Shown here: piece by piece, positions 1 to 64,000 of the stretch | How positions within the stretch are numbered: the stretch's first letter is position 1 | Layout: each line of letters starts with the position of its first letter | Assembly: GCF_032341175.1 (NCBI RefSeq) | Contig: NZ_CP135435.1 | Coordinates: forward strand, 2,666,001-2,730,000 | Direction: 5' to 3' | Length of the DNA: 64,000 nt | Source: Bacillus sp. DTU_2020_1000418_1_SI_GHA_SEK_038 | GTDB lineage: Bacteria > Bacillota > Bacilli > Bacillales > Cytobacillaceae | Translations under genes and position numbers: made by a program | Notes under the pieces: generated by a model | The model's input: only the letters and a program-made list of their open reading frames with translations | Database searches by the model: none | What the model was told of the DNA's origin: nothing

Positions 1-2
1 AT

Positions 3-389
3 TGGCTCGGGGTTTATGGCGGAAGGCCAGTCCTTGATAAGTACGGGAAATTTTTATTAATCAAAAAATCCCATTTGGATGCTTCAGAGGAATGGTTTAA
101 GAAATATGGGACAGGAGTCATATTTACGGCACGATTTGTCCCTGTCATTCGCCATGCGATTTCCATTCCAGCTGGCATTGCCAAAATGCCGTTATCCACT
201 TTCACTTTATATACGATAGCAGCCATGATTCCATGGACCGTATTATTTTTATTATTAGGCATGGAGTTAGGTGATCATTGGAGGGATATTAAAAACTATG
301 CAAAGCCATTTCTGATGCCAATTATCATTTTGGCTTTTGTGTCGATCGGAATTTATTTCTATTATAAAAAACGCCAAGAAAAAATATAA
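3..389 (+). CDS. DedA family membrane protein, 5'-truncated by window edge
   Basis: The frame is open from base 3 to the TAA at 387-389, so the N-terminus lies outside the window. The remaining ~128 residues carry the DedA (SNARE-associated) signature: a GRP-x4-KYGK stretch, then WFKKYG, an ARFVPV-x-RH segment and S-x-PAG-x-A-x-MP, followed by two hydrophobic helices and a basic tail ending KKRQEKI. DedA proteins are integral membrane proteins linked to phospholipid (undecaprenyl phosphate or PE) translocation and proton-motive-force homeostasis; the precise role of this copy cannot be told. The TTG at 75 is internal and not the start. An intrinsic terminator follows directly. Confidence 0.85.
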   Translation, partial: WLGVYGGRPVLDKYGKFLLIKKSHLDASEEWFKKYGTGVIFTARFVPVIRHAISIPAGIAKMPLSTFTLYTIAAMIPWTVLFLLLGMELGDHWRDIKNYAKPFLMPIIILAFVSIGIYFYYKKRQEKI

Positions 390-398
390 TCTCTCTCC

Positions 399-418
399 GC
401 CGCTTATTGCGGCTTTTT
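399..418 (+). terminator. Intrinsic terminator after DedA gene
   Basis: GCCGC-TTATT-GCGGC hairpin followed by TTTTT, 10 bases after the stop codon. Confidence 0.85.
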
Positions 419-494
419 CTATTAAATTATATTTCTTATTATTATCGTATTAGTTAAAATAGAAACAAAAAAGTTAATACCAGAAAGGAATACC

Positions 495-1619
495 ATGACA
501 AAAATATTATTGAAAAACGCCAATGTTTACCCAGTTACAGAATCTCCGTTTTTTGGCGATGTTTTAGTGGAAAACGGGAAAATTGCCGGAACTGGAAAAA
601 TAGATGTTTCAGGTCCAGATATATATGTCATCGAATGTCATAGCCGTTATTTACTGCCTGGATTTATCGATGTTCATACACATCTCGGGCTGTACGATGA
701 AGGAACAGGCTGGGCAGGAAATGATGCCAATGAAACAGCTGAGCTCATGTCACCTCATGTACGAGCAATGGATGGTGTCTACCCTCTAGATCCAGCATTT
801 TCTGATGCAGTAAAATACGGAATTACGACCGCTCACATTATGCCTGGCAGCGCAAATGTAATTGGCGGAACAACGTCTGTTATCAAAACGGCTGGAAAGA
901 ATATTAAGAAAATGCTTGTCCAGGAAACCGCAGGATTGAAAATCGCTCTTGGCGAAAATCCAAAGCAAATTCACAGCCAAGGGAATAAAGACTCGATCAC
1001 CAGAATGGGAATTATGGGAAAGCTTCGTGAAGTATTCTATGAGGCTATACAGTCAAATCAGCCTGAATCATTACGAACCGTTCCCATTATTCAAGCTCTC
1101 AATCGAGAAATCCCTGTTCGGATTCATGCTCATCGTGCAGATGATATAATATCTGCTGTCCGATTTGCAGAGGAATTTAATCTCGATTTACGGATTGAGC
1201 ACTGTACTGAAGGTCATCTCATTGCTGAGGAATTAGCCAATCTCAACTTAAAGGTATCAGTCGGCCCAACTTTAACAAGACGTTCGAAAGTAGAGCTTAA
1301 GAATAAAACATGGAAAACATATCAAGAACTTACGAACCAAGGTGTGGAGGTATCAATAACAACAGACCATCCCTATACACCTATTCAATATTTGAACTTA
1401 TGTGCTGCTATCGCCGTACGTGAAGGCTTATCAGAGCAAAAAGCTTTAGAGGGAATTACCATTCTCCCAGCGAAAAATCTGCGCATTGACAAACAGCTGG
1501 GCAGTATTGAAACCGGGAAGGATGCTGATTTAGTTCTTTGGAGCCATCACCCCTTTCATTATCTCGCAAAACCAAAATGGACAATGATAAACGGAGTTTT
1601 TGAATACACAGAGTCATAA
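495..1619 (+). CDS. Amidohydrolase, imidazolonepropionase-like family
   Basis: 374-residue metal-dependent hydrolase of the amidohydrolase superfamily. The N-terminal beta-sandwich strand is followed by the metal-binding H61-T-H63 in LLPGFIDVHTHLG. Further ligand candidates are HAH in the VRIHAHRADD segment (~210), the His in RIEHCTEG (~235) and the Asp in TTDHP (~290). A GENPK motif near 153 is typical of imidazolonepropionase-like or isoaspartyl-dipeptidase-like amidohydrolases. The C-terminus carries the usual ETGKDADLVLW closing strand. It is cytoplasmic with no signal peptide. AGAAAGGA lies upstream of the ATG. It is monocistronic and the substrate cannot be predicted. Confidence 0.85.
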   Translation: MTKILLKNANVYPVTESPFFGDVLVENGKIAGTGKIDVSGPDIYVIECHSRYLLPGFIDVHTHLGLYDEGTGWAGNDANETAELMSPHVRAMDGVYPLDPAFSDAVKYGITTAHIMPGSANVIGGTTSVIKTAGKNIKKMLVQETAGLKIALGENPKQIHSQGNKDSITRMGIMGKLREVFYEAIQSNQPESLRTVPIIQALNREIPVRIHAHRADDIISAVRFAEEFNLDLRIEHCTEGHLIAEELANLNLKVSVGPTLTRRSKVELKNKTWKTYQELTNQGVEVSITTDHPYTPIQYLNLCAAIAVREGLSEQKALEGITILPAKNLRIDKQLGSIETGKDADLVLWSHHPFHYLAKPKWTMINGVFEYTES

Positions 1620-1738
1620 GAAAATTGTAGGATTTTGCTGTTGAAACTTGTTGAAAAAAATTCACAAAAAACCTATTTCCTTTTTTATTTTTTTTTAGTA
1701 TTATACGATAGTAAAATATTTTTTTATTATAATTCAAA

Positions 1739-1909
1739 TATCGGAAACGATAGAATAGGGAAGGCAAATGGTGCGCCACCAGTAAAACTGGTTCTAGTGG
1801 GTTCGATTCCCACCCCGAAATTTTTTAGCAACATACAAAAAATTTCGAGGGTGGACCGTAATCTCTATTTGGCATGGAGAAGGACTGTCCTCAAACTGGA
1901 GGGATAACC
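1739..1909 (+). ncRNA. Candidate structured leader RNA with tRNA-like T-arm
   Basis: The 290-base gap before the acetyltransferase gene contains a run of hairpins: TATCG-GAAA-CGATA (1739-1752), GGTG-CGC-CACC (1770-1780), ACCAG-TAAAA-CTGGT (1778-1792) and a perfect T-arm-like GTGGG-TTCGATT-CCCAC (1797-1813). A 17-bp stem with one bulge, 1810-1826 paired with 1837-1854, shares bases 1810-1813 with the T-arm, so the two folds exclude each other. The downstream strand reads GGGTGGACCG, resembling part of the T-box antiterminator motif. No acceptor stem, specifier loop or terminator T-run was found. A -10-like TATAAT sits at 1728-1733. It is either a cis-regulatory RNA or a decayed tRNA gene. Confidence 0.35.
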
Positions 1910-2473
1910 TTGCTCAAGAAACGTGATTTTCATGAATGCCATGATTTGTATGATTTAATGACGCATCCTGATGTCTTCCCTTTTGTGCGCCAAAAAGCCA
2001 ATTCCTATGATGAGTTTGTCTTTATTACAAAACAAACGATAGAGGCTGAAGAACGTGGTGAACTAATATCACGTACCATTCTTGATGAGTGGGGTGCTCC
2101 AATTGGGACAATTAATTTATTTGATATCGAAGAAAATGCAGGCTTTTTAGGTACTTGGCTAGGAAAGCCATACCATGGCATGGGCTATAATAAATTAGCC
2201 AAGGATGCATTTTTTGATGAGCTCTTTTATGAAATTGGGATTGAAACGATCTTTATGCGGATTAGAAAAGAAAATATTCGTTCACAAAAGGCGGCCGAAA
2301 AGCTTCCCTATGTGATTCTTGCCAATGAATCAAGAAAATCAGTCTATGAACAGTTGAATGCAAATGGATTTATCTATAATTTGTATGAGATTCCTAAAGA
2401 TTTATATACATTTGAAGTTCTTCGGCATCGAACTTCTTCACTTCAAGGTTCAACACATTTAATGGAAGCATAA
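1910..2473 (+). CDS. GNAT family N-acetyltransferase
   Basis: Start chosen at TTG 1910, six bases after GGAGGG (1898-1903); an upstream in-frame ATG at 1874 has no ribosome binding site and lies in the structured leader. The 187-residue product begins MLKKRDFHECHDLYDLM and shows the RimJ/RimL-type GNAT pattern: a tTHPDVFPF N-terminal helix, the GTINLFDI strand, G-T-W-L-G followed by HGMGYN (acetyl-CoA loop, Q/RxxGxG-like), and RIRKENIRSQKAAEKL, the usual N-x-x-S-x-x-x-x-E motif region. The acceptor is unknown; it could be a small molecule or a protein N-terminus. It stands alone and ends in a strong bidirectional terminator. Confidence 0.85.
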   Translation: MLKKRDFHECHDLYDLMTHPDVFPFVRQKANSYDEFVFITKQTIEAEERGELISRTILDEWGAPIGTINLFDIEENAGFLGTWLGKPYHGMGYNKLAKDAFFDELFYEIGIETIFMRIRKENIRSQKAAEKLPYVILANESRKSVYEQLNANGFIYNLYEIPKDLYTFEVLRHRTSSLQGSTHLMEA

Positions 2474-2477
2474 TAAG

Positions 2478-2517
2478 AGCAAAAAGCCAAACGAGTATCG
2501 TTGGCTTTTTGCTTTTT
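2478..2517. terminator. Bidirectional intrinsic terminator
   Basis: Long inverted repeat AGCAAAAAGCCAA / TTGGCTTTTTGCT followed by T-run. It serves the acetyltransferase gene on + and the small gene on -. Confidence 0.85.
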
Positions 2518-2530
2518 AATGCTTATGAGT

Positions 2531-2689
2531 TTAGTCTGTGATTGTTGAATCCATTTCATCATGTTTTTCACTTATCCCCATTTGTCCCATTAATTCCTCT
2601 AATTCTTCATTCGTGAGTGTTTCAAAACGACCATCATGAAACAATACCTGTGTCTGATTAGGATTAATTCTGTTTAAATGAAAGCTCAT
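2531..2689 (-). CDS. Small acidic protein of unknown function (52 aa)
   Basis: A 52-codon frame with an ATG preceded by AAAGGAGTGGGAAAAT, a good ribosome binding site at normal spacing. The product begins MSFHLNRINPNQTQVLF and is followed by an acidic central part (LTNEELEELMGQMG) and ends DSTITD. There is no signal peptide, membrane segment or Cys pair. It runs convergently with the acetyltransferase and shares its terminator. I do not recognise the family; the codon use and ribosome binding site make it a credible short gene. Confidence 0.6.
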   Translation of the reverse strand: MSFHLNRINPNQTQVLFHDGRFETLTNEELEELMGQMGISEKHDEMDSTITD

Positions 2690-2903
2690 ATTTTCCCACT
2701 CCTTTATCCATGATTAAAAGTTTCTTTATCATATATATTTCGCAAAATAATACTTTTTCATTCATGATTTTTAAAATTTCACATAATTGAAAAATCATTT
2801 TGTCGAAATCATGACAATTCGCATTCAACTTGTTTTATGGGTATAAATAAATAGGATATGATATAATTTCTTTTTCGAATTAAAATTGGAAGAGGAATAA
2901 AAC

Positions 2904-4262
2904 ATGAATGAAACATACACGAAAAAGGAAAAATTAAAGCAGCTATTAACAATATTAATTCCGATTTTGATCACACAGCTCGCTATGTATTCTATGAGTT
3001 TTTTCGACACGATGATGTCAGGGCATTATAGTTCTGAGGATTTAGCCGGCGTTGCAATCGGTTCTTCGCTTTGGATGCCTGTTTTTACGGGGCTAAGCGG
3101 GATTCTTTTATCGATTACTCCTATTGTTGCACAGCTTATTGGGGGAAGAAAAAAAGGGGAAGTAGCCTTTTCTGTCCTTCAAGGGGTCTATCTTGCTGTG
3201 ATCATCTCGATTATTGTGTTAATATGTGGCGGTTTTGCACTAAACCCGATTTTGCACGCAATGGATTTAGAGGAAATTGTTCATTTGAAGGCGTATGGCT
3301 ATTTAGTTGCCTTAGGCTTTGGGATCGTTCCGCTATTCGTATACAATGTTTTGCGTTCATTTATCGATGCGCTAGGGAAAACTCGTGTAACAATGTTAAT
3401 TACACTAATGGCTTTACCTATAAATGTCATCTTTAATTACTTGCTAATTTATGGGAAACTGGGGTTTCCTGAGCTTGGCGGTGTAGGAGCAGGCTATGCA
3501 ACGGCTATAACCTATTGGCTGATTACCATTATTGCCTTTTTCATTGTCCATAAAGCGGTTCCCTTTTCATCGTTTGGGATTTTTCGAAAGTTTTATTCTG
3601 TATCTTTTGCAAAATGGAAAGAAATCCTTGTTATCGGAATTCCTATTGGCTTCGCCATCTTCTTTGAAACGAGTATATTTGCTGCGGTTACCTTGTTCAT
3701 GAGTAAGTTTACTACCGCAACCATTGCCGCCCATCAGGCAGCATTAAATTTTGCTTCTCTCCTTTATATGGTTCCACTAAGCGTTTCAATGGCCTTAACT
3801 ATTGTCATAGGATTTGAAGTTGGAGCTAAGCGATATAAGGATGCTAAAGAATATAGCTGGATTGGTATAACCATTGCAGTAATTATGGCTTCCCTATGCG
3901 GAATATTATTATTTTTTACTCGTTCAGAGGTCGCTGGAATATATTCGAATGACCCTGAAGTAATAAATCTTACCGCTCAATTCTTAATCTATGCAATCTT
4001 CTTCCAGCTTTCAGACGCCATTCAAGCACCAGTACAAGGCGTATTGAGGGGATATAAAGATGTCAATATTACCCTAATAATGACCTTAATATCCTATTGG
4101 GTTATTGCCCTTCCCTTTGGATATTTTCTGGCAAATTACACGAACTGGGGAGCATACGGCTATTGGATTGGCTTAATTACCGGCTTAGCTGCTGGGGCGA
4201 TATGTTTATCAAGCAGGCTTGTTCTAATTCAAAGGAAACCACTTATGCAACAAAGGGCTTAA
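2904..4262 (+). CDS. MATE family multidrug/cation efflux transporter
   Basis: 452 residues with twelve predicted membrane helices in two six-helix halves, the size and layout of NorM/MepA-type MATE exporters that expel cationic drugs against Na+ or H+. Visible family features include [24 protein letters not shown] at the start, split here as [11 protein letters not shown] then FFDTMMSG, and the pattern of Pro and Gly residues in the first helix of each half ([12 protein letters not shown] in the second). GAGGAATAAAAC precedes the ATG and a TATAAT-like box lies near 2857-2862. Gene order with GerT and the yod block suggests the orthologue of B. subtilis YojI, which is inferred from context and length. 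Confidence 0.88.
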
Positions 4263-4271
4263 GAAAACTAG

Positions 4272-4305
4272 AGATGGGGAATTTTCAGATTCCCCATCTT
4301 TTTTT
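4272..4305. terminator. Intrinsic terminator between convergent genes
   Basis: AGATGGGGAAT-TTTCAG-ATTCCCCATCT followed by seven T; serves the MATE gene and, in reverse, may act on the SDR gene. Confidence 0.85.
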
Positions 4306-4310
4306 ATCTA

Positions 4311-5084
4311 TCAATCTCTGAATACCTTTCCTAATACATCTTTTCCTCCGGTTACTGGTATGATGCTTCCTGTAATAAAGTCGGATTTTTCATCGATAAG
4401 AAACGAAATCACTCTTGCAATATCCTCCCCAGTCCCAGGTCTGCCAATTGGGGTGTCGTCATTTATTACTTCCACAGCTTGAAATATCTCTTTTTCCTTC
4501 CAATCTTCTGTAATGTCACCAGGACAAACCATATTAGCTGTAATTTGATGTTTTGCTTCTTCTAGTGCAATTGTTTTAGTTAAAGAGGCAGCTCCGCATT
4601 TTGCGGCAGCAAATGCAGATCTGTATATCCAGCCTGGAACAGTCTCAACCCGGTCAAAGCCAATTGTAATAATTCGGCCCCACCCTTTTTCCCTCATTCG
4701 AGGCAGCAATAATTTGCTTAAATAAAATAGTGCATTTAAATTCCCGTTAATGATGTAATTCCACTCGCCAAATGAATATTCGGTTAATACTTTCCTTTCA
4801 TGCATATAAGGCCCTGCATTATGGACTAATATATCTATATTTGAAAAAACGGCCAAAGCCTCATCTATAGCTCTCTGACATTCTTCTAAAGTTGTGATAT
4901 CGCCGCCGATGGCGATATTTTTCGTTCCAAAATTTTTTGATAGTTCCTCGGCAAGTGAGACAGCTTCCACTTTGCTTTTTCTGTAATTGATCACAAGATG
5001 AACATCATTTTCAGCCAGCTGATAAGCTGTTCTTTTGCCAATGCCTGTTGCTCCCCCTGTTATTAAAGCTGTTTTTCCTCCCAC
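4311..5084 (-). CDS. Short-chain dehydrogenase/reductase-like protein with altered active site
   Basis: Rossmann-fold SDR: TGGATGIG nucleotide-binding motif near the N-terminus, VINYRKS, GDIT, HNAGPY and a C-terminal TGSIIPVTGG. Start set at GTG 5084, seven bases after GCGAGG, giving the usual M-x-GKTALITGG beginning; the longer ATG at 5105 has no ribosome binding site. In the catalytic segment the sequence is RSAFAAAKCG, so the expected Tyr of YxxxK is Phe and no Ser lies 13 residues before it (Arg is there). DNA reads GCA TTT GCT GCC GCA AAA, so this is not a translation error. The protein probably lacks classical reductase chemistry, or uses the Tyr four residues upstream. Confidence 0.85.
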   Translation of the reverse strand: MGGKTALITGGATGIGKRTAYQLAENDVHLVINYRKSKVEAVSLAEELSKNFGTKNIAIGGDITTLEECQRAIDEALAVFSNIDILVHNAGPYMHERKVLTEYSFGEWNYIINGNLNALFYLSKLLLPRMREKGWGRIITIGFDRVETVPGWIYRSAFAAAKCGAASLTKTIALEEAKHQITANMVCPGDITEDWKEKEIFQAVEVINDDTPIGRPGTGEDIARVISFLIDEKSDFITGSIIPVTGGKDVLGKVFRD

Positions 5085-5180
5085 AGAAATACCTCGCAAT
5101 ACCATTTATTTTTTTATCCTATATAATCAATATACTATTAAGAACATCTATTATATGCAAATGAAAGACATATTTTATTA

Positions 5181-5208
5181 ACGAATAGGCGTGTTTCTGC
5201 ATACCTTA
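5181..5208 (+). promoter_or_regulatory. Sigma-K-type promoter upstream of gerT-like gene
   Basis: AC at 5181-5182, 17-base spacer, CATACCTTA at 5200-5208. This matches the mother-cell late consensus AC-N17-CATANNNTA and fits a coat protein gene 44 bases downstream. Confidence 0.6.
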
Positions 5209-5251
5209 AACCATACGAATGTTCTAGCTGCTTGAAAGGAGGATGTGCCCT

Positions 5252-5725
5252 ATGTTTCCTTGGTCCTCATTCCCATTTAATAAGGATATGAAGAATATGA
5301 TGAAGCAGATGAAGCCAGATGAGGTTAACAAATATGTACAAAGCATTATGGACCAGATGATGCCTCAGCAAATGCAAGGTATGATGAATCCGCAAAATAT
5401 CATGCCCGGATTTAATAACGGAAACGGGCAGAGCCAAAAATTGAATTCACTTCCCTCTTCTGTTTTTGAAACTCATGATGATGTTTTTGTTAGAATACCC
5501 ATAAAAAATGAGCAGTGGTTGAAGGATATGAGGATTTATCATACGTCTAATCAAATAATTATTGAGCATATACCTGAACATGAGGATAAGCATACCATTA
5601 TTCTCCCCGCCCTTGTGAGAAAAAAGGGGGCAACCGCTCTATATAAGGACGGAACGCTTGAATTGAAAATTCCTAAAAATATCGACATGCAATATTCTGA
5701 AATTGATGTTACTGAAACTTTATAA
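5252..5725 (+). CDS. gerT: GerT-like spore coat protein with Hsp20-type domain
   Basis: Start set at ATG 5252, nine bases after AAAGGAGG; the upstream ATG at 5243 abuts the ribosome binding site. The 157-residue product has a Met/Gln/Pro-rich N-terminal half (repeated QMM, QQMQGMM) and a C-terminal alpha-crystallin-like beta-sandwich (about 65-150) with VFVRIPI, IIIEH and DGTLELKIPK. This arrangement is known in the CotP/CotM/GerT group; GerT in B. subtilis is an inner-coat protein needed for normal germination responses. The sigma-K-type promoter supports mother-cell expression. The identity rests on domain plus synteny; another coat Hsp20 paralogue remains possible. Confidence 0.65.
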   Translation: MFPWSSFPFNKDMKNMMKQMKPDEVNKYVQSIMDQMMPQQMQGMMNPQNIMPGFNNGNGQSQKLNSLPSSVFETHDDVFVRIPIKNEQWLKDMRIYHTSNQIIIEHIPEHEDKHTIILPALVRKKGATALYKDGTLELKIPKNIDMQYSEIDVTETL

Positions 5726-5752
5726 AGTATCAGGGATAAAATAATATAACAG

Positions 5753-5783
5753 TAAAAAGAGCAGCGTTACACTGCTCTTTTTA
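5753..5783. terminator. Bidirectional intrinsic terminator
   Basis: TAAAAAGAGCAG-CGTTACA-CTGCTCTTTTTA between convergent gerT-like and CAP genes. Confidence 0.85.
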
Positions 5784-5797
5784 AAATGTTTTATTAA

Positions 5798-6580
5798 TTA
5801 TTTTCCAATAAACATTTGTGTCCAGTAGTTTCCTTCTGCTACATGGCCAACACCAATATGAGTAAAGTTTGCATTTAAGATATTTTTACGGTGGCCTTCA
5901 CTATTCATCCATGCGTTAACAACTTCTTCAGGAGAACGTTGTCCCATAGCGATGTTTTCACCTGCTGTACGGTAAGTGATGCCGAATGATTTCATCATAT
6001 CAAATGGTGATCCGTAAGTTGGGCTATTATGATCAAAGTAACCTTTTGCTTTCATATCACTTGATTTTGCACGAGCAACCTTGCTCAAGTTTACATCAAG
6101 CTGAAGAGCTGGTACGCCGTATTTAGCACGCTGTTGATTTGTTAATTCAACCACTTTTTGCTCAAAAGCACTTACAGATGAAGAAGCTGGTGCTGTTGGA
6201 GCTTTAGCTGGCTGTTGCTGTACTGGCTGCTGTTGAACTGGCTTTTGTACAGGCTTTTGTACTGCTGGTTGTTGTTGTACAGGCTTTTGCTGTACTGGTT
6301 GTTGCTGAACTGGCTTCTGCTGCACTGGTTTTTGTTGTACTGGTTGTTGAACAAATTGTTTAGTTAATTCATTCATATCCAATTGAATATTGTAATTCTT
6401 AAGGTATTTTTGCAGAATGCTATTAACTTGATCGGAATTTATATTAGCAGGTTGTGAGTAATAAACTTTAACTTGTTGTGGTGTTGGGCAATTGGATGCT
6501 GCTTCTGCCTTATTCACCACTGGATTAGAAACTAGTAAAGCTGCCGCTGCTGCTACTGAAAATAACATTTTTTTATTCAT
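5798..6580 (-). CDS. ykwD: Secreted CAP-domain protein, YkwD family
   Basis: 260 residues: signal peptide (about 1-27, cleaved after KAEA), a short N-terminal region, a low-complexity Pro-Val-Gln-Gln-Lys repeat block (about 77-125) and a C-terminal CAP/SCP domain (about 138-260) with FEQKVVELTNQQRAKYG, the His of YFDHNSPTYG, TAGENIAMG and SEGHRKNILN. The CAP domain is that of B. subtilis YkwD and of SafA-associated YabG-independent coat/wall proteins; function is unproven. AGGAGG lies 10 bases before ATG. The repeat block is coding, likely a wall-spanning linker, and a candidate for length variation between strains. Confidence 0.88.
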   Translation of the reverse strand: MNKKMLFSVAAAAALLVSNPVVNKAEAASNCPTPQQVKVYYSQPANINSDQVNSILQKYLKNYNIQLDMNELTKQFVQQPVQQKPVQQKPVQQQPVQQKPVQQQPAVQKPVQKPVQQQPVQQQPAKAPTAPASSSVSAFEQKVVELTNQQRAKYGVPALQLDVNLSKVARAKSSDMKAKGYFDHNSPTYGSPFDMMKSFGITYRTAGENIAMGQRSPEEVVNAWMNSEGHRKNILNANFTHIGVGHVAEGNYWTQMFIGK

Positions 6581-6920
6581 CTATTGTATCCTCCCTGATG
6601 TGAGTTATTTAAGTGCTGTCTTGCTTGCACAATCATCATAACACATGGTTTTTCGTAATATTTCTGGGGGGATTTAACAATTACGTTGTACATGAAACAA
6701 ATTAAACTAGAATCATCACATGAATCTAGTAAAACCCCTTTATTTAGTAGGTTTATAAAAAATAGACTGGATGATATTCACTTGGATAAATAACCCTTTT
6801 GAGGAAGCGGCCCTAAAGGTGCTCCATAATATTACTAAGAATTCGGTGTTGACAAGTTTTTATAGAGGGAGCTTGTTTTACTATTGTTACAAAATCATTA
6901 CACATATGATGGCTTTATAA
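6581..6920. other. 340-base gap between ykwD and histidine kinase gene
   Basis: Holds the ykwD ribosome binding site and presumably its promoter. A TTGACA at 6847-6852 has no -10 at 16-18 bases. A 33-codon frame at 6692-6793 lacks a properly spaced ribosome binding site. Nothing else could be supported. Confidence 0.4.
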
Positions 6921-8321
6921 CTAAAGATCGATAACTGGAAGAATAATCCTAACAGTCGTCCCCATACCAAGGTTGCTCGTGATCATTAGCTTTCCGCCAT
7001 GGAGATTAATAATCTTTTCGACAATCGCAAGCCCCAAACCTGTTCCCCCATCCTTTCTTGTCCTCGCCTTATTAACTCTGTAAAATCGCTGCTTTATTTT
7101 ATCAATATCTTCTGGTGGAATTCCTATTCCGGTATCCTTCATTTCAATACAGCAGCCTTCCTTTATTTTATAAAGCTCTAGGCTGATTTTTCCGTTGTCA
7201 GTGTATCGAATTGAATTGTCCATTATATTTTGGACTATCTGTTCAATCCGGCCTTCATCTCCATTTATAATAATATCCGGATCGAGCTGATAATGGAGGT
7301 CTATATTCTTATTCTTTATGATTGGTCCGTACTTTTGCAAAGAGTTTTCAATAATTTGAGCAAGTGGAAGCGGCATTTTTTCCAACTTAAATTCTTCCGA
7401 ATCCAGACGTGAAAGATCAAGAAGATCACCAACAAGCCGTTCCATTCTTCCTGCTTCCCGATGAATGATATGTACATATCGTTCATGGTCTTCCTTTTTT
7501 GCAATCCCAGAAATTAATGCTTCACTGTACCCTTTTACATAACTTAACGGGGTTCTTAGTTCATGAGAGACATTGGCGAGAAACTCTTTTTTCCTTTCAT
7601 CTTCACGCTGAATAGATGAAGCCATATGATTAAATGCATGTGCAAGCTGACCAATTTCATCTGTAGAATGATTGTCGATCTTTATTGAATACTCCCCCTC
7701 TGATACACGCTCAGCAGCAGCCTTCATCTCAAGTAAAGGTTTTGTCAGCCTGCGGACAAGGATCGTTCCGAAAGAAATTGCAATAATTAAAAATAGAAAT
7801 GCCGCAATCATCCATAAATAAGCAAAGTCTGTCGTGACCTCAGAAATTTTTGCTAGCGGTAAATATAAATAAATAATTCCCTCAAGTCTAGTTTCATCTA
7901 AAAGTGGAATAACGACAGCCATAATTTGCCGATCAAAACGCTCCTCAAAACCAACTTTATGTACCGATTCACCTTTAAGCAGCTGTTCTCTTTCCTTTCC
8001 GCTTATTAATGCCTCATAATCGATATCAAAAGGTAAACAGGCACTTAGCTCCCTAGGATTGCTGACAATAAAAATTTCCGCTTCCGATTTAGTTCCATAC
8101 CATTCAATTTTATCTTTTAATTCCTCACTTAAAGGACCCCCATCATATTCACTAGCCAAACGATTTCCTTCCTCTATTAATGAAGTCTCTACATTATTAA
8201 CATATAGTTTTTCATAAAATAGATAGGAGAGGAAATAGGAATAAATAATCGTAACTAAGATGGCCGCTGTTATGGTAAGCCATAGTTTTTTTGTTAGACT
8301 ATTGGTGAATTTATCCTTCAT
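6921..8321 (-). CDS. Two-component sensor histidine kinase
   Basis: Start set at ATG 8321, which follows GAGGTG at seven bases and overlaps the response regulator stop by 11 bases; this is translational coupling. 466 residues: N-terminal TM (about 10-32), extracellular sensor (to ~150), second TM (~160-182), HAMP, HisKA with the phospho-acceptor in NVSHELRTPLSYVKGY, and HATPase_c with NIMDNSIRYT (N box), DTGIGIP (G1) and GGTGLGLAIV (G2). It is an OmpR-class membrane kinase of the ResE/PhoR/BaeS architecture. The extracellular domain gives no signal clue. The lipoprotein encoded first in the operon is a likely partner. Confidence 0.92.
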   Translation of the reverse strand: MKDKFTNSLTKKLWLTITAAILVTIIYSYFLSYLFYEKLYVNNVETSLIEEGNRLASEYDGGPLSEELKDKIEWYGTKSEAEIFIVSNPRELSACLPFDIDYEALISGKEREQLLKGESVHKVGFEERFDRQIMAVVIPLLDETRLEGIIYLYLPLAKISEVTTDFAYLWMIAAFLFLIIAISFGTILVRRLTKPLLEMKAAAERVSEGEYSIKIDNHSTDEIGQLAHAFNHMASSIQREDERKKEFLANVSHELRTPLSYVKGYSEALISGIAKKEDHERYVHIIHREAGRMERLVGDLLDLSRLDSEEFKLEKMPLPLAQIIENSLQKYGPIIKNKNIDLHYQLDPDIIINGDEGRIEQIVQNIMDNSIRYTDNGKISLELYKIKEGCCIEMKDTGIGIPPEDIDKIKQRFYRVNKARTRKDGGTGLGLAIVEKIINLHGGKLMITSNLGMGTTVRIILPVIDL

Positions 8322-8994
8322 TGTGCGGCACCTCGAATTTATAACCAATCCCCCATACAGTCTGTATATAATCCCCTGCACCAAGCTTCATTCTTAGTGT
8401 TTTAATATGTGTATCGACCGTTCGAAGACTTCCTATATAATCAATTCCCCAAACCAAATCAAGAAGCTGTTCTCTACTTAATGCGTGTGATTGATGATCT
8501 ACGAAGCAAAGCAGAAGTTCAAACTCCTTAAGTGTTAAAGATATATTTTCTCCAGCTACGTTAACATTTCTAGCCAAACGGTCAATGATTATTTTTCCAA
8601 TTTGGATATGAGTGTCCGTTTTCGTCAGACCGCTTCTCCGCAGGACCGCATTAATTCTTGCAACAAGCTCTCCTGGACTAAATGGTTTGACTAGATAATC
8701 ATCACCGCCAAGCTGAAGGGCCTTCACTTTGTCCCATTCTTCCCCTTTAGCTGATAGAAAGATGATCGGAGTATTATATTTTTCTCTAACCTTCTTACAC
8801 ACTTCATACCCATCCTCATCAGGCATCATAATATCAAGAATAATTAAATTAATATATGATTCCTTGAGGATAGCATATCCTTCCTGCCCATTAGCTGCAG
8901 ATAAACAATGAAACCCGGAATTCTCCAGATACATTTCTACAAGATGTCTCATGTCCTCCTCATCATCAATGATAAGAATATTTTGTTTCTCCAT
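8311..8994 (-). CDS. OmpR/PhoB family response regulator
   Basis: 227 residues: receiver domain with acidic pocket D10-D11, phospho-acceptor D54 in LIILDIMMP, conserved Thr/Ser (FLSAKG) and Lys (LVKPFSP), then a winged-helix DNA-binding domain with LTLKEFELL, the LLDLVWG and RTVDTHIKTLRMKLG recognition region and VWGIGYKF. Its ATG overlaps the lipoprotein stop as TAATG and it is followed by its cognate kinase, so the three genes form one transcript. Targets are unknown. Autoregulation is plausible but no direct repeat was identified upstream. Confidence 0.93.
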   Translation of the reverse strand: MEKQNILIIDDEEDMRHLVEMYLENSGFHCLSAANGQEGYAILKESYINLIILDIMMPDEDGYEVCKKVREKYNTPIIFLSAKGEEWDKVKALQLGGDDYLVKPFSPGELVARINAVLRRSGLTKTDTHIQIGKIIIDRLARNVNVAGENISLTLKEFELLLCFVDHQSHALSREQLLDLVWGIDYIGSLRTVDTHIKTLRMKLGAGDYIQTVWGIGYKFEVPHNEG

Positions 8995-9971
8995 TACTTT
9001 CTCTCCCTTAACACAATTCGAAATGGACCCTTTCCTACTGGTATTGTTTTGATTATTTCTAGGGTGGCAGGATTTACAATATGAATATCATTGCTATCAT
9101 AGCCTGCTATTATTAAATATTGATCGAATATTGCTATTTCAAAGGGATTTGCACCGATAGTTTTCGAATTGATCACTTTCCCCTCAACATTTAATTGATA
9201 AAGCATACTAGATCCGTGACTGAGTACAAAAACTTGATGGTTAAATTCCAAAAAGTTTACGGGCATCGATGGAGCCGGAATTTTGTATGTTAATTCACCT
9301 GTATCTGAATTGTACACATGGATATCCTTTTCCACCTCTGCACCGGCACCATGTCCTCCAATCCAGAGTTCATTTCCACCTTCATTAAGCCATGCACCTG
9401 CAGCAGCTGGATGTATATCATATTCCGATACTTTTTTTGTACCATTTAAATCAATTACAGTGAGCTTTTCTTTACTAAAGCTCAATACATACAGCTTTTT
9501 TTCTTTAACAGATTCCAGTATCGTTAATGGATTACTCGCCGTTTTAATTTGGGCTATCTCTTCTCCATCAAAATTAAAAAATCTGATTTTCCCAAGATTT
9601 TGATCGGCTAAAGCTATATTGGAATTGGTGTTAAGCAGCTTGCCATTAACAATTCCTTTACCGGTCTTCCAGCTGCTAATCATTTTTCCGCCTTTTAAAG
9701 AAAATAAGTCAACTGTCTCTACTTGTTTCCCAAATAATAATAGTGTATCTCCATCTGGGAGAATAACGGCACCTGTATAGGGCTTCTTAAGGTCCCAATC
9801 ATGAAGCTTTTTCATATTTTTGATATCAATAAAAGAAACAGTCATATCCTTAATATTAACCGTTGCAGCAATAGAAAGATCTTCTTGTATGGGCAGATAC
9901 TTCTGATTGGTGCATGAGGATAATAATATTGCTATCACAAATATAATCAACAATCGGACTAATATGGGCAC
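8994..9971 (-). CDS. YncE/YVTN-type beta-propeller lipoprotein
   Basis: Start set at GTG 9971, six bases after AGAGGAG; the longer ATG at 10001 has no ribosome binding site. With this start the product begins with a 20-residue lipoprotein signal ending LLSSC (Cys20). The mature part has repeated VTFIDI/VNPAT-type blades: VSFIDIKN, VDLFSLKGG, IRFFNFDG, LTVIDLNG, IHVYNSDTG, IHIVNPATLEIIKTIPVGKGP, as in seven-bladed YVTN propellers. It is anchored on the outer face of the membrane. As first gene of a lipoprotein-regulator-kinase operon it may be an accessory sensor for the kinase; that is inference. Confidence 0.8.
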   Translation of the reverse strand: MPILVRLLIIFVIAILLSSCTNQKYLPIQEDLSIAATVNIKDMTVSFIDIKNMKKLHDWDLKKPYTGAVILPDGDTLLLFGKQVETVDLFSLKGGKMISSWKTGKGIVNGKLLNTNSNIALADQNLGKIRFFNFDGEEIAQIKTASNPLTILESVKEKKLYVLSFSKEKLTVIDLNGTKKVSEYDIHPAAAGAWLNEGGNELWIGGHGAGAEVEKDIHVYNSDTGELTYKIPAPSMPVNFLEFNHQVFVLSHGSSMLYQLNVEGKVINSKTIGANPFEIAIFDQYLIIAGYDSNDIHIVNPATLEIIKTIPVGKGPFRIVLRERK

Positions 9972-10054
9972 TGAATTCTCCTCTTTTAATCTTTTTTCCA
10001 TATTATATGGCCTATATGTGTTTAATCTGTGAAGTCCATTTTAATGATTGTATG

Positions 10055-10315
10055 CTATTTTGTGAACTCCATCAGCACTACATGCAATTCGATTAAAGCT
10101 AGTTTACTTCGTTCAGACAACTCTGATTCGATGATTCTTTTTGTTGCCATATAATACTTCTCCATTAATGTTTTTCGAACTCTTGGATGAGCATTTTCAT
10201 CTTTCAGCTCTCTTACAATAGCTTCTTTTAATATAAATTCTGCAGACTCATCAGCTGATAGGGAACGATTTTTCCAGAGCTTTCGATATTCATCTAATAA
10301 ATTTTGATAATCCAT
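10055..10315 (-). CDS. Conserved small helical protein of unknown function (86 aa)
   Basis: An 86-residue soluble, highly charged protein predicted to be all alpha-helical (MDYQNLLDEYRKLWKNRS then long helices rich in Glu, Arg and Lys). GGTGAGAGA precedes the ATG. No membrane segment, Cys motif or recognised domain. It is followed, 54 bases away, by the lipoprotein/two-component operon on the same strand but without overlap, so co-transcription is possible. I do not recognise the family. Confidence 0.65.
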   Translation of the reverse strand: MDYQNLLDEYRKLWKNRSLSADESAEFILKEAIVRELKDENAHPRVRKTLMEKYYMATKRIIESELSERSKLALIELHVVLMEFTK

Positions 10316-10426
10316 ATTTCTCTCACCATCTTATTTTTTTGATAGGCCTTTATTATTCCATTTTTACATAAATAAAATGGGATATGCAAAAAATAGATAA
10401 AATAATGCTGAAGGGAGATAAACTTG

Positions 10427-10666
10427 ATGGGTACCCCATATTGCTGTCCGAATTGTAAAACTAATAGGAGCCGCTTTAATATTATTAGACAGGTTCCGCA
10501 ATCCGTTAAACTTGACCCTCACACAGGAGATCTTGTGGAAGAATTTACGAACGAAAATTTAAGCCCGTTCCATATGGCATATAAAGGACCGGAAATTAAA
10601 GTTCAATGCGGTTCCTGCGGGTTAGTAGAAGATGAAAGAACATTTATTAAATTTGGTGAGAGATAG
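10427..10666 (+). CDS. Small zinc-ribbon protein (79 aa)
   Basis: Start at ATG 10427, eight bases after AAGGGAG; a TTG lies directly before it. The product has CCPNCKTN at the N-terminus and CGSCGLVEDE near residue 60, two CxxC knuckles expected to bind one zinc ion, as in rubredoxin-like or zinc-ribbon nucleic-acid-binding proteins. The segment between is hydrophilic. It is sometimes named a DNA alkylation repair protein in databases, which the sequence does not support. Stand-alone gene between divergent and convergent neighbours; ends in a strong terminator. Confidence 0.7.
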   Translation: MGTPYCCPNCKTNRSRFNIIRQVPQSVKLDPHTGDLVEEFTNENLSPFHMAYKGPEIKVQCGSCGLVEDERTFIKFGER

Positions 10667-10683
10667 CAAAAAATAGCAAAAAC

Positions 10684-10714
10684 AAAAAAACTTGAGGCAA
10701 TCTCAAGTTTTTTT
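10684..10714. terminator. Bidirectional intrinsic terminator
   Basis: AAAAAAACTTGAG-GCAAT-CTCAAGTTTTTTT; overlaps the last codons of the convergent gene at 10703. Confidence 0.88.
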
Positions 10715-11539
10715 GTGTATATCCTGCAAGAAACGAACGGTATCTACTTTCCATGGGTCTGCATATGAAAAACGGACTAAATATATGCTTTCATTAAAGC
10801 TTTTTCTTCCTGCATTTCGAATAGTCATATCTATTTCAACAGGTACTTCTATACTTAATTCATTGGATAGATCTTCAACAGGTAAAATGGCCATACGATT
10901 CAAATTAATATTTTCAATCTTCTTTAGATTGCCTTTCCCTTTCATTTCTTGCAGTGAAAAGGAGGAAACAATGCTAGCATCCTGCTGTTTATACCCTGTA
11001 ATATAAGCACTGATTATTTCATAAGGATCGGCACTGCCAGCGTATTCCTTAAGCTTTCCTGCAGCTTTTAATATCATTAATTTATGGGATAGATCCATAA
11101 AGTTAGTACGATGTGTTGTACTTCCATGAAAATGAATACAAAAATGCCCGGGAAAATTATTCTGCAAGGCACCAGCTCCGTGGGGCATCCCATGCATGGA
11201 GGCTGCAAGCCATTTTCCTTTATGGATAACGATAATCGCTCTCCTCTTCCAGCTCCATTTTCCATCATAGATTTCCTTCATTATTTTAGTTTCTGTTAAT
11301 GTTAAGGGCTGAACATCAGCATGGTGACTGCCAGCTCTTCTTTGTACTTTAAACTTTTTACCTGTTTCCACATCCATGACGGTGAATTTTGAGAATTTGG
11401 GCAAAATTTTATTAACCTGTTCCCATGGCAGCATTTCAATTTCATGTCCCACCAAGCTTTCACTAGCTTGAACATTAGTATCATGGATAAATGTAGTGAT
11501 AAACAGTAGAAAAGCAATGAAAAATTTCATTTTCTCCAC
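10703..11539 (-). CDS. Secreted protein of unknown function with HFCIHFHGS motif
   Basis: 278 residues with an N-terminal signal peptide (about 1-25, ending VQASES). The central part contains KFTVMDVETG-KKFKVQRRAGSHHADVQPL and then GHFCIHFHGSTTHRTN, a His/Cys cluster seen in a family of exported Firmicute proteins often adjacent to wall-active domains; the G-x-C-x-H pattern is reminiscent of, but not the same as, the L,D-transpeptidase HGx-SHGC signature. The C-terminal 70 residues are a separate beta-rich part. The start is ambiguous: GTG 11539 or ATG 11530 (GGAG three bases upstream). Enzyme activity is not claimed. Confidence 0.65.
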   Translation of the reverse strand: MEKMKFFIAFLLFITTFIHDTNVQASESLVGHEIEMLPWEQVNKILPKFSKFTVMDVETGKKFKVQRRAGSHHADVQPLTLTETKIMKEIYDGKWSWKRRAIIVIHKGKWLAASMHGMPHGAGALQNNFPGHFCIHFHGSTTHRTNFMDLSHKLMILKAAGKLKEYAGSADPYEIISAYITGYKQQDASIVSSFSLQEMKGKGNLKKIENINLNRMAILPVEDLSNELSIEVPVEIDMTIRNAGRKSFNESIYLVRFSYADPWKVDTVRFLQDIHKKT

Positions 11540-11614
11540 TCAATTTCTTCGTATAATTTCTTAGTTCCTCTATGAAAGTCTTCCAAAAAACCGATACATG
11601 TATTCATTTTTAAA

Positions 11615-11641
11615 CAAAAAATCGTGCTGACTACACGATTT
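11615..11641 (-). terminator. Intrinsic terminator after CobW-type gene
   Basis: On the minus strand AAATCGTG-TAGTCAG-CACGATTT then T-run, immediately after the stop at 11644. Confidence 0.8.
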
Positions 11642-11643
11642 CA

Positions 11644-12573
11644 TTAAAAGCTTGGTTCTTTTTTCTCTAATACTTTAAGCTGCCTTTCTATCTCCTGCCA
11701 GTTGATATTTTCTCCGATAAAAACTAAATTAAGGGGCATATTCATATTTTCCTGCAGATAGATTGGCATGCCGTAAGAAAATTGAAAAAGAAAAGGAAAA
11801 TTCGAATATGAAAATTTTATATACCCTTTTATCCTGTACATCGTATCAGGTAGATTCCTTAAAAAGTCTTCAAACTCTTCCTGTTCAACTTGCTTTTCAA
11901 ACTTATAAACATAAGAACTTAACTTTAAATCCTTTTTCACATGCGAAAGGACCGTTCTTTCTTTTGTACTAAATGATAATTTCTTTATATACTCAACAGG
12001 TACTTTTGAGAATGCGGTTAAAACGGAAAAAGCACGGGAATTTAGTCCCTGTATTTCCATAGATAGTTTAGCTTGCTCTTCCTCAGATAATTCATCGGTT
12101 TTGTTTAAAAGGATTAAATCAGCATGTCGAACCTGTTCTATTAAAAGCTGCTGTACTTGAGGGCTCAATGTTTTCCGGTTAAGCCATCTAAATCCGTCAA
12201 CCACCGATATGATACCCTTGACATGGATTTTATCTGCGAATAAAGGTGAAAGTACTGCATCTAGCACCTCAACTGGATGGGCCGCACCAGTTGCTTCTAT
12301 ATAAATGACTTCTGGTTTTTCAATCATGAGCAGCCCCTGAAGCTGTGCCTCTAATTTATCTTGAATGCTGCAGCAAATACATCCATCCAGCAGTTCTTTA
12401 AGTGGGACATCCTCTTCAATTGCGTCTGAATCAATTGATACCTTTCCAAGCTCATTCATCATGACAGCGACTCTTCGATTTTGCTTTTTTTCCTCTATTA
12501 ACAGCTGCTTTAATAAGGTTGTTTTTCCGCTGCCTAAAAACCCCGCCAACACATATATTTCTGTCAATATCAT
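11644..12573 (-). CDS. CobW/HypB/UreG-family GTPase (COG0523 metallochaperone)
   Basis: 309 residues. Walker A GFLGSGKTTLL, the CxCC metal site in GCICCSIQ, a Walker B-like IYIEATGAAHP and the base-specificity NKTDEL are all present, followed by the C-terminal CobW_C domain (YRIKGYIKF). COG0523 proteins use GTP hydrolysis to insert Zn, Co or other metals into client proteins; B. subtilis YciC/ZagA is the best-known relative. No Zur-type operator is evident upstream, so a zinc-starvation role is not supported here. Its ATG overlaps the upstream 133-codon gene by ATGA, so the two are translationally coupled and the small protein is a possible client. Confidence 0.88.
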   Translation of the reverse strand: MILTEIYVLAGFLGSGKTTLLKQLLIEEKKQNRRVAVMMNELGKVSIDSDAIEEDVPLKELLDGCICCSIQDKLEAQLQGLLMIEKPEVIYIEATGAAHPVEVLDAVLSPLFADKIHVKGIISVVDGFRWLNRKTLSPQVQQLLIEQVRHADLILLNKTDELSEEEQAKLSMEIQGLNSRAFSVLTAFSKVPVEYIKKLSFSTKERTVLSHVKKDLKLSSYVYKFEKQVEQEEFEDFLRNLPDTMYRIKGYIKFSYSNFPFLFQFSYGMPIYLQENMNMPLNLVFIGENINWQEIERQLKVLEKKEPSF

Positions 12574-12971
12574 GTAACTTCCCGCTCTCTCCTATGATCT
12601 TCATAAATTTCTTCGATCATTTTTTGTAATTTTTTCTCTAAAGAATTCAGGTTTAAATTTATTAGATAGCCTACTGTATGAAACATTTCCATCTTGCATT
12701 TCCATATAGGAATATATCCATTAGGATAATATATCCCATTTATTTCTACCCCTATTTCTAAATAGGACTTATAGCTATCTGAAAATAGATCTTCCTGTGT
12801 TGCAGACTTTCCTTTTTTTTCACGTAATAGCTCGATTATTAACTTTTCCGTCAGCATACTAAAATTGTTTTCATACTTGCCTTGAAGTATTTTTCCTAGC
12901 TCTTCACACTCGTTTTCAACCGTAGCTACCTCTTGTCTTATTTGTTCATTAAGGTGAACAATTTGTTTCAA
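12570..12971 (-). CDS. Unknown 133-aa protein coupled to CobW GTPase
   Basis: Start is TTG 12971, five bases after GAGGTGA. The product is soluble, with an N-terminal coiled-coil-like helix (EQIRQEVATVENECEELGKILQ), a beta-containing middle (YLEIGVEINGIYYPNGY) and a C-terminal helix rich in Lys and Glu. Two Cys (in NECEEL and WKCKME) are far apart. I do not recognise a family. The 4-base overlap with the GTPase suggests a shared task, for example as client or adaptor; that is inference only. Confidence 0.6.
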   Translation of the reverse strand: MKQIVHLNEQIRQEVATVENECEELGKILQGKYENNFSMLTEKLIIELLREKKGKSATQEDLFSDSYKSYLEIGVEINGIYYPNGYIPIWKCKMEMFHTVGYLINLNLNSLEKKLQKMIEEIYEDHRREREVT

Positions 12972-13056
12972 GAAATCACCTCATCACACTATGCCTAAAG
13001 ACACATTTTATCCCATTACCTTGTTAGTTACAATTGTAAAGACCCGAGAATACATA

Positions 13057-13076
13057 AAGCGGGCATAAGCCCGCTT
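13057..13076 (-). terminator. Intrinsic terminator after LCP gene
   Basis: AAGCGGGC-ATAA-GCCCGCTT hairpin directly after the LCP stop; short T-run on the minus strand. Confidence 0.75.
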
Positions 13077-13077
13077 C

Positions 13078-14016
13078 TTATTTTTCGTGTAAAAAATCCT
13101 TAATCGCTTCTTCATTTTCCATAAAATCCAATTGCAAAACAGATCCTGCATGCTGATAATGTTTGTTTTCAAAGCTATTAGAAATGGGTACTCTTAATGT
13201 TTGGACGTCATTAACAGGATTTAAGAGAAAGCTGGCACCAAGAGAAAAGGCTTCGTCAAACTTCAGATCCGTTTCTACGTTCTGCATAGTATGCTTGATC
13301 ATTTCCGGAAACCTTGCAATTCCATCAATTGTTGCAAATTGTTTAATTGTCTGATCTTTCAGTGAAATGAGAACCTCCTGCTGCCTATTAACCCTTCCAA
13401 AATCATTCATATCATCATGCCTAAATCTTACGAATGACAAGAGGTCTTCACCTTGAAGTTTTTGCTTTCCCGGTTTTACACTTAAATTCATATCATCAAT
13501 CATTATTTGAGAAACCTCAACCTCAAGGCCATTAGGAGCAATCGTGTTCATCATGCTGATAAATCCTTTAAAGTCAATGACGGCAATATGATCAATGGTT
13601 ACTCCAAAATTTTGTTCAACTGTTTGTTTCAACAAATCCTTTCCTCCTAAATAATAGGCATGATTGAGTTTACTATAGTTCAATGGATGATTTGGAATTT
13701 TAACGTAACTATCTCTCATGAGAGATACAAGCTTAATCTTTTTATCAGCTGGCTCATATCGTGCAAGCATAATGGTATCCGAACGTGAATTTTCTTCTCC
13801 CCTGCTATCAACACCAATTAATAAAAAATTCTTTGGCTCTTTTGCCATTTTTAACGGCTCTGATGGAATAGGAGGAATGTTTCTTTCAATCACTTTTTCA
13901 ATAACAGTCATCGATTTGGAATGATCATCTTCTTTAAGGTTTCTTTCAGAGGAGAAGGATGTACAGGCACTTAACCCAGCACAAATGAAACATAGAATGA
14001 TCCATCGTTTAATCAA
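13078..14016 (-). CDS. LytR-CpsA-Psr (LCP) family lipoprotein
   Basis: Start set at TTG 14016 after AGAGGTGAT; the GTG/ATG codons just upstream lie inside the ribosome binding site. The product then starts MIKRWIILCFICAGLSAC, a lipoprotein signal with Cys18. The LCP domain (about 65-230) contains FLLIGVDSRGEENSRSDTIML, the two catalytic-type Arg/Asp clusters (RSDT, VSLMRDSYVKIP) and FVRFRHDDMNDFGRVNRQQ. LCP enzymes attach teichoic acids or other glycopolymers from undecaprenyl carriers to peptidoglycan. Most LCP proteins have a TM anchor; a lipoprotein form is less common. Stand-alone gene. Confidence 0.88.
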   Translation of the reverse strand: MIKRWIILCFICAGLSACTSFSSERNLKEDDHSKSMTVIEKVIERNIPPIPSEPLKMAKEPKNFLLIGVDSRGEENSRSDTIMLARYEPADKKIKLVSLMRDSYVKIPNHPLNYSKLNHAYYLGGKDLLKQTVEQNFGVTIDHIAVIDFKGFISMMNTIAPNGLEVEVSQIMIDDMNLSVKPGKQKLQGEDLLSFVRFRHDDMNDFGRVNRQQEVLISLKDQTIKQFATIDGIARFPEMIKHTMQNVETDLKFDEAFSLGASFLLNPVNDVQTLRVPISNSFENKHYQHAGSVLQLDFMENEEAIKDFLHEK

Positions 14017-14021
14017 ACACA

Positions 14022-14138
14022 TCACCTCTTTATGTGGAAAAGCTTTTTAATAAAGCTTTTTTGTTTTTCAATAAAATCTAAGACTGCCTTAACTTCATTG
14101 TTGGAAAGTAGAGGTGTTTCTATACCCGGTGTGTTTTG
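14022..14138 (-). pseudogene. Possible 3' remnant of a decayed gene
   Basis: Thirty-eight sense codons without a start codon, preceded by TAG and ending at a TGA that overlaps the LCP ribosome binding site. The reading (TPLLSNNEVKAVLDFIEKQK...) is protein-like, with a helix-forming charged C-terminus. It may be the tail of a deleted gene; chance is not excluded in an AT-rich region. Confidence 0.25.
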
Positions 14139-14145
14139 CTAATGC

Positions 14146-14175
14146 AAAAAAGCACTCTCAGCTGAAAGTGCTTTT
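14146..14175 (-). terminator. Intrinsic terminator after ctpA
   Basis: AAAAGCACT / AGTGCTTTT stem with a 10-base loop, directly downstream of the stop at 14188. Confidence 0.85.
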
Positions 14176-14187
14176 CTACATTAATGA

Positions 14188-15654
14188 TCAAGATTCTAGC
14201 TGTTGTTTCAAAATTTCCGCGGCTTTTTGAATTTGCGTATCATTTTGATTTAGTTTTTCTCTTACCTTTTCCATTAATTTTATAGTTGAATCTCCAGTTA
14301 AAACACCGTTAACCTCAAGTTTTTCAGCCGCCTGGAATTTTTCGACTGCATCCTTTGTTTGTTCATCAAAGAATCCATCTTCTCTTCCTGAGTCATAGCC
14401 AATAGCCTTAAGCATTTGCTGAGCAACTTTTACCTGTGCAGATGAAGAGCTAAGCTTTAATTCCTGATCTGGATCAATAACAGGCAATGATGCATACTCA
14501 GGAAGTGTAACCTCATAATCAGGGTTAATTCCTTTTTTATGTATCCAATTGCCATTTGGAGTCAACCATTTTTCGGTTGTAAACTTTAAATTGGAGCCAT
14601 CTACAAAATCCTCTGCACGCTGTACAGTCCCTTTACCAAATGACTTTTCGCCGACTAAGGATACATTTGCTGATTCTTTAACAGCACCAGCAAGAATTTC
14701 TGAAGCACTGGCGCTTCCTTTATCAATGACAACAACTAGAGGAATATTGGGACTTTTTGATCCTTTAGATTTAACTTCCTCTCGATTTCCATTTCGATCC
14801 TCGATTTGGAAGATCGTTTTCCCTTCCGGAACAAAAAGACTAGAAATCTCGATTGCCCGCTCTAAAAGACCGCCGGGATTATGTCTTAAATCAAGTACAA
14901 TCCCCTTCATCCCTTGACCTTGTAATTCATTTAAGGTTTCGATTAATTCCTTTGTCGTGTTCTCTGAAAAAGAAGTGATTTGGACCTTTGCAATGCCATT
15001 CTCTAGCATCTCTCCATAAACTGTCTCAATCGGAATCGTATCACGAATAATCGGAACTGTTAGTGCTTCCTCCATACCTGGTCTTTGAATTGACAGTTCA
15101 ACCTTTGTCCCTTTTTTCCCTCTAATTAAGGTAACTGCCTCTGTGGCACTCATTCCCTGAATACTTTTCCCATCAACGGAAAGCACCTTATCATTTGGTT
15201 TTAATCCAGCCTTTTCAGCTGGAGAGCCCTTAATTGGGGTCACTATGACAATGAATCCGCCTTGCTCTTGTATTTCTGCACCGATTCCTTCAAAGGAAGA
15301 AGAAATGCTTTGATGAAAGCTTTTTGCCTCATCTACAGTCATATAATCCGAATATGGATCATCTAGTGCGTCAACCATGCCATTTATGGCGCCATTGATT
15401 AATTTTTCCTGGTCAACCTCCTGAAAATAGGCGTTGTTCAACGTATCAAATGCCGCATATAGTTTTTCAAATTCCTTTCGGTCACGGGTACCCATATCTA
15501 CAGCCTTTTCATCGCCAAAAGCTAGTGCAAATCCTGTGATCCCTACTGATAAAAACACAATAAATAACACGAGCATAACAAAATGGAAGTTTTTCATACG
15601 AATAAAGCCCGCTTGTTTAACCGGTGGTTCTTGATTGACATCTTTCTCTTGCAA
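14188..15654 (-). CDS. ctpA: Carboxy-terminal processing protease (S41)
   Basis: 488 residues: cytoplasmic N-terminus, one TM (about 25-47), PDZ domain (~110-200; GIGAEI then GSPAEKAGLKPND), S41 protease core with the catalytic Ser in KGSASASEIL and Lys in GEKSFGKGTVQ, and a C-terminal peptidoglycan-binding domain (VKVAQQMLKAIGYDSG). It cleaves exported substrates near their C-termini outside the membrane. B. subtilis has CtpA and CtpB; adjacency to yodJ, deoD and yodL favours CtpA over the sporulation protease CtpB. Start is TTG 15654 after AAAGTGGTGA; MKNFHF (20 residues in) has no ribosome binding site. Confidence 0.85.
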   Translation of the reverse strand: MQEKDVNQEPPVKQAGFIRMKNFHFVMLVLFIVFLSVGITGFALAFGDEKAVDMGTRDRKEFEKLYAAFDTLNNAYFQEVDQEKLINGAINGMVDALDDPYSDYMTVDEAKSFHQSISSSFEGIGAEIQEQGGFIVIVTPIKGSPAEKAGLKPNDKVLSVDGKSIQGMSATEAVTLIRGKKGTKVELSIQRPGMEEALTVPIIRDTIPIETVYGEMLENGIAKVQITSFSENTTKELIETLNELQGQGMKGIVLDLRHNPGGLLERAIEISSLFVPEGKTIFQIEDRNGNREEVKSKGSKSPNIPLVVVIDKGSASASEILAGAVKESANVSLVGEKSFGKGTVQRAEDFVDGSNLKFTTEKWLTPNGNWIHKKGINPDYEVTLPEYASLPVIDPDQELKLSSSSAQVKVAQQMLKAIGYDSGREDGFFDEQTKDAVEKFQAAEKLEVNGVLTGDSTIKLMEKVREKLNQNDTQIQKAAEILKQQLES

Positions 15655-15769
15655 AACCTCTCACCACTTTCATAACCAAAAATTCCTCTGTGAAATCCTT
15701 AATGAATAGAATACCATTTCTATCATAAAAAGCACAAAGAAAATACCTAAACCGAAAAAAATCATGTAA

Positions 15770-15802
15770 AAGAAAAGAGGCCAGACATATTCTGACCCCT
15801 CC
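15770..15802 (-). terminator. Intrinsic terminator after yodJ
   Basis: GAGGCCAGA-CATAT-TCTGACCCC (two wobble pairs) followed on the minus strand by TTTTC. Confidence 0.75.
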
Positions 15803-16656
15803 TATATTTTCTTCACAATTTCAAAATATTCTTCTAAAGTAAGCTGTTTTTCAAATATAACAGCTGCTGCTTCTTTACCAACATACCGGAAATGCCAAGG
15901 TTCAAATTTATACCCAGTGATTTCTTCTTTTCCTTTAGGGTAACGAAGAATAAAACCAAATCGATGGGCATTTTCTGCGGCCCATTTTCCTTCTGGCGTT
16001 TCACCAAATTCCTCTGATAACTCAAAATTAGCACTTTGACTGGAAATATCCATGGCTAATCCAGTTTGATGCTCGCTGCTGCCCGGAAAGGCTACAGCCT
16101 GTATTGCCTTATCCTCGCCATATTTGCTTACTTCTGCATCAAATACGGCTCTCTGTCTATCAAATGAACGATATCCGGATACGGCAAATAAATGAATCTC
16201 TTGCTTCTTTGCTTCCGTAAACATCGCTTCAAGGGCTTTAGCCGCTTCGTCCCGTAAATAGGCTTTTTCTATATCCTGTTCGCCAAACGAAAACAAAACT
16301 GCTGGTCTTATCAAATCTTCAGGGGCATACCCGTCTGGAAGAGCAAATTGTTTATTTACTAAAACCATATGATTCGTTGGATTTTGAATAATTCGCTTTC
16401 CATCTACTGTCATAATTTCATTAAAATAATTCGCTTCAAGGGAAGGAATATCATTTTCCGGGCTGTCGTTATTCTTGGCAGTTCCGCTGTCCTCTTCCTT
16501 AGCTGAAACTTCTTGTGGCTGTTTGTTTTCATCCAATTGCTCTTTAGCAGACTCTTCCTTTTGTAAAAAAGGAATCTTCTCTAAATATGGCTGAAGCTGA
16601 TTACAGCCTGTAAGCATAATAGACAATATAGCGGTTAATGCAACAATCTTTTTCAT
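15802..16656 (-). CDS. yodJ: D,D-/L,D-carboxypeptidase, VanY family lipoprotein
   Basis: 284 residues. Lipoprotein signal ending MLTGC (Cys18), an acidic low-complexity spacer (~30-70), then an M15B peptidase domain. Zinc ligands and catalytic residues are visible in SSEHQTGLAMDIS (SxHxxGxAxD) and EPWHFRYVG (the ExxWH motif); VSGYRSFDRQ is the usual substrate-side motif. It trims the terminal D-Ala (or D-Ala from tetrapeptides) of peptidoglycan stems outside the membrane. It lies between ctpA and deoD as in the B. subtilis yodJ region. Confidence 0.9.
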   Translation of the reverse strand: MKKIVALTAILSIMLTGCNQLQPYLEKIPFLQKEESAKEQLDENKQPQEVSAKEEDSGTAKNNDSPENDIPSLEANYFNEIMTVDGKRIIQNPTNHMVLVNKQFALPDGYAPEDLIRPAVLFSFGEQDIEKAYLRDEAAKALEAMFTEAKKQEIHLFAVSGYRSFDRQRAVFDAEVSKYGEDKAIQAVAFPGSSEHQTGLAMDISSQSANFELSEEFGETPEGKWAAENAHRFGFILRYPKGKEEITGYKFEPWHFRYVGKEAAAVIFEKQLTLEEYFEIVKKI

Positions 16657-16748
16657 TTTTTCACCTATCTTTGATTACTTTTACCGCCTATTATTTTAAC
16701 ATGAAAAAGAACTTTTTTCAGAAGTTTGTTTTGTTCCAATAATAATAA

Positions 16749-16783
16749 AAAAGAACCGGTTCATAAATCAAACCAGTTCGATT
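16749..16783 (-). terminator. Intrinsic terminator after deoD
   Basis: GAACTGGTT / AACCGGTTC (minus strand, one wobble) then TTTTTT. Confidence 0.85.
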
Positions 16784-16789
16784 CATTTT

Positions 16790-17494
16790 TTATTCTTTTA
16801 TCGCCGCTTCAAGAGCCACTTCGATCATTTCATTGAAGGTTGTTTGTCTTTCTTCGGCAGTTGTTTCCTCACCGGTTAAAATATGGTCACTAACTGTTAA
16901 GACAGATAATGCCTTGCGATCAAATTTCGCCGCTAACGTATAAAGAGCTGATGTTTCCATCTCAATAGCCAAAATTTGATATTTTGCCCATTTTTCTAAT
17001 TCTGAATTATCGTTGTAGAACATATCAGCAGTAAATACATTTCCGACTTTAAGCTGAAGTCCTTTTTGTACTCCTGCTTCATAAGCACGTTTAAGTAAAT
17101 CAAAATTAGCTGTCGGAGCATAATCGACTCCGCCAAATGTAATCCTATTCATTTGTGAATCTGTTGAAGCGGCCATGGCCAGGATCACATCCCGTACCTT
17201 TACATCCTTTTGAATAGCCCCACAAGTACCAACACGGATTAAATTTTGAACATTATAGCTTTGCATGAGTTCATTAATATAGATAGAAATAGATGGTACA
17301 CCCATACCTGTTCCTTGAACAGAGATTGGATGGCCCTTGTATGTACCTGTATACCCAAACATACTTCGAACTTCATTATAGCATTTTGCATTTTCTAGAA
17401 AGTTTTGCGCAATATATTTTGCACGCAACGGATCCCCTGGTAAAAGGACTGTTTCAGCAACCTCATTTTCTTTGGCACCAATATGTATACTCAT
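16790..17494 (-). CDS. deoD: Purine nucleoside phosphorylase DeoD
   Basis: 234 residues, the normal length of hexameric PNP-II. Family motifs in order: [13 protein letters not shown] (phosphate-binding Gly/Arg), [29 protein letters not shown] (ribose-binding Met-Glu) and LTVSDHI with the catalytic Asp. It cleaves purine (deoxy)nucleosides to base and (deoxy)ribose-1-phosphate in salvage. GGAGGCTAAATGA precedes the ATG. It is located between yodJ and yodL as in B. subtilis but with its own terminator. Confidence 0.96.
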
Positions 17495-17641
17495 TCATTT
17501 AGCCTCCCAAATTTTCTCAAGGGTAACTGCCCTCCCTCACTATATCATAATATATCCCAGCTTTAAAACGTTCCATTCATTCAGCATGTTTTTAAGGCTT
17601 ACGGGAAAGCTATCTATAGCCAAATCAGGAGGTGTTGATTA

Positions 17642-17770
17642 GTGGCACAGGAAAAAATGAGTAAAAAACTTAGGCAGGCTGTTCAGCACGCTAATGAAAC
17701 AAACCCAACATCTAGATCAAATACAGAGCCTAATACTTCTAAAACAGTGAAAACGATCAGTAAGAATTAA
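17642..17770 (+). CDS. Small basic protein of unknown function (42 aa)
   Basis: GTG start eight bases after GGAGGT. The product (MAQEKMSKKLRQAVQHANETNP then Ser/Thr/Asn-rich, ending KTISKN) is small, hydrophilic and basic, like minor small acid-soluble spore proteins, but I cannot assign it to a named family. The next short gene follows after 14 bases with its own good ribosome binding site, so the two form a mini-operon between deoD (divergent) and yodL (convergent). Confidence 0.55.
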   Translation: MAQEKMSKKLRQAVQHANETNPTSRSNTEPNTSKTVKTISKN

Positions 17771-17784
17771 AACGGAGGCTGCAA

Positions 17785-17931
17785 ATGGGTAAAAAACATC
17801 GAAATCGAATCAATTCACCAAAAAAAAATAATCACATTCCGAAAGAGGCAATTATCGCTGAACAAGAGGCTCACGGTAAGGAATTTACTGCCCAAAAACG
17901 GAAAAATGGACCTGGTTCGAATATTGAATAA
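17785..17931 (+). CDS. Small basic protein of unknown function (48 aa)
   Basis: ATG six bases after CGGAGG. The product starts MGKKHRNRINSPKKNNHIPKE and ends KNGPGSNIE; it is Lys/Asn/Arg-rich with no hydrophobic segment. Composition and size resemble minor spore-core proteins of the SspK/SspN/SspO kind, yet no diagnostic motif is present. It shares a transcript with the 42-codon gene upstream and ends at a strong terminator whose stem starts on the stop codon. Confidence 0.6.
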   Translation: MGKKHRNRINSPKKNNHIPKEAIIAEQEAHGKEFTAQKRKNGPGSNIE

Positions 17932-17955
17932 GGAGAGCCTATAGCTCTCCTCTTT
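17931..17955. terminator. Intrinsic terminator between convergent genes
   Basis: AGGAGAGC-CTATA-GCTCTCCT then CTTTCT; it abuts the yodL stop codon. Confidence 0.75.
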
Positions 17956-18267
17956 CTATCTAATATGAATGCGGTTAATCTCCTGCCAGCCTCCCGGTTT
18001 TAATTGAAAATAATATTGCCCTTTCCGTCCTTCATCAATATACAAAATATCCCCTGTAGAAATGAATCTTCCATTAAAGTCATTAGGGATCCGGTCATGA
18101 ACATTAAATGTCGAAAAGACCGAATATATGCATTCATCATGGTCAGACGCCTCCACAGTTAATCGATAAACTTGCCGATATCCTTTGTTTTGTCGAAATT
18201 CAGGAGTTTGGAAAATCGTTACATCATATTCCTTCCTTTTAACCCTAGTTAATTCCTTTAGCATCAT
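17956..18267 (-). CDS. yodL: YodL family protein
   Basis: 103 residues with the YodL-like domain: YDVTIFQTPEF, VFSTFNVHDRIPNDFNGRFISTGDILYIDEG followed by YYFQLKPGGW. In B. subtilis YodL is a late/sporulation-linked protein whose overproduction disturbs cell shape through MreB. It is soluble and cytoplasmic. GGGGGAATT precedes ATG ATG; either could start. Position next to deoD matches B. subtilis gene order (deoD-yodL), which supports the name. Confidence 0.8.
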   Translation of the reverse strand: MMLKELTRVKRKEYDVTIFQTPEFRQNKGYRQVYRLTVEASDHDECIYSVFSTFNVHDRIPNDFNGRFISTGDILYIDEGRKGQYYFQLKPGGWQEINRIHIR

Positions 18268-18444
18268 AATTCCCCCTTAAGAAATAAATTATTTCCCATG
18301 TCTTGATAAGATGGAATATATTAAGTAAAATATAATTAAATATTCAAATATTTCAGATAAGCTTACACCTTCTATTAGATACTCCCTTTGTCGTTTCCTT
18401 CATCAAAAAACTACTACTTTTGTCGAACAAAGGATTATTTACAA

Positions 18445-18482
18445 AGAAAGCGCTTACATTCGAGGAAGTAGTTTCATATAAT
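18445..18482 (+). promoter_or_regulatory. Sigma-A promoter overlapped by a cre-like site
   Basis: AGAAAGCGCTTACA (18445-18458) read on the other strand is TGTAAGCGCTTTCT, a near-consensus catabolite response element. It overlaps a -35-like TTACAT (18454-18459), which is 17 bases from TATAAT (18477-18482). CcpA binding here would block the promoter of the GDPD gene. Confidence 0.55.
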
Positions 18483-18508
18483 ATAAAAATAATATAAGGA
18501 GGCTAGAA

Positions 18509-19366
18509 ATGATCATAACATCGCCCATTAAAAGACCTGTTTTAACCTGCATCTTTCTTGGTCTTTGGTTAGTGATTTCCAACATTTTTTATTATCTGCA
18601 GCCGCTGCATCCATTCAAGTCTATTGCTCATCGGGGAGCCTCCTATTATGCTCCTGAAAATACAATTGCTTCCTTTCAAAAAGCTGTTGATCTTGGGTTT
18701 GATTATATTGAGCTTGATGTAAGACTTAGCAAAGATGAGCAGCTAGTTGTTATTCATGATGAAGATGTTTTAAGGACAACTAACGGGACCGGATTTATCA
18801 GTGATTTGACTGTGATGGAATTGAAAATGCTTGATGCTGGCTCTTGGTTTTCTAAAGATTTCAGCGATGAAAGGATTCCACTCCTTGAGGAAGTACTCTA
18901 TCTCTTTGGAAAGAAAATTGGTATATTAATTGATGTAAAGTCTCCTGAAAAACAGCCAGGAATGATTGATATTTTATCAAATATATTAATAAGCCATATT
19001 GAAAATGGGATGGATCCGGAATTCGTAAAGGTCCAATCCTTTAACATTAACGAGCTGAAACGTTTAAAGGAACATGTACCTGACATCGCAACCGGACTAT
19101 TGTTAAACAAGCCTTTAGATTTACTTCAATTGGCTTCGTATAGGCCTTATGCCTCTTTCCTGTCCATTCATCACCAATTATTAACGAAAGCCTTTATTAA
19201 TAAGGCACAATTATTAGGTTTTGATATTTTTTCCTGGACAATTAAGAAGCAGTACCAATTCCCAATTATGCAACGGTTAGGCGTACACGGCATCATATCT
19301 GACGAAGAATTTAGAAAGCCAAGTTATAAGTTTACTAGTTTTATTTCTCCTGTTATTAAGGAGTAA
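18509..19366 (+). CDS. Glycerophosphodiester phosphodiesterase, membrane-anchored
   Basis: 285 residues. An N-terminal hydrophobic helix (about 8-30) anchors the protein, followed by the GDPD TIM barrel: IAHRGASYYAPENT (catalytic His and Glu), YIELDVRLSKD (metal Glu/Asp) and VVIHDEDVLRTT (second His), then LIDVKSPE and FDIFSWTIKK. It hydrolyses glycerophosphodiesters to glycerol-3-phosphate and alcohol. AAGGAGG lies eight bases before ATG. The cre-like site suggests carbon catabolite repression, as known for glpQ. Confidence 0.9.
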   Translation: MIITSPIKRPVLTCIFLGLWLVISNIFYYLQPLHPFKSIAHRGASYYAPENTIASFQKAVDLGFDYIELDVRLSKDEQLVVIHDEDVLRTTNGTGFISDLTVMELKMLDAGSWFSKDFSDERIPLLEEVLYLFGKKIGILIDVKSPEKQPGMIDILSNILISHIENGMDPEFVKVQSFNINELKRLKEHVPDIATGLLLNKPLDLLQLASYRPYASFLSIHHQLLTKAFINKAQLLGFDIFSWTIKKQYQFPIMQRLGVHGIISDEEFRKPSYKFTSFISPVIKE

Positions 19367-19380
19367 AATATTTTTTCGAA

Positions 19381-19419
19381 AAAATAAGCCCTTATCTGGA
19401 TCAAAGGGCTCATTTTTTT
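19381..19419. terminator. Bidirectional intrinsic terminator
   Basis: AAGCCCTT / AAGGGCT stem with flanking A and T runs, between GDPD (+) and spo0M (-). Confidence 0.8.
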
Positions 19420-19427
19420 GTATCAAA

Positions 19428-20198
19428 TTATGAGTATTGCTGAATGATGGATTGAATTCTATGCTGCATTTGCGGCATATCTGCTCGGTTTACAGAGAAT
19501 CGTACATGTGATTCATCTAAATTGAGTGCTTCGGAAAACAGGCTTCCTAATCCTCTTACTTTTCTATCAACCTGCATTAATATTTCAATTTCATTGCTTG
19601 AAATTGGGAAAAAGGTAATTTCTAATTCATCTAAACGGCCACGGAATGGACCAGAAGATGGGACAAATTCAAATTCCTGAATAAATGGCAATCTGCTGCG
19701 GAGACGGCTAGATGCATACTCACATTCTGCTTCCCTTAACCGAAAGCCTAGACCATTTATTGCTTGGAATACGGATTCCATAAGTTCATTAGGTACAACT
19801 CGAAGATAATCTTTATCTGTAGGATCAACAGCATTTTTAATATCAAGACCTGTCGAAACCCATACCTTTGTCTTCCCGATAGAAAGTGGAGTATCCGATG
19901 GAATGATGAAGGAAAACGGAATTTCTTTACGTTCATTGGCTAGGAGATTAAATGATTCAGCGATTCGAAAACTGTCAATTAAGCCTGTAACTGTGTACTT
20001 TTTATCATCTGATTCCTTCAAATACGTTGTGTTAAGTGACAAGTAGATCGCATCAATCTTTTGTTCTACATTTCCTCCCCGAATTTCAACAACCCCTCTA
20101 ATTTCCCCGCCTGGAGTAACTGTATCCTGAACTAGTTTCGTATCCACTTTTGCAGCCCCAATTCCAACACTTGCCAAGACTTTATTAAAAAACGACAT
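19428..20198 (-). CDS. spo0M: Sporulation control protein Spo0M
   Basis: 256 residues, the family's usual length. It starts MSFFNKVLASVGIGAAKVDT and shows an arrestin-like beta-sandwich N-half (GGEIRGVVEIRGGNVEQKIDAIYL; IPFSFIIPSDTPLSIG) and the C-terminal SPOM region with LRSRLPFIQEFEFVPSSGPFRGRLDELE, broken here to the motif RGRLDELE. Spo0M influences sporulation entry and cell-cycle proteins in B. subtilis. AAGGAGGAG precedes the start. An ECF-sigma promoter motif lies 41 bases upstream, agreeing with the known sigma-W control of spo0M. Confidence 0.9.
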   Translation of the reverse strand: MSFFNKVLASVGIGAAKVDTKLVQDTVTPGGEIRGVVEIRGGNVEQKIDAIYLSLNTTYLKESDDKKYTVTGLIDSFRIAESFNLLANERKEIPFSFIIPSDTPLSIGKTKVWVSTGLDIKNAVDPTDKDYLRVVPNELMESVFQAINGLGFRLREAECEYASSRLRSRLPFIQEFEFVPSSGPFRGRLDELEITFFPISSNEIEILMQVDRKVRGLGSLFSEALNLDESHVRFSVNRADMPQMQHRIQSIIQQYS

Positions 20199-20238
20199 TC
20201 CATACTCCTCCTTTATTATTTTCCTTAATCAAAGATAC

Positions 20239-20265
20239 TACGAATCAATTAATTTAAAGGTTTCA
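20239..20265 (-). promoter_or_regulatory. ECF-sigma (sigma-W-type) promoter of spo0M
   Basis: On the minus strand TGAAAC, 17-base spacer, CGTA. This is the sigma-W/M-type consensus at proper distance from the spo0M start. Confidence 0.65.
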
Positions 20266-20380
20266 TAAATAAAAAACTTTTTTCAGCCTATATGCTTTTA
20301 CTTGGTAATGTTACAATACAGATAATTGAACGAATTTTTCAACAAATTCCATTGTAGATAGGGGATGAATTTTTATTACT

Positions 20381-21361
20381 ATGAAGCTATTTATTACCCG
20401 AAAGCCGCCTCAGCATGTGTTAGATTATCTAAAGGAAAACTTTCAAGTTGATTTTTGGGATTCTGAGGATGAGGAAGTACCAAGGGAGAAATTACTTGAT
20501 ATTGTCCATCAATATGATGGTTTACTTTGTTTACTTACTGAAAATATCGATAAGGAAGTCCTGGATCAAGGAAGCAATCTTAAGGTAATTAGCAATTTAG
20601 CTGTAGGCTATAATAATATTCAGATAGAGGAAGCTAGTCTTCGTGGAATCATGATTACGAATACACCTGGTGTATTGACTGAAACGACAGCTGATCTTAC
20701 ATTTGCGCTTTTACTTGGAACTTCTAGAAGATTGATTGAAGCTTCAAATAGCTTACGTGAAGGGAATTGGAAAACATGGTCACCAATGTTTTTGACTGGA
20801 ATGGACGTACATGGATCAACATTAGGGATCATAGGTTTAGGAGAAATTGGAGCTGCAGTAGCTAGAAGAGCGAAAGGCTTTAATATGAAAATATTATATA
20901 ATAGCAGAACTCCTAAGCCATTATTAGAAGCCGAGCTTGATATTCAATATGCTGACCTCGATACTTTATTGCAAACATCAGATTTTGTCTGTGTACTTAC
21001 CCCCTTTACTAAGCAAACGCGGAACATGATCACATTAAAAGAATTGAAACAAATGAAAAAGACCGCCATACTAATCAATACAGCGAGAGGCGGCATTGTA
21101 AATGAAGCAGATCTTGTACAAGCATTATCAGAGGGAATAATTTGGGGTGCGGGACTGGATGTTTTTGAACAGGAGCCCATTCCTACTGATCATCCCCTAT
21201 TGCAGTTCACTAATGTTGTCACTCTTCCCCATATCGGCAGTGCCAGTATTCAGACGAGAACAAAGATGTGGGAGCTTGCCGCAAGAAACTTAACAGATGG
21301 ATTACAAGGAAAGAAGCCTCCTAATCTTGTCAATCAAGAGGCGTATAAAACAAGAGAATAA
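20381..21361 (+). CDS. D-isomer 2-hydroxyacid dehydrogenase (glyoxylate/glycerate-type)
   Basis: 326 residues with the D-2-hydroxyacid dehydrogenase layout: flavodoxin-like catalytic halves around a Rossmann NAD(P) domain with GIIGLGEIGAAVARRAKG, catalytic Arg in NTARGGIVNEADL, Glu in VFEQEPIP and His in LPHIGSAS. It resembles GhrB/YvcT enzymes acting on glyoxylate, hydroxypyruvate or 2-ketogluconate; the substrate is not set. The ribosome binding site is weak (GGGG 18 bases upstream), so low expression or a different start is possible. Monocistronic. Confidence 0.9.
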   Translation: MKLFITRKPPQHVLDYLKENFQVDFWDSEDEEVPREKLLDIVHQYDGLLCLLTENIDKEVLDQGSNLKVISNLAVGYNNIQIEEASLRGIMITNTPGVLTETTADLTFALLLGTSRRLIEASNSLREGNWKTWSPMFLTGMDVHGSTLGIIGLGEIGAAVARRAKGFNMKILYNSRTPKPLLEAELDIQYADLDTLLQTSDFVCVLTPFTKQTRNMITLKELKQMKKTAILINTARGGIVNEADLVQALSEGIIWGAGLDVFEQEPIPTDHPLLQFTNVVTLPHIGSASIQTRTKMWELAARNLTDGLQGKKPPNLVNQEAYKTRE

Positions 21362-21388
21362 ATCGTTCATATGTAATATCAATTTTAG

Positions 21389-21443
21389 CTAAGAGGCTGT
21401 CCTAGAGCAAAGGTGCCAGGCATCATATTGGACTGCCTCTTTC
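21389..21443. terminator. Long-loop inverted repeat, likely terminator
   Basis: AAGAGGCTGTCC / GGACTGCCTCTT with one mismatch and a 30-base loop, T-rich on the + side; it lies between the dehydrogenase and convergent yozD. Confidence 0.55.
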
Positions 21444-21447
21444 TATA

Positions 21448-21621
21448 TTAATCATGGTCAACTTCTTCATCGATAATGCACTTTTGCAATAAATAATCAA
21501 AAACGATATCTGCTAGTTCCTCTAATTCATTTTCAGCAGGCACAAAACCTCTTCTTGTTAGCTCATGAAAGAAAAAATCTGCAATTTCCTCCGTATCAAT
21601 AATAACCTCAATTTCTCTCAC
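21448..21621 (-). CDS. yozD: YozD-like small protein (57 aa)
   Basis: GTG start preceded by AAAAGGGGGCGGCGCT. The acidic 57-residue product reads MREIEVIIDTEEIADFF, then HELTRRGFVP and ELEELADIVFDYLLQKC, ending DEEVDHD. I recognise it as the YozD type of short Bacillus protein found near yodN. Function is unknown. It is a soluble helical protein without motifs; size and start codon make it easy to miss in automated calls. Confidence 0.6.
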   Translation of the reverse strand: MREIEVIIDTEEIADFFFHELTRRGFVPAENELEELADIVFDYLLQKCIIDEEVDHD

Positions 21622-21806
21622 AGCGCCGCCCCCTTTTTAGAGAATGTATGACGTTCTCCTAACATTCATGCTAAAATTAGTCATTTTCAAGTAAGCTTTT
21701 CCTTTAAATTAATTTTTTCTCCTGACATTTTTCTCACTGACAAGCATATAAATATCCTTAAGAAACTGTATTGGTGGATAAATCTAATATTGGAGGAGAA
21801 AAATTC

Positions 21807-21974
21807 ATGAATATTTCTACATTAGCTTCAGCCATAAAAAAGGATGTAAACAATGAGGATAGTATCATTATTAATTTTTACGGTCTAGTATTAAAAGGCA
21901 TGTTTAAGATCATTCTGTTTTTGGGTGTTCCCTATATTGCCTATCTGCTATTCATGTTTGGCCAAAAAGGCTAA
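21807..21974 (+). CDS. Small single-span membrane protein (55 aa)
   Basis: Start set at ATG 21807, eight bases after TGGAGGAG. The product begins MNISTLASAIKKDVNNEDS and has one membrane helix (MFKIILFLGVPYIAYLLFMF) and a short FGQKG tail. No family is recognised. It converges with the yodN-like gene with a 4-base overlap of stop codons (21971-21974) and no terminator between them, so the two transcripts can overlap. Confidence 0.6.
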   Translation: MNISTLASAIKKDVNNEDSIIINFYGLVLKGMFKIILFLGVPYIAYLLFMFGQKG

Positions 21975-22684
21975 ACAGTACTCTTTCCATCATTGCTGGA
22001 AATCTGCTTTAGTTTTCTGACAATAATCCGCATAATATGTTTATATTCCTCATCACGAAACATCTCATATAGAATTCGGTAATCATTATATATATCTAAT
22101 AAACCATCAATCAATAATTTTCTTTCACGTATACTATCTAATATTTCTTTCTCGGCTTTTCTGAAATTGGGGGCCCCGCCCTTCTTTTCAATTAGTTTAG
22201 GCAGTTTTTCTTTTTTATTCAGCAAATATAATAGTCCTAGCTTTTGGATGAAAGCATCCGCGCTTTCCGCATCGGCAACAATGGTTAATTCCTCTTCCCC
22301 TGCCTCAAGCCATTCACCATCGCTAATTCTTGTGAGTTCATAAATGATATCCTCCCAGGCATCTTCCTTATAGCGCCAAATCTCTGTCCGAAATCCTACT
22401 ACTTTAAACAGATCAGATCCATAGCCTTTTACTTGTACTAAATCACCAAAAAAGTACTTATACTCTATATCAATATGCTCCTTCTCGATGATTTCCCCTT
22501 CAAACTCGGAGAGCATTTTGAGACTGGATTCCATAAAAAGACCTTCACTTTTATTCACCTCATATACATACATCCCGTCTAGCCATTTTACATCTGTAAT
22601 CTTCCCAACAGTTCCATATATAGTGATCACGACTGTATCACCGATATTATATTTTGATTTTTTCCTATCGCTCATTTCCTCCAT
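21971..22684 (-). CDS. yodN: YodN-like protein with KOW/SH3-like N-terminal part
   Basis: About 237 residues (ATG at 22684, or at 22672 closer to a weak GGAGGAAATGAG site). The N-terminus (YNIGDTVVITIYGTVGKITDV) looks like a small beta-barrel of KOW/SH3 type, repeated weakly at FFGDLVQVKGYGSDLFKVVGF; the C-terminal half is charged and helical (EKEILDSIRERKLLIDGLLDIYNDYR). The name rests on memory of the B. subtilis protein and on its position between yozD and yozE. Function unknown. Confidence 0.6.
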   Translation of the reverse strand: MEEMSDRKKSKYNIGDTVVITIYGTVGKITDVKWLDGMYVYEVNKSEGLFMESSLKMLSEFEGEIIEKEHIDIEYKYFFGDLVQVKGYGSDLFKVVGFRTEIWRYKEDAWEDIIYELTRISDGEWLEAGEEELTIVADAESADAFIQKLGLLYLLNKKEKLPKLIEKKGGAPNFRKAEKEILDSIRERKLLIDGLLDIYNDYRILYEMFRDEEYKHIMRIIVRKLKQISSNDGKSTV

Positions 22685-22813
22685 CCTTCCAGGTGTGAGT
22701 CGTGAAATTTGATTAAGATATTATATGCAAGGATAGGAAAAATCGGTCCGTATATAGAAAAACTGATTAAAAATGAATAGAAAGCGGAAATGTCAAACAA
22801 ATTGAAGGCGGAC

Positions 22814-22848
22814 ATAAAAAAAGGGCAACTCCAAAAGAGTCACCCTGC
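22814..22848 (-). terminator. Intrinsic terminator after yozE
   Basis: GGGTGACTC-TTTTG-GAGTTGCCC on the minus strand followed by TTTTTTT. Confidence 0.85.
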
Positions 22849-23070
22849 CTATCCTTCTGATATTATATATAATTCCCACGCTTCATCAAAGACTGCCATA
22901 CTTTCCATATATGATCCATTTAATTCTAAATATAAGCTAATTTCATGATAATCTGATGATGTTTTCGGAAAGTCATGATCTAAATATGCATGATTTGCAA
23001 AACGGCTAATCCTATCCTTTGGTGAAGGATGCCGATATTTCATTAAAAAATGATAAAAAGTTTTTGCCAT
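22849..23070 (-). CDS. yozE: YozE family protein (UPF0346)
   Basis: 73 residues matching the UPF0346/YozE family throughout: FYHFLMKYRHPSPKD, FANHAYLDHDFPKTSSDYHEISLYLELNG and a final FDEAWELY. The B. subtilis structure is a small helical bundle; function unknown. The ATG follows AAGAGGCGGTCATT. Ends in a strong terminator and is separated from the small membrane-protein gene upstream by another. Confidence 0.9.
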   Translation of the reverse strand: MAKTFYHFLMKYRHPSPKDRISRFANHAYLDHDFPKTSSDYHEISLYLELNGSYMESMAVFDEAWELYIISEG

Positions 23071-23164
23071 AATGACCGCCTCTTTGGAAATTTAATGAAA
23101 AGTTCAATTTTTGCTTTAATATCGTATACATACTATACGCGAAAAACTGAGTTTTCGTCCATAG

Positions 23165-23197
23165 AAAAAAGCAACCCAATTTTTAGGTTGCTTTTTT
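23165..23197 (-). terminator. Intrinsic terminator
   Basis: AAAAAAGCAACC-CAATTTTTA-GGTTGCTTTTTT downstream of the gene ending at 23240. Confidence 0.88.
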
Positions 23198-23239
23198 CAA
23201 ATTATATAAGAGCTTTTGACATTCCAATTAGAAATTTAA

Positions 23240-23434
23240 TTACTGATAGCGTGATGATTTAGCTAATTCAGTAAGAATCCAAATAATGTTAAACATTAAA
23301 ATCGCCACTGTAATTGGAACAGCCTGAAGCCAGTTTTTCCCATACTTTTCTTTAATTACACCTGCATAAAATCCACATAAAAATAAAGCAAACATAGCAA
23401 CTGCAAGCATAATCATTAAAGTTAGTTCCATCAT
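23240..23434 (-). CDS. Small two-span membrane protein (64 aa)
   Basis: Begins MMELTLMIMLAVAMFALFLC (first helix), then GVIKEKYGKNWLQ and a second helix (VAILMFNIIWILTEL). GGGAGGAAG precedes tandem ATGs. No recognised family. Stand-alone gene with its own terminator, between yozE and yokU, both conserved in Bacillus. Confidence 0.6.
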   Translation of the reverse strand: MMELTLMIMLAVAMFALFLCGFYAGVIKEKYGKNWLQAVPITVAILMFNIIWILTELAKSSRYQ

Positions 23435-23540
23435 TCTTCCTCCCTAGTATATGAATATCCCCTATATTCATTATAAAGAGTGGAGAATAGGAGTTTGTGA
23501 AAAAAACGTGAATACTTTGTGAACTATGAGATATATCACA

Positions 23541-23825
23541 TCACGTTGTAAAATCGAAATAATTTCTTTTCAAAAGTTTTGGCTGCCCCATTAAATTTGT
23601 ATAGGTCGTTTCTTGCCCGATCTCCTTCGTATTGATTAGAAATAATTGGTCATCAATTTCTTTCACTAGCCTATCTGTTTGATATTCCATCTGACAATTG
23701 TGACAAAAGGTGGTAGGGACTTCACTTATTTTTATCGCCCTTGACCCATCGGGCAGTTCCCAATAAACATCCCCGATTCCGGTTTTAATCTTTTCACTCT
23801 CACACCAAGCACATGTTTCCTTCAC
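23541..23825 (-). CDS. yokU: YokU family zinc-knuckle protein
   Basis: 94 residues with CAWCESEK at the start and CHNCQMEY near residue 41, two CxxC pairs of a YgiT-like zinc finger. YWELPDGSRAI lies between. It follows kamA by 14 bases on the same strand, as in other bacilli where YokU proteins sit next to lysine 2,3-aminomutase, so it is most likely co-transcribed from the sigma-54 promoter. A role as antitoxin-like DNA-binding protein is not supported (no HTH). Confidence 0.8.
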   Translation of the reverse strand: MKETCAWCESEKIKTGIGDVYWELPDGSRAIKISEVPTTFCHNCQMEYQTDRLVKEIDDQLFLINTKEIGQETTYTNLMGQPKLLKRNYFDFTT

Positions 23826-23839
23826 TTAAATGAACCCCC

Positions 23840-25264
23840 TTATTCACTCGCAATTGCTTTTATATCTAAATCATTAGGTTTTTGCTTCACTTGCTGAGCC
23901 ATGAACTTCTTCTCTTTTAGCTGATCCCGTTTTTCTCGTTTATCCTTTAACGATATGTGTGATGGATCATGCTCATATATTTCTCGGCGCTCAAGGCGTA
24001 CTAATCCTTCAGGAACAAGGTTAAATTTCTGGTCATTCATTAATCCAGCGATCCCAACGTTCGATTGTTTCACTTCCATATCAGGATAGATTTCCTTGAA
24101 GTAACCTTCCGCACGCCCTGATACATAGTTCTCAGGTTCAGGATAAGTCGTTATAACCCCTTCAAAGTTACGAAGAACTACCTTATTAGCACTTTGCGAA
24201 ATTAAATAGTTAGGCTGAAGAGCTATTTTTCCACCGCCTCCAGGAGCATCAACGACAAATGTTGGAACTGCATAGCCTGATGTATGCCCGCGAAGTCCTT
24301 CAATAATCTCCAGCCCCTTTGATACTGGTGCGCGGAAATGGCCAATTCCTTCAGATAGGTCACATTGGTAAATATAATATGGACGCACTCTAATTTTAAC
24401 GAGGTCATGCATCAGTCTCTTCATAATAGGAACACTGTCATTTATTCCTGCGAGAATTACAGATTGATTGCCAACTGGCACACCAGCATTGGCGAGCATT
24501 TCACAAGCTCTTTTCGATTCTTCTGTTATTTCAATTGATGTGTTGAAATGAGTATTTAGCCAAATTGGATGGTATTTTTTCAAAATATTGCAGAGGTTTT
24601 CGGTAATTCTTTGCGGAAACACGACCGGCGCTCTTGTTCCAATTCGAATAATTTCGACATGATCAATTTCCCGAAGTTTTCTTAAAATATATTCCAATAT
24701 ATTATCATTAATCAGAAGCCCGTCACCGCCGGATATGAGAACATCTCTTACCTGCGGGGTATTTCTAATATAGTCTATCGCGGCATCAAGTTGTTTCTTA
24801 GGGACACCCATTCCAATCTGTCCAGAAAAACGGCGTCTCGTACAATAGCGGCAATACATGGAGCATTGATTGGTTACAAGAAAGAGAACACGATCTGGGT
24901 AACGATGCGTTAATCCAGGGACGGGGGAGTCCTCATCTTCATGGAGCGGATCCTCCAGATCATATTTTGTCTTGTAAATCTCCTGTGAAATGGGCACTGA
25001 TTGCATCCGAATTGGACAGCGGGGATCATCCGGATTCATTAAAGAAGCATAGTAGGGAGTAATATTCAAGGGAATAGTCTTTGTGGAAATTCTCACACCT
25101 TCTTCTTCTTCAGGTGTAAGATTAATAACTTTCTTTAAATCATCAACCGTACGGACGGTATTTGTTAATTGCCATAACCAATCGTTCCATTGTTCGTCAG
25201 TAACATCCTTCCAAAGCTCAATATCCTTCCAATGACGATTAGGCTTATACAAATATGATTTCAT
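23840..25264 (-). CDS. kamA: L-lysine 2,3-aminomutase
   Basis: Start set at ATG 25264 (MKSYLYKPNRHWKDIELW), seven bases after GAGGAGG, giving 474 residues, close to B. subtilis KamA. It is a radical SAM and PLP enzyme: the 4Fe-4S CxxxCxxC motif is CSMYCRYC (about 134-141), the SAM-binding GGD is in ISGGDGLL, and the PLP lysine is in APGGGGKIAL (~340). It converts L-lysine to L-beta-lysine. A sigma-54 -24/-12 element lies 38-53 bases upstream and its likely activator is the next gene upstream. In B. subtilis the homologous gene heads the yodP-T operon; here it is behind it. Confidence 0.95.
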   Translation of the reverse strand: MKSYLYKPNRHWKDIELWKDVTDEQWNDWLWQLTNTVRTVDDLKKVINLTPEEEEGVRISTKTIPLNITPYYASLMNPDDPRCPIRMQSVPISQEIYKTKYDLEDPLHEDEDSPVPGLTHRYPDRVLFLVTNQCSMYCRYCTRRRFSGQIGMGVPKKQLDAAIDYIRNTPQVRDVLISGGDGLLINDNILEYILRKLREIDHVEIIRIGTRAPVVFPQRITENLCNILKKYHPIWLNTHFNTSIEITEESKRACEMLANAGVPVGNQSVILAGINDSVPIMKRLMHDLVKIRVRPYYIYQCDLSEGIGHFRAPVSKGLEIIEGLRGHTSGYAVPTFVVDAPGGGGKIALQPNYLISQSANKVVLRNFEGVITTYPEPENYVSGRAEGYFKEIYPDMEVKQSNVGIAGLMNDQKFNLVPEGLVRLERREIYEHDPSHISLKDKREKRDQLKEKKFMAQQVKQKPNDLDIKAIASE

Positions 25265-25301
25265 AATATTCCTCCTCAAAAATTTTCTTATTAAAGATAC
25301 A

Positions 25302-25317
25302 TGCAAGTACTGTGCCA
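25302..25317 (-). promoter_or_regulatory. Sigma-54 (-24/-12) promoter of kamA
   Basis: Minus strand TTGGCACAGTACTTGCAT contains TGGCAC-N5-TTGCA, an essentially perfect SigL/RpoN promoter, 38 bases upstream of the kamA start. Confidence 0.85.
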
Positions 25318-25334
25318 AAATCCTAATTTCCAAT

Positions 25335-25363
25335 ACATTTTATGCCTAATCCACTTAAAATGT
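25335..25363. promoter_or_regulatory. Inverted repeat, possible activator binding site
   Basis: ACATTTTA / TAAAATGT with a 13-base spacer, about 20-45 bases upstream of the -24 element. Closer than most enhancer sites, so the role as upstream activating sequence is tentative. Confidence 0.3.
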
Positions 25364-25431
25364 CCTGTATTATTAAGACTTTATGCCAGTTAAATTTTTT
25401 TGAGGGGTAATTTTTCAACATCGAAGGCAAG

Positions 25432-25457
25432 AAAAAAATGCCGATTGTTCGGCATTC
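25432..25457 (-). terminator. Intrinsic terminator after sigma-54 activator gene
   Basis: AATGCCGA-ACAA-TCGGCATT on the minus strand then TTTTTTT; separates the regulator transcript from the kamA promoter. Confidence 0.88.
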
Positions 25458-25470
25458 GTAAAAGAGATAC

Positions 25471-26892
25471 TTAAGCCTGGTAGACTTTATTATTTTCGAG
25501 CTTCTGCAACTTGTATTGCAGGGTCTGCCGAGGAATTTCCAAGAGCTCTGCAGCCTTTTTAACATTTCCGTCTGATTGCTTTAGAGCGTTCAGAATAAGG
25601 GTTTCCTCTAGCTTCTGCATATTCTCTCTTAAGGAAAGTTTAGATTTGTTATCCTCTATTTTAAACATACTGAAATTTTGCTTCATCATCACAGGGAGAT
25701 CATCCGTGGTCAGCAATTCTTCCTCACAGACATTCATCATATATTCAATGGTATGCTTTAATTCTCGAACATTACCCGGCCATTTATAGGCAAGGAATCG
25801 TTCCAGAACATGATTGTCAGCACCTTTAACTGTTTTCTTTAATACTTTATTAAAAGATGAAACAAAATGGTCGAGCAAATACCCGATATCTTCCTTTCTC
25901 TCTCTTAATGGAAGCAATCTAAAAGTTAATACATTTAATCGATAAAAAAGATCATCCCTTATTTGCTGATTTTCCATTGCTTTTTGGGGATGTATATTCA
26001 TCGCTGCAATAATTCGAACATTCACAAAGGTACTCTCCGTACTTCCTACCCTCCTTACATGACCGTCCTCCAAAACACGGAGAAGCTTTGCTTGCAGTTC
26101 AATAGGCATTGTATGAATTTCATCTAAAAAAAGTGTGCCCCCATCTGCTACCTCAAACAGACCAGGACGATCAACTGCTCCTGTATAACTGCCTTTAGAT
26201 GTACCAAATAAAATGCTTTCTAGCAATGATTCTGGAATCGCAGCACAGTTTTGAGCAATAAATGGACCTTTTGCTCTTAAAGAAGCATGGTGAATTCCTT
26301 GTACAAATAATTCCTTCCCGCATCCGCTTTCACCAAATACCATGATAGGAGAGTCTGATTTTGCCAGTTTCTTAGCCTCATTCTTAACTTCAATGAACTC
26401 AGGGCTAACAGTTAAAAGACTGTCTAGCGTATATTGCGTATTGCTGGATGATCTTCTTTTACTCTTCTTTGCAGACTTCATCTTTTTCTGTAAATCTAGC
26501 AAGCTTTCAGAAAGGAGCTTTAGTCTGGAATAATCCTTTGCAATTTCAACTGCACCAACCGTTTTCCCATTTACTCTAATAGGCAATGTTGTATTTATAG
26601 TCTCGATTTGGTGACCATGTACATTGACATATGACTGTGATTGATTATAAATAGGCTTATTTGTTTTAATTACTTTTAATAGTGTACTTGTTTGTTCATC
26701 TAATGAAGGAAATGCTGTTACGAGCGGCTTGCCTAATACTTCATCGACATTCATTCCATCATGCTTGGCGGCAATTTCATTATAATAAATGGTCTTCCCA
26801 TTTATATCAACTACATGAATTCCCTCATCTATCCCTTTCAATATTGCAGAGAGAACCTCTCTTGATTTCACATGTATTTCAGTGATCCTCAT
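25471..26892 (-). CDS. PAS-domain sigma-54-dependent activator (RocR/BkdR type)
   Basis: 473 residues from ATG 26892, whose GGGAGGGG is unusually close; the upstream start at 26949 has no ribosome binding site, so the start is uncertain. Domains: PAS (~10-120; DEGIHVVDINGKTIYYNE), AAA+ sigma-54 interaction domain with Walker A GESGCGKE, the sigma-54-contacting loop GSYTGA (GAFTGA with Phe replaced by Tyr), Walker B GGTLFLDEI, R-finger region, and a Fis-type HTH (NVKKAAELLEIPRQTLQYKLQKL, given as KAAELLEIPRQTLQ). It should sense a small ligand and drive the downstream kamA promoter. Confidence 0.9.
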   Translation of the reverse strand: MRITEIHVKSREVLSAILKGIDEGIHVVDINGKTIYYNEIAAKHDGMNVDEVLGKPLVTAFPSLDEQTSTLLKVIKTNKPIYNQSQSYVNVHGHQIETINTTLPIRVNGKTVGAVEIAKDYSRLKLLSESLLDLQKKMKSAKKSKRRSSSNTQYTLDSLLTVSPEFIEVKNEAKKLAKSDSPIMVFGESGCGKELFVQGIHHASLRAKGPFIAQNCAAIPESLLESILFGTSKGSYTGAVDRPGLFEVADGGTLFLDEIHTMPIELQAKLLRVLEDGHVRRVGSTESTFVNVRIIAAMNIHPQKAMENQQIRDDLFYRLNVLTFRLLPLRERKEDIGYLLDHFVSSFNKVLKKTVKGADNHVLERFLAYKWPGNVRELKHTIEYMMNVCEEELLTTDDLPVMMKQNFSMFKIEDNKSKLSLRENMQKLEETLILNALKQSDGNVKKAAELLEIPRQTLQYKLQKLENNKVYQA

Positions 26893-27011
26893 CCCCTCCC
26901 TAATAATATATATGTTCAACTGCCGAAAATTAGTCTTTTTGCTGCCCAAAAACTGGCATTTACAATAAAAACTGATAACTAAAGCTAACCCGAGAATCTA
27001 AAAGAAACTCA

Positions 27012-27866
27012 TCATTTTTGAGAAAGATCCTTCACCCATACATTCATATCCTCAAGCTTGTCGAAAATAAAGCAATTATTTGTAAGTCTGCCCCTATAGC
27101 TATAGCCAAGCTGATGAAGTGCTGCATTCATTCCGAAAGATAAAGATCTTGCAATCGAATAGGCACAGTACACCCCAGTTGTCTTCAATTCTGACTCAAG
27201 CTTTTCTAATAAAATTTTCATTAGACCATGCTTTCTATGCTGGGGCAATGTAGCACAATCGGTTAATTCTGCATTTTTGTAAAAGGTATTCACTTCAGCA
27301 GAGGCTGCACTAACAATCTGGCCATTGTATTGGAAGCCATAATAGATTGTACCTTCGTTCATAGTTTCCTTAATATAATGTGGATCATTGAGTGGAGTTG
27401 GATAAATTTGAAACACCTCTTGATAAAGTGCTGCTAAGCTATCTGCATCTTCTTGGGTGAGCTTCTTAAAAATATATTCTAGTGGCGGTTTTATGGACTT
27501 TAAGTATGGTTCAAGCTTTAAAACGTTTTCTGTAATGGAATCTTCTTTAAGCCATTGACTGCTTGTCCTTCTCTCAGTTGTATAATATTTGCAGAAAAAA
27601 TACATATCAGAGCCTAAAAAATATCGCTCAATCATCGCTTCACACGTAAAGCCGTTCTTAATCAGCAAGGGAAATTGTTCTATTCTTCCTTTAAGAATCA
27701 ATTTTTCCGCTTGCAGCTCTTTTGCTATTTTTTCAGCTTTTTCCATTCCTTGTGAAACATCTCCATATAAATCATCTACTCGAATTCGTTTATTAAACGA
27801 ATCAATATAAACCTTCATCGTATAGTTCTCATTTTTTATCAATTGCACAGCTGCAATTGATTCCAT
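27012..27866 (-). CDS. yodP: Beta-lysine N6-acetyltransferase
   Basis: 284 residues; the C-terminal GNAT domain (about 135-275) has GFQYNGQIVSAASAEV, ATLPQHRKHGLMKILLEKLE (acetyl-CoA loop; RKHGL in the Q/RxxGxG position) and YSYRGRLTNNC. The N-terminal ~130 residues are the extension typical of AblB/YodP enzymes, which acetylate L-beta-lysine with acetyl-CoA, in some organisms to make an osmolyte. GAGGGATGG lies before ATG. It sits between yodQ and the activator gene, 119 bases upstream of the regulator start. Confidence 0.9.
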   Translation of the reverse strand: MESIAAVQLIKNENYTMKVYIDSFNKRIRVDDLYGDVSQGMEKAEKIAKELQAEKLILKGRIEQFPLLIKNGFTCEAMIERYFLGSDMYFFCKYYTTERRTSSQWLKEDSITENVLKLEPYLKSIKPPLEYIFKKLTQEDADSLAALYQEVFQIYPTPLNDPHYIKETMNEGTIYYGFQYNGQIVSAASAEVNTFYKNAELTDCATLPQHRKHGLMKILLEKLESELKTTGVYCAYSIARSLSFGMNAALHQLGYSYRGRLTNNCFIFDKLEDMNVWVKDLSQK

Positions 27867-27886
27867 AATCCATCCCTCATTTTCAT

Positions 27887-27908
27887 AAAGGGGCGCTAGG
27901 GCCCCTTT
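27887..27908. terminator. Intercistronic hairpin between yodQ and yodP
   Basis: AAAGGGGC-GCTAGG-GCCCCTTT, followed by T-run on the plus strand only. For the minus-strand operon it lacks a U-tract, so it is more likely an RNA-stability or attenuation element than a full stop. Confidence 0.5.
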
Positions 27909-27909
27909 T

Positions 27910-29178
27910 TTATTTTATTTCCTCATTAACTCCGCACCAACTAATGATCGATAAGGCAATGATTTCCGCAGCTTCAAACATCTCATCAATAGTAATATAC
28001 TCATTTGCATCATGGGCAGCCGCGGTAACTCCAGGGCCAAAAACAACAACCGGTGTATTTCCTACAACAGAAAGGATTCCGCCATCTGTCCCCCACGGTG
28101 ATGCCTCGATAATCGGCTTAGTCGTTGTTACTCTTTCAAATGCTTCTGAAATTGTTTCCATTAGAGAATGATTTTCTTCTAAATTTCCTGGCAGCCATCT
28201 TCCGCCAAACCATTCAATTTTCGGTGGATTCTCACTGAGCCAATCATCTTTTCGAGCTACTTCAGCCAAGGCAGCTTCCAATTCTTGTTCTGCCTCTTCC
28301 ATTTTTTCATGAGGGGCTACGCCCATTCTTCCTTCGATGACAGCTATATCGGGGACAGAGGATGGCCAATCCCCGCTGTGAATTTTTCCGATATTAATAG
28401 GAATTGGGATTGGGATATGTTGATAAAGAGGATCTGATATTTTCTCATTTCTTCTTTTCTCCAATTTTTGTAATTGTTGAATGACATGCACCATTTTCTC
28501 GATGGCACTAACCCCTTCGTACCTTGTTCCGCCGTGTGCTGAACGTCCCTTTACTGTAATGCGAAACCACATAGAACCTTGCTGTTTTGGAAACAGCTTC
28601 ATATTTGTTGGTTCAGGGATAATGGCACCATCTGCCTTATACCCTCTTAATACGGCAGCCAGTGTTCCAGCACCGCCGCTTTCTTCTTCAATAACACTTT
28701 GGAAGATAACATCCCCTTTAAGCTGTATCCCTAGATTGATTATGGCCTCTATGGCGAGAAGCAGGGCCACAGAGCCCCCTTTCATATCTGTTGACCCTCG
28801 GCCATATAATTTTCCATTTTCAATATGTCCACTAAAAGGATCATGTTTCCAATCGTCCCGGTCCCCTTCCGGCACTACATCTATATGTCCATTTAATATG
28901 AGTGACCTTCCCCCGCCTGATCCTTTAAGGACCCCAATAACATTTGGATTTCCTGTAAAGTCCTTTCGATCTGAACAGAATTTAGGGTGGTTGATAAGCT
29001 GTTGCTCACCTATTTCCCAAATATCTACACAAAGACCGAGTTCCCTGCACTTTTCAATAATTATAGCCTGTGCACTGCTTTCATTTCCGCGAATGCTGCC
29101 TTCCTGAACAAGTCTTTGGAGAAGATGTATCCCCTTTCTTCGATTCCTGTTTAGCCAATCCTTTATTCCCCATTGCAT
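27910..29178 (-). CDS. yodQ: M20 family metallopeptidase/deacylase
   Basis: 422 residues of the ArgE/DapE/ACY1 group. Metal ligands are visible in LNGHIDVVPEGD (His and Asp), GRGSTDMKGG (bridging Asp), IEEESGGAGT (catalytic Glu pair) and APSWGTDGG-type/ATEHDA-like AAAHDANEY near the end; a dimerisation domain lies between. In this operon the probable task is removal of the acetyl group put on by YodP, from an intermediate after chain shortening, but a general N-acyl amino acid deacylase role fits equally. GAGGAGTGG is well placed before ATG. Confidence 0.88.
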   Translation of the reverse strand: MQWGIKDWLNRNRRKGIHLLQRLVQEGSIRGNESSAQAIIIEKCRELGLCVDIWEIGEQQLINHPKFCSDRKDFTGNPNVIGVLKGSGGGRSLILNGHIDVVPEGDRDDWKHDPFSGHIENGKLYGRGSTDMKGGSVALLLAIEAIINLGIQLKGDVIFQSVIEEESGGAGTLAAVLRGYKADGAIIPEPTNMKLFPKQQGSMWFRITVKGRSAHGGTRYEGVSAIEKMVHVIQQLQKLEKRRNEKISDPLYQHIPIPIPINIGKIHSGDWPSSVPDIAVIEGRMGVAPHEKMEEAEQELEAALAEVARKDDWLSENPPKIEWFGGRWLPGNLEENHSLMETISEAFERVTTTKPIIEASPWGTDGGILSVVGNTPVVVFGPGVTAAAHDANEYITIDEMFEAAEIIALSIISWCGVNEEIK

Positions 29179-29221
29179 CCGACCACTCCTCTCTATGCTA
29201 CCAGAATATTGCTAATTTTTC

Positions 29222-29884
29222 TTAATCTATGATTCTAAGTAGATCGCTTATTTGAAATTCACAGCCAGTTTTCGCTTTTATTTCTTCAATTGTATGTGGT
29301 GTGAATATTTCGGTTAACACTAGCCCCTCTGTCGTCACTTGAAAGGCTGCCATCTCTGTAATAATGATGTTCACACAGCTTGAGGAGGTTAAAGGAAGAG
29401 AGCATTCACTCACTATTTTCGCTTTTCCATGCTTATCCGTATGACTCATGACGACAATCACTATTTTTGCCTTTTGAGCGAGCTCCATCGCTCCGCCCAT
29501 TCCAGGAACTTTCTTACCTGGAACGATCCAATTGGCTAAATCGCCTTTTTCGCTTACTTCTAGTGATCCAAGAACGGTCATATCCACTCTTCCCCGCCTG
29601 ATCATGCCAAAGGAAATGGCGCTATCACAATAGGATGCACCTTCGATAACGGTCACAGGAAACCCGCCTGCATTGCAAAGATTTTCATCCTCCTCACCTT
29701 TCATTGGGCTTGGACCCATACCAGTGATGCCATTTTCCGCATGAAAAATAACGTTCATTTGCTCTGGCAAATAATTAGGGACAAGTGAAGGAATGCCAAT
29801 ACCTAGATTCACGACCATTCCATCTTTAATCTCCTCTGCTGCACGCTTGGCAATTCTATTGCGTATATCTATTCCCATGCCCAT
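29222..29884 (-). CDS. yodR: 3-oxoacid CoA-transferase, subunit B
   Basis: Start set at ATG 29884 after AAAGGGGTGA; it overlaps the yodS stop. About 220 residues with family signature: VVNLGIGIPSLVP, the catalytic Glu in FHAENGITGMG, then NAGGFPVT, and DMTVLGSLEVSEKGDLANW. Together with YodS it makes an alpha/beta CoA-transferase, moving CoA from acetyl- or succinyl-CoA to a 3-oxoacid. In this cluster the expected acceptor is the 3-keto acid produced from acetyl-beta-lysine by YodT; this is inferred. Confidence 0.92.
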   Translation of the reverse strand: MGMGIDIRNRIAKRAAEEIKDGMVVNLGIGIPSLVPNYLPEQMNVIFHAENGITGMGPSPMKGEEDENLCNAGGFPVTVIEGASYCDSAISFGMIRRGRVDMTVLGSLEVSEKGDLANWIVPGKKVPGMGGAMELAQKAKIVIVVMSHTDKHGKAKIVSECSLPLTSSSCVNIIITEMAAFQVTTEGLVLTEIFTPHTIEEIKAKTGCEFQISDLLRIID

Positions 29885-30561
29885 TTCCAATTCACCCCTT
29901 TAGAAGGAACAATATAATCAACAAAAACTCCTGGTGTTACCACTTCATCCGGATCTAGGCTTCCAACAGGGACAATTTCCTCTACCTCTGCAATGGTAAT
30001 ATCCCCTGCCATTGCCACAAGAGGATTAGTATTACGGGCACTTTTATCGTACATAAGATTTCCGAACGAGTCGGCTTTCTTTGCAAATACGATGGATACA
30101 TCACCTGTTAAAGCTGTTTCGACTAGATATTGTTTATTGCCGATAATGATTTTCTGCTTATTGCAGGAAACCATTTCATTATCCATCCCAATATCTGATA
30201 GAATTCCACCTAATCCCACTCCACCAGCTCTTATTCTCTCTGCAAGAATTCCTTGTGGAGAAAACTCAACCTCTAGTTTTCCTTCTGTCATTAATTGTCC
30301 AGCAACAGGATTTGATCCAATATGAGAAGCAATAATTTTCCGAGCTCTCCCTTGGCTAACAATTTTACCTATCCCAATATGAGGAAATCCAGTATCATTC
30401 CCAATCAATGTAAGATTTCGTATTCCCTTCTCAAGAATCCCATCGATAATCGTTGGAGGAGAGCCTATTCCTCCAAAGCCGCCAAACAAGATGGTCATTC
30501 CATCAGTGAAATACTCTAGTGCTGCATCAATCGATATTATTTTTTTGAAGGAGTTTTCCAT
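29869..30561 (-). CDS. yodS: 3-oxoacid CoA-transferase, subunit A
   Basis: Start set at ATG 30561, nine bases after GAGGAGGG, in TAATG overlap with the yodT stop. About 230 residues with GGFGGIGSPPTIIDGI near the N-terminus, SHIGSNP, EFSPQGILAERIRAGG and VAMAGDITIAEVEEIV. It is the alpha subunit partner of YodR. The tight overlaps yodT/yodS/yodR indicate translational coupling, in accordance with fixed subunit ratio. Confidence 0.93.
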   Translation of the reverse strand: MENSFKKIISIDAALEYFTDGMTILFGGFGGIGSPPTIIDGILEKGIRNLTLIGNDTGFPHIGIGKIVSQGRARKIIASHIGSNPVAGQLMTEGKLEVEFSPQGILAERIRAGGVGLGGILSDIGMDNEMVSCNKQKIIIGNKQYLVETALTGDVSIVFAKKADSFGNLMYDKSARNTNPLVAMAGDITIAEVEEIVPVGSLDPDEVVTPGVFVDYIVPSKGVNWKWAWE

Positions 30562-31916
30562 TACTTGCAACCCTCCTCAGTTGATAAATATTTTTCAGCA
30601 AACGATTCAAAAGTCATTTGCAAACGCTTTAGTAATTCATCTATTTCTTGGAAAGTAATCGTAAGAGGAGGTGCAATTAAAACCGCATCCCCATTCATGC
30701 CATCAATACCTGCACCTGCAGGATAAATAATCAACCCATAGCTTTGTGCAAGCAGTATTAATTTTTGCGTAAAAAGAAGGGATCGCGGGAAAGGCGTTTT
30801 TTCTTCATGATTTTGGACAAATTCTAACCCGATCATTAGCCCTTTTCCACGAATATCTCCAATAAACGGGAACTTCTCTTGCAATTTCACAAGTTTTTCA
30901 ATTAAATAATGCCCCTTTTGATCAACCTCTTTAATAATTTCGTTTTTATCTAAGTATTCAAGAACAGCTAGGGAAACTGCACATGACTGGGGGTTTGCAC
31001 TTAAAGTATGCCCGCTCATGACGATTTTTGAACCTGAGAGGATGGGTTCCATCACCCGTTCGCTTACTAAAGCAGCTGCAATTGGGGCATACCCAGCCCC
31101 CATTCCTTTTCCTAATGCAACAATATCTGGCTCGATGCCCCAATGCTCACAGGCTAACATGGCACCTGTTCTTCCAAAGCCAGTCATCACTTCATCCGCA
31201 ATAAAAAGAATTCTGTTTTTATCACAAATTTCTTTAATGACCTTGTAGTAGCCCTTAGGAGGGGTAATGGCTGCACCAGAAGCACCAATGATCGGTTCCG
31301 CAATAAAAGCTGCAATATATTCGGCACCGATCCGCTTTATCACTGTATCAAGCTCCTGTGCACAGACATACCCACAATCTGGCGCCTCTCGATTATATGG
31401 ACAGCGGTAACAATAGGGAGGATGAATAACCGGAAAATCTTCAAGAAGTGGAATAAATCTTGCCCTTCTGCCTGTATGCCCAGACATGGAGAGTGCACCT
31501 AATGTAATCCCATGGTAGCTCATCCATCTCGATAATACTTTTGTCTTTGTCTGCACTCCTTTTTCCTGCCAATACTGAATAGCAATTTTCATCGCAGTTT
31601 CCGTTGCTTCTGAACCGCTATTTACAAAAAAACACCAGTTTAAGTCTCCAATCGTCTGCTCGGCAATTTTTCGTGCAAGATTTTCGGCTGCATCACTCGT
31701 AAACTGTGACCGATAGACAAATGAAACCCGTTTAGCCTGCTCATGCATGGCATCAATAATTTCCTTTACCCCATGACCGATATTGGCTGTAATGGCCCCA
31801 GATGATGCATCCAAATATTCCTTCCCATCTTGATCGTATAAGTATATTCCTTTGCCATAATCAATCACTGGATATTCACTTTCCAGCACTGGTTTAATTA
31901 AATTGGACTTATTCAT
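30561..31916 (-). CDS. yodT: Class III PLP-dependent aminotransferase
   Basis: Start set at ATG 31916 after GGAGGGGGAGGG; the longer frame from 31949 spans the ribosome binding site. About 451 residues, fold-type I class III: FVNSGSEATETAMK, SYHGITLGALSMSG, IAEPIIGASG, LFIADEVMTGFGRTG, and the PLP lysine in ALGKGMGAGYAP. It has an unusual CYRCPYNREAPDCGYVC stretch (Cys-rich, ~185-200) found in related proteins. Expected to remove the 3-amino group of N-acetyl-beta-lysine. It is the first gene of the yodT-S-R-Q-P-activator operon. Confidence 0.93.
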   Translation of the reverse strand: MNKSNLIKPVLESEYPVIDYGKGIYLYDQDGKEYLDASSGAITANIGHGVKEIIDAMHEQAKRVSFVYRSQFTSDAAENLARKIAEQTIGDLNWCFFVNSGSEATETAMKIAIQYWQEKGVQTKTKVLSRWMSYHGITLGALSMSGHTGRRARFIPLLEDFPVIHPPYCYRCPYNREAPDCGYVCAQELDTVIKRIGAEYIAAFIAEPIIGASGAAITPPKGYYKVIKEICDKNRILFIADEVMTGFGRTGAMLACEHWGIEPDIVALGKGMGAGYAPIAAALVSERVMEPILSGSKIVMSGHTLSANPQSCAVSLAVLEYLDKNEIIKEVDQKGHYLIEKLVKLQEKFPFIGDIRGKGLMIGLEFVQNHEEKTPFPRSLLFTQKLILLAQSYGLIIYPAGAGIDGMNGDAVLIAPPLTITFQEIDELLKRLQMTFESFAEKYLSTEEGCK

Positions 31917-32050
31917 AAGCCCTCCCCCTCCATCCACTTGAGAAAGCAAATTCTTACTTTAGGACAATACTAGATTATATGAGAAGAATGTTTGAATCTT
32001 TCATGGATAATAGCGAAAATATCCAAGCTGGAATACACACTTAAGACAAA

Positions 32051-32085
32051 ATAAAAAAGACTGCCTTTTTAAACAAAGACAGCCT
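32051..32085 (-). terminator. Intrinsic terminator after yjcZ-type gene
   Basis: GGCTGTC / GGCAGTC (two wobble pairs) with 13-base loop then TTTTTT on the minus strand. Confidence 0.65.
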
Positions 32086-32103
32086 CAAGTATAACGGGGA
32101 ATA

Positions 32104-32277
32104 TTACCAATCCCCACAACAGCTTGCACCGATAATAATCAACAGAATAAACAATACAACGATTAAAGCAAAACCACCGAATCCATGTCCTGCATGAACG
32201 CCAGCAACTGGATAACCATGTCCAGGATAGCATGGATCAAACGCACCGGCTACTGGATGACAATGTCCATAATACAT
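32104..32277 (-). CDS. YjcZ family sporulation peptide (57 aa)
   Basis: 57 residues: a Gly/His/Tyr/Pro-rich N-terminus (MYYGHCHPVAGAFDPCYPG) and the hallmark C-terminal segment GFALIVVLFILLIIIGASC of the YjcZ tiny-transmembrane family, ending CGDW. Members are made in spores or the mother cell; their function is unknown. GGAGTGAAGGAAT precedes ATG. A sigma-K-type promoter lies 41 bases upstream, so late mother-cell expression is likely. Confidence 0.88.
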   Translation of the reverse strand: MYYGHCHPVAGAFDPCYPGHGYPVAGVHAGHGFGGFALIVVLFILLIIIGASCCGDW

Positions 32278-32317
32278 ATTCCTTCACTCCTCATCTTTTT
32301 TAAGGCATTTTCCATAT

Positions 32318-32345
32318 TACCTTATGAAATGGGAGCTTGCCCTGT
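32318..32345 (-). promoter_or_regulatory. Sigma-K-type promoter of YjcZ-family gene
   Basis: On the minus strand AC, 17-base spacer, CATAAGGTA, matching AC-N17-CATANNNTA. Confidence 0.65.
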
Positions 32346-32407
32346 ACGGGTATTCGCCTATTTTCCCAAAGTTAAAAATATGTATGAAAGAAATGACTCC
32401 TATATGC

Positions 32408-32434
32408 AAAAGAGACCTCTTCAATAGAGATCTC
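32408..32434 (-). terminator. Intrinsic terminator after rsgA-like gene
   Basis: GAGATCTCT-ATTGA-AGAGGTCTC on the minus strand (one wobble) then TTTT. Confidence 0.75.
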
Positions 32435-32446
32435 ATCAAATAAACC

Positions 32447-33514
32447 TTAATACAGTTTCTTATTTATATTTTTCATGCTTATGTTCATGCTTTTCCATCG
32501 TTTCTTCTCTTCGAGCTGCGCCCTCTGATCTTGCTTTCTTTCTAAATAAGCCAATTCCCTTTGCAGCTTCTTGTAGCTCACAAGACGATTGCTATCGAGC
32601 AAGCCATTATTAATAGCGAGTGCAACAGCACAGCCTGGCTCTTGAGTGTGGCTACAGTCTCTATACTTGCATTGCTTCGCTATCTCTTCAATATCTGTAA
32701 AGCTATCCATTAATCCTTCAGCACTGTCCCAAAGCTGAAGCTCCCTCATTCCCGGGGTATCGATTAGCACTGTTCCCCCTGGCAGCAGAATTAGCTCTCG
32801 ATGGGTTGTCGTATGGCGTCCCTTATCATCATCTTCACGAATATCCTGCACCTTTTGCTTCTCAGCACCTAACAGATAATTCGTTAAGGTTGATTTCCCT
32901 ACACCTGATGAACCGAGGAGAGCAATTGATTTTCCTGGGTGAAGATATGGCTTTAAACCTTCAAGCCCTTTTTCCTCTAGGACACTGACCGAAACAATCG
33001 GTACACCCATTGCTATACCTTCTACTTCAGATAACTTTCCTTCTACATCATCACATAAATCAGCTTTTGTTAAAACAATAACTGGATTTGCACCGCTTTC
33101 CCACGATAAAAGTAAATATCTTTCGATTCTGCGCAAGTTTAAATCGTCATTTAAAGAATTAACTAGAAAGATCGTATCTACATTCGTGGCGACAATTTGC
33201 TCTTCTGTATTTTCGCCAGCTGCTTTTCTAGAAAATTTGCTTTTTCTCGGGAGCACCTTATGAATAGTGCCGCGACCTTCAGCTTGGCGAGCCTTTATTA
33301 CAACCCAATCACCTACTGCCGGATAATCTTCTCTAGCAGTGGCTACATAAGAAAACTTCCCGGAAACTTCACATAATATTTCGCCTTCCTCAGTCCAAAC
33401 CCGATACATTCTTTTATGTTCAAGTGAAACGCGGCCTACTGTAAAGCCATCCGCTTCGTATGCTTCAAATTCTTTTTCAAAAAATTCATTATAGCCAATC
33501 ATATTTAAATTCAA
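32447..33514 (-). CDS. rsgA: RsgA-type circularly permuted ribosome GTPase
   Basis: Start set at TTG 33514, five bases after GGAGGAAG; upstream in-frame codons cover a hairpin. 355 residues: OB-fold (~30-100), permuted GTPase domain with G4-type LTKADLC before G1 GSSGVGKST and G3 DTPGMRE, and a zinc site CKYRDCSHTQEPGC. RsgA proteins mature or check the 30S subunit. At 355 residues it is longer than the ~298-residue YloQ orthologue, and the ylo context is absent, so this is probably a second RsgA paralogue as found in several bacilli. Confidence 0.88.
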   Translation of the reverse strand: MNLNMIGYNEFFEKEFEAYEADGFTVGRVSLEHKRMYRVWTEEGEILCEVSGKFSYVATAREDYPAVGDWVVIKARQAEGRGTIHKVLPRKSKFSRKAAGENTEEQIVATNVDTIFLVNSLNDDLNLRRIERYLLLSWESGANPVIVLTKADLCDDVEGKLSEVEGIAMGVPIVSVSVLEEKGLEGLKPYLHPGKSIALLGSSGVGKSTLTNYLLGAEKQKVQDIREDDDKGRHTTTHRELILLPGGTVLIDTPGMRELQLWDSAEGLMDSFTDIEEIAKQCKYRDCSHTQEPGCAVALAINNGLLDSNRLVSYKKLQRELAYLERKQDQRAQLEEKKRWKSMNISMKNINKKLY

Positions 33515-33542
33515 TTTTTCTTCCTCCATGCAAATAAAATAT

Positions 33543-33574
33543 AAAAAAACCATAGGCACCACAGCCCATGGTTT
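33543..33574 (-). terminator. Attenuator-like intrinsic terminator before rsgA start
   Basis: AAACCATGGGC...GCCTATGGTTT on the minus strand followed by TTTTTTT, ending ~29 bases before the TTG start. It separates a 23-codon frame from rsgA. Confidence 0.7.
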
Positions 33575-33606
33575 AATAAGCATAGAAAAAGAACATTCCT
33601 ATCACA

Positions 33607-33678
33607 TTAAACAGAATTAGATTGGGCTGTGCAAATATTATCAACAATGAGATTATTTACAATTAATAATTTTGTCAT
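33607..33678 (-). CDS. Possible 23-codon peptide gene upstream of rsgA
   Basis: ATG about six bases after GGCGGGTGA. The peptide (MTKLLIVNNLIVDNICTAQ then SNSV) is mildly hydrophobic. The stop lies ~33 bases before the attenuator-like hairpin. It may be a leader peptide or an independent small gene; only the ribosome binding site and position support it. Confidence 0.35.
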   Translation of the reverse strand: MTKLLIVNNLIVDNICTAQSNSV

Positions 33679-33792
33679 TGCACTTCACCCGCCTTTCATC
33701 TAATGAATTTATTATATGGAACTCCTATCCATTTGTAAAGTGTTTTTTCAGCTGGAACAGTTGTGTCTAATGAATGGCAAAAGGTATGTGAC

Positions 33793-33820
33793 ACCAACCT
33801 ATGCCCATTTGCATATGTTA
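33793..33820 (+). promoter_or_regulatory. Sigma-K-type promoter of DUF4397 gene
   Basis: AC at 33793-33794, 17-base spacer, CATATGTTA at 33812-33820; the start codon is 35 bases downstream. Confidence 0.6.
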
Positions 33821-33855
33821 TTGACGTAAACACCATCTAGATAGGAGCGAGGGGT

Positions 33856-34620
33856 ATGTCCCGAAATCAAAATTATCATGATTTTTTACAAAAAGCTAGT
33901 AAATATGACCTGCTAGCAAATTACTATAAATATACAAATCCCGCCAGCCATATAGCCTATTATCAAAAACATTTGCAATATATAAATATGGCAGTTCAAA
34001 TGATGCGCACTCATACAATGCCCAATCAACAAGATCAAATCAGTTCTGGAAGGGTGCGTTTTATACATGCTTCCACAGATGCCCCTAATGTAGATATATA
34101 TATTGATGGCACAAGAATATTAAAAGATTTTTCTTATAAAGAGACGAGCAATTACCTTTCTTTGCCCCCTGGCAAACATCAAGTAGATATTTATCCAACA
34201 GGAAATATGGTATCGACTGTCCTAAGCCGAAAAGTAATAATTGAACAAGGAAAACATTATACCCTAATCCCAACTGGGCATGTAAAGAATCTGAAGTGGC
34301 TTGCCCTTGAGGATGACCCTCGTGTGCCTAGTGGTGAATCAAAGATTAGATTCATTAATCTTTCTCCTGATGCACCTGCCTTAGATATTGCTGTTAAGGG
34401 CAGAGATGTTATTTTTTCTAATTTATCCTTCCGTAAACATACAAGCTATCTTGGACTGTCCCCCATGACAGTGGACCTGGAAGCAAGAATTGCAGGGTCC
34501 TCCAATATTGCCCTGCCATTACCACAAATACAACTGAAGCCAAACAAAGCATACACCATCCTTATCGTTGGTTCCATTACGAGCGAGCAAGGGCTAGAAG
34601 TTGTTTTCATCAAAAATTAA
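33856..34620 (+). CDS. DUF4397 double-domain protein, likely sporulation-associated
   Basis: 254 residues without a signal peptide. After a Tyr/Gln/Met-rich N-terminus (ASHIAYYQKHLQYINMAVQMM) come two tandem DUF4397 beta-sandwiches: VRFIHASTDAPNVDIYIDG (about 68-86) and IRFINLSPDAPALDIAVKG (~160-178), each followed by a Y-L-x-L-x-P segment (NYLSLPPG, SYLGLSP). DUF4397 is mostly known in secreted or surface proteins; function unknown. GCGAGGGGT precedes ATG. Its sigma-K-type promoter and lack of secretion signal suggest a protein deposited on the spore from the mother cell; this is inference. Confidence 0.85.
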   Translation: MSRNQNYHDFLQKASKYDLLANYYKYTNPASHIAYYQKHLQYINMAVQMMRTHTMPNQQDQISSGRVRFIHASTDAPNVDIYIDGTRILKDFSYKETSNYLSLPPGKHQVDIYPTGNMVSTVLSRKVIIEQGKHYTLIPTGHVKNLKWLALEDDPRVPSGESKIRFINLSPDAPALDIAVKGRDVIFSNLSFRKHTSYLGLSPMTVDLEARIAGSSNIALPLPQIQLKPNKAYTILIVGSITSEQGLEVVFIKN

Positions 34621-34624
34621 AAAA

Positions 34625-34665
34625 GCATAATGCAAAGGTAGCCTGGCCTTTGCATTATACTTTTT
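34625..34665. terminator. Intrinsic terminator between convergent genes
   Basis: ATAATGCAAAGG / CCTTTGCATTAT with 8-base loop, then ACTTTTTG. Confidence 0.8.
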
Positions 34666-34677
34666 GAACGATTTAAA

Positions 34678-35265
34678 TTACTTGATCGGTACGAGCAGTG
34701 TGAATCGAATATCATCATTTTTCAAATCGAATTCATCAACCTTTACATGAATATCGCTTTTTAATTTCATTTTTTGTAATGAAACATAAATTCTTTCCTC
34801 GTTTGGCTGTATAGTAACCCAATTGGGTACTTTATATTTATCTCTCACAAACTTTAAAACATATGATACTGGCAATTGAAGCTGACCGACTGAAATTGAT
34901 TTCTGCTGAAGAAGAATATCTCCATTATCTAATGCTATCGGTTCAAATGCTAGCTTCATTTGAATTTCTTGACTAAATACAGGGACAGTACCATATAACT
35001 CCACTTCTTTGTCTAAATTAATTCGGTAATCAATTGGTCCTGTTAAACCTTCTTTGTCTAGATAATGGTTAATTACCTGATTTAAGTCAGCCTTATCTGT
35101 TTGAATTCTAAATGGTACATGTTCATTTAAATCAATGTTTTGTGGTGAGTAATAATCATCTTCACCGGGGGTCTTGACAATCACTACTAACACCGCAATG
35201 ACGATTATGTTGATCGCTAGTAAAAGGAAAAAGAGCTTTTTCCACTTCTGTTCCTTCAATTTCAA
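34678..35265 (-). CDS. ypmS: YpmS family membrane-anchored protein
   Basis: 195 residues with an N-terminal TM (FFLLLAINIIVIAVLVVIV) and an extracytoplasmic DUF2140 domain: NEHVPFRIQTDKADLNQVINHYL, GTVPVFSQEIQMKL, LQLPVSYVLKFV. Its start codon overlaps the ypmR stop by four bases. The pair ypmR-ypmS is conserved in Bacillus; YpmS may be a partner of the GDSL lipoprotein in the envelope. Biochemical role unknown. Confidence 0.88.
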   Translation of the reverse strand: MKLKEQKWKKLFFLLLAINIIVIAVLVVIVKTPGEDDYYSPQNIDLNEHVPFRIQTDKADLNQVINHYLDKEGLTGPIDYRINLDKEVELYGTVPVFSQEIQMKLAFEPIALDNGDILLQQKSISVGQLQLPVSYVLKFVRDKYKVPNWVTIQPNEERIYVSLQKMKLKSDIHVKVDEFDLKNDDIRFTLLVPIK

Positions 35266-36095
35266 TTCTCTCCAATCCCCACTGTGTAGAATCTCTCTGA
35301 TAGCTTAGTTAATGCTTCCTCTTTCAATGTATCATAAACCCGGCCAGCAATAAGTTCATACCCTTTATCATTTGGGTGGAAAAAATCTGTAAAGAGCAAA
35401 TCCTCCGCATTCTTTTGAAAAATATCATCAATTTCTACAAAAAACGTATTTGGATATTTTTCAAGGATTTCCTTGCTCGTAGAATTCCATTCATCAACAA
35501 TCACATTAATTTCATTAATATTAGCAAACCAAGATATAAATGGATTATATAATCCAACTAAAACAACAAGGCTATTTGGATTATCCTCTCGAATTTTTAC
35601 GAGCGAATCATCTAAATTATCTTTAAATATTTGTTTTTGTTTTTGAAAGGCCTTCAAATTTAAACTTGTAAAATTTTCACGGACGACCTTCATCATATCA
35701 TTGCCGCCAATCGTTACAATGACTATATCTGCTTCGCCAATTGCAGACTTTATCTTACTTGAGTCAAGTCTCTTTAAGAGCTGATCTGAACGATTTCCTT
35801 TGACACCAAAATTATAAAAATAGGCATCAGCAATTCCCTTGTCATTTTCTAACTTTTCTTTTAAGTATGGAATATACCCACCTCTATTTGTACTATCCCC
35901 CACACCCTCAGTTAGTGAGTCTCCAGCAGAAACAATTGTGATGTCATGGGGAATAAAATCATCTTCCGGCATATTTTTTGCCGTTAGTACGGTTTGTTTT
36001 GATTTATTTAGTTTCCCAACTTCAGAAGAGGAAAGAATATTGCATGAAGCAAGAATGAGTATGCTTACAATGAAAAAGAGGAATTTAATCTTCAT
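35262..36095 (-). CDS. ypmR: SGNH/GDSL hydrolase lipoprotein
   Basis: 277 residues with lipoprotein signal ending LILASC (Cys18). SGNH blocks are evident: block I VSAGDSLTEGVGDS (nucleophile Ser), block II Gly in NFGVKGNR, block III TIGGNDMMK (Asn) and block V FFHPNDKGYELIA (Asp-x-x-His equivalent with His of FHPN). It is a secreted esterase/lipase-type enzyme on the outer membrane face; substrate unknown. AAAGGCGGGTGA precedes ATG. Operon with ypmS. Confidence 0.92.
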   Translation of the reverse strand: MKIKFLFFIVSILILASCNILSSSEVGKLNKSKQTVLTAKNMPEDDFIPHDITIVSAGDSLTEGVGDSTNRGGYIPYLKEKLENDKGIADAYFYNFGVKGNRSDQLLKRLDSSKIKSAIGEADIVIVTIGGNDMMKVVRENFTSLNLKAFQKQKQIFKDNLDDSLVKIREDNPNSLVVLVGLYNPFISWFANINEINVIVDEWNSTSKEILEKYPNTFFVEIDDIFQKNAEDLLFTDFFHPNDKGYELIAGRVYDTLKEEALTKLSERFYTVGIGEN

Positions 36096-36216
36096 GTAAT
36101 CACCCGCCTTTATTAAAACGTAGAAATCCTAGAGGTGGGGCACGTTATTTACCGTATAGGTTATTATAACACGTTGGTCTTTATTAATGACAAAAAAAAT
36201 AGACCTATGGAAGGGT

Positions 36217-36798
36217 CTATTGTAATGTCTTGATATCATTAATAATTTCTTCAAAAGGGATGTCATCAAGACCAGAATATAATTTCATGATCTTGCCTTC
36301 TCCATTTACTAAATAAAAATAGGTCTGATGAATGACATTAGGGTCATTTTCAGGCTTTTTTACAAGAGTTTTAAAATTATCCATTGCAAATTTCTCAATT
36401 TCCTCTTGTTTATATCCAGTTAAAAAGTGCCAATTATTAAAATCTACATCAAAATGACCCGCATAGGCCGTTAAAACTTCTGGGCTATCGATTTCCGGAT
36501 CTATACTGAATGAGACAAACTCAATATTCTCAATTTCCTCTTTCTTCGCTAAATCCTGTAATTTAGCCATATTAAAAGTCATTGGCAAGCAAACATCAGG
36601 ACAGTTCGTGTAGATAAAATCAGCAACCCAAACCTTACCTTTTAAATCGGATAATCCAAGGGATTTATTATTTTGATCTGTAAAAGTAAAATCGGCAACT
36701 GGCCAGTTTTTTGCATCTTTTATTTCACTTTGGCCACAAGCTGAAAGTATTAAGACTGTTAAAATCGATAGGATGATTGTCATAAATCTAAATTTCAT
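36217..36798 (-). CDS. ypmQ: SCO1/SenC copper chaperone lipoprotein
   Basis: 193 residues. Lipoprotein signal ending LILSAC (Cys21). Thioredoxin-like domain with the copper-binding TNCPDVC (Cys66 and Cys70) and the distal His in DVIHQTYFYL. It delivers copper to the CuA site of cytochrome c oxidase (CtaC) in B. subtilis. Its place before ypmR-ypmS matches the ypm gene order. Another Cys-rich lipoprotein gene lies 2 kb away. Confidence 0.93.
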   Translation of the reverse strand: MKFRFMTIILSILTVLILSACGQSEIKDAKNWPVADFTFTDQNNKSLGLSDLKGKVWVADFIYTNCPDVCLPMTFNMAKLQDLAKKEEIENIEFVSFSIDPEIDSPEVLTAYAGHFDVDFNNWHFLTGYKQEEIEKFAMDNFKTLVKKPENDPNVIHQTYFYLVNGEGKIMKLYSGLDDIPFEEIINDIKTLQ

Positions 36799-36907
36799 TT
36801 CTTTATCCGCTCCTCTATATATTCGAACCTATTCTAGCAGACAGAAACGAAAGAAGAAAGAAAAAACTATGGCAAACTTGTGACAGTACACTGATGTCAA
36901 TTTATTT

Positions 36908-38539
36908 TTAAAGATATTCCACATTATCATCTGTTAATGGAACAAAAATCTTGAAGGTTGTTCCCTTTCCATTTTGACTTTGAACTTCAATCTTCCCTTT
37001 CATCCTTTCAATGATTTGGTAACACACCATTAATCCGATTCCAGTTCCTTTTTCCTTTAAGGAATAAAATGCCGTTCCCAACCGTTCTAATTCCTCTGCA
37101 CTCATTCCAATTCCTGTATCACTTATTTCAAAAACTCCATACTTTTCATCTTTATAAACCGAAATACTTAGCGTACCCCCGACTTTCATTGCTTCTATCC
37201 CGTTTTTTAATATATTTATCAGTACTTGCTTTAGCTCACTGCTATTGCCTTGAATAATAACCCCTTCACTCAAATTAGGAACGACCATGATATTTTTTGA
37301 CATCATGGCATATGAATTCATCAGGTCAAGCACCTTTGATGCTGTTTCACCTGCATCCACCTTTTCGGATTGTTCAATATCCGGCTTCGCCAAAGAAAGA
37401 TAATCATTGATGATTGTTTCGGCACGTTTCATTTCTTCAATCATCAATCGAATATACATACGCTCTTCATCACTCATTTGGTCTTTTGCCAAAAAGATTT
37501 GCAGGAATCCTTTAACAACAGTCATTGGATTTCTAATTTCGTGGGCAACAGAGGCTGCCAGCTGTCCAATTGCGTTCATTTTTTCTGCTCTTTGAAGTTC
37601 TCGCAGAATTTTTGTTTTATGTAAGATTTGTTCCATTTCATCTATAGCTTCTTCAAATCTGTGCATGGAAACAGGATTTTTATGATTTGTCCCAAACTCC
37701 ACAGATGTTGCGGATAAGCGATCAAAAAGCAAGGATAGCTTACTGGTCATATTATTAAATCGTTCGGCTAAAATGCCCAAATCAGCCTGATTTACGGACT
37801 TTAATTTCACATCGAAATTTCCATTACTCACTTCATTAAAGCCTACGATTATTTCATTAACCGGATACAATACTTTTTTCAAGCCTCTTTTAAGCATAAA
37901 ATAACCACTTACTGTCATCAGAAGAAAAATAGCAATTATGTAGGCTGAAATCTTATTTCGGTTTTCCGTGACCAGTTCTGCATTTATATCAAAGCTGATA
38001 ACGCCGACAACTTCACTGTCTTGTCCAAGAATCGGAACAAAGGCAGATATCCAAGGCCCATACTTATCCTCGTACATTTCAGTAGATATAATATTTTTTG
38101 TCGAAATAGCTTTCTTATAACCTTCTAAATACACCTTACCAGCTTCATAATTAGAAAATGGATGCAATCCGATCTTTTTATAGCTTTTGGAACTGACCAG
38201 AATAAAAATTTCATCTTCATTAGTAACATCTGTAGAAAGTAGGACGGCATTTGTATAAGGTGATTTCTCATTTACAAGTGTCAGCTTTTCAGTAATATTT
38301 TGAAATGCAGGATGTTCTGCATTTCTATCTTCATTTATCCTCTTAATATCTTTTGCATCGAATGTGGTACTCCATAATGATGACATTTCAACAACCCGAT
38401 ATTTCATCTGTTTTTCCATCTGGTTCGTTTGTAGGATTAAACTTATTCCAGCTGTAATAGAAACTAGAATTAAACTTATAAAAAACGAGAATAGAAAAAC
38501 TTTTCTGGGCAAAGGTAAATTATTAATATGATCCTTCAT
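36908..38539 (-). CDS. Orphan sensor histidine kinase, phosphorelay type
   Basis: 543 residues: TM1 (~13-35), an extracellular Cache-like sensor (~36-195), TM2 (~198-216), HAMP (~217-270), a coiled linker, HisKA with LAASVAHEIRNPMTVVKGFLQ, read as AHEIRNP-MTVVKGFLQ, and HATPase_c with NILKNGIEAM, DTGIGM and GTGIGLMV. The AHEIRNPxTxxKGFLQ box is the one used by sporulation kinases KinA-KinE to contact Spo0F, and there is no adjacent response regulator. It is therefore a candidate input kinase of the Spo0 phosphorelay; not proven. Confidence 0.88.
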   Translation of the reverse strand: MKDHINNLPLPRKVFLFSFFISLILVSITAGISLILQTNQMEKQMKYRVVEMSSLWSTTFDAKDIKRINEDRNAEHPAFQNITEKLTLVNEKSPYTNAVLLSTDVTNEDEIFILVSSKSYKKIGLHPFSNYEAGKVYLEGYKKAISTKNIISTEMYEDKYGPWISAFVPILGQDSEVVGVISFDINAELVTENRNKISAYIIAIFLLMTVSGYFMLKRGLKKVLYPVNEIIVGFNEVSNGNFDVKLKSVNQADLGILAERFNNMTSKLSLLFDRLSATSVEFGTNHKNPVSMHRFEEAIDEMEQILHKTKILRELQRAEKMNAIGQLAASVAHEIRNPMTVVKGFLQIFLAKDQMSDEERMYIRLMIEEMKRAETIINDYLSLAKPDIEQSEKVDAGETASKVLDLMNSYAMMSKNIMVVPNLSEGVIIQGNSSELKQVLINILKNGIEAMKVGGTLSISVYKDEKYGVFEISDTGIGMSAEELERLGTAFYSLKEKGTGIGLMVCYQIIERMKGKIEVQSQNGKGTTFKIFVPLTDDNVEYL

Positions 38540-38761
38540 AAATCAGTCCCCGAATCATTTATATTCTCAAACATTTAATCTTTTCGACAAAGATGAGCAT
38601 AATTCCTTTAATGTCTAGTAAATGTTACAATATTTGCGTCTCACCTCCTATTATATATGACAAATTAATGAATCGTGGCTATCATTTTAAATTTATTAAA
38701 TAAATTATGATATAGTTGAATTGATCATTTCCGATAAAACTATTAGAATTTAGGTGATTTG

Positions 38762-39271
38762 ATGAGAATAAAATTATTTGCTTATTTCCTTACAGTTATC
38801 GGCATCCTTTCTCTATTATCGGCTTGTTCCTCCAAATTAGAAGAATCAGCCAATTCAAATAAGGATGAGGATATTCATACTTACCATGCAGAAAATGGAG
38901 ACTTGCGCGAATTAACAAATTCTAATGAGGTGCTTCCGGATTTTCTAAATGAAAAGCCCGAGCAAATGCAGATCATATACGGGGCAGCAGCTCAGCACAA
39001 GAATCTGTTGGAAGCCATTCCATGTTATTGCGGATGCAGTGAATCAGGAGATCATAAAGATAATTACGATTGTTTCGTATATGAAAATAAACAATCGGGT
39101 GGCGTTGTTTGGGATGACCACGGAACACGCTGTGGCGTCTGCTTAGATACAGCTGCTGAAAGCATTATTCAATACAAAGATGGAAAATCCATTAAAGAGA
39201 TTCGCCAATACATTGATAATAAGTACAAAGAAGGCTACGCAGAACCAACTCCAACCCCATTTCCAAGCTAA
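38762..39271 (+). CDS. PCYCGC-motif lipoprotein
   Basis: 169 residues from ATG 38762 (AGGTGA four bases upstream; a TTG lies before it). Lipoprotein signal ending LSLLSAC (Cys22). The mature domain contains PCYCGCSESGDHKDNYDC and GTRCGVCLDTA, eight Cys/His residues apt for binding a metal ion or cluster, plus a Pro-rich tail. PCYCGC proteins are found in spore-formers, often near copper/cytochrome oxidase assembly genes; function not established. The nearby sco gene makes copper handling a reasonable guess. Confidence 0.82.
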   Translation: MRIKLFAYFLTVIGILSLLSACSSKLEESANSNKDEDIHTYHAENGDLRELTNSNEVLPDFLNEKPEQMQIIYGAAAQHKNLLEAIPCYCGCSESGDHKDNYDCFVYENKQSGGVVWDDHGTRCGVCLDTAAESIIQYKDGKSIKEIRQYIDNKYKEGYAEPTPTPFPS

Positions 39272-39277
39272 TCACAA

Positions 39278-39310
39278 CCTAAGCGAAATCAATCGCTTAG
39301 GTGTTTTTTT
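39278..39310 (+). terminator. Intrinsic terminator after PCYCGC gene
   Basis: CCTAAGCGA-AATCAA-TCGCTTAGG then TTTTTTT. Confidence 0.88.
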
Positions 39311-39315
39311 GCAAA

Positions 39316-39348
39316 ATAAAAAGAGTACCAGCTGCTAAGCTGATACTC
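39316..39348 (-). terminator. Intrinsic terminator after ypmP
   Basis: GAGTATCAGC-TTAGCA-GCTGGTACTC on the minus strand (one wobble) then TTTTTA. Confidence 0.85.
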
Positions 39349-39357
39349 AAAATTAGT

Positions 39358-39612
39358 TCAAGCGTTATTCTTTAATTCAGGAGTCTTAAATAGCTCTTCA
39401 TACACTGGCCATTTCAGAACTCTTTTTAAATACTCTCTAAAGGAGTGATTTTTCATAACTTTCTTGGAATCCTTATAAAGGAATGTCATGAAAGCTTGCA
39501 AACGGACTTGAATCATGAAGTAAAATGGGCTATTTCTCTCTAGTACAGGAATTTCCGTAATCTTAACCTTCTGTCCAACAGCATTTTTGAACTCTAGGCT
39601 TTTAAATAGCAA
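39358..39612 (-). CDS. ypmP: YpmP, DUF2535 family (84 aa)
   Basis: Start set at TTG 39612, eight bases after AGAGGA; upstream in-frame codons lack a binding site. The product reads MLFKSLEFKNAVGQKVKITEIPVL then a helical part with FREYLKRVLKWPVYEELF and ends ELKNNA. This is the DUF2535/YpmP type, normally next to ypmQ and ilvA in bacilli, as here apart from the inserted kinase, PCYCGC and tat genes. Function unknown. Confidence 0.75.
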   Translation of the reverse strand: MLFKSLEFKNAVGQKVKITEIPVLERNSPFYFMIQVRLQAFMTFLYKDSKKVMKNHSFREYLKRVLKWPVYEELFKTPELKNNA

Positions 39613-39750
39613 AATATCAATCCTCTTTTTTACCCGTTTGATTATATTATACATGAAATCGCTATCGAAAGGTGTCTAAATATGTGTATATAAAAATATT
39701 TTTTGTTAAATCTTTTACCTAACAAGCTTGTATAGTTCACTTCAATACAA

Positions 39751-40509
39751 TTAGTTTTCATCTAAAGGCTCATAGTCATTCTGTTCTTCCCATTGCTGTT
39801 CCTTCTTTAATTTACGCTTATAGACGATTTTTGATAGGTTGATGCTAATTTCATATAAGAATAATAATGGAATGGCAACAAGGAAATCTGACATAAAGTC
39901 AGGCGGGGAAATGACAATTGCAATAACAATAAGAACAAAATATGCATATTTTCGAATTTTTGCAAGGGCATACGGGTTAAGTATTCCTAACGATGTCAAG
40001 AACATGACAACGACCGGCAATTCAAACAATACTCCAAATGGCATGGTCATATGCAAAATAAACCGGAAATACTTTTCCGCAGTGAAATTCGTTTCCAGCA
40101 TCTGCCCGCCTAAATCAACCAGAAAGCCCAACACAGTCGGGAAAATAACAAAATAGCCGAAACAAAGACCAACGATAAATAAAATAAATAATGCAGGAAT
40201 ATATGAGAGTGAAATTTTTCTTTCTACTGGACTTAGAGCTGGTTTAACAAATAGCCATATTTGCACAGCTAAAACCGGGATTGTCGCTGCAATGGCAATA
40301 ACAGATGCAATCATAAAGTAAACCCAGATAATATCACTTGGACCAAGTACAATAAGTTTCACATCAAGGTCGCGGACAACCCAATGATAAATTTCTTCCA
40401 CATACATGAAACCTGCCACAAAGAAAACTAAGAAAGCTGCTATTGAAATAATAAGCCTTTTCCTTAATTCATCCAAATGCTCAACTAAGTTCAGTTCTTT
40501 ATCTTCCAT
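39751..40509 (-). CDS. tatC: Twin-arginine translocase subunit TatC
   Basis: 252 residues with six membrane helices. Family features: EHLDELRKRLIIS (signal-peptide-binding cytoplasmic N-terminus), FVKPALSPVERK, PFGVLFELPVV (conserved Phe-x-x-Glu-x-Pro) and the RKYAYFVLIVIAIVISPPD segment, whose core is ISPPD. TatC recognises the twin-arginine signal. A terminator separates it from tatA, so the two are not simply co-transcribed at equal level. Confidence 0.95.
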   Translation of the reverse strand: MEDKELNLVEHLDELRKRLIISIAAFLVFFVAGFMYVEEIYHWVVRDLDVKLIVLGPSDIIWVYFMIASVIAIAATIPVLAVQIWLFVKPALSPVERKISLSYIPALFILFIVGLCFGYFVIFPTVLGFLVDLGGQMLETNFTAEKYFRFILHMTMPFGVLFELPVVVMFLTSLGILNPYALAKIRKYAYFVLIVIAIVISPPDFMSDFLVAIPLLFLYEISINLSKIVYKRKLKKEQQWEEQNDYEPLDEN

Positions 40510-40554
40510 TTTCTTCTCCTGAAAATACTATATTTGGCATAACAGAAAAAAGAT

Positions 40555-40583
40555 AAAAAAAAGGCAAGACATGAAATCTTGCC
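40555..40583 (-). terminator. Intrinsic terminator between tatA and tatC
   Basis: GGCAAGA-TTTCATG-TCTTGCC on the minus strand followed by eight T, directly after the tatA stop. Confidence 0.88.
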
Positions 40584-40586
40584 GCC

Positions 40587-40784
40587 TTATTTAATCGTTT
40601 TTTTCTTGTTGTCATCCTCTATTTCTTCCATCACGTCACTTGTTAAATCACGAGTAGACTTCTTAAATTCCCTAAGTGTTTGACCGAAAGCCCGGCCGAT
40701 CTCAGGTAATTTTTTTGGACCAAATATTATTAATGCCAAGATAAGAATTAGAAATAATCCAGGAAATCCGATGTTTGATAGCAT
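40587..40784 (-). CDS. tatA: Twin-arginine translocase subunit TatA
   Basis: Start set at ATG 40784, six bases after AAGGAGG (the ATG at 40790 abuts it). 65 residues: short periplasmic-side N-terminus, one TM ([20 protein letters not shown] with the FGPKKLPE hinge), an amphipathic helix ([19 protein letters not shown]) and an acidic/basic tail. TatA polymers form the export pore with TatC. Single TatA and TatC genes are adjacent. Confidence 0.93.
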
Positions 40785-40962
40785 AAACATCCTCCTTAAA
40801 ATTGCTTACTGATAAACCTTGATTTAATTATAGTGCTTTTAACCCCGCTTGTGGCGAAAGTTCAAGAAAGTTCATATTTAGTTCACAAAACTTATACCTT
40901 CCTGCCACTATAATAAGCTAATAAATCTGTTTATCCTTATCATTATAATATTGGATGTTATT

Positions 40963-42231
40963 TTAAACAAGCAAATGGAAGAGATTACTGTCTTTATTAA
41001 TGTCCTGATAAGCAAAACCCTTTTTATTCAATCTTTGGATTAAACCAGGGTAATCCTCTTTATTCTTCAGCTCAATACCCACTAATGCCGGACCATTATC
41101 CTTATTATTCTTTTTTGTATATTCAAATCTCGTAATATCATCGTTTGGCCCGAGAACCTCATCGAGGAACTCTCGCAATGCACCAGCACGCTGTGGAAAG
41201 TTAACAATAAAGTAATATAAAAGCCCTTCATACAATAAGGATCTTTCCTTCATCTCCTGCATTCTGCCGAAATCATTATTTCCACCGCTAATAACACAAA
41301 CGATATTCTTCCCTTTAATTTCTTCTTTATAAAAATCAAGTGAAGCAATTGGCAAAGCCCCTGCAGGTTCTGCAATAATTGCATGTTCATTATATAATTC
41401 TAGGATTGTCGTACATACCTTTCCTTCAGGCACGAGTAGAATATCATCAACAAGTTCTTCGCATATGTCAAAAGTTTTTTCTCCGACACCTTTGACTGCA
41501 GCTCCATCAACAAATTTATCAATATTTTCTAGTAGAGTTACAGATTTATACTTTACAGATTCGCTCATCGATGCTGCACCGGCAGGCTCAACACCAATCA
41601 TTTTCGTTTTTGGTGAAATACTTTTAATGTAAGTACTTAACCCAGACATCAACCCGCCCCCGCCAATACTAGCGAAAACAAAATCAATCGGCTCCTCACA
41701 GTCATTCAATATTTCAACCGCCACGGTCCCTTGTCCTGCAATGACCCTTTCATCGTCAAATGGATGGATAAACGCCCGCTTCTCATCTTCTGCACATTTA
41801 TTGGCCTCAGCATAGGAATCATCAAACGTATCACCAACTAATATAATATCAACAAAGCCGCGGCCAAACATTTCAACCTGGCTTACCTTTTGTCGTGGAG
41901 TCGTTGTTGGCATGAATATTTTCCCTTGAACACCTAAATGTCTGCATGCGTATGCTACACCTTGAGCATGATTGCCCGCACTTGCACACACAACGCCATT
42001 TCTTGTTTCATCTTCACTTAGTGACTTGACTGAATAGTAGGCACCTCTAAGCTTAAAGGATCGGATATGCTGTAGATCTTCCCTTTTCAAAAACACATTA
42101 CACTCATATTTTTCAGAAAGAAGCTCATTTCTTTGCAACGGTGTATGGGCGACGATATCCTTCAGCTGTTGGTATGCAATCAGAATATCCTCCAGTTGCA
42201 CCCATTTTTTCTTCAATACTTTCTGTTCCAT
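40963..42231 (-). CDS. ilvA: Threonine dehydratase (biosynthetic)
   Basis: 422 residues. PLP lysine K60 in IRSFKLRGAYY; SAGNHAQGVAYA, phosphate-binding IGGGGLMSG and the closing SGGNNDFGRM are present, followed by one C-terminal ACT-like regulatory domain (~335-422), the short form usual in Firmicutes. It deaminates threonine to 2-oxobutyrate for isoleucine synthesis. It is monocistronic, next to ypmP and thyA-dfrA as in B. subtilis apart from insertions. No clear CodY or T-box element was recognised in the 220 bases upstream. Confidence 0.95.
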   Translation of the reverse strand: MEQKVLKKKWVQLEDILIAYQQLKDIVAHTPLQRNELLSEKYECNVFLKREDLQHIRSFKLRGAYYSVKSLSEDETRNGVVCASAGNHAQGVAYACRHLGVQGKIFMPTTTPRQKVSQVEMFGRGFVDIILVGDTFDDSYAEANKCAEDEKRAFIHPFDDERVIAGQGTVAVEILNDCEEPIDFVFASIGGGGLMSGLSTYIKSISPKTKMIGVEPAGAASMSESVKYKSVTLLENIDKFVDGAAVKGVGEKTFDICEELVDDILLVPEGKVCTTILELYNEHAIIAEPAGALPIASLDFYKEEIKGKNIVCVISGGNNDFGRMQEMKERSLLYEGLLYYFIVNFPQRAGALREFLDEVLGPNDDITRFEYTKKNNKDNGPALVGIELKNKEDYPGLIQRLNKKGFAYQDINKDSNLFHLLV

Positions 42232-42468
42232 ATTGTCACCTTCACTTATTACGATTTAATTTTTCTATTATACCATTTGTATACCTGATTTCAACCTTAT
42301 AAATTAAAAATTTTTATTTTTCCGATATTCATTGAATAGCAATCTAAGATTTCATCATATAATAAGCAAAGTTAAATTTTTCTAATTTTAAGATGAATTT
42401 ACTCTGGCTATTAGCTGAAATGATCAAATGGGACGATTATTTTGTATGATTAAATGGGGGTGGGGCAA

Positions 42469-42705
42469 ATGGAGTTTTCATTATGCAGTCTTGATTGTGC
42501 ATTGCCAGTAGAAGTAACATTAGATGAGGATAACGGCCGGTACATGATCAGGAAAAGCGATTCGAGCGGGGAATTTTTCAATACTCCCCACGAGCTCATT
42601 CAATGGGTTAGAAGTAATTTCTCAGCTGATGAATTTTGTGACCCAATGGAATTTCATGCAATGGTCAAAAAGTTGACGGACTATTTAGTTAATCCTAATG
42701 GTTAA
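42469..42705 (+). CDS. Unknown small protein (78 aa)
   Basis: Start set at ATG 42469 after GGGGGTGGGG. The product begins MEFSLCSLDCALPVEVTLDED and is acidic and soluble, with a helical C-terminal half (EFHAMVKKLTDYLVN). Two Cys (CSLDC) lie near the N-terminus. No family recognised. It ends in a strong terminator next to a mobile-element-like repeat. Confidence 0.6.
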   Translation: MEFSLCSLDCALPVEVTLDEDNGRYMIRKSDSSGEFFNTPHELIQWVRSNFSADEFCDPMEFHAMVKKLTDYLVNPNG

Positions 42706-42708
42706 TAA

Positions 42709-42735
42709 GAAAAGACTCCGCGCAGGAGTCTTTTC
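42709..42735 (+). terminator. Intrinsic terminator
   Basis: AAAAGACTCC-GCGCA-GGAGTCTTTT after the 78-codon gene. Confidence 0.88.
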
Positions 42736-42749
42736 TATTTTCTATCATA

Positions 42750-42892
42750 AAGTGAAACTTCAATCAGTGGGGGTTTCCTATCATCCCCCATTGATTGATA
42801 GTTGAACCAATCGGGCCTTTACGGGCTGTTGATCCTCACTAAGAATTTTTGTTTTACTCAACTTCTTGAAGTGGGGTCTTACAGCCCGTTAA
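42750..42892 (-). mobile_element. Structured repeat at dfrA 3' end, IS200/IS605-end-like
   Basis: About 140 bases with nested hairpins: AATCAGTGGGGG / CCCCCATTGATT (42762-42796), ACGGGCTGT / ACAGCCCGT (42821-42829 with 42881-42889), GATTG/CAATC and CTTC-AA-GAAG. On the minus strand it ends GATTGAAGTTTCAC then TTTATG. The dfrA frame runs into it, adding about 12 codons ending KTPLQEVE. The fold and ending resemble right ends (omega-RNA region) of tnpB-carrying IS200/IS605 elements or their palindrome-associated derivatives; no transposase gene is present. Confidence 0.4.
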
Positions 42893-43372
42893 TCTGCGAT
42901 AAATTTCAAATTCGTAGTCGTATGGATTTTTCTCATCCTTGATGCCTTTTTCCTTTGTAATTAGCTCCCATTCTTCCATCTTCAGTTCTGGGAAAAACGT
43001 ATCCCCTTCAAATTGTGCATGAATCCGGGTTATATAAAGACGATCTGCAACGGGAAGAAATACTTTAAATATTTCAGCACCGCCAATAACAAATATTTCA
43101 TCTTCCTTCTCATTACTATATTGAATAAATTCCTCAACTGAGTGAAATATTGTAAACCCTTCTTTTGTGAAATCATGGTTACGTGTTATCACAATATTCT
43201 CTCTGCCGGGAAGAGGCTTCCCAATTGAATCCATGGTTTTTCTCCCCATTGCAATCGGATGTCCAATGGTTGTTCTTTTGAAAAACTTCAAGTCTTCAGG
43301 AAGATGCCATGGCAGCTGATTATTTTTGCCGATGACTTGATTCTCGTCCATTGCCCATATTAAAGAAATCAT
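42854..43372 (-). CDS. dfrA: Dihydrofolate reductase with foreign C-terminal tail
   Basis: 172 residues. Motifs: [31 protein letters not shown] (substrate Asp/Glu in PEDL; quoted as [15 protein letters not shown]), [30 protein letters not shown] (NADPH Gly-Gly) and EGDTFFPE. It regenerates tetrahydrofolate after thymidylate synthesis. The ATG overlaps the thyA stop (ATGA). The conserved part ends at YEFEIYRR; the last ~12 residues come from the structured repeat, so the original stop was replaced. Activity should be unaffected because the C-terminus is on the surface. Confidence 0.95.
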
Positions 43373-44163
43373 ATACTTACCTCCCCCTTAATATGAGGAT
43401 GGGCCTCATAATTGACTAATTCAAAATCCTCAAACTTAAATGAGAAAATATCCTTTACTTCAGGATTGATTTTCATTTTCGGCAACGCCATTGGCTCACG
43501 GGTAAGCTGGAGTTTCACTTGATCTAAATGATTTAAATAAATATGAGTATCCCCGAAGGTATGAATGAATTCTCCTGGCTCCAAGTCACAAACCTGTGCA
43601 ATCATGAGGGTGAGAAGAGCATAGGAAGCGATATTAAATGGCACCCCTAAGAACACATCGGCTGATCTTTGGTAAAGCTGACAAGATAATTTCCCTTCAG
43701 CAACGTAAAATTGGAACATGCAATGGCACGGAGGAAGTGCCATCTTCTCAATATCTCCAACATTCCATGCATTCACAACCATCCGTCTAGAATCAGGATT
43801 TGTCTTTAGCAGATGGATTAATTCGCTGATCTGATCAATTGTATTTCCGTCTGCTCCTGTCCATGATCTCCATTGATGACCGTAAACAGGGCCTAAATTG
43901 CCTTCCTCATCTGCCCATTCATTCCAGATTCTAACACCGTTATCCTGGAGGTATTTAATATTTGTATCTCCTTGTAAAAACCAGAGCAACTCATAAATAA
44001 TGGATCTTAAGTGCAGTTTTTTTGTTGTTATAACCGGGAACCCCTCCTGAAGATTAAAGCGCATTTGATAGCCAAATGTACTGATTGTGCCTGTTCCTGT
44101 TCTGTCCTCTTTTTTCACGCCATTTTCCAAGACATGCTGACAAAGCTCTAAATACTGTTTCAT
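43369..44163 (-). CDS. thyA: Thymidylate synthase (ThyA type)
   Basis: 264 residues, the E. coli ThyA length. RTGTGT near the start, [17 protein letters not shown], the catalytic Cys in [30 protein letters not shown] and [12 protein letters not shown] are all present. It methylates dUMP to dTMP using methylene-THF. Upstream of and overlapping dfrA. In B. subtilis the equivalent is thyB, next to dfrA. Good ribosome binding site AAAAGGTTGGATGTAA. Confidence 0.96.
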
Positions 44164-44226
44164 TTACATCCAACCTTTTCTATTCATACATGGTTAATAT
44201 TCTATACCAAAACGGCTAACATTTCC

Positions 44227-44931
44227 TTAATTTAAATTTTTAATAAAATGATAGGTTTCCGGTGCTTTATTTTTTAATAGCATATTTGATTCGCTATTCA
44301 GATAAAAATAAGCAAAAGCCTCAGCAAAATACTCCTCAGGAAAGGTTAGAAAATAGTCTTGATTAGGAAATAATTTAGAACTTTCATGCTTCCAAACAGA
44401 AAGAAATTTTTGATTGTAACGGATCCCATTATAAACATATTTATCAATCGAATGGGCAATCTCATGCAGCTCTAAATTAATAGAACCATGCCCTTTTCCT
44501 TTTTCACTAAAACCTATTTTCACTAAAACGGTTTTGGATCCGCCGATTCCTGGAACATCATCCCATGTAGTTTGACTTTTGTATCCTCTCGGAATTATTC
44601 CCGATAAGTACTGTGCTGTAGGATTATCCGTTAATTTTCCAACAAACAGCTTCAGTTTAATATCTTCTCTAGCTATTTTTTCCAATAGGAAATATGGTAA
44701 GCGGTCAATCCTTTCGATGATCTCGGCTGCTTTCAGCTCATCAAATGGATCTATCGGAAGTATGATAATACTTCCTATTAAACTTGGAGATTGGAGATCA
44801 AGGGATTGGTGCAGAAGAGAATTGTAAGGATAATTCTTCAGTTGAATCCCCCCCATTGCAGCTTGTGAACTGCCCATTAATGAAAGGGTTAGAGTCATTA
44901 ATATTGTCAAAGCCATCAATCTTTTCATCAT
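44227..44931 (-). CDS. Secreted ATLF/PPEP-like zinc metalloprotease domain protein
   Basis: 234 residues with a signal peptide (about 1-24, ending SSQAA). The single domain has zinc motif HEIAH (H156-E157...H160) in LELHEIAHSIDK and a downstream FPEEYFAEAFAYFY in which Glu199, Glu200 or Glu204 is the third ligand. This is the anthrax-lethal-factor-like (M34/ATLF) layout shared with Pro-Pro endopeptidases of clostridia. GGGGAG precedes tandem ATGs. Substrate unknown; a housekeeping extracellular protease is likelier than a toxin since no translocation or PA-binding domain is present. Confidence 0.8.
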   Translation of the reverse strand: MMKRLMALTILMTLTLSLMGSSQAAMGGIQLKNYPYNSLLHQSLDLQSPSLIGSIIILPIDPFDELKAAEIIERIDRLPYFLLEKIAREDIKLKLFVGKLTDNPTAQYLSGIIPRGYKSQTTWDDVPGIGGSKTVLVKIGFSEKGKGHGSINLELHEIAHSIDKYVYNGIRYNQKFLSVWKHESSKLFPNQDYFLTFPEEYFAEAFAYFYLNSESNMLLKNKAPETYHFIKNLN

Positions 44932-45082
44932 AGACTCCCCTCCCCCGCAGTTCCAATGAAAAACTTAATAAAGTAAAGAATTATGAAATAATAATTAAAT
45001 TATAACATATGAAAAAATAGCTTTATATAATCGAAGTCTAGCAAAAACTTGGAAACTCTGTTTCAAAGAGGGGCTAAACGTG

Positions 45083-45110
45083 AAAAAGCCCTGACAAATT
45101 TGCCAGAGCT
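45083..45110 (-). terminator. Intrinsic terminator at end of yceG-telA-terD operon
   Basis: AGCTCTGGCAAA / TTTGTCAGGGCT on the minus strand then TTTTTC. Confidence 0.75.
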
Positions 45111-45128
45111 CGACTAATTACTATTGAC

Positions 45129-45740
45129 TTAACTGTAGGAACGAACAACATCTGCTAAGCCTGGTGAAGAAGTGCCAGTCCCAACTGCAGCAAATTTCCA
45201 ATCTGCACCGTGGCGGTAAATTTCGCCTACAACTAAACAAGTTTTTCCGCTGTAATTATCTGTCAAATTGTAATGAATCATTTCTTGGTTGTTTGCAGAA
45301 TTCACAATACGAATAAATGCGTTTTGGATCATTCCAAAATGCTGTTTACGTTTTACACAGTCATAAATATTAACAACGAATACAAGCTTTTGAACTTGTG
45401 CTGGAACACGGCTTAAATCGATTAAGATTTGCTCATCGTCTCCATCACCGTCACCCGTCAAGTTATCACCTGTATGCTGAATACTTCCGTCTTTGCTTTT
45501 TAAATTTCCAAAGTAAATGACGTCACTGTTATTTCTGATTTTATCATTTTCATCTAACATGATTACGGACGCATCACAGTCGATATTAGCTCCACCGCCG
45601 CCTCCGAATAGTGAACCTAATAATCCACCGCCGCCGCGACTCTGTACTGGGTCCCAGCCAAGTCCTACTAAAATTTTTGATAATCCTGGATTTCCTTTTG
45701 TTAAATCAACTCGTTGACCTTTTTGTAAATTAATAGCCAT
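45129..45740 (-). CDS. TerD family stress protein, YceC-like with glycine loop
   Basis: 203 residues, TerD fold: INLQKGQRVDLTKGNPGLSKILVGLGWD, the Ca-binding [21 protein letters not shown] segment ([16 protein letters not shown]), IYDCVKRKQHFG, and GEIYRHGADWKF near the end. Unlike the other copy (54558-55139), a Gly-rich stretch (GGGGLLGSLFGGGGG) interrupts the loop before the IDCDASV strand and the usual FDLD acid pair is IDCD. TerD proteins bind calcium and act at the membrane in tellurite, phage or envelope stress. Last gene of an operon with yceG and telA. Confidence 0.9.
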   Translation of the reverse strand: MAINLQKGQRVDLTKGNPGLSKILVGLGWDPVQSRGGGGLLGSLFGGGGGANIDCDASVIMLDENDKIRNNSDVIYFGNLKSKDGSIQHTGDNLTGDGDGDDEQILIDLSRVPAQVQKLVFVVNIYDCVKRKQHFGMIQNAFIRIVNSANNQEMIHYNLTDNYSGKTCLVVGEIYRHGADWKFAAVGTGTSSPGLADVVRSYS

Positions 45741-45841
45741 ATTTTCACCTCATTAGTTTTTTGATCCTTTAATAGATCTTTACCATTACTTTTTTATTTT
45801 AGCTTTTTCATACTGCACATGTTAAGGGAATTGCTTATCGA

Positions 45842-46954
45842 TTAGCTTCCTTGGTGCTTAATTTTTTTAAAATTATCTTGAAGCTGTTCTAATCTTCTTG
45901 TTCCTTCTTCACGCATACGTTTGTTTTCTTCTTCGATCGCCTTTGTTTCCTGCATTCCTTTAATAATAATATTCCATGATTCCTCTATCGTTTCAATCTT
46001 AATGCTTGGTGCCCCAGCAAGTCTAGCAATATCTGCGCTTTGCGAGGAAATATTTTGGGCATTGCGAAGGAGCATCTCATTTGTTCTTCTATCAAGCTCA
46101 TTCATAGAATCTGCTACTAGCTTTTGCCGTTTAGCAGCGACTGCTTGAATTAAACCGTTTTTAAAGATTGGAATCGTTGTAACAAAAGCAGAGTTAATCT
46201 TCCCGATAAGCTTTGTATTTCCTCTTTGTAATAAACGAATTTGAGGTGCTGTTTGGAGTGACACCATTTTTGCCATCTCCAAGTCGTACACTCTTTGTTC
46301 CATTAAATCAATGGCATTTCTTAATGTATCTAGCTGCATGGAAGCCATTTGATCTCCAGCTGCTGTTCTAGCTTCCAGCTGAGGAAGCTGATTCGCTTTA
46401 AGATCGTCAATCTTCATTTGTCCTGCTACAGCGTATTTTTCCAGTGTTAAGTAGTATTGATAGTTTTGCTCGTACATTTGATCAAGCATTGTAGTAGAGT
46501 CAACCATTTCACCTTGATATTTTGATATTTCTACATATACTTTATCTATTTCTTGGCCCATCGTCTGGTATTTGCCAAAGAGCTTATCAATAAGCTTTTC
46601 GCCCTTTTTGAAGAGCTTTCCAAACAAACCGCCGGATGTCTTTTCAAAGTCTTTCTTATCAAACTTATCCATGATTCTGCCGAGTTGCTTTAATAATTCC
46701 CCAGAATCCTCAACTTTTGTTGATCTCATATTACTTAATATTTGATCGGAGAAGCGTGAAATTTGAGTAGCTGGCTCCTTCCCAAATTCAAGAATTTGGA
46801 TTTGATCTCTCTCATCAATTGAACGCGCTAAATTTTGGACTTCAGGATCATTTCTAAGAGCTAATTTGATTTCCGATGCAGATGCTTCTGTAAGCTTATC
46901 CTCTTGAGTTTTATTTAAAGTAAGGTCTAAATTTGTCTGCTGCATTTGATTCAT
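45842..46954 (-). CDS. yceH: TelA/YceH toxic anion resistance family protein
   Basis: 370 residues, soluble and largely helical with long coiled-coil parts. TelA family features: ISRFSDQILSNMRS, GGLFGKLFKKGEKLIDKLFGKYQTMGQEID, YLTLEKYAVAGQMK, and RGNTKLIGKINSAFVTTIPIFKNGLIQAV (core TTIPIFKNGL). Its ATG begins five bases after the yceG stop with GGGGAG inside yceG. TelA-like proteins confer tellurite or antibiotic tolerance by an unknown mechanism and co-occur with TerD/TerC. Confidence 0.92.
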   Translation of the reverse strand: MNQMQQTNLDLTLNKTQEDKLTEASASEIKLALRNDPEVQNLARSIDERDQIQILEFGKEPATQISRFSDQILSNMRSTKVEDSGELLKQLGRIMDKFDKKDFEKTSGGLFGKLFKKGEKLIDKLFGKYQTMGQEIDKVYVEISKYQGEMVDSTTMLDQMYEQNYQYYLTLEKYAVAGQMKIDDLKANQLPQLEARTAAGDQMASMQLDTLRNAIDLMEQRVYDLEMAKMVSLQTAPQIRLLQRGNTKLIGKINSAFVTTIPIFKNGLIQAVAAKRQKLVADSMNELDRRTNEMLLRNAQNISSQSADIARLAGAPSIKIETIEESWNIIIKGMQETKAIEEENKRMREEGTRRLEQLQDNFKKIKHQGS

Positions 46955-46958
46955 AACC

Positions 46959-48596
46959 TCAGTCTCCCCTTAAATTTTTTAATATTCCTTTTACTTTTTT
47001 TAATATGGAAGGTTCTTTAAATTCCTGTTCAAATACAACATCCTCCAGCCAATGCACATCATATAAACCGTCCTCTATAAAGTTTTCTAGATCATTATGT
47101 CCTGGCGGATTATATAATACAATGTCAATGCCAAATTGATTTAACAGCAATAATAATGCTGCATCTGTCCTTGTCATTGTACCATTTAGTTCATTGTTAT
47201 AGAGAATGAGCTTTGGTACATCCTGTGAATAGTCAAATTTTTGCAGCAGCTGTAAAACACTAGCTGGAATCTGCATGCCTTGTGTAAACAAGTAGGTTTT
47301 CAATTCCTCCATACCTTCGTGATGGATTGGTTTAATATATGGTCGATAACATATATTTCGAATCGCTGTCGCTATACCATTTTGTAATCCGGTTGGCAAG
47401 TGCTGGTATTTCCAGTAGTGGGCCGTCACCATTTTATGAGTATCAAGCAATCCATCATTACCGAGGGCATTGCGATAGTGAAACCGAAAATCATTATTCA
47501 CATTATTTGTAAATGGGAATCTTCTAATTAAAAGACTATGATCGTACTCTGAAATGGATTGTAAGCGGTCCCAATACTCTTTCCGATTTTTGCTTACACC
47601 TTGTACCTTGGCAAAAATGGAGGGAATTTTGACTTGTCCGTTTTTCACTTCAAAGTTTGGTCGTACCATTGCCTTTTCTTTAATTAAGATAAAGAGCTCA
47701 TCATAGGTTGTTTTAAGCGTGACAGATAGAGGCGTGTAGTCCCTGAGCTGCCAAGGCTTATAAAGACCTGATCCTTCATGGTTTAATATGGATTCAATCT
47801 CTCTTGATGCCCGGTAGGCAACGGTAGCTGAGCGTCTGCTCTTTTCAGTTGGAAACCGCTCGGGTTGCTTCCGCTCAGGATAGCTGTGAACAAAGGTTCC
47901 TTCTTGCCCCTCATTCCAGCCGGCTAGCCAATCACTCCCTGATGGCGAGAAAGAAACTAGATCACATCCTAAATTCATTAAATAATAAAGGAAGTATTTA
48001 TGGCTCTTATTTGTTTCCCCGTACCATAAAAATTTCGGCATCGCTTTTTCCAGTTCGATATTATTCCAAATCTGGCCGAGATGGTTAAAAGACCATTTAA
48101 TTACATCGACTAGCACTCTTCTCAATTCTTGACTGTTTAACCCTTCTGGCTCCTCTGTTGAAAACAGCTGCAATACCGAAATCATTGCTTCCCTTGTTTT
48201 CCGGTGAAGAGAAGGGATATTGGATTTTAATAATAGCAGTTCGCCGTCAAGGAATGCCACAAATCGGTTAATAGATAACTTTTGATCCCTGTTAATATTT
48301 AACACCTTTTGGATGGCTTGAAAGTGATGATTATCGATTGATTTATCAAGCGCCTCTTCACTAATTAGAATGAGGTCTGCTTTCTCTGTATGAATTAAAT
48401 CATAAAGACGATTATAATACTCATCTTCATCCAAAGGAACACCTAAAAAGCGGACAACAACCTGTCCAAAATGAATGGTACCATCCTCAATAGAAAATTG
48501 CGGCCTTTCCCTCAGCAGCTTTTTCAAAGTACTAAACCAGTTATCATTTGATACCGGCAATAAATGTGTTTTTATTTGATTATATGAATGATTCAT
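46959..48596 (-). CDS. yceG: YceG family protein with internal duplication
   Basis: 545 residues, soluble, no known fold assigned here. Two ~230-residue halves are visibly related: WFSTLKKLLRERPQFSIEDG...YYNRLYDL near 19-68 matches TYDELFILIKEKAMVRPNFEVKNG...YWDRLQSI near 295-345, and PKFLWYGE...LGCDLVSFSPSGSD matches PKLILYNN...FGIDIVLYNPPGHND. YceG is a constant partner of TelA and TerD in the B. subtilis yceCDEFGHI operon, controlled there by stress sigma factors. Function unknown. AGGGAAGGG lies before ATG. Confidence 0.9.
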   Translation of the reverse strand: MNHSYNQIKTHLLPVSNDNWFSTLKKLLRERPQFSIEDGTIHFGQVVVRFLGVPLDEDEYYNRLYDLIHTEKADLILISEEALDKSIDNHHFQAIQKVLNINRDQKLSINRFVAFLDGELLLLKSNIPSLHRKTREAMISVLQLFSTEEPEGLNSQELRRVLVDVIKWSFNHLGQIWNNIELEKAMPKFLWYGETNKSHKYFLYYLMNLGCDLVSFSPSGSDWLAGWNEGQEGTFVHSYPERKQPERFPTEKSRRSATVAYRASREIESILNHEGSGLYKPWQLRDYTPLSVTLKTTYDELFILIKEKAMVRPNFEVKNGQVKIPSIFAKVQGVSKNRKEYWDRLQSISEYDHSLLIRRFPFTNNVNNDFRFHYRNALGNDGLLDTHKMVTAHYWKYQHLPTGLQNGIATAIRNICYRPYIKPIHHEGMEELKTYLFTQGMQIPASVLQLLQKFDYSQDVPKLILYNNELNGTMTRTDAALLLLLNQFGIDIVLYNPPGHNDLENFIEDGLYDVHWLEDVVFEQEFKEPSILKKVKGILKNLRGD

Positions 48597-48625
48597 TTTA
48601 TTTTCCCTTCCCTTTGCAAGCGAAA

Positions 48626-48674
48626 GATGGTAATGGCATGTATTAATTTATGCATATGTAAAGTTATTACCATC
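48626..48674. promoter_or_regulatory. Inverted repeat in yceG leader
   Basis: GATGGTAAT (48626-48634) and ATTACCATC (48666-48674) form a perfect 9-bp palindrome with nested GCAT/ATGC. On the minus strand it begins at a -10-like TATGAT, so it could be an operator or a 5'-UTR hairpin for yceG-telA-terD. Confidence 0.4.
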
Positions 48675-48819
48675 ATATCACACCTGAAGAAGTTTTCTAA
48701 AACGATTCCATTAATATTGCAAAAAAACTTCCAATGAAATGCTTCTTATTTTCAATCTTTCACCTTCTTTCTTGTCCCAGCATAATGTTAAGTACGTTGA
48801 ATTATAGAAGGTGATTAAA

Positions 48820-49059
48820 ATGAGGTTCCTTTTTAGAAAGGCGAAATACCATTTACAAGAATCAGATTTGCAGTCTGTCGAAGCAATTCTAGGTTCAGGC
48901 TACTTTATATTAGTAGATTTGTTTTTTTGGTCTTTACTGATTACTTTTTTGACGATGTCTTTGCATTTCTCATTTTTATGGGGTTCTATCATTTTTGTTG
49001 CTTCATACCTGTTTGGAGGCGGCCTATTCTTTATTTTAAGAAAGTGGCTTGGGGAATAG
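48820..49059 (+). CDS. Small two-span membrane protein (79 aa)
   Basis: Start set at ATG 48820 after AGAAGGTGA. MRFLFRKAKYHLQESDLQSVE is followed by two hydrophobic helices (FILVDLFFWSLLITFLTM and LWGSIIFVASYLFGGGLFFIL) and RKWLGE. No family recognised. It is the only plus-strand gene inside the Ter island and its stop is one base from the HAD gene stop, without a terminator between, so antisense overlap of transcripts is likely. Confidence 0.6.
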   Translation: MRFLFRKAKYHLQESDLQSVEAILGSGYFILVDLFFWSLLITFLTMSLHFSFLWGSIIFVASYLFGGGLFFILRKWLGE

Positions 49060-49060
49060 C

Positions 49061-49864
49061 CTATAATGGTTTATTTGTTACAGTCTTGAATATTTCAGCT
49101 AGAATTTCTTCCCCTGCCATTACTCCTCTTGTATTAGTTAAAGTATAATGATAGTCTTCATTAAACTCATTGGCCAATTCCCCATGTGATGGAACAAATG
49201 GAAAATCACAATCTTTTAAGAAATCATGATCAAGCAGAGAATCACCAGCCCCGTAAACGGTTGATATTCCCTCACGCTCTTTTATAAACCTAACAGCCTC
49301 TCCTTTGCTAATTGGGTTTGGCATAAAATATAGCTTCCTTCCCTGCAGTGAAACTCTCCAGCCAAATTCAGTCGCTTTTGATTTAACTATCATGATTTCT
49401 TCCTTGCTCAAGTTCACATCAAGAATATAGTATAAGAATAAGCCTTCTGCCCTTTTTATTGTCCCTGGTATTTTTAATTCCCTTAATTCCGCTTCCATTC
49501 CATCGATCGGATTGCATTCAGACCTTAGACGCTCATGAATTAATCCTTGCCATTCGATTAGGGAGTTCCCCTTATAAGTGATATTGGCACCATTTGACGT
49601 TATTGCATATGTTAATGGAATGTAGTTCGAAAATATGAAGATTCGTTTAAATTGCTCCCATGTTCTAGTCGTTACGGGTACAAACAGCATATGGTCTGCA
49701 ATTTGGCAAAGAGCTTCTGCAGACCGTCTTGTCATAAACGCAACTTCCCGATCCGCTTTTTTCTCCACTCCGATTAGATCATTTACTCCTGTTTGTTTAA
49801 AGTCTGCCAGAGCCCGCTCTGAATAGATGAGTGTACGATCTAAATCTGACGCAAACATTTTCAT
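49061..49864 (-). CDS. HAD phosphatase of Ter biosynthetic module
   Basis: 267 residues, class II HAD: nucleophile FASDLDRTL (D7, D9), motif II VPVTTRTWEQ (Thr), the Lys in SKGEAVRFI and motif IV GAGDSLLDHDFL (Asp pair). It resembles sucrose-phosphate-phosphatase/Cof-type hydrolases. ATG overlaps the preceding stop as TAATG. In Ter gene clusters an HAD enzyme of this type accompanies two PRTase-like proteins and a citrate-lyase-like enzyme; it would remove a phosphate from their product. The metabolite is unknown. Confidence 0.87.
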   Translation of the reverse strand: MKMFASDLDRTLIYSERALADFKQTGVNDLIGVEKKADREVAFMTRRSAEALCQIADHMLFVPVTTRTWEQFKRIFIFSNYIPLTYAITSNGANITYKGNSLIEWQGLIHERLRSECNPIDGMEAELRELKIPGTIKRAEGLFLYYILDVNLSKEEIMIVKSKATEFGWRVSLQGRKLYFMPNPISKGEAVRFIKEREGISTVYGAGDSLLDHDFLKDCDFPFVPSHGELANEFNEDYHYTLTNTRGVMAGEEILAEIFKTVTNKPL

Positions 49865-50979
49865 TATTTCTTTCCTACCTTTTTAATAAGTCCACAGCAT
49901 GTATAGCTCATATTTGGATAATGAATAACTTCCACATTTCTTTCTTTAGCGAGCATTAATATATGTCTGACATATGGACTTTCCATGTCCTTCATGAGAA
50001 TTTTCCACGGTACTCTTCTTAATAAAACCCTAGTCGTTTCTCCAACACCTGGCTTAATATAATTCGTATTTTCGATATTATATTCCCCTTTTATTTTTTG
50101 CACATCTTGCATACCTTGAAACGTTGCCTCTTCATGGTACTGGAGCAGGTATGCCGCAGATTTAGCTGCCTCCTCAAAAATAGCAGGAAATTCATTAGTA
50201 ATTACATCTAAATACTCATTGGAAACATCAGATTCGGCTAAATTGTGATAATATTTTGCCCCATGAAAATCATCGGGACCTATAAGTTCTTTATTTAGTA
50301 CAGTGCGGCTTACTAATCCAGAAACCGTTGAGTTTAAACAAGCACTAGGAATTAAGAAATCCTCCCTAGTTCCATAAAGAGTCGTACAATGCCCAGGATC
50401 TGCAAGTACAGCGAGGCTATCATCAAGCACAATACCATATTTCTCTGAAATTTCCTTACAAGCCTTTGTTAATTCAATTGAAATTGCGCCTTTGCCTGTC
50501 CATCCATCAATAAATTGAATTGTTTTTCCCGGGTGTTTCTCTAAAATAAATGAAATTGCATTTTCGTCCAACCCTTTATCACGAATTATTGAGACACTGT
50601 AATGAGGTAAATCCGCATGGTATTTTTCCTTAATATAGCGTTTGATTAAGATTCCGATCGGAGTTCCGGCCCGTGCTAATGAAACTAGAACGGTATTTTC
50701 ACCCTTTAGTCCGTAAATTTGTTCGGCAACAATCCCCGTGCATAAAGCCACTTTTTGCTTATATTCAATCAATGTTTCGCGAAACAATTCCATATAATTA
50801 GCTGGCGGCTGATATTCGATCGGCAAAGTTTCACTATAATGCTGCCCTAACTGAATCTGCTTTTCTCGATTATCAATTGAACCCTCCAACTGAAAATGGC
50901 TTAAATCTTTCAAAAGAAAAATCACGTCATTTTCAGCATATGATCCAAATTTCGTTATATTATTTATTGAACTATTCAT
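49864..50979 (-). CDS. StiP-family PRTase-like protein with PELOTA-type C-terminus
   Basis: Start set at ATG 50979, eight bases after GGAGG. 371 residues. The main domain (about 60-260) has VLVSLARAGTPIGILIKRY, SIIRDKGLD and FIDGWTGKGAISIEL, a phosphoribosyl-pyrophosphate-binding loop pattern. The C-terminal part (TRVLLRRVPWKILMKDMESPYVRHILMLAKERNVEVIHYPNMSYTCCGLIKK) resembles the PELOTA RNA-binding fold, with a CC pair. Databases call this family cysteine protease StiP; the PRTase motif argues for a nucleotide-related enzyme. It overlaps the preceding gene by eight bases. Confidence 0.85.
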   Translation of the reverse strand: MNSSINNITKFGSYAENDVIFLLKDLSHFQLEGSIDNREKQIQLGQHYSETLPIEYQPPANYMELFRETLIEYKQKVALCTGIVAEQIYGLKGENTVLVSLARAGTPIGILIKRYIKEKYHADLPHYSVSIIRDKGLDENAISFILEKHPGKTIQFIDGWTGKGAISIELTKACKEISEKYGIVLDDSLAVLADPGHCTTLYGTREDFLIPSACLNSTVSGLVSRTVLNKELIGPDDFHGAKYYHNLAESDVSNEYLDVITNEFPAIFEEAAKSAAYLLQYHEEATFQGMQDVQKIKGEYNIENTNYIKPGVGETTRVLLRRVPWKILMKDMESPYVRHILMLAKERNVEVIHYPNMSYTCCGLIKKVGKK

Positions 50980-52354
50980 CTCGTAAACCTCCATTAAAGA
51001 ATACTATTTTTATGTCTTTAATGTTTGTCTTTTTCAATTCATTAAGGAATGGCTGCAGTTCTTCCTCCGATACCGCTCTTTCAAAAAATACAAACAGATC
51101 ATCGTATTCATTTGGGGGGATATTATAAACAAATTGGTCGACTTTCCAATCATCTGGATTAGGGAATGATAGACCAAATAAGGCTCCATATGATTCCCGA
51201 TTCTCGACGTAAATAGGGCTTCTAGTAGTAGACTGGTAGCTGACTCCTTTTCCCATATACGATGCGATCTTCATCGGCATATACATAAATTCGCCTGTTC
51301 CAAGGCAAAGAGTCCTTTCCCCTGATCTATATGTCTTTAAGTAATTTCCCACTTCCTCCATCGATTGTTTCCATTCATTATTAGCCGCGGAATTTAATCC
51401 AAATCTGCCAGTTTCTTTTACATAAGGAATACTCTTTGTTGTTCCTTCTAATGAAAGGGATGGATAATGGACAGCGGTTGTATGTTCCGGGAAGACATCA
51501 TGAAGCGTAATCTTTTCTACAGTTTGGACAACGGATGTGACACTTGGTGGTGAAGGTATTGGACTTTCAATATCCGGGGAACCAATTGCCTTCATGAACC
51601 CCTTTAGCAAACTTACTGATTGAATCGTAATATTAAGCTCTTCTTCAAGCTCTTTGTATAAAAGCTGGTCCCCCTCCGAACGCCAATCCAAAATGGACAC
51701 CACTGTATACTTATTTCGTGGAAACTGTTTTTGAATGGAGCGAATAATATTTATCGCCGTCTTTCCCGTTGTCATTTCATCATCAACTAAAATAATCTCA
51801 CGCTGATTATTTAATAGGGATTCATTGACATAACACCGGTGAGAGGTGGCATGGGAATGCTCCTCCTCAAAGGTTATCACTGGTTCTATTCCAACTAGCT
51901 TTTCTCTCGTTGTATGGAAGAAATCTGCCTTATTAAAAAATTGATAAAAGGCATGTCCGAGTGCTGTTGCCGTCTCTGCAAAACCGATAATGACTGGATT
52001 TATTTGTTCATCAACAAAAGGCTGTTCGGTAAAGCTATCAGCACCATTATGAAACAAGGATATTAGCTTTTCCGTTAATCTTGCTCTTTCACTACAAACC
52101 GTCTCTAAATAACGATTTGCCAGCAAAGCACCTGTTAATATTCCCATCCTAGGTTCAATAGGGATATGCTTTCCTAAAACCCTGCTTACAAATAAAAATG
52201 ATCTCTTTTTATTAATTCGTGCAGCCATGGTAAATAATTGGTCGATAGGAAGCCCGTATGGATTTTCTGTAATTTCAATTTCAACTTTTAACTGGTTGAG
52301 GATTGGAAGCGTACATTTCGTTGGTGAGCAAGTCAATGTATGTGTATTCTTCAT
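50972..52354 (-). CDS. Phosphoribosyltransferase-like protein with TRSP domain
   Basis: 460 residues. N-terminal PRTase (about 30-230): PYGLPIDQLFTMAAR, VSRVLGKHIPIEP, GFAETATALGHA and the PRPP loop EIILVDDEMTTGKTAINI. The C-terminal ~170 residues are the TRSP domain: RFGLNSAANNEW, LGTGEFMYMPMKIA, YQSTTRSPIYV and YDDLFVFFE. The ATG (52354; GGGGTG four bases upstream) lies 74 bases inside the citrate-lyase-like gene in another frame, an unusually long overlap. Orthologues occur in Ter clusters of many bacteria and are predicted to make a nucleoside-like compound; not shown biochemically. Confidence 0.87.
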   Translation of the reverse strand: MKNTHTLTCSPTKCTLPILNQLKVEIEITENPYGLPIDQLFTMAARINKKRSFLFVSRVLGKHIPIEPRMGILTGALLANRYLETVCSERARLTEKLISLFHNGADSFTEQPFVDEQINPVIIGFAETATALGHAFYQFFNKADFFHTTREKLVGIEPVITFEEEHSHATSHRCYVNESLLNNQREIILVDDEMTTGKTAINIIRSIQKQFPRNKYTVVSILDWRSEGDQLLYKELEEELNITIQSVSLLKGFMKAIGSPDIESPIPSPPSVTSVVQTVEKITLHDVFPEHTTAVHYPSLSLEGTTKSIPYVKETGRFGLNSAANNEWKQSMEEVGNYLKTYRSGERTLCLGTGEFMYMPMKIASYMGKGVSYQSTTRSPIYVENRESYGALFGLSFPNPDDWKVDQFVYNIPPNEYDDLFVFFERAVSEEELQPFLNELKKTNIKDIKIVFFNGGLRDE

Positions 52355-53492
52355 TTAGCACCCCGTAAACTTCAGATTTTAATAGAATTTTTTGTGCCCA
52401 ATAATAATGAGGCTTGATTTCATTCATTTTATTGGAGAATTCACTTTTCATGACGCCGATTTTTCCATTAGACTTATCAATAATACTTTTGGCATCCAGA
52501 TATTCCTCAAAAGATACCGTATTTAAAGCTTGTACAGGCCTTATATGAGTAGGGTGAATGATCGTCTTTCCGGTTAAACCATTTGTAATATCCATCATTA
52601 TTTCCCTAATCAGCCCGTCCATATGTTTATCAATTAATTCTGACCGGAAATGAATTCCCTCCTGACCAAATCTTTCGCGAAAAGGCGTCTGTCTAAGCTG
52701 CGGTTTTAGCATTCTTTCCTTAGAGGAAAAATACTCCCAAACAGGACCGGAAATAACATATGGATGATCGGAACGTAAGAACATATTAACGATATCAGAG
52801 ATACAATCGCGAATAACCGCAATATCATATACAGTCGTATCCGAATTTCTGCGGATGCCATATAATCCGCAAAAATCTGTTGCCCCGATTCGAATGTTAA
52901 GAATGAGATCTTCATATTGGTCAACTAAATTTTTTATAGCCATTAACTCATCTAGTCGTGTTTCCTTTTCAATGACCTTTTTTGTCTCTAATATGGGAAG
53001 TGCAAAAAGTCTAAAACCCTCATTATTTAGTGTTCTAATTTCCTCTAAAACTAGCGAATCTTTATCAGGAGAAAATTTTGGAATGACAATGCCTGTTAAT
53101 AAGTCGAGACCTTTTTGGATCCGGTTTTTTAGTCGCTTTAGCTGATCATAATTCCTTATGCGAATAAACATTAATGGAAGGTCTTCCTCCATTAAGAGAC
53201 CATTCTCAATATCTTCCTTTAAATTTTTTAGTTCCTGTACGAGCATGAATTCAGCTATCTCAACTTCCTCATCACCAATTGCATCCTCCAGGCATATCAC
53301 CATGGATGTAAGCCCGGAATGTTTTTTTGACAGCAAATCCTGATGAATATTCGGTCGGGTTGCAGGCATATATAGCGTGGCCCCAAGCGCGTAAGATAAG
53401 ATTTCTTTCCCGGAATTTTTCGAGAACTCCTGCGGCTTTTTATAGAAAATTTCATCGCAATTAACATCACTTAGGTTTGAAAATAATCTCAT
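52281..53492 (-). CDS. HpcH/HpaI aldolase (citrate lyase beta-like) of Ter module
   Basis: 403 residues; TIM-barrel of the CitE group: YMPATRPNI, VICLEDAIGDEEV (metal-binding Glu-Asp), IRIRNYDQL (Arg), IVIPKFSPD, LPILETKKV (Glu) and RIGATDFCGLYGIRR (Asp), ending TIIHPTHI. These enzymes cleave or form C-C bonds to CoA or keto acids using Mg2+. GGAGT precedes ATG. It is the first of four overlapping genes transcribed together, located after the terC terminator, so the module must have its own promoter or use read-through. Confidence 0.88.
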   Translation of the reverse strand: MRLFSNLSDVNCDEIFYKKPQEFSKNSGKEILSYALGATLYMPATRPNIHQDLLSKKHSGLTSMVICLEDAIGDEEVEIAEFMLVQELKNLKEDIENGLLMEEDLPLMFIRIRNYDQLKRLKNRIQKGLDLLTGIVIPKFSPDKDSLVLEEIRTLNNEGFRLFALPILETKKVIEKETRLDELMAIKNLVDQYEDLILNIRIGATDFCGLYGIRRNSDTTVYDIAVIRDCISDIVNMFLRSDHPYVISGPVWEYFSSKERMLKPQLRQTPFRERFGQEGIHFRSELIDKHMDGLIREIMMDITNGLTGKTIIHPTHIRPVQALNTVSFEEYLDAKSIIDKSNGKIGVMKSEFSNKMNEIKPHYYWAQKILLKSEVYGVLNEEYTYIDLLTNEMYASNPQPVKS

Positions 53493-53535
53493 CCTGTTTA
53501 CTCCGTTTCCAATAAATTAACAAAAATAAAATAGG

Positions 53536-53572
53536 TAAAAAGAAAGGGAGCGGACAATAGTCAGTTCCCTTT
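53536..53572 (-). terminator. Intrinsic terminator after terC
   Basis: AAAGGGAACTGAC-TATT-GTCCGCTCCCTTT on the minus strand with one mismatch, then TCTTTTT. Confidence 0.8.
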
Positions 53573-53587
53573 AGTATATATAGTAAT

Positions 53588-54361
53588 TTATTTTTCTCCA
53601 GCTGCTGCTTCTTTCTTCTTATTCATAAAATGAACAACGAAAGTAGCCGCAAATGTAATAAGTAAAATAATAAAGAAATAAATATGATCAATGTGAATGC
53701 CAGCAACACCCAATAGCATTTTCACAGAGATAATCAATATAAGAACATAAGCTGATGTTTCCAATTCTGGCACTCGATCAATAAGCTTTAGGAATACTCC
53801 TGCGATCCCACGCATCATTAAAACACCAAGCATTCCACCTAATAATAAAACCCAGATTTCCTGGCTGACTCCGAAGGCTGCTAATACACTGTCAACGGAG
53901 AAAGCAATATCCATTAATTCGACAGCAATTACAGTACCCCAGAATGTACCGAAGAGACGAATTAATAAACCGCTCTGGTTCATTCCTTCAATTTCATCTT
54001 CCTCTGACTCAGCTTCTTTCTTTTTATCTATAAAGTATTTAATGGCCAACCAAGCAAGATATCCGGCACCTAATATTTTTACCCACCATAGCTTGATGAG
54101 GAAAACTCCGATTCCAATTGCGATAAAGCGAAAAATATAAGCCCCAAGTAATCCGTAAAAAAGTGCTTTCTTACGTTGCTTTTCTGGTAAATGCTTTACC
54201 ATTACAGCAAGTACTAGTGCATTATCTGCAGATAAAAGCCCTTCTAAAATAACAAGTGTTCCAATTAATCCCCAGCTTACTGGATTTGATAAAACTTCAA
54301 CCCACATTTCCCAATTGAAAAACTGGGAATAGGTGTGTAGAATACCTTCTAATATCGTCAT
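53588..54361 (-). CDS. yceF: TerC family integral membrane protein
   Basis: 257 residues with about eight membrane helices. TerC core motifs: LEGLLSADNALVLAVMVKHLP (conserved Asp-Asn), VELMDIAFSVDSVLAAFGVS (Asp pair) and LLGGMLGVLMMRGIAG. TerC members export or handle metal ions such as Mn2+ during secretion; the B. subtilis relatives YceF and YkoY/MeeF act in Mn2+ metalation of exoenzymes. In Ter clusters TerC and TerD form a membrane complex. It follows terD by 196 bases that hold a dispersed repeat. Confidence 0.92.
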   Translation of the reverse strand: MTILEGILHTYSQFFNWEMWVEVLSNPVSWGLIGTLVILEGLLSADNALVLAVMVKHLPEKQRKKALFYGLLGAYIFRFIAIGIGVFLIKLWWVKILGAGYLAWLAIKYFIDKKKEAESEEDEIEGMNQSGLLIRLFGTFWGTVIAVELMDIAFSVDSVLAAFGVSQEIWVLLLGGMLGVLMMRGIAGVFLKLIDRVPELETSAYVLILIISVKMLLGVAGIHIDHIYFFIILLITFAATFVVHFMNKKKEAAAGEK

Positions 54362-54517
54362 TCTTGATTGTTCCTCCTGAAAATGTCTAGTTTTTATGTG
54401 TAGGATTATACATATTTTATCTTATTAAAGGATATGCAGTATACAGCCTTTTAACAAAAGGAATGAACTACCAGCATATCCATTGGTAAATATTTCAATG
54501 GAGTTTTTATTTTTCAA

Positions 54518-54552
54518 TGTCTAGCTATAGCGCCTAGGGGTTCGAGGTTCCG
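54518..54552. repeat. Dispersed Bacillaceae intergenic repeat fragment
   Basis: The run TGTCTAGCTATAGCGCCTAG followed by GGGTTCGAGGTTCCG resembles an intergenic repeat (TGTCTAGCTnnAGCGCCTAG core) that I recall from many Bacillaceae genomes. Only one copy is in this window. Confidence 0.5.
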
Positions 54553-54557
54553 CTTTT

Positions 54558-55139
54558 CTAGCCAACCTGTAAGCCGAAATCTTTTGCTAATGCAGCAAGA
54601 CCGCCTTGATAGCCGCTTCCAATTGCATTGAATTTCCACTCGCCATTATGTCTGTATAGTTCACCTACAACAAGGGCAGTTTCAATTGAGAAGTCTTCTC
54701 CTAAATCATAGCGGATAAGCTCCTCACCTGAATCTTCGCTTATTATCCGAGCATAGGCGTTGGAAACTTGCCCAAAGTTTTGATTGCGTGCTTCCCCATC
54801 ATGGATAGTAATGGTGAATGTGATGCGCTGAACATTAGCCGGCACACTGGCTAAATTAATTTTTACCTGCTCATCGTCTCCATCGCCATCACCTGTACGG
54901 TTATCACCTGTATGTACAACAGAACCATTTCCGCCAGTCGTATTGTTATAAAAAATAAAATCACTATCAGATGCTACTTTTCCATTATCCCCAAGCAGGA
55001 AAACTGAAGTGTCCAGGTCAAAGTCATTGCCGCCGTCATATTTATTTACATCCCATCCTAAGCCTACAACTACCTTTGATAGTCCAGGATTTGTTTTTGT
55101 TAAATCTACTTTTTGCCCTTTTGATAAACTTACTGCCAT
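54558..55139 (-). CDS. yceE: TerD family stress protein
   Basis: 193 residues, canonical Ter[62 protein letters not shown] (two Ca-binding loops), [10 protein letters not shown] and [25 protein letters not shown]. It matches the B. subtilis YceD/YceE pair; which one cannot be told. GGAGGTATTAAAATT precedes ATG. An ECF-sigma promoter lies 38-63 bases upstream and should drive terD and terC as an envelope-stress unit. Confidence 0.92.
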
Positions 55140-55176
55140 AATTTTAATACCTCCGATAAATAGAATATGTTTTATT

Positions 55177-55202
55177 TACGTTGCTTTTGCAAAAAGGTTT
55201 CA
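55177..55202 (-). promoter_or_regulatory. ECF-sigma (sigma-W/M-type) promoter of terD
   Basis: Minus strand TGAAAC, 16-base spacer, CGTA. Matches the extracytoplasmic stress consensus; the B. subtilis yce operon is under comparable control. Confidence 0.7.
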
Positions 55203-55228
55203 ATTAACTATAAAGTTTTTGTGTTTTT

Positions 55229-55834
55229 TCAACTCATCCATTTTGGCGGGGTATTTTTATCCCAATAAATACTCCCGAGCTCATGATGTGCTTGAAATTG
55301 GTCATGATGTGTGTGGTAATGAAAGTTAAACCAGTAGCCTTGTTGGGGTGGCTGATCTCTTCTAACATGAAAACGGATAACATCTTCGTTAGTTTTATCA
55401 TTAGTAATATTAAAAATCTTTTCTGAGTGGCCTTTACCTGGCCTTTCAGTTACTGTTAAATAGGCTAACTCTTCTTCAGGATACTGTTCTGCAACGTTTT
55501 GAATAGCCTTTTCAATATTAGGTAATATTACTTCAGTAAATTCATTTTCGATGACTGGTTTAATCCGTGCCCCGAACTTCGTAAAGGATTGAGCTTCAGC
55601 TTCCATAAGCATCTGCCTAATAAAATCCTCTTTACTAATATACCCAACATGCTCATCAGCCAATGCCGGATTATTTATTACATTTTTATTTTCTGATAAG
55701 GCATCAAAAATATCCTTTTTTGGCGTTTTTACTGCATTGGAATGTTCATAAAGAAAAGCTTGTGATGGTGTAACCAAACCAAATGTTAAAATGGTTACCA
55801 TGACAACGAGTGATTTACGAAGCCAATTAGGCAT
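55229..55834 (-). CDS. ypjP: YpjP family exported protein
   Basis: 201 residues with an N-terminal signal/anchor (LRKSLVVMVTILTFGLVTPSQAF). The extracellular domain ends in the signature QQGYWFNFHYHTHHDQFQAHHELGSIYWDKNTPPKWM (core NFHYHTHHDQF), rich in His. In B. subtilis ypjP lies beside thyB-dfrA, whereas here the ~10 kb Ter island lies between them, pointing to an insertion. Function unknown; the His cluster may bind metal. Confidence 0.88.
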   Translation of the reverse strand: MPNWLRKSLVVMVTILTFGLVTPSQAFLYEHSNAVKTPKKDIFDALSENKNVINNPALADEHVGYISKEDFIRQMLMEAEAQSFTKFGARIKPVIENEFTEVILPNIEKAIQNVAEQYPEEELAYLTVTERPGKGHSEKIFNITNDKTNEDVIRFHVRRDQPPQQGYWFNFHYHTHHDQFQAHHELGSIYWDKNTPPKWMS

Positions 55835-55856
55835 AGATTAAACCCTCCAACCGTTA

Positions 55857-57035
55857 CTAATTCGTTACTGCTTCTAATATCCCTGACTGCTTAATATTGC
55901 TTACTGCTCTCTTTAACATATCTTCTGATTGTACGAGTGCAATTCGCACATAGCCCTCTCCCCAAGACCCAAATGCGTTTCCAGGAGTCACAACGACATT
56001 TGCACGATTGATTAATTCAATAGCAAAGTCCTTAGATGTAAAGGATGAAGGAACTTCTGCCCAGACAAACATGGATGCTTTAGGCTCACTTACATTCCAG
56101 CCAATTTCACGTAAGCCGTTCACAAGAACATCTCTTCTATTCTTATAGATCGCACGAAGATCACTTAAGAACTGAGATTCATCCCTTAATGCCTTTGCAG
56201 CCGCAGCTTGGATCGGAAAAAATACACCGTAATCCACATTGGATTTAAAATTAGCAAGCATAGAAATAATTTCTCGATTTCCAGCTGCATAGGCAATTCT
56301 GCAGCCAGCCATATTAAAGCTTTTTGATAATGAATTCATCTCAATGCCGACTTCCATTGCCCCGTCAACTGATAAAAAGCTGATTGGCTGCTCTTCATAA
56401 TAAAGCTCAGAATAGGCAAAATCATGCAAAATAACGATATTGTATTTTTTTGCATAGGCAATGGCCTCTTCAAAGAAAGCTTGCGTCCCCATTGCCGGAA
56501 CAGGGTTTCCTGGAAAATTCAAGATCATTAATTTTGCTTTTTCACTGATCTCCTCTGGAATTTCAGAAAAATCAGGAAGAAATTGATTTTCCTTTTTTAA
56601 TGGCATCGGATATAATTTTGCTCCTGCCATACTCACCCCAGTTTCATATGCAGTGTAACCTGGGTCGGGTACGAGTACATAGTCTCCTGGATTACAAAGC
56701 ACCATTGGAAAATGGACTAAGCCGTCTTGAGACCCCATTAAAAGCGAAACCTCTAGATTAGGATCAAGCGATACACGAAAGCGTCGGTCATAATAAGTAC
56801 ACACTGCTTTGTGAAAATCATCTGTCCCTTTCATCGAATAACCATATAAATTTGGGTTCTTCGCTAACTCAGCAATCGTTTCCGTCACAATTGCAGGTGG
56901 CGGTGTATCCGGACTTCCCACACTTAAATCAACCATTTCCTGTCCTTCGGAAAGCTTTAATTTCTTATAATAAGCTAATTCAGAAAAGATACTTTCCTGA
57001 AAAGAATTCATTCTCTCTGCCATTGTTATTTTCAT
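55857..57035 (-). CDS. Class I/II PLP-dependent aminotransferase (LL-DAP aminotransferase-like)
   Basis: 392 residues, fold-type I: VDLSVGSPDTPPP, YGYSMKGTDDFHKAV, DPGYTAYETGVSMAGA, LNFPGNPVPAMG, LHDFAYSELYY, the PLP lysine in NSLSKSFNMAGCRIAY and the terminal R-x-A-L. It clusters by motif with LL-diaminopimelate or methionine/aromatic aminotransferases. LNFPGNPVP, where most relatives have NYPxNPT, is notable. Substrate not determinable. The ribosome binding site is GGGAACGAAG. It is followed by ypjP after 22 bases. Confidence 0.88.
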   Translation of the reverse strand: MKITMAERMNSFQESIFSELAYYKKLKLSEGQEMVDLSVGSPDTPPPAIVTETIAELAKNPNLYGYSMKGTDDFHKAVCTYYDRRFRVSLDPNLEVSLLMGSQDGLVHFPMVLCNPGDYVLVPDPGYTAYETGVSMAGAKLYPMPLKKENQFLPDFSEIPEEISEKAKLMILNFPGNPVPAMGTQAFFEEAIAYAKKYNIVILHDFAYSELYYEEQPISFLSVDGAMEVGIEMNSLSKSFNMAGCRIAYAAGNREIISMLANFKSNVDYGVFFPIQAAAAKALRDESQFLSDLRAIYKNRRDVLVNGLREIGWNVSEPKASMFVWAEVPSSFTSKDFAIELINRANVVVTPGNAFGSWGEGYVRIALVQSEDMLKRAVSNIKQSGILEAVTN

Positions 57036-57183
57036 CTTCGTTCCCTCTCTATTTATACGGTATCAATGCTATTATTCTATTATACTTTCTTTTACGATGA
57101 AAAGGAAAAAATGGTTTCACTTTTTTATTTTTTTTTGATAGTTGGATTGAATTATTTCTAAATAAACTAGAATTCCGAGAGAT

Positions 57184-57275
57184 GCATTTAACTTCTGCAA
57201 GATGCACGATTCGTGGATAGTTTGCACAATAATCCAGAATTATGTACGATTTTTAGGTTATTTGCACATTAGCTG
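57184..57275. repeat. Degenerate short tandem repeat, GCACGATT type
   Basis: Imperfect units sharing ATGCACGATT/ATGTACGATT and TTTGCACA at ~38-base spacing (e.g. 57202-57228 and 57241-57270). No coding frame. The 326-base gap 57036-57361 otherwise shows only promoter-like AT-rich sequence. Confidence 0.45.
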
Positions 57276-57361
57276 GGTTTTTTCAACATTTGTATTTGCG
57301 GGTATAGTTTACTGAAAAATACATATAACTTAATGTAATAATAGTGAAAGGGGATACTCCT

Positions 57362-57439
57362 ATGGATTTGTCTCTTGTAATCACATTCATAATTTTTATT
57401 ATGTTAGGGTATTTCGTTTATTTAGCTATCGCAGATTAA
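57362..57439 (+). CDS. Tiny membrane protein, KdpF-like (25 aa)
   Basis: ATG eight bases after AAAGGGG. The 25-residue product (MDLSLVITFIIFIMLGYFVY then LAIAD) is a single membrane helix. The FxxLGYxVYxxI pattern resembles KdpF, the small subunit of the Kdp K+ pump, but no kdp genes are near. It may be a free-standing small membrane regulator. Ends at a strong terminator shared with convergent ypiP. Confidence 0.45.
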   Translation: MDLSLVITFIIFIMLGYFVYLAIAD

Positions 57440-57451
57440 TGACAGAATAAA

Positions 57452-57489
57452 GAGGAAGGAGTAGATTTATTAAATACTCCTTCCTTTTT
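57452..57489. terminator. Bidirectional intrinsic terminator
   Basis: AGGAAGGAGTA / TACTCCTTCCT with 11-base loop then TTTTTG; overlaps the ypiP C-terminal codons. Confidence 0.85.
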
Positions 57490-58282
57490 GTTGATCATCA
57501 AGCTTTTTTATCACTCCAAAATGAAACTTGGATGATTTTCTTATTATTACATCAAAATTAAACTTTTCGAATCTTGAGCTTCTAAAATGATCCTTCAACA
57601 CTATTCGATCTTTTGCCACTCTTAGAGCTTCATCTATTAATTTCTGTGTAATATCCTCATAGACTGCAAATCGGCTTAAAGCCTTTATGCCATCCGATTC
57701 TAGAATATGCTCTTCAAACATCGGATCGAAATAAACGATGTCATAGCAATTGTCAGGAAGACTTTCAAGATAAGAGAGGGAGGACATATTCACAACCTCT
57801 ATTCGGTTCATAGCTTCGTTCATTATCGGTATTTCCGAATCCCAAGATTTCAGCCCCTTATTAACCATATATGCCAAAAAAGGATTTGCTTCTATTCCTG
57901 TTACTTTTCCTTCCTCCCCTGCAACGAAGCTTGCTACGATACTATCTGATGCAAGTCCTAGTGTACAGTCGAGAACTGTTTTCCCTGAATAAATGGACGC
58001 TGCCTCAATAAAAGGATCAGGCTCTCCTTTCATTATCCGCTTAATTCGGAACATGGCTGAATTTGGATGAAAAAAGAAAGGCTCCTTCTCACCATATGGA
58101 TAAAGTTCAAGCCTTTCCTTCCCAACTACGATACAATCACCCTCTTCAATCTCTTGAATAGCCGAGACTGAACGCTTTTTTCTTTCCACATACTTACTCT
58201 CCAGTTCGCTTGCTATGTTGATTGCGTAAGCTGTCATATATTCATTTGTTCTTCCGGCTGTTGTAATTATCATTTTAGTCAC
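57470..58282 (-). CDS. ypiP: RsmJ-like class I SAM methyltransferase
   Basis: 270 residues with SAM motif I VLDCTLGLASDSIVAS, acidic end of strand 2 in GIEANPFLAYMV and the catalytic-type YFDPMFEEHI (DPMF, as in RsmJ/YhiQ, an rRNA m2G methyltransferase). The N-terminal ITTAGRTNEY and FFFHPNSAMFRIKRI precede the fold as in YpiP. It is likely an RNA or rRNA guanine methyltransferase; substrate not shown. TACAGGTGAC precedes ATG. Position next to yphP/brxA and ypjP matches B. subtilis. Confidence 0.83.
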   Translation of the reverse strand: MTKMIITTAGRTNEYMTAYAINIASELESKYVERKKRSVSAIQEIEEGDCIVVGKERLELYPYGEKEPFFFHPNSAMFRIKRIMKGEPDPFIEAASIYSGKTVLDCTLGLASDSIVASFVAGEEGKVTGIEANPFLAYMVNKGLKSWDSEIPIMNEAMNRIEVVNMSSLSYLESLPDNCYDIVYFDPMFEEHILESDGIKALSRFAVYEDITQKLIDEALRVAKDRIVLKDHFRSSRFEKFNFDVIIRKSSKFHFGVIKKLDDQQKGRSI

Positions 58283-58290
58283 CTGTATCT

Positions 58291-58318
58291 AAAAAGAAAA
58301 GGACGTCAAAAGACATCC
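58291..58318 (-). terminator. Intrinsic terminator after brxA
   Basis: GGATGTC-TTTT-GACGTCC on the minus strand then TTTTC; it overlaps the ypiP upstream region. Confidence 0.75.
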
Positions 58319-58332
58319 TAGTCAATCCATAT

Positions 58333-58767
58333 TTAACAATTGGCTTCAAATGCTGAAAGAAGGTTTTCCATAATCGTTTCCATGGAATGATCCTCAATAT
58401 CATGACGATGAATAAAGTGAACGACTTCTTTTCCCTTTAATAAAGCCATAGATGGAGAAGATGGCTCTAAGCCTTCAAAGTATTCTCTCATTTTTGCAGT
58501 CGCATCTTTTTCCTGGCCAGCGAAAACAGTTATTAAATGATCAGGCCTTTTCTCCGTTCTTAGCACAGCTTGAGTTGCTGCTGGACGGGCAAGACCCGCT
58601 GCACAGCCGCAAACAGAGTTGACTACGACAAGTGTCGTTCCTTCAACATTTTCTATGAATTGTTCAACCTCTTCAGCTGACAATAATTCTTTGAATCCTG
58701 CCTGTACAAGCTCTTGTCTCATCGGTTTTACCATTTGCTTCATATATTCTTCATAAGCCATTGACAT
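58333..58767 (-). CDS. brxA: Bacilliredoxin BrxA
   Basis: 144 residues matching B. subtilis YphP closely: MSMAYEEYMKQMVKPMRQEL, the redox CGC (C53-G54-C55) in NSVCGCAAGLARPAATQAVL, TVFAGQEKDATAKMREYF and SPSMALLKGKEVVHFIHRHDIE. The thioredoxin-fold enzyme removes bacillithiol from S-bacillithiolated proteins after oxidative stress. The C-terminal Cys is the third conserved one. The presence of brxA indicates a bacillithiol-using organism. Confidence 0.94.
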   Translation of the reverse strand: MSMAYEEYMKQMVKPMRQELVQAGFKELLSAEEVEQFIENVEGTTLVVVNSVCGCAAGLARPAATQAVLRTEKRPDHLITVFAGQEKDATAKMREYFEGLEPSSPSMALLKGKEVVHFIHRHDIEDHSMETIMENLLSAFEANC

Positions 58768-58851
58768 CTTATAAACATCTCCCGTTCATCATTTAATATG
58801 AATACGATACTATAATCTATGCTATTTTTCAAAAAGAACTAATAAATAAAA

Positions 58852-59979
58852 TTAATTCTTTCTCGATTCTGTCATTTGCTTCCAAACAGAACCCTTCGCT
58901 TCTTCTCCTTGCTCAATTCTTTCGATAGCTAGCTTAATTTGCATACTGACCTCAAATTCCGAATCATTTTCAGCTGCATTTAGTGCAGGGAGAGCCGTTT
59001 CATCTCCAACCTCATAAAGGAACATCGCTGCACGCCAGCGAACAAGTTTACTGCTATCCGTTAAAGCTTCCATCATTTCAGGCATGGCTTCTTTAAAGCC
59101 TAAATCAGAAAGACAGTCACCTGCTGTTCTTCTTACAGTGACAGTTTTGTCTTTTAATGCTTTATAGAGCAACGGAAGGACTTGTTTATCTTCAATCATT
59201 CCTAAATAAACGGTTGCTAATCTTCTAATTGAAGCCTTTTCATCCTGTAATGCTTTTTCCAAAACTGGCAAATCAGAAAGTTCAGGATCATCCATTTGCT
59301 CAAGCTTTTGGTAACGAGTGCGCCAATCAGGATCCTCTAAATCTTTAAGATTAATTTTAATTAGATTGCGAACAAGCTTTTGATTGCTTTTTTCAGGATT
59401 TTTAGCTTGCTCAACTAACAGGTTAAGCCGGCTATCGGGATAGGCTGCCATTAACTCTTCAACAACCTCTTTCCCAACTTGATCAAATTCGCCGTAACGA
59501 ACTCCGACTTCTACCCATTTACGGACTAATACAACATTATCCTCTTTTGACTGTGCTCCCGAAAGGGCCTTCATAAACAAATCAGGCAATCCAAAGCGTC
59601 TTTCTTCCGTTCCATCTGTCAGCTTCACTTGCATTGGGATCTCTTTATATTTTTGCACAAATACTTTGATTTCACCAAAGTGGTCATTCGTCTTCGGTCC
59701 ATCATTATTTTCCGCTTCCGCAGATTCACCGAAAGCCATTCTAACTTGAGGAAGTATTTCTTTCCAATCAAATTTAGCATTTCTTTCTACGGCTAAAAAA
59801 TCAGCTACGTGATAAACACCTTTTACTCCATCTATCTTCAGGATATCTTCAATCACTTTTGGCGCGCCTTCATATTTTTCTTTTTTATAATTATTGCTTT
59901 TCCCCATTGGCAGCTCTTCATCCAAAATAACCTTCATCGTATTCGGACTTGGAGTTGGTTCAATTGATAATATTTTCAC
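58852..59979 (-). CDS. ypgR: CvfC/YpgR family protein: NifU-N-like plus HEAT repeats
   Basis: 375 residues. N-terminal NifU_N-like domain (about 1-90; IEPTPSPNTMKVIL, KIDGVKGVYHVADFLAVERN), a linker, and C-terminal HEAT/PBS-lyase-like repeats (~225-355: DLPVLEKALQDEKASIRRLAT, VLPLLYKALKDKTVTVRRTAG, AMPEMMEALTDSSKLVRWRAA). Known as conserved virulence factor C in Staphylococcus aureus and YpgR in B. subtilis. A scaffold for protein interaction is likely; the biochemical role is unknown. TAAAGGGTGATTTTGCC precedes ATG. Confidence 0.9.
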   Translation of the reverse strand: MKILSIEPTPSPNTMKVILDEELPMGKSNNYKKEKYEGAPKVIEDILKIDGVKGVYHVADFLAVERNAKFDWKEILPQVRMAFGESAEAENNDGPKTNDHFGEIKVFVQKYKEIPMQVKLTDGTEERRFGLPDLFMKALSGAQSKEDNVVLVRKWVEVGVRYGEFDQVGKEVVEELMAAYPDSRLNLLVEQAKNPEKSNQKLVRNLIKINLKDLEDPDWRTRYQKLEQMDDPELSDLPVLEKALQDEKASIRRLATVYLGMIEDKQVLPLLYKALKDKTVTVRRTAGDCLSDLGFKEAMPEMMEALTDSSKLVRWRAAMFLYEVGDETALPALNAAENDSEFEVSMQIKLAIERIEQGEEAKGSVWKQMTESRKN

Positions 59980-60100
59980 GGCAAAATCACCCTTTACACT
60001 ATAATCAGCATGTTAACTACACTTATATTAACATAAAGTGGTGAAAAAGCAGTATTTTCAAGCTTCGACTGCGTACTACCTATTTGTTCATTATTATCTA

Positions 60101-61978
60101 TTAGTCTACAAGCTCAGAAAGATAAGTCCACCGCTCAATCAAATGTTCAAGTTTTTCATTTAATTCTGCTTCCTCGTCCATCAGCTTTTGAGCTTTTTCA
60201 AAATCGCTGCCCGTGTTAGCCATTTCTTCAGCAATTTCCTCTAATCGGGCTTCAACCCCAGCAATCGTGTCTTCAATTCCGTCCCATTCTCTTTGCTCAT
60301 TATAGCTTAGCTTTTTCTTTTTCGGTTTTTCCCTTTCCTTCTGTACTGGGGTAGCCGATTTTTCTTGAATATTGCTTTTCTCAGCTTCCTTTTCCAGATA
60401 TTCGGAGTAGTTCCCATAGAAGGAACCAATAAGCCCATTCCCATTTAAGATGAGAAGCTGATCAGCTACTTTGTCGAGAAAATAACGATCATGGGATACG
60501 GTAATAACAACACCAGGAAAATCTTCGAGATAATCCTCTAAAACCGTTAAAGTTTGTGTATCCAAATTATTTGTCGGTTCATCGAGAAGCAATACATTCG
60601 GCTCAGACATTAATATTTTCAATAAATAAAGCCGGCGTTTTTCTCCACCAGAGAGCTTTCTGATTGGTGTCCCGTGAGTATATGAAGGAAATAAAAATCT
60701 TTCCAGCATTTGTGCCGCGGAGATGGTCTTCCCGTCCGATGTTTCGACAACCTGCGCAGTTTCCTTTAAATATTCAATCATTCGCTTATTTTCATCCATG
60801 TCTTCGCTTTCCTGTGTATAATAAGCGATTTTCACAGTCTGGCCGATAATAACCTCACCAGAATCCAATGGGATTTTTCCAGCTAAAACATTCATAAGCG
60901 TTGATTTTCCAGAGCCATTTTTTCCGATGATTCCGATCCGATCTCCCGGCTTCACTAGCAAATCAAAATCATCTAAAATGATTTGATTTCCATATTTCTT
61001 AGAAGCAGATTTTAATTCAAAGACCTGCTTCCCCAGTCTGCTGCCGCTTAATGACATATCGAGCTTTTCGGATGATTTAACAGACGCAAGCTCATTATCT
61101 AAGCTCTCAAATCTTTGAATTCTCGCCTTTTGCTTCGTTGTTCTTGCCTTTGCTCCCCTTCTTATCCATTCTAATTCTCTTCTATAAAGATTTTTTTGCT
61201 TTTCAATTGTTGCAGCCTCATTTTCTTCGCGAATCGCTTTCGCTTCTAAAAAAGCCGCATAATTCCCTTTATAGCTATATAGTTTTCCGCCCTCTAGCTC
61301 AAACATTCTGTTCGTCACCCGGTCGAGAAAATAGCGATCATGGGTAACTAACAATAAGGCACCTTGATATCTGCCTAAATATTCCTCTAGCCATTTAACG
61401 GAATCATAATCAAGATGATTTGTCGGTTCATCGAGAATAAGCAAATCCGGTGATTGAATTAAGCTTTGCGCAAGGGCTACCCTTTTCTTCTGTCCGCCAG
61501 ATAGCTCGCCAATTTTTTTATTAAAATCTTCAATTCCAAGCTTTGTTAAAATAGATTTTGCATTTGTGTTAGCGTCCCAAGCATTCAACGCATCCATTCG
61601 TTTTTGCAGCTGGAATAGCTTTTCTTGATATCCCTGATTCTCGGGTTCTCTGTTCATTTGAATTAGTGCCTGCTCATATTCCCGTAACAATACAAGAACT
61701 GGCGCATCCCCTGCAAAAACTTGATCTAAAACAGTCATATGGGGATCCAAATTAGGTTCTTGTTCAGAATAAGAGATCGTATAATCCTTCGGTGCCATAA
61801 TTTCTCCAGAATCGGACAAATCCACTCCTGCTACAATTTTCAGCAAGGATGACTTCCCTGTCCCATTTACACCTATTAAACCAACTCTGTCTTTTTCCGA
61901 AATTGTAAATGAGATATCGTTAAAAAGCTCCTTTTCACCGTATGTTTTAGTTATATTTTCAACTGAAATCATTTTCAT
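60101..61978 (-). CDS. yfmR: ABC-F family ATPase YfmR (Uup type)
   Basis: Start set at ATG 61978, overlapping the ypgQ stop (ATGA). 625 residues with two nucleotide-binding domains: Walker A GVNGTGKSS and GKNGSGKST, signatures LSGGQKKR and LSGGEKRR, Walker B LLILDEP and VLLLDEP. The linker between is Arg/Lys-rich (EWIRRGAKARTTKQKARIQRFE, core RRGAKARTTKQKAR), and a C-terminal coiled coil (~540-625) defines the Uup/YfmR class. ABC-F proteins bind the ribosomal E-site; YfmR relieves stalling at Pro-rich motifs and is near-essential when EF-P is missing. Confidence 0.93.
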   Translation of the reverse strand: MKMISVENITKTYGEKELFNDISFTISEKDRVGLIGVNGTGKSSLLKIVAGVDLSDSGEIMAPKDYTISYSEQEPNLDPHMTVLDQVFAGDAPVLVLLREYEQALIQMNREPENQGYQEKLFQLQKRMDALNAWDANTNAKSILTKLGIEDFNKKIGELSGGQKKRVALAQSLIQSPDLLILDEPTNHLDYDSVKWLEEYLGRYQGALLLVTHDRYFLDRVTNRMFELEGGKLYSYKGNYAAFLEAKAIREENEAATIEKQKNLYRRELEWIRRGAKARTTKQKARIQRFESLDNELASVKSSEKLDMSLSGSRLGKQVFELKSASKKYGNQIILDDFDLLVKPGDRIGIIGKNGSGKSTLMNVLAGKIPLDSGEVIIGQTVKIAYYTQESEDMDENKRMIEYLKETAQVVETSDGKTISAAQMLERFLFPSYTHGTPIRKLSGGEKRRLYLLKILMSEPNVLLLDEPTNNLDTQTLTVLEDYLEDFPGVVITVSHDRYFLDKVADQLLILNGNGLIGSFYGNYSEYLEKEAEKSNIQEKSATPVQKEREKPKKKKLSYNEQREWDGIEDTIAGVEARLEEIAEEMANTGSDFEKAQKLMDEEAELNEKLEHLIERWTYLSELVD

Positions 61979-62619
61979 GATTGACCATTCCATTCATTAA
62001 AAAATTCTTCAAGATAGATTTCCATCAATTGATGACGTTTTTCCGCTATTTCCTTTGCTGTTTCCGTGTTCATCAAATCTTTCAGCTTTAACAGCTTTTC
62101 GTAAAAATGATGAATGGACGTTGACTTCCCTTTTCGATATTCCTCTTCTGTCATTGCCTCTCTTACCTGAATATCCGGAGAATAGATTAGCTGACCCTTT
62201 TTCCCACCGAAGGCAAAGGTTCTTGCAATTCCAATTGCGCCAATTGCATCTAATCTGTCGGCATCCTGCACAATTTTAGCTTCAACACTTGTTAATTCTG
62301 TTTTTTTTCCGCCTTTAAAAGAAATTGAACCAATAATCTCAATCATTTGATCTCGCATATTTTGTTCAAATTCAAGTGATCTAAGAAATTCAAATAGCTT
62401 CCTCTCTCCTTCTTCTTTAGAAGAGTTTAGTTTCTCATCAGGAACGTCATGAAGCAAGGCAGCCATTTCAATAATAAATCGGTCACCAATATTTTCCTTT
62501 TCACATATATATAAAGCATTTCTGCGAACCCTTTCAATATGAAACCAATCATGACCTGTACAGTCATCACCAAGAAGATCTCTTACAAAGTGTTCTGTTT
62601 TTTGTATAACAGCCTCCAT
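61975..62619 (-). CDS. ypgQ: HD-domain phosphohydrolase YpgQ
   Basis: Start set at ATG 62619, five bases after GGTGGAG (the longer frame from 62661 has no site). 214 residues. HD motif residues: H in HDWFHIERV, the HD pair in AALLHDVPDE, and the distal Asp in IVQDADRLDAIGAIGI. B. subtilis YpgQ hydrolyses (d)NTPs to nucleoside monophosphate and pyrophosphate. Translationally coupled to yfmR. In B. subtilis ypgQ neighbours ypgR; here yfmR lies between them. Confidence 0.92.
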   Translation of the reverse strand: MEAVIQKTEHFVRDLLGDDCTGHDWFHIERVRRNALYICEKENIGDRFIIEMAALLHDVPDEKLNSSKEEGERKLFEFLRSLEFEQNMRDQMIEIIGSISFKGGKKTELTSVEAKIVQDADRLDAIGAIGIARTFAFGGKKGQLIYSPDIQVREAMTEEEYRKGKSTSIHHFYEKLLKLKDLMNTETAKEIAEKRHQLMEIYLEEFFNEWNGQS

Positions 62620-62810
62620 AACAACTCCACCTTCAATTATCATCAAGAACCATTTTACCATGAAGGAATGAGATAGTTAAAAAATTACGCAGCCCAGCAT
62701 ACAATAAAACAATATTGCTTAATTCTCAGTAAAAAGGTATGGTTAATGAGATATTAATCTGGTAATATATAAAAAATGATAATATTCAAAATACGAATGA
62801 AGGTGAAACG

Positions 62811-63740
62811 ATGAAGGTCGTAAAGAATATAGCCGAATTAATTGGAGAAACCCCGTTAGTTAGATTAAATAGACTGCCTTCCAAAGATGGGGCAGAGGTT
62901 TATGTAAAACTCGAGTATTTCAATCCAAGCCGCAGCGTAAAAGACCGGGCAGCTTACAATATGATTGTCGAAGCAGAAAATGCTGGGCTGCTGAAAAGAG
63001 GTGCAACCATTATTGAGCCGACTTCAGGAAATACAGGAATCGGTCTTGCGATGAACGCGGCTGCCAGAGGTTATCGGTCGGTTATTGTTATGCCAGACTC
63101 AGCGACTGCAGAGAGAATTAATATTCTAAAAGCTTACGGAGCTGAAGTGGTACTTACACCTAGTGATGAAAAAATGCCAGGGGCTATTAAAAAAGCTCGA
63201 GAAATTGCCGCTTTCACTCCTAACAGCTTTGTTCCGATGCAGTTTGAAAACGAAGCAAACCCTAATATTCACCGAAGGACAACTGCAATCGAAATCATTA
63301 AGGCCATGGAAGAAAACGGGAAGAAGCTGGCAGCGTTTATTGGAACTTCGGGGACGGGTGGAACGATTACAGGTACAGGTGAGGAATTAAAAAAATATGA
63401 TCCTTCTATAACGGTACATGTTGTAGAGCCCGCGGGGTCTCCAGTATTGTCAGGGGGAGAACCTGGCAAACATAAGCTAGTTGGCACGAGCCCAGGCTTC
63501 GTTCCTCCCATTTTAAATACGTCAGTGTACGATGAAATTTTTCAGATAAAAGATGAAGAAGCATATGAAACGGTAAGAAAGCTTGCTGCCCTAGAAGGGA
63601 TATTACTTGGTCCCTCAGGCGGCGCATCCGTATTTTCAGCCCTTAAGGTTGCAGAAAGATTAACACCAGCAGAAACCGTTGTTTGTATCGCTCCAGATAC
63701 AGGTGAACGATATTTATCAAGTGACCTCTTTGATTTTTAA
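62811..63740 (+). CDS. Cysteine synthase-like O-acetylserine sulfhydrylase
   Basis: 309 residues, fold-type II PLP enzyme: IGETPLVRLNRL, PLP lysine K44 in SRSVKDRAAYNM, the substrate loop PTSGNTGIGLAM, phosphate-binding GTSGTGGTITGTG and LGPSGGASV. It makes cysteine from O-acetylserine and sulfide. YtkP/CysK paralogues are possible; SRSVKDRA in place of GSSVKDR (CysK) suggests the YtkP branch. GAAGGTGAAACG precedes ATG. Divergent from ypgQ. Confidence 0.9.
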   Translation: MKVVKNIAELIGETPLVRLNRLPSKDGAEVYVKLEYFNPSRSVKDRAAYNMIVEAENAGLLKRGATIIEPTSGNTGIGLAMNAAARGYRSVIVMPDSATAERINILKAYGAEVVLTPSDEKMPGAIKKAREIAAFTPNSFVPMQFENEANPNIHRRTTAIEIIKAMEENGKKLAAFIGTSGTGGTITGTGEELKKYDPSITVHVVEPAGSPVLSGGEPGKHKLVGTSPGFVPPILNTSVYDEIFQIKDEEAYETVRKLAALEGILLGPSGGASVFSALKVAERLTPAETVVCIAPDTGERYLSSDLFDF

Positions 63741-63741
63741 T

Positions 63742-63772
63742 AATAGGATGTACTGTTCATCCTATTTTCTTT
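63742..63772 (+). terminator. Intrinsic terminator after cysteine synthase gene
   Basis: AATAGGATG-TACTGTT-CATCCTATT then TTCTTT. Confidence 0.75.
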
Positions 63773-63827
63773 ACACCTAAATCCGATTAATTTCATGCGA
63801 ATAATTATGATAAGTTGAGGTGAAGTC

Positions 63828-64000
63828 ATGTACTTAACAATCGATAACATTAGTAAAAGTTTTACTAATGAAAAGAATGATAAAATCAAAGTTTTAGATA
63901 ACATAGATTTAAAGATTGAAAAAGGAAGTTTTAATTCGATTGTAGGTCCTTCTGGCTGTGGAAAATCAACATTGCTTTATTTAATTGCAGGGCTGGAACA
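63828..64000 (+). CDS. ABC transporter ATP-binding protein, 3'-truncated by window
   Basis: ATG after GAGGTGAAGTC. The 57 visible residues read [18 protein letters not shown], then [14 protein letters not shown] and Walker [20 protein letters not shown]. This is the N-terminus of an importer-type ABC ATPase of the SsuB/TauB/NrtD group (sulfonate, taurine, nitrate or related). Following a cysteine synthase gene, a sulfur-compound importer is a reasonable guess, but the rest lies outside. Confidence 0.8.

Follow-up and report, generated by a model that had tools for sequence, protein, structure and literature searches.

A minimal four-gene core of the Ter-associated biosynthetic module in a Bacillus genome as a candidate PRPP-dependent ribosylation unit

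A Ter-associated biosynthetic module and its nucleoside-like metabolite were reportedly proposed from comparative genomics by Anantharaman, Iyer and Aravind in 2012, and the same study is said to have introduced the Ter ATP-grasp and to have assigned StiP to the phosphoribosyltransferases (PRTases). The prediction is cited in the available sections of PMC8115787 and PMC7824862, and the open-licence literature, in the texts available from it, yielded no publication giving a product of the module, in line with the original prediction for the present locus, which had called the module predicted and its product not established. The Klebsiella genes terZ-F suffice for tellurite resistance of E. coli MG1655, in a report whose accessible text does not settle what the biosynthetic part does (PMC8115787). 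The Ter cluster of Acinetobacter phage vB_AbaM_ME3, which has already been published (PMC7824862, available part), has vWA, TerD-like, PRTase, HAD, and StiP genes in common with the system considered here, but a lyase is not annotated in the examined stretch. The ter genes of the IncHI2 plasmid pCE2050_B likewise adjoin genes for PRTase-TRSP, HAD, StiP, and lyase, its StiP being 33% identical to that of the window, but the arrangement differs: an ATP-grasp gene comes first, followed by PRTase-HAD-StiP-lyase, and the ter genes, including terD, terC, and terZ, lie on the opposite strand. The phage protein named "chemical-damaging agent resistance protein C" is taken here to be TerD. Ter genes also occur without the four-gene module, e.g., in Bacillus subtilis, whose yceCDEFGH operon presumably contains the TerD, TerC (YceF), YceG, and TelA genes and which, as one of 14 control genomes, matched TerD and YceG and neither StiP nor TRSP.

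The present locus was found in a 64,000-nucleotide stretch of DNA, analysed as a whole and referred to here as the window (positions 2666001-2730000 of a genome consisting of a single 4.47-Mb contig). According to the open reading frame (ORF) calls, nine island genes extend from 55139 to 45129, all on the minus strand, in the transcription order terD1, terC, C-C lyase, PRTase_2-TRSP, StiP-PELOTA, and HAD, followed some 460 nt further on by yceG, telA, and terD2. One flank is formed by ypjP (Pfam YpjP), and the other by what we recognised from the translations as thymidylate synthase, dihydrofolate reductase, and threonine dehydratase. The features are as follows.

55177..55202, minus strand: sigma-W-type (ECF) motif TGAAAC-N16-CGTA, starting 63 nt ahead of terD1
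54558..55139, minus strand: terD1, leading the operon and encoding a 193-aa TerD domain protein (PF02342, 287 bits)
53588..54361, minus strand: terC, encoding an integral membrane protein of the TerC family, YkoY subfamily (PF03741, 183 bits; TIGR03716, 263.7 bits, cut-off 138.5)
52281..53492, minus strand: C-C bond lyase, HpcH/HpaI-CitE-like TIM barrel (PF15617, C-C_Bond_Lyase, 406 bits)
50972..52354, minus strand: PRTase_2-TRSP protein of 460 aa (Pfam PRTase_2, 229 bits, and TRSP, 140 bits)
51755..51793, minus strand: PRPP loop of PRTase_2, residues 188-200, containing DDEMTTGKT (8-row alignment)
51035..51415, minus strand: TRSP domain, residues 314-440 (PF12500, 140 bits)
49864..50994, minus strand: StiP-PELOTA protein of 376 aa with a modelled PRTase fold and a C-terminal PELOTA domain (PF11202, 352 bits, and PF15608; AF2 model)
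50647..50688, minus strand: StiP pyrophosphate-type loop, residues 103-116 (alignments)
50482..50517, minus strand: StiP PRPP-type loop, residues 160-171, containing FIDGWTGKGAI (alignments)
49879..50118, minus strand: PELOTA_1 domain, residues 293-372 (Pfam, 121 bits; alignment)
49061..49864, minus strand: HAD-IIB-like phosphatase of 267 aa (weak Pfam S6PP match; PDB profile matches)
46959..48596, minus strand: yceG with two YceG stretches, probable start of a second unit (PF14266, 372 bits)
45842..46954, minus strand: telA, toxic anion resistance family (PF05816, 367 bits)
45129..45740, minus strand: terD2 (PF02342, 265 bits)
45083..45111, minus strand: terminator-like hairpin and T-run 3' of terD2 (fold of 44990-45130, z -3.78)

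The ORFs and Pfam families, the latter scoring far over the cut-off for every island gene except that for HAD, agree with the gene set, order, and coordinates originally proposed, and the four-gene set is complete as predicted, with lyase, PRTase_2-TRSP, StiP-PELOTA, and HAD genes that are adjacent, co-directional, and overlapping (74 nt for lyase/PRTase, 23 nt for PRTase/StiP, and 1 nt for StiP/HAD, counted from the first start codons). The YkoY subfamily of TerC presumably includes YceF/MeeF. A search of the whole window with Rfam at gathering thresholds returned 0 matches, and a riboswitch of the yybP-ykoY type was not seen before terC; PADLOC reported nothing beyond weak PRTase and Csn2-like matches, and BFVD gave weak PRTase matches. 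With the same four proteins (PF15617, PF15609, PF12500, PF11202, PF15608), the same motifs, and the same linkage to TerD, TerC, and TelA, the locus belongs to the Ter-associated module predicted in 2012, and the gene set as such is not new. What is added, some of which may already be contained in the 2012 paper, is the reassignment of StiP with CriT as a precedent, the natural fusions, the recurrence of the sigma-W-type promoter across loci, and the minimal core. The locus is a real, clean, and testable system for a question of product that, as far as the searched literature shows, has been standing since 2012; the minimal core, the one sigma-W-type promoter, the CriT/CrpP precedent, and the evidence against the cysteine protease name give a formerly vague prediction a testable form.

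The module is inherited together with TerD. An even sample of 150 genomes from the order contained 26 with StiP; TRSP and a strong lyase (287 bits or more, the next match having 82) occurred in the identical 26, and TerD in 30, i.e., in all 26 StiP genomes plus 4. In the sample of 199 genomes from the phylum, 10 genomes had StiP, the identical 10 had PRTase_2 over the cut-off, and TerD was present in these 10 plus 1; a strong lyase occurred in 9 of the 10 StiP genomes and additionally in G095. The hypergeometric p values for StiP and TerD, which ignore kinship, are 3e-25 for the order and 5e-16 for the phylum. TerD was found without the module (in 4 of 30 TerD-bearing genomes within the order, and also in the B. 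subtilis control), whereas in the order and phylum samples the module was never found without TerD. In the neighbourhood of StiP, as surveyed in 90 loci that include the best 80 of at least 575 (those 80 all from Bacillota), TerD was present in 87, the lyase in 84, PRTase-TRSP as its own gene in 83, TerC in 63, YceG in 49, and TelA in 47. HAD was found by BLAST in 89 loci and by Pfam in the 90th (G189); no PRTase-TRSP match was obtained for L067 and L103. On these locus counts, together with the near-perfect co-occurrence with TerD asked for by the original prediction, a chance neighbourhood is rejected. In a StiP tree of 89 rows, from which sequences with less than 100 bits, fewer than 250 residues, or masked letters were excluded, the rows nearest to the protein of the window come from Bacillus sp. 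J33 and Cytobacillus.

The Ter ATP-grasp of the 2012 module is missing here, the best PF15632 match in the genome having an E value of only 2.8e-7. Within the order, 7 of the 26 genomes that carry the module have a Ter ATP-grasp of at least 154 bits, six of them on the StiP contig near Ter genes, about 4-6 kb from StiP, and one, G321, on another contig. The raw count for PF15632 (149 of 150 genomes) reflects cross-reaction with general ATP-grasp proteins, and only matches of at least 154 bits were therefore counted; the next match, of 132 bits in a genome lacking StiP (G213), was excluded. Since its genome lacks the Ter ATP-grasp, the present locus is a minimal four-gene core outside the ATP-grasp-bearing subtype.

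The lyase/PRTase overlap recurs in 74 of the 79 loci in which both are separate ORFs, and the four-gene unit is therefore likely to be translationally coupled. In 79 of the 90 StiP loci the lyase is preceded by a co-directional terD, and 41 of these 79 have a sigma-W-type motif (pattern TGAAAC-N15-17-CGT[AC]) no more than 300 nt 5' of the first terD; the loci are related to one another, so that the counts are non-independent observations, and mononucleotide shuffles gave 3 in 3950. In 15 of the 41, the motif starts more than 100 nt before terD. Before the genes inside the unit the motif is practically lacking, being found upstream of terC in 0 of 63, the lyase in 0 of 85, PRTase-TRSP in 0 of 83, StiP in 0 of 90, telA in 0 of 47, and HAD in 2 of 89 cases, and it was not found in front of the other terD pair of the genome. 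From this pattern we infer that the four-gene unit would be transcribed together with terD1 and terC from one sigma-W-type promoter at terD1. The yceC-H operon of B. subtilis is listed under sigma-W, sigma-B, and sigma-M in the available part of PMC3498285.

The two divergable transcription units with separate terminators of the original prediction could be retained only in part. All nine genes are co-directional, and no terminator hairpin was found on the 3' side of the HAD gene (fold z = 0.41). The hairpin and T-run downstream of terD2 at about 45083-45111 are convincing, and a second unit beginning at yceG is plausible, given the gap of about 460 nt and sigma-W-type motifs 5' of yceG in 16 of 48 loci; the window's own yceG lacks such a motif upstream. 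A terminator scan of 44000-57000 gave 9 matches against a shuffle mean of 9.4 and missed the terD2 hairpin. Between the HAD gene and yceG lies a small ORF (48811-49059), the sole opposite-strand gene candidate noted within the island, and a similar ORF was present in 18 other loci.

The alignments behind the following motifs comprise 47 rows for the lyase and 44 for HAD, and those used for AlphaFold 51 for StiP and 49 for PRTase-TRSP, each of the latter two including two database hits; the other rows were all hand-selected from 78-84 full-length locus rows per family. Catalytic roles of the conserved residues are presumed from knowledge of the four enzyme families. In PRTase_2, residues D192, E193, T196, G197, and T199 of the PRPP loop do not vary in any of the 8 aligned rows, which include plasmid and phage homologues, and neither do E127, T149-R150, E164, H166, and H168. 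The vicinal acidic pair in this loop and the modelled PRTase fold mark the protein as a type I phosphoribosyltransferase, with the VIA rows spanning the model at residues 30-258 and barely covering the TRSP fold. No significant relative was found among PDB sequences in single-sequence and profile searches, a profile comparison of StiP with PRTase-TRSP detected no relation at the sequence level (probability 1.1%), and NCBIfam has yielded no model for either PRTase. In 5 of the 90 loci, PRTase_2-TRSP is fused to StiP-PELOTA in one protein of 804-839 residues, with the Pfam domains confirmed in two of the five; four of the sources are metagenome assemblies, and the fifth is a named strain, Paenibacillus alkaliterrae. 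On the StiP tree, the fusion label requires 4 changes, of which well-supported branches force 3. Natural fusion is classical evidence that two proteins act together, and it suggests joint action of the two PRTases.

A PRTase fold of the StiP domain, despite its name of cysteine protease in Pfam and NCBI, is supported by the AlphaFold model (pLDDT 90.8), Foldseek, and VIA, all in agreement with the PRTase label given originally; single and profile searches of PDB sequences found no significant relative. The best VIA match of the model is CriT, which leads other PRTases modestly and covers the catalytic domain and flanking helices, the VIA rows spanning the model mostly at residues 61-353 and barely covering the PELOTA fold. 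R108-A109-G110, to which we assign a pyrophosphate-type role from knowledge of PRTases, and D163-G164-W165-x-G167-x-G169 are invariant in 9 of 9 broad rows, among them plasmid and phage proteins. The PRPP-type loop has a single acid, D163, followed by glycine, instead of a vicinal acidic pair. CriT, part of the Haemophilus capsule polymerase Bcs3 of Hib, transfers ribose-5-phosphate onto a hydroxyl with the HAD phosphatase CrpP as its partner (PMC10299916, available text). Like CriT-CrpP and the PRT/PRP pairs of glycan synthesis, StiP and HAD couple a predicted transferase of PRTase fold to a HAD phosphatase. CriT-CrpP differs in having a growing glycan as target and a split acidic pair, D680/E818, where D163 of StiP is visible as one acid, in a mostly helical HAD cap, and in being part of a single polymerase chain; no lyase is described in the available portion of the source (PMC10299916). 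A Foldseek match of StiP to serine hydroxymethyltransferase (E about 1e-3, low probability, TM about 0.2 or less) is attributed to chance.

The lyase retains E69, D70, R111, E169, D206, and H313 in all 47 aligned rows. Since the motifs are kept across the alignments, here as in the PRPP loop, the degenerate active sites that the original prediction had named as a possible refutation are rejected for the four enzymes. In a PDB profile search the closest structure was CLYBL (5vxc; E 3.9e-6 for the whole sequence, contributed by two weak stretches), and the others were citrate-lyase-like; a single-sequence PDB search found no relative, and NCBIfam gave only RipC at 22.7 bits (cut-off 375). The C-C lyase family makes or breaks hydroxy acids. 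The one strong lyase without StiP, that of G095, is surrounded, in a cluster of polysaccharide type, by MmgE/PrpD, fumarase-type, TPP-dependent, and ATP-grasp proteins, and this context, together with the citrate-lyase-like profile, hints at a citrate- or methylcitrate-like hydroxy acid. The HAD label was weak in Pfam (S6PP, 23.8 bits, cut-off 20.3), and the HAD-IIB profile scored 25.1 bits, under its cut-off of 41.8. It became clearer in the PDB profile, where the closest match was 6d3v, a trehalose phosphatase (E 3.9e-16), followed by the sucrose phosphatase 1s2o (E 7.1e-6). Residues D7, D9, T65, K187, D208, and D212 are invariant in 44 rows, and the four HAD motifs are present. Trehalose and sucrose phosphatases remove phosphate from a sugar already joined to another unit, and by this kinship the HAD protein would suit a riboside 5-phosphate.

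Taken together, the unit likely encodes a PRPP-dependent pathway, induced by envelope stress via sigma-W, that ribosylates an acceptor and then removes the 5'-phosphate, a reading held with middling confidence. It draws directly on the genes, the conserved motifs, the strict co-inheritance with TerD in the searched genomes, the natural fusions, and the modelled folds. The lyase, working in the synthetic direction, may supply a citrate- or citramalate-like hydroxy acid as acceptor, and the two phosphoribosyltransferases would attach ribose-5-phosphate from PRPP. By analogy with CriT, its best structural match, StiP would move the phosphoribose onto a hydroxyl, and HAD, whose nearest families act on glycoside phosphates, would strip the 5'-phosphate to give a riboside, as CrpP does for CriT. 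The TerD/TerC/TelA part could use the riboside as a ligand, or the riboside could protect it. The O rather than N linkage and the identity of the acceptor are the least certain steps. Doubtful, and offered tentatively, is the specific proposal that the module makes a stress metabolite of a new class, a ribofuranoside in O-linkage with a citrate- or citramalate-like hydroxy acid, built by a StiP acting in the manner of capsule ribosyltransferases, trimmed by HAD, induced by sigma-W, and read by TerD/TerC; if true, the large family annotated as cysteine protease StiP would consist of small-molecule O-ribosyltransferases.

The main rival, somewhat unlikely in our view, is an N-linked product, with the PRTases ribosylating a heterocyclic base and HAD freeing the nucleoside. 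The nucleoside-like metabolite of the original prediction stays as one option, but the StiP/HAD pair also resembles PRPP-dependent O-ribosylation followed by dephosphorylation. A base-making enzyme is absent from the unit, the lyase family handles hydroxy acids, the StiP loop is non-canonical, and the best VIA match is an O-ribosyltransferase. An RNA mark is improbable: the PELOTA domain would bind RNA, the PRTase add phosphoribose, and HAD trim the phosphate, leaving a stress mark on tRNA or rRNA. The PELOTA residues K314, E319, R322, and R327, which do not vary among the 9 aligned rows, plasmid and phage proteins among them, would fit, as would weak sequence matches to ribosomal protein eL8, but the latter are non-significant (E 0.27), and the lyase, joined in some lineages by an ATP-grasp ligase, suggests a small molecule. 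Very improbable is operation in reverse, in which the unit would detoxify or salvage a foreign or damaged ribosylated compound by phosphorolysis or lyase cleavage. PRTases and CitE-like lyases are presumably reversible, and occurrence on plasmids and in a jumbo phage would fit a resistance role; dephosphorylation by HAD, however, resembles a late synthetic step, and the unit is co-inherited with TerD.

That StiP is a cysteine protease and the unit a system of regulated proteolysis is hardly credible and was rejected: the current Pfam and NCBI names and the invariance of C219 and C366 in 51 Bacillota rows speak for it, but the modelled fold is that of a PRTase, and the 9 broader rows contain no invariant cysteine, C219 being absent from 3 (E. 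coli plasmid, phage ME3, and G189) in which R108-A109-G110 and D163-G164-W165 are retained. There is thus evidence against a widespread annotation, and the proteins concerned are common: relatives of StiP occur on 2567 of 72,556 plasmid records and in many Bacillota, as in the 26 genomes of the order.

The public name of the StiP protein, "cysteine protease StiP family protein" (Pfam PF11202/NCBI), appears to be wrong, because its fold is modelled as that of a PRTase and no invariant cysteine was found across the broad homologues aligned. Relatives of both the PRTase and StiP (the latter 48.5% identical) occur on an unverified faecal phage scaffold (L113:6092-8147) and were included in these broad-homologue alignments; the scaffold may be a bacterial contig rather than a phage. 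In Acinetobacter phage vB_AbaM_ME3, a Ter-like gene is accompanied by PRTase, HAD, and StiP genes (L112:6181-10071), with no annotated lyase in this stretch; this gene set of the phage has previously been described in PMC7824862. At five loci (L071, L079, L094, L099, and L100), PRTase_2-TRSP and StiP-PELOTA form a single natural fusion protein of 804 to 839 residues, and the distribution of the fusion state on the tree requires at least three gains or losses.

A lone C-C_Bond_Lyase (382 bits) was detected in genome G095, which has no StiP, within a polysaccharide-type cluster (L027:1181-16598) next to MmgE/PrpD, fumarase-type, TPP-enzyme, aldo-keto reductase, ATP-grasp, and DegT genes. This cluster is possibly a separate pathway in its own right, and possibly also a clue to the substrate of the C-C bond lyase.

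Between the HAD and yceG genes of the island, and on the opposite strand to both, lies the following feature:

48811-49059 (+), small hydrophobic ORF of 82 aa

It had no family match in the Pfam search. At 18 other loci, HAD is likewise followed by a similar ORF in the reverse orientation, and clustering gave a group of 21 loci for this ORF.

Outside the window, the same genome carries five more TerD genes (L028, L029, L030, and L031):

Tandem TerD pair
TerD-TerB fusion, 498 aa
TerD-vWA protein, TerF-like, 474 aa
TerD-domain protein, 418 aa

Two additional sigma-W-type motifs are present in the window, at 20265 (-) and 57119 (-), the latter beginning 84 nt before ORF 55857-57035, whose product we take to be aminotransferase-like.
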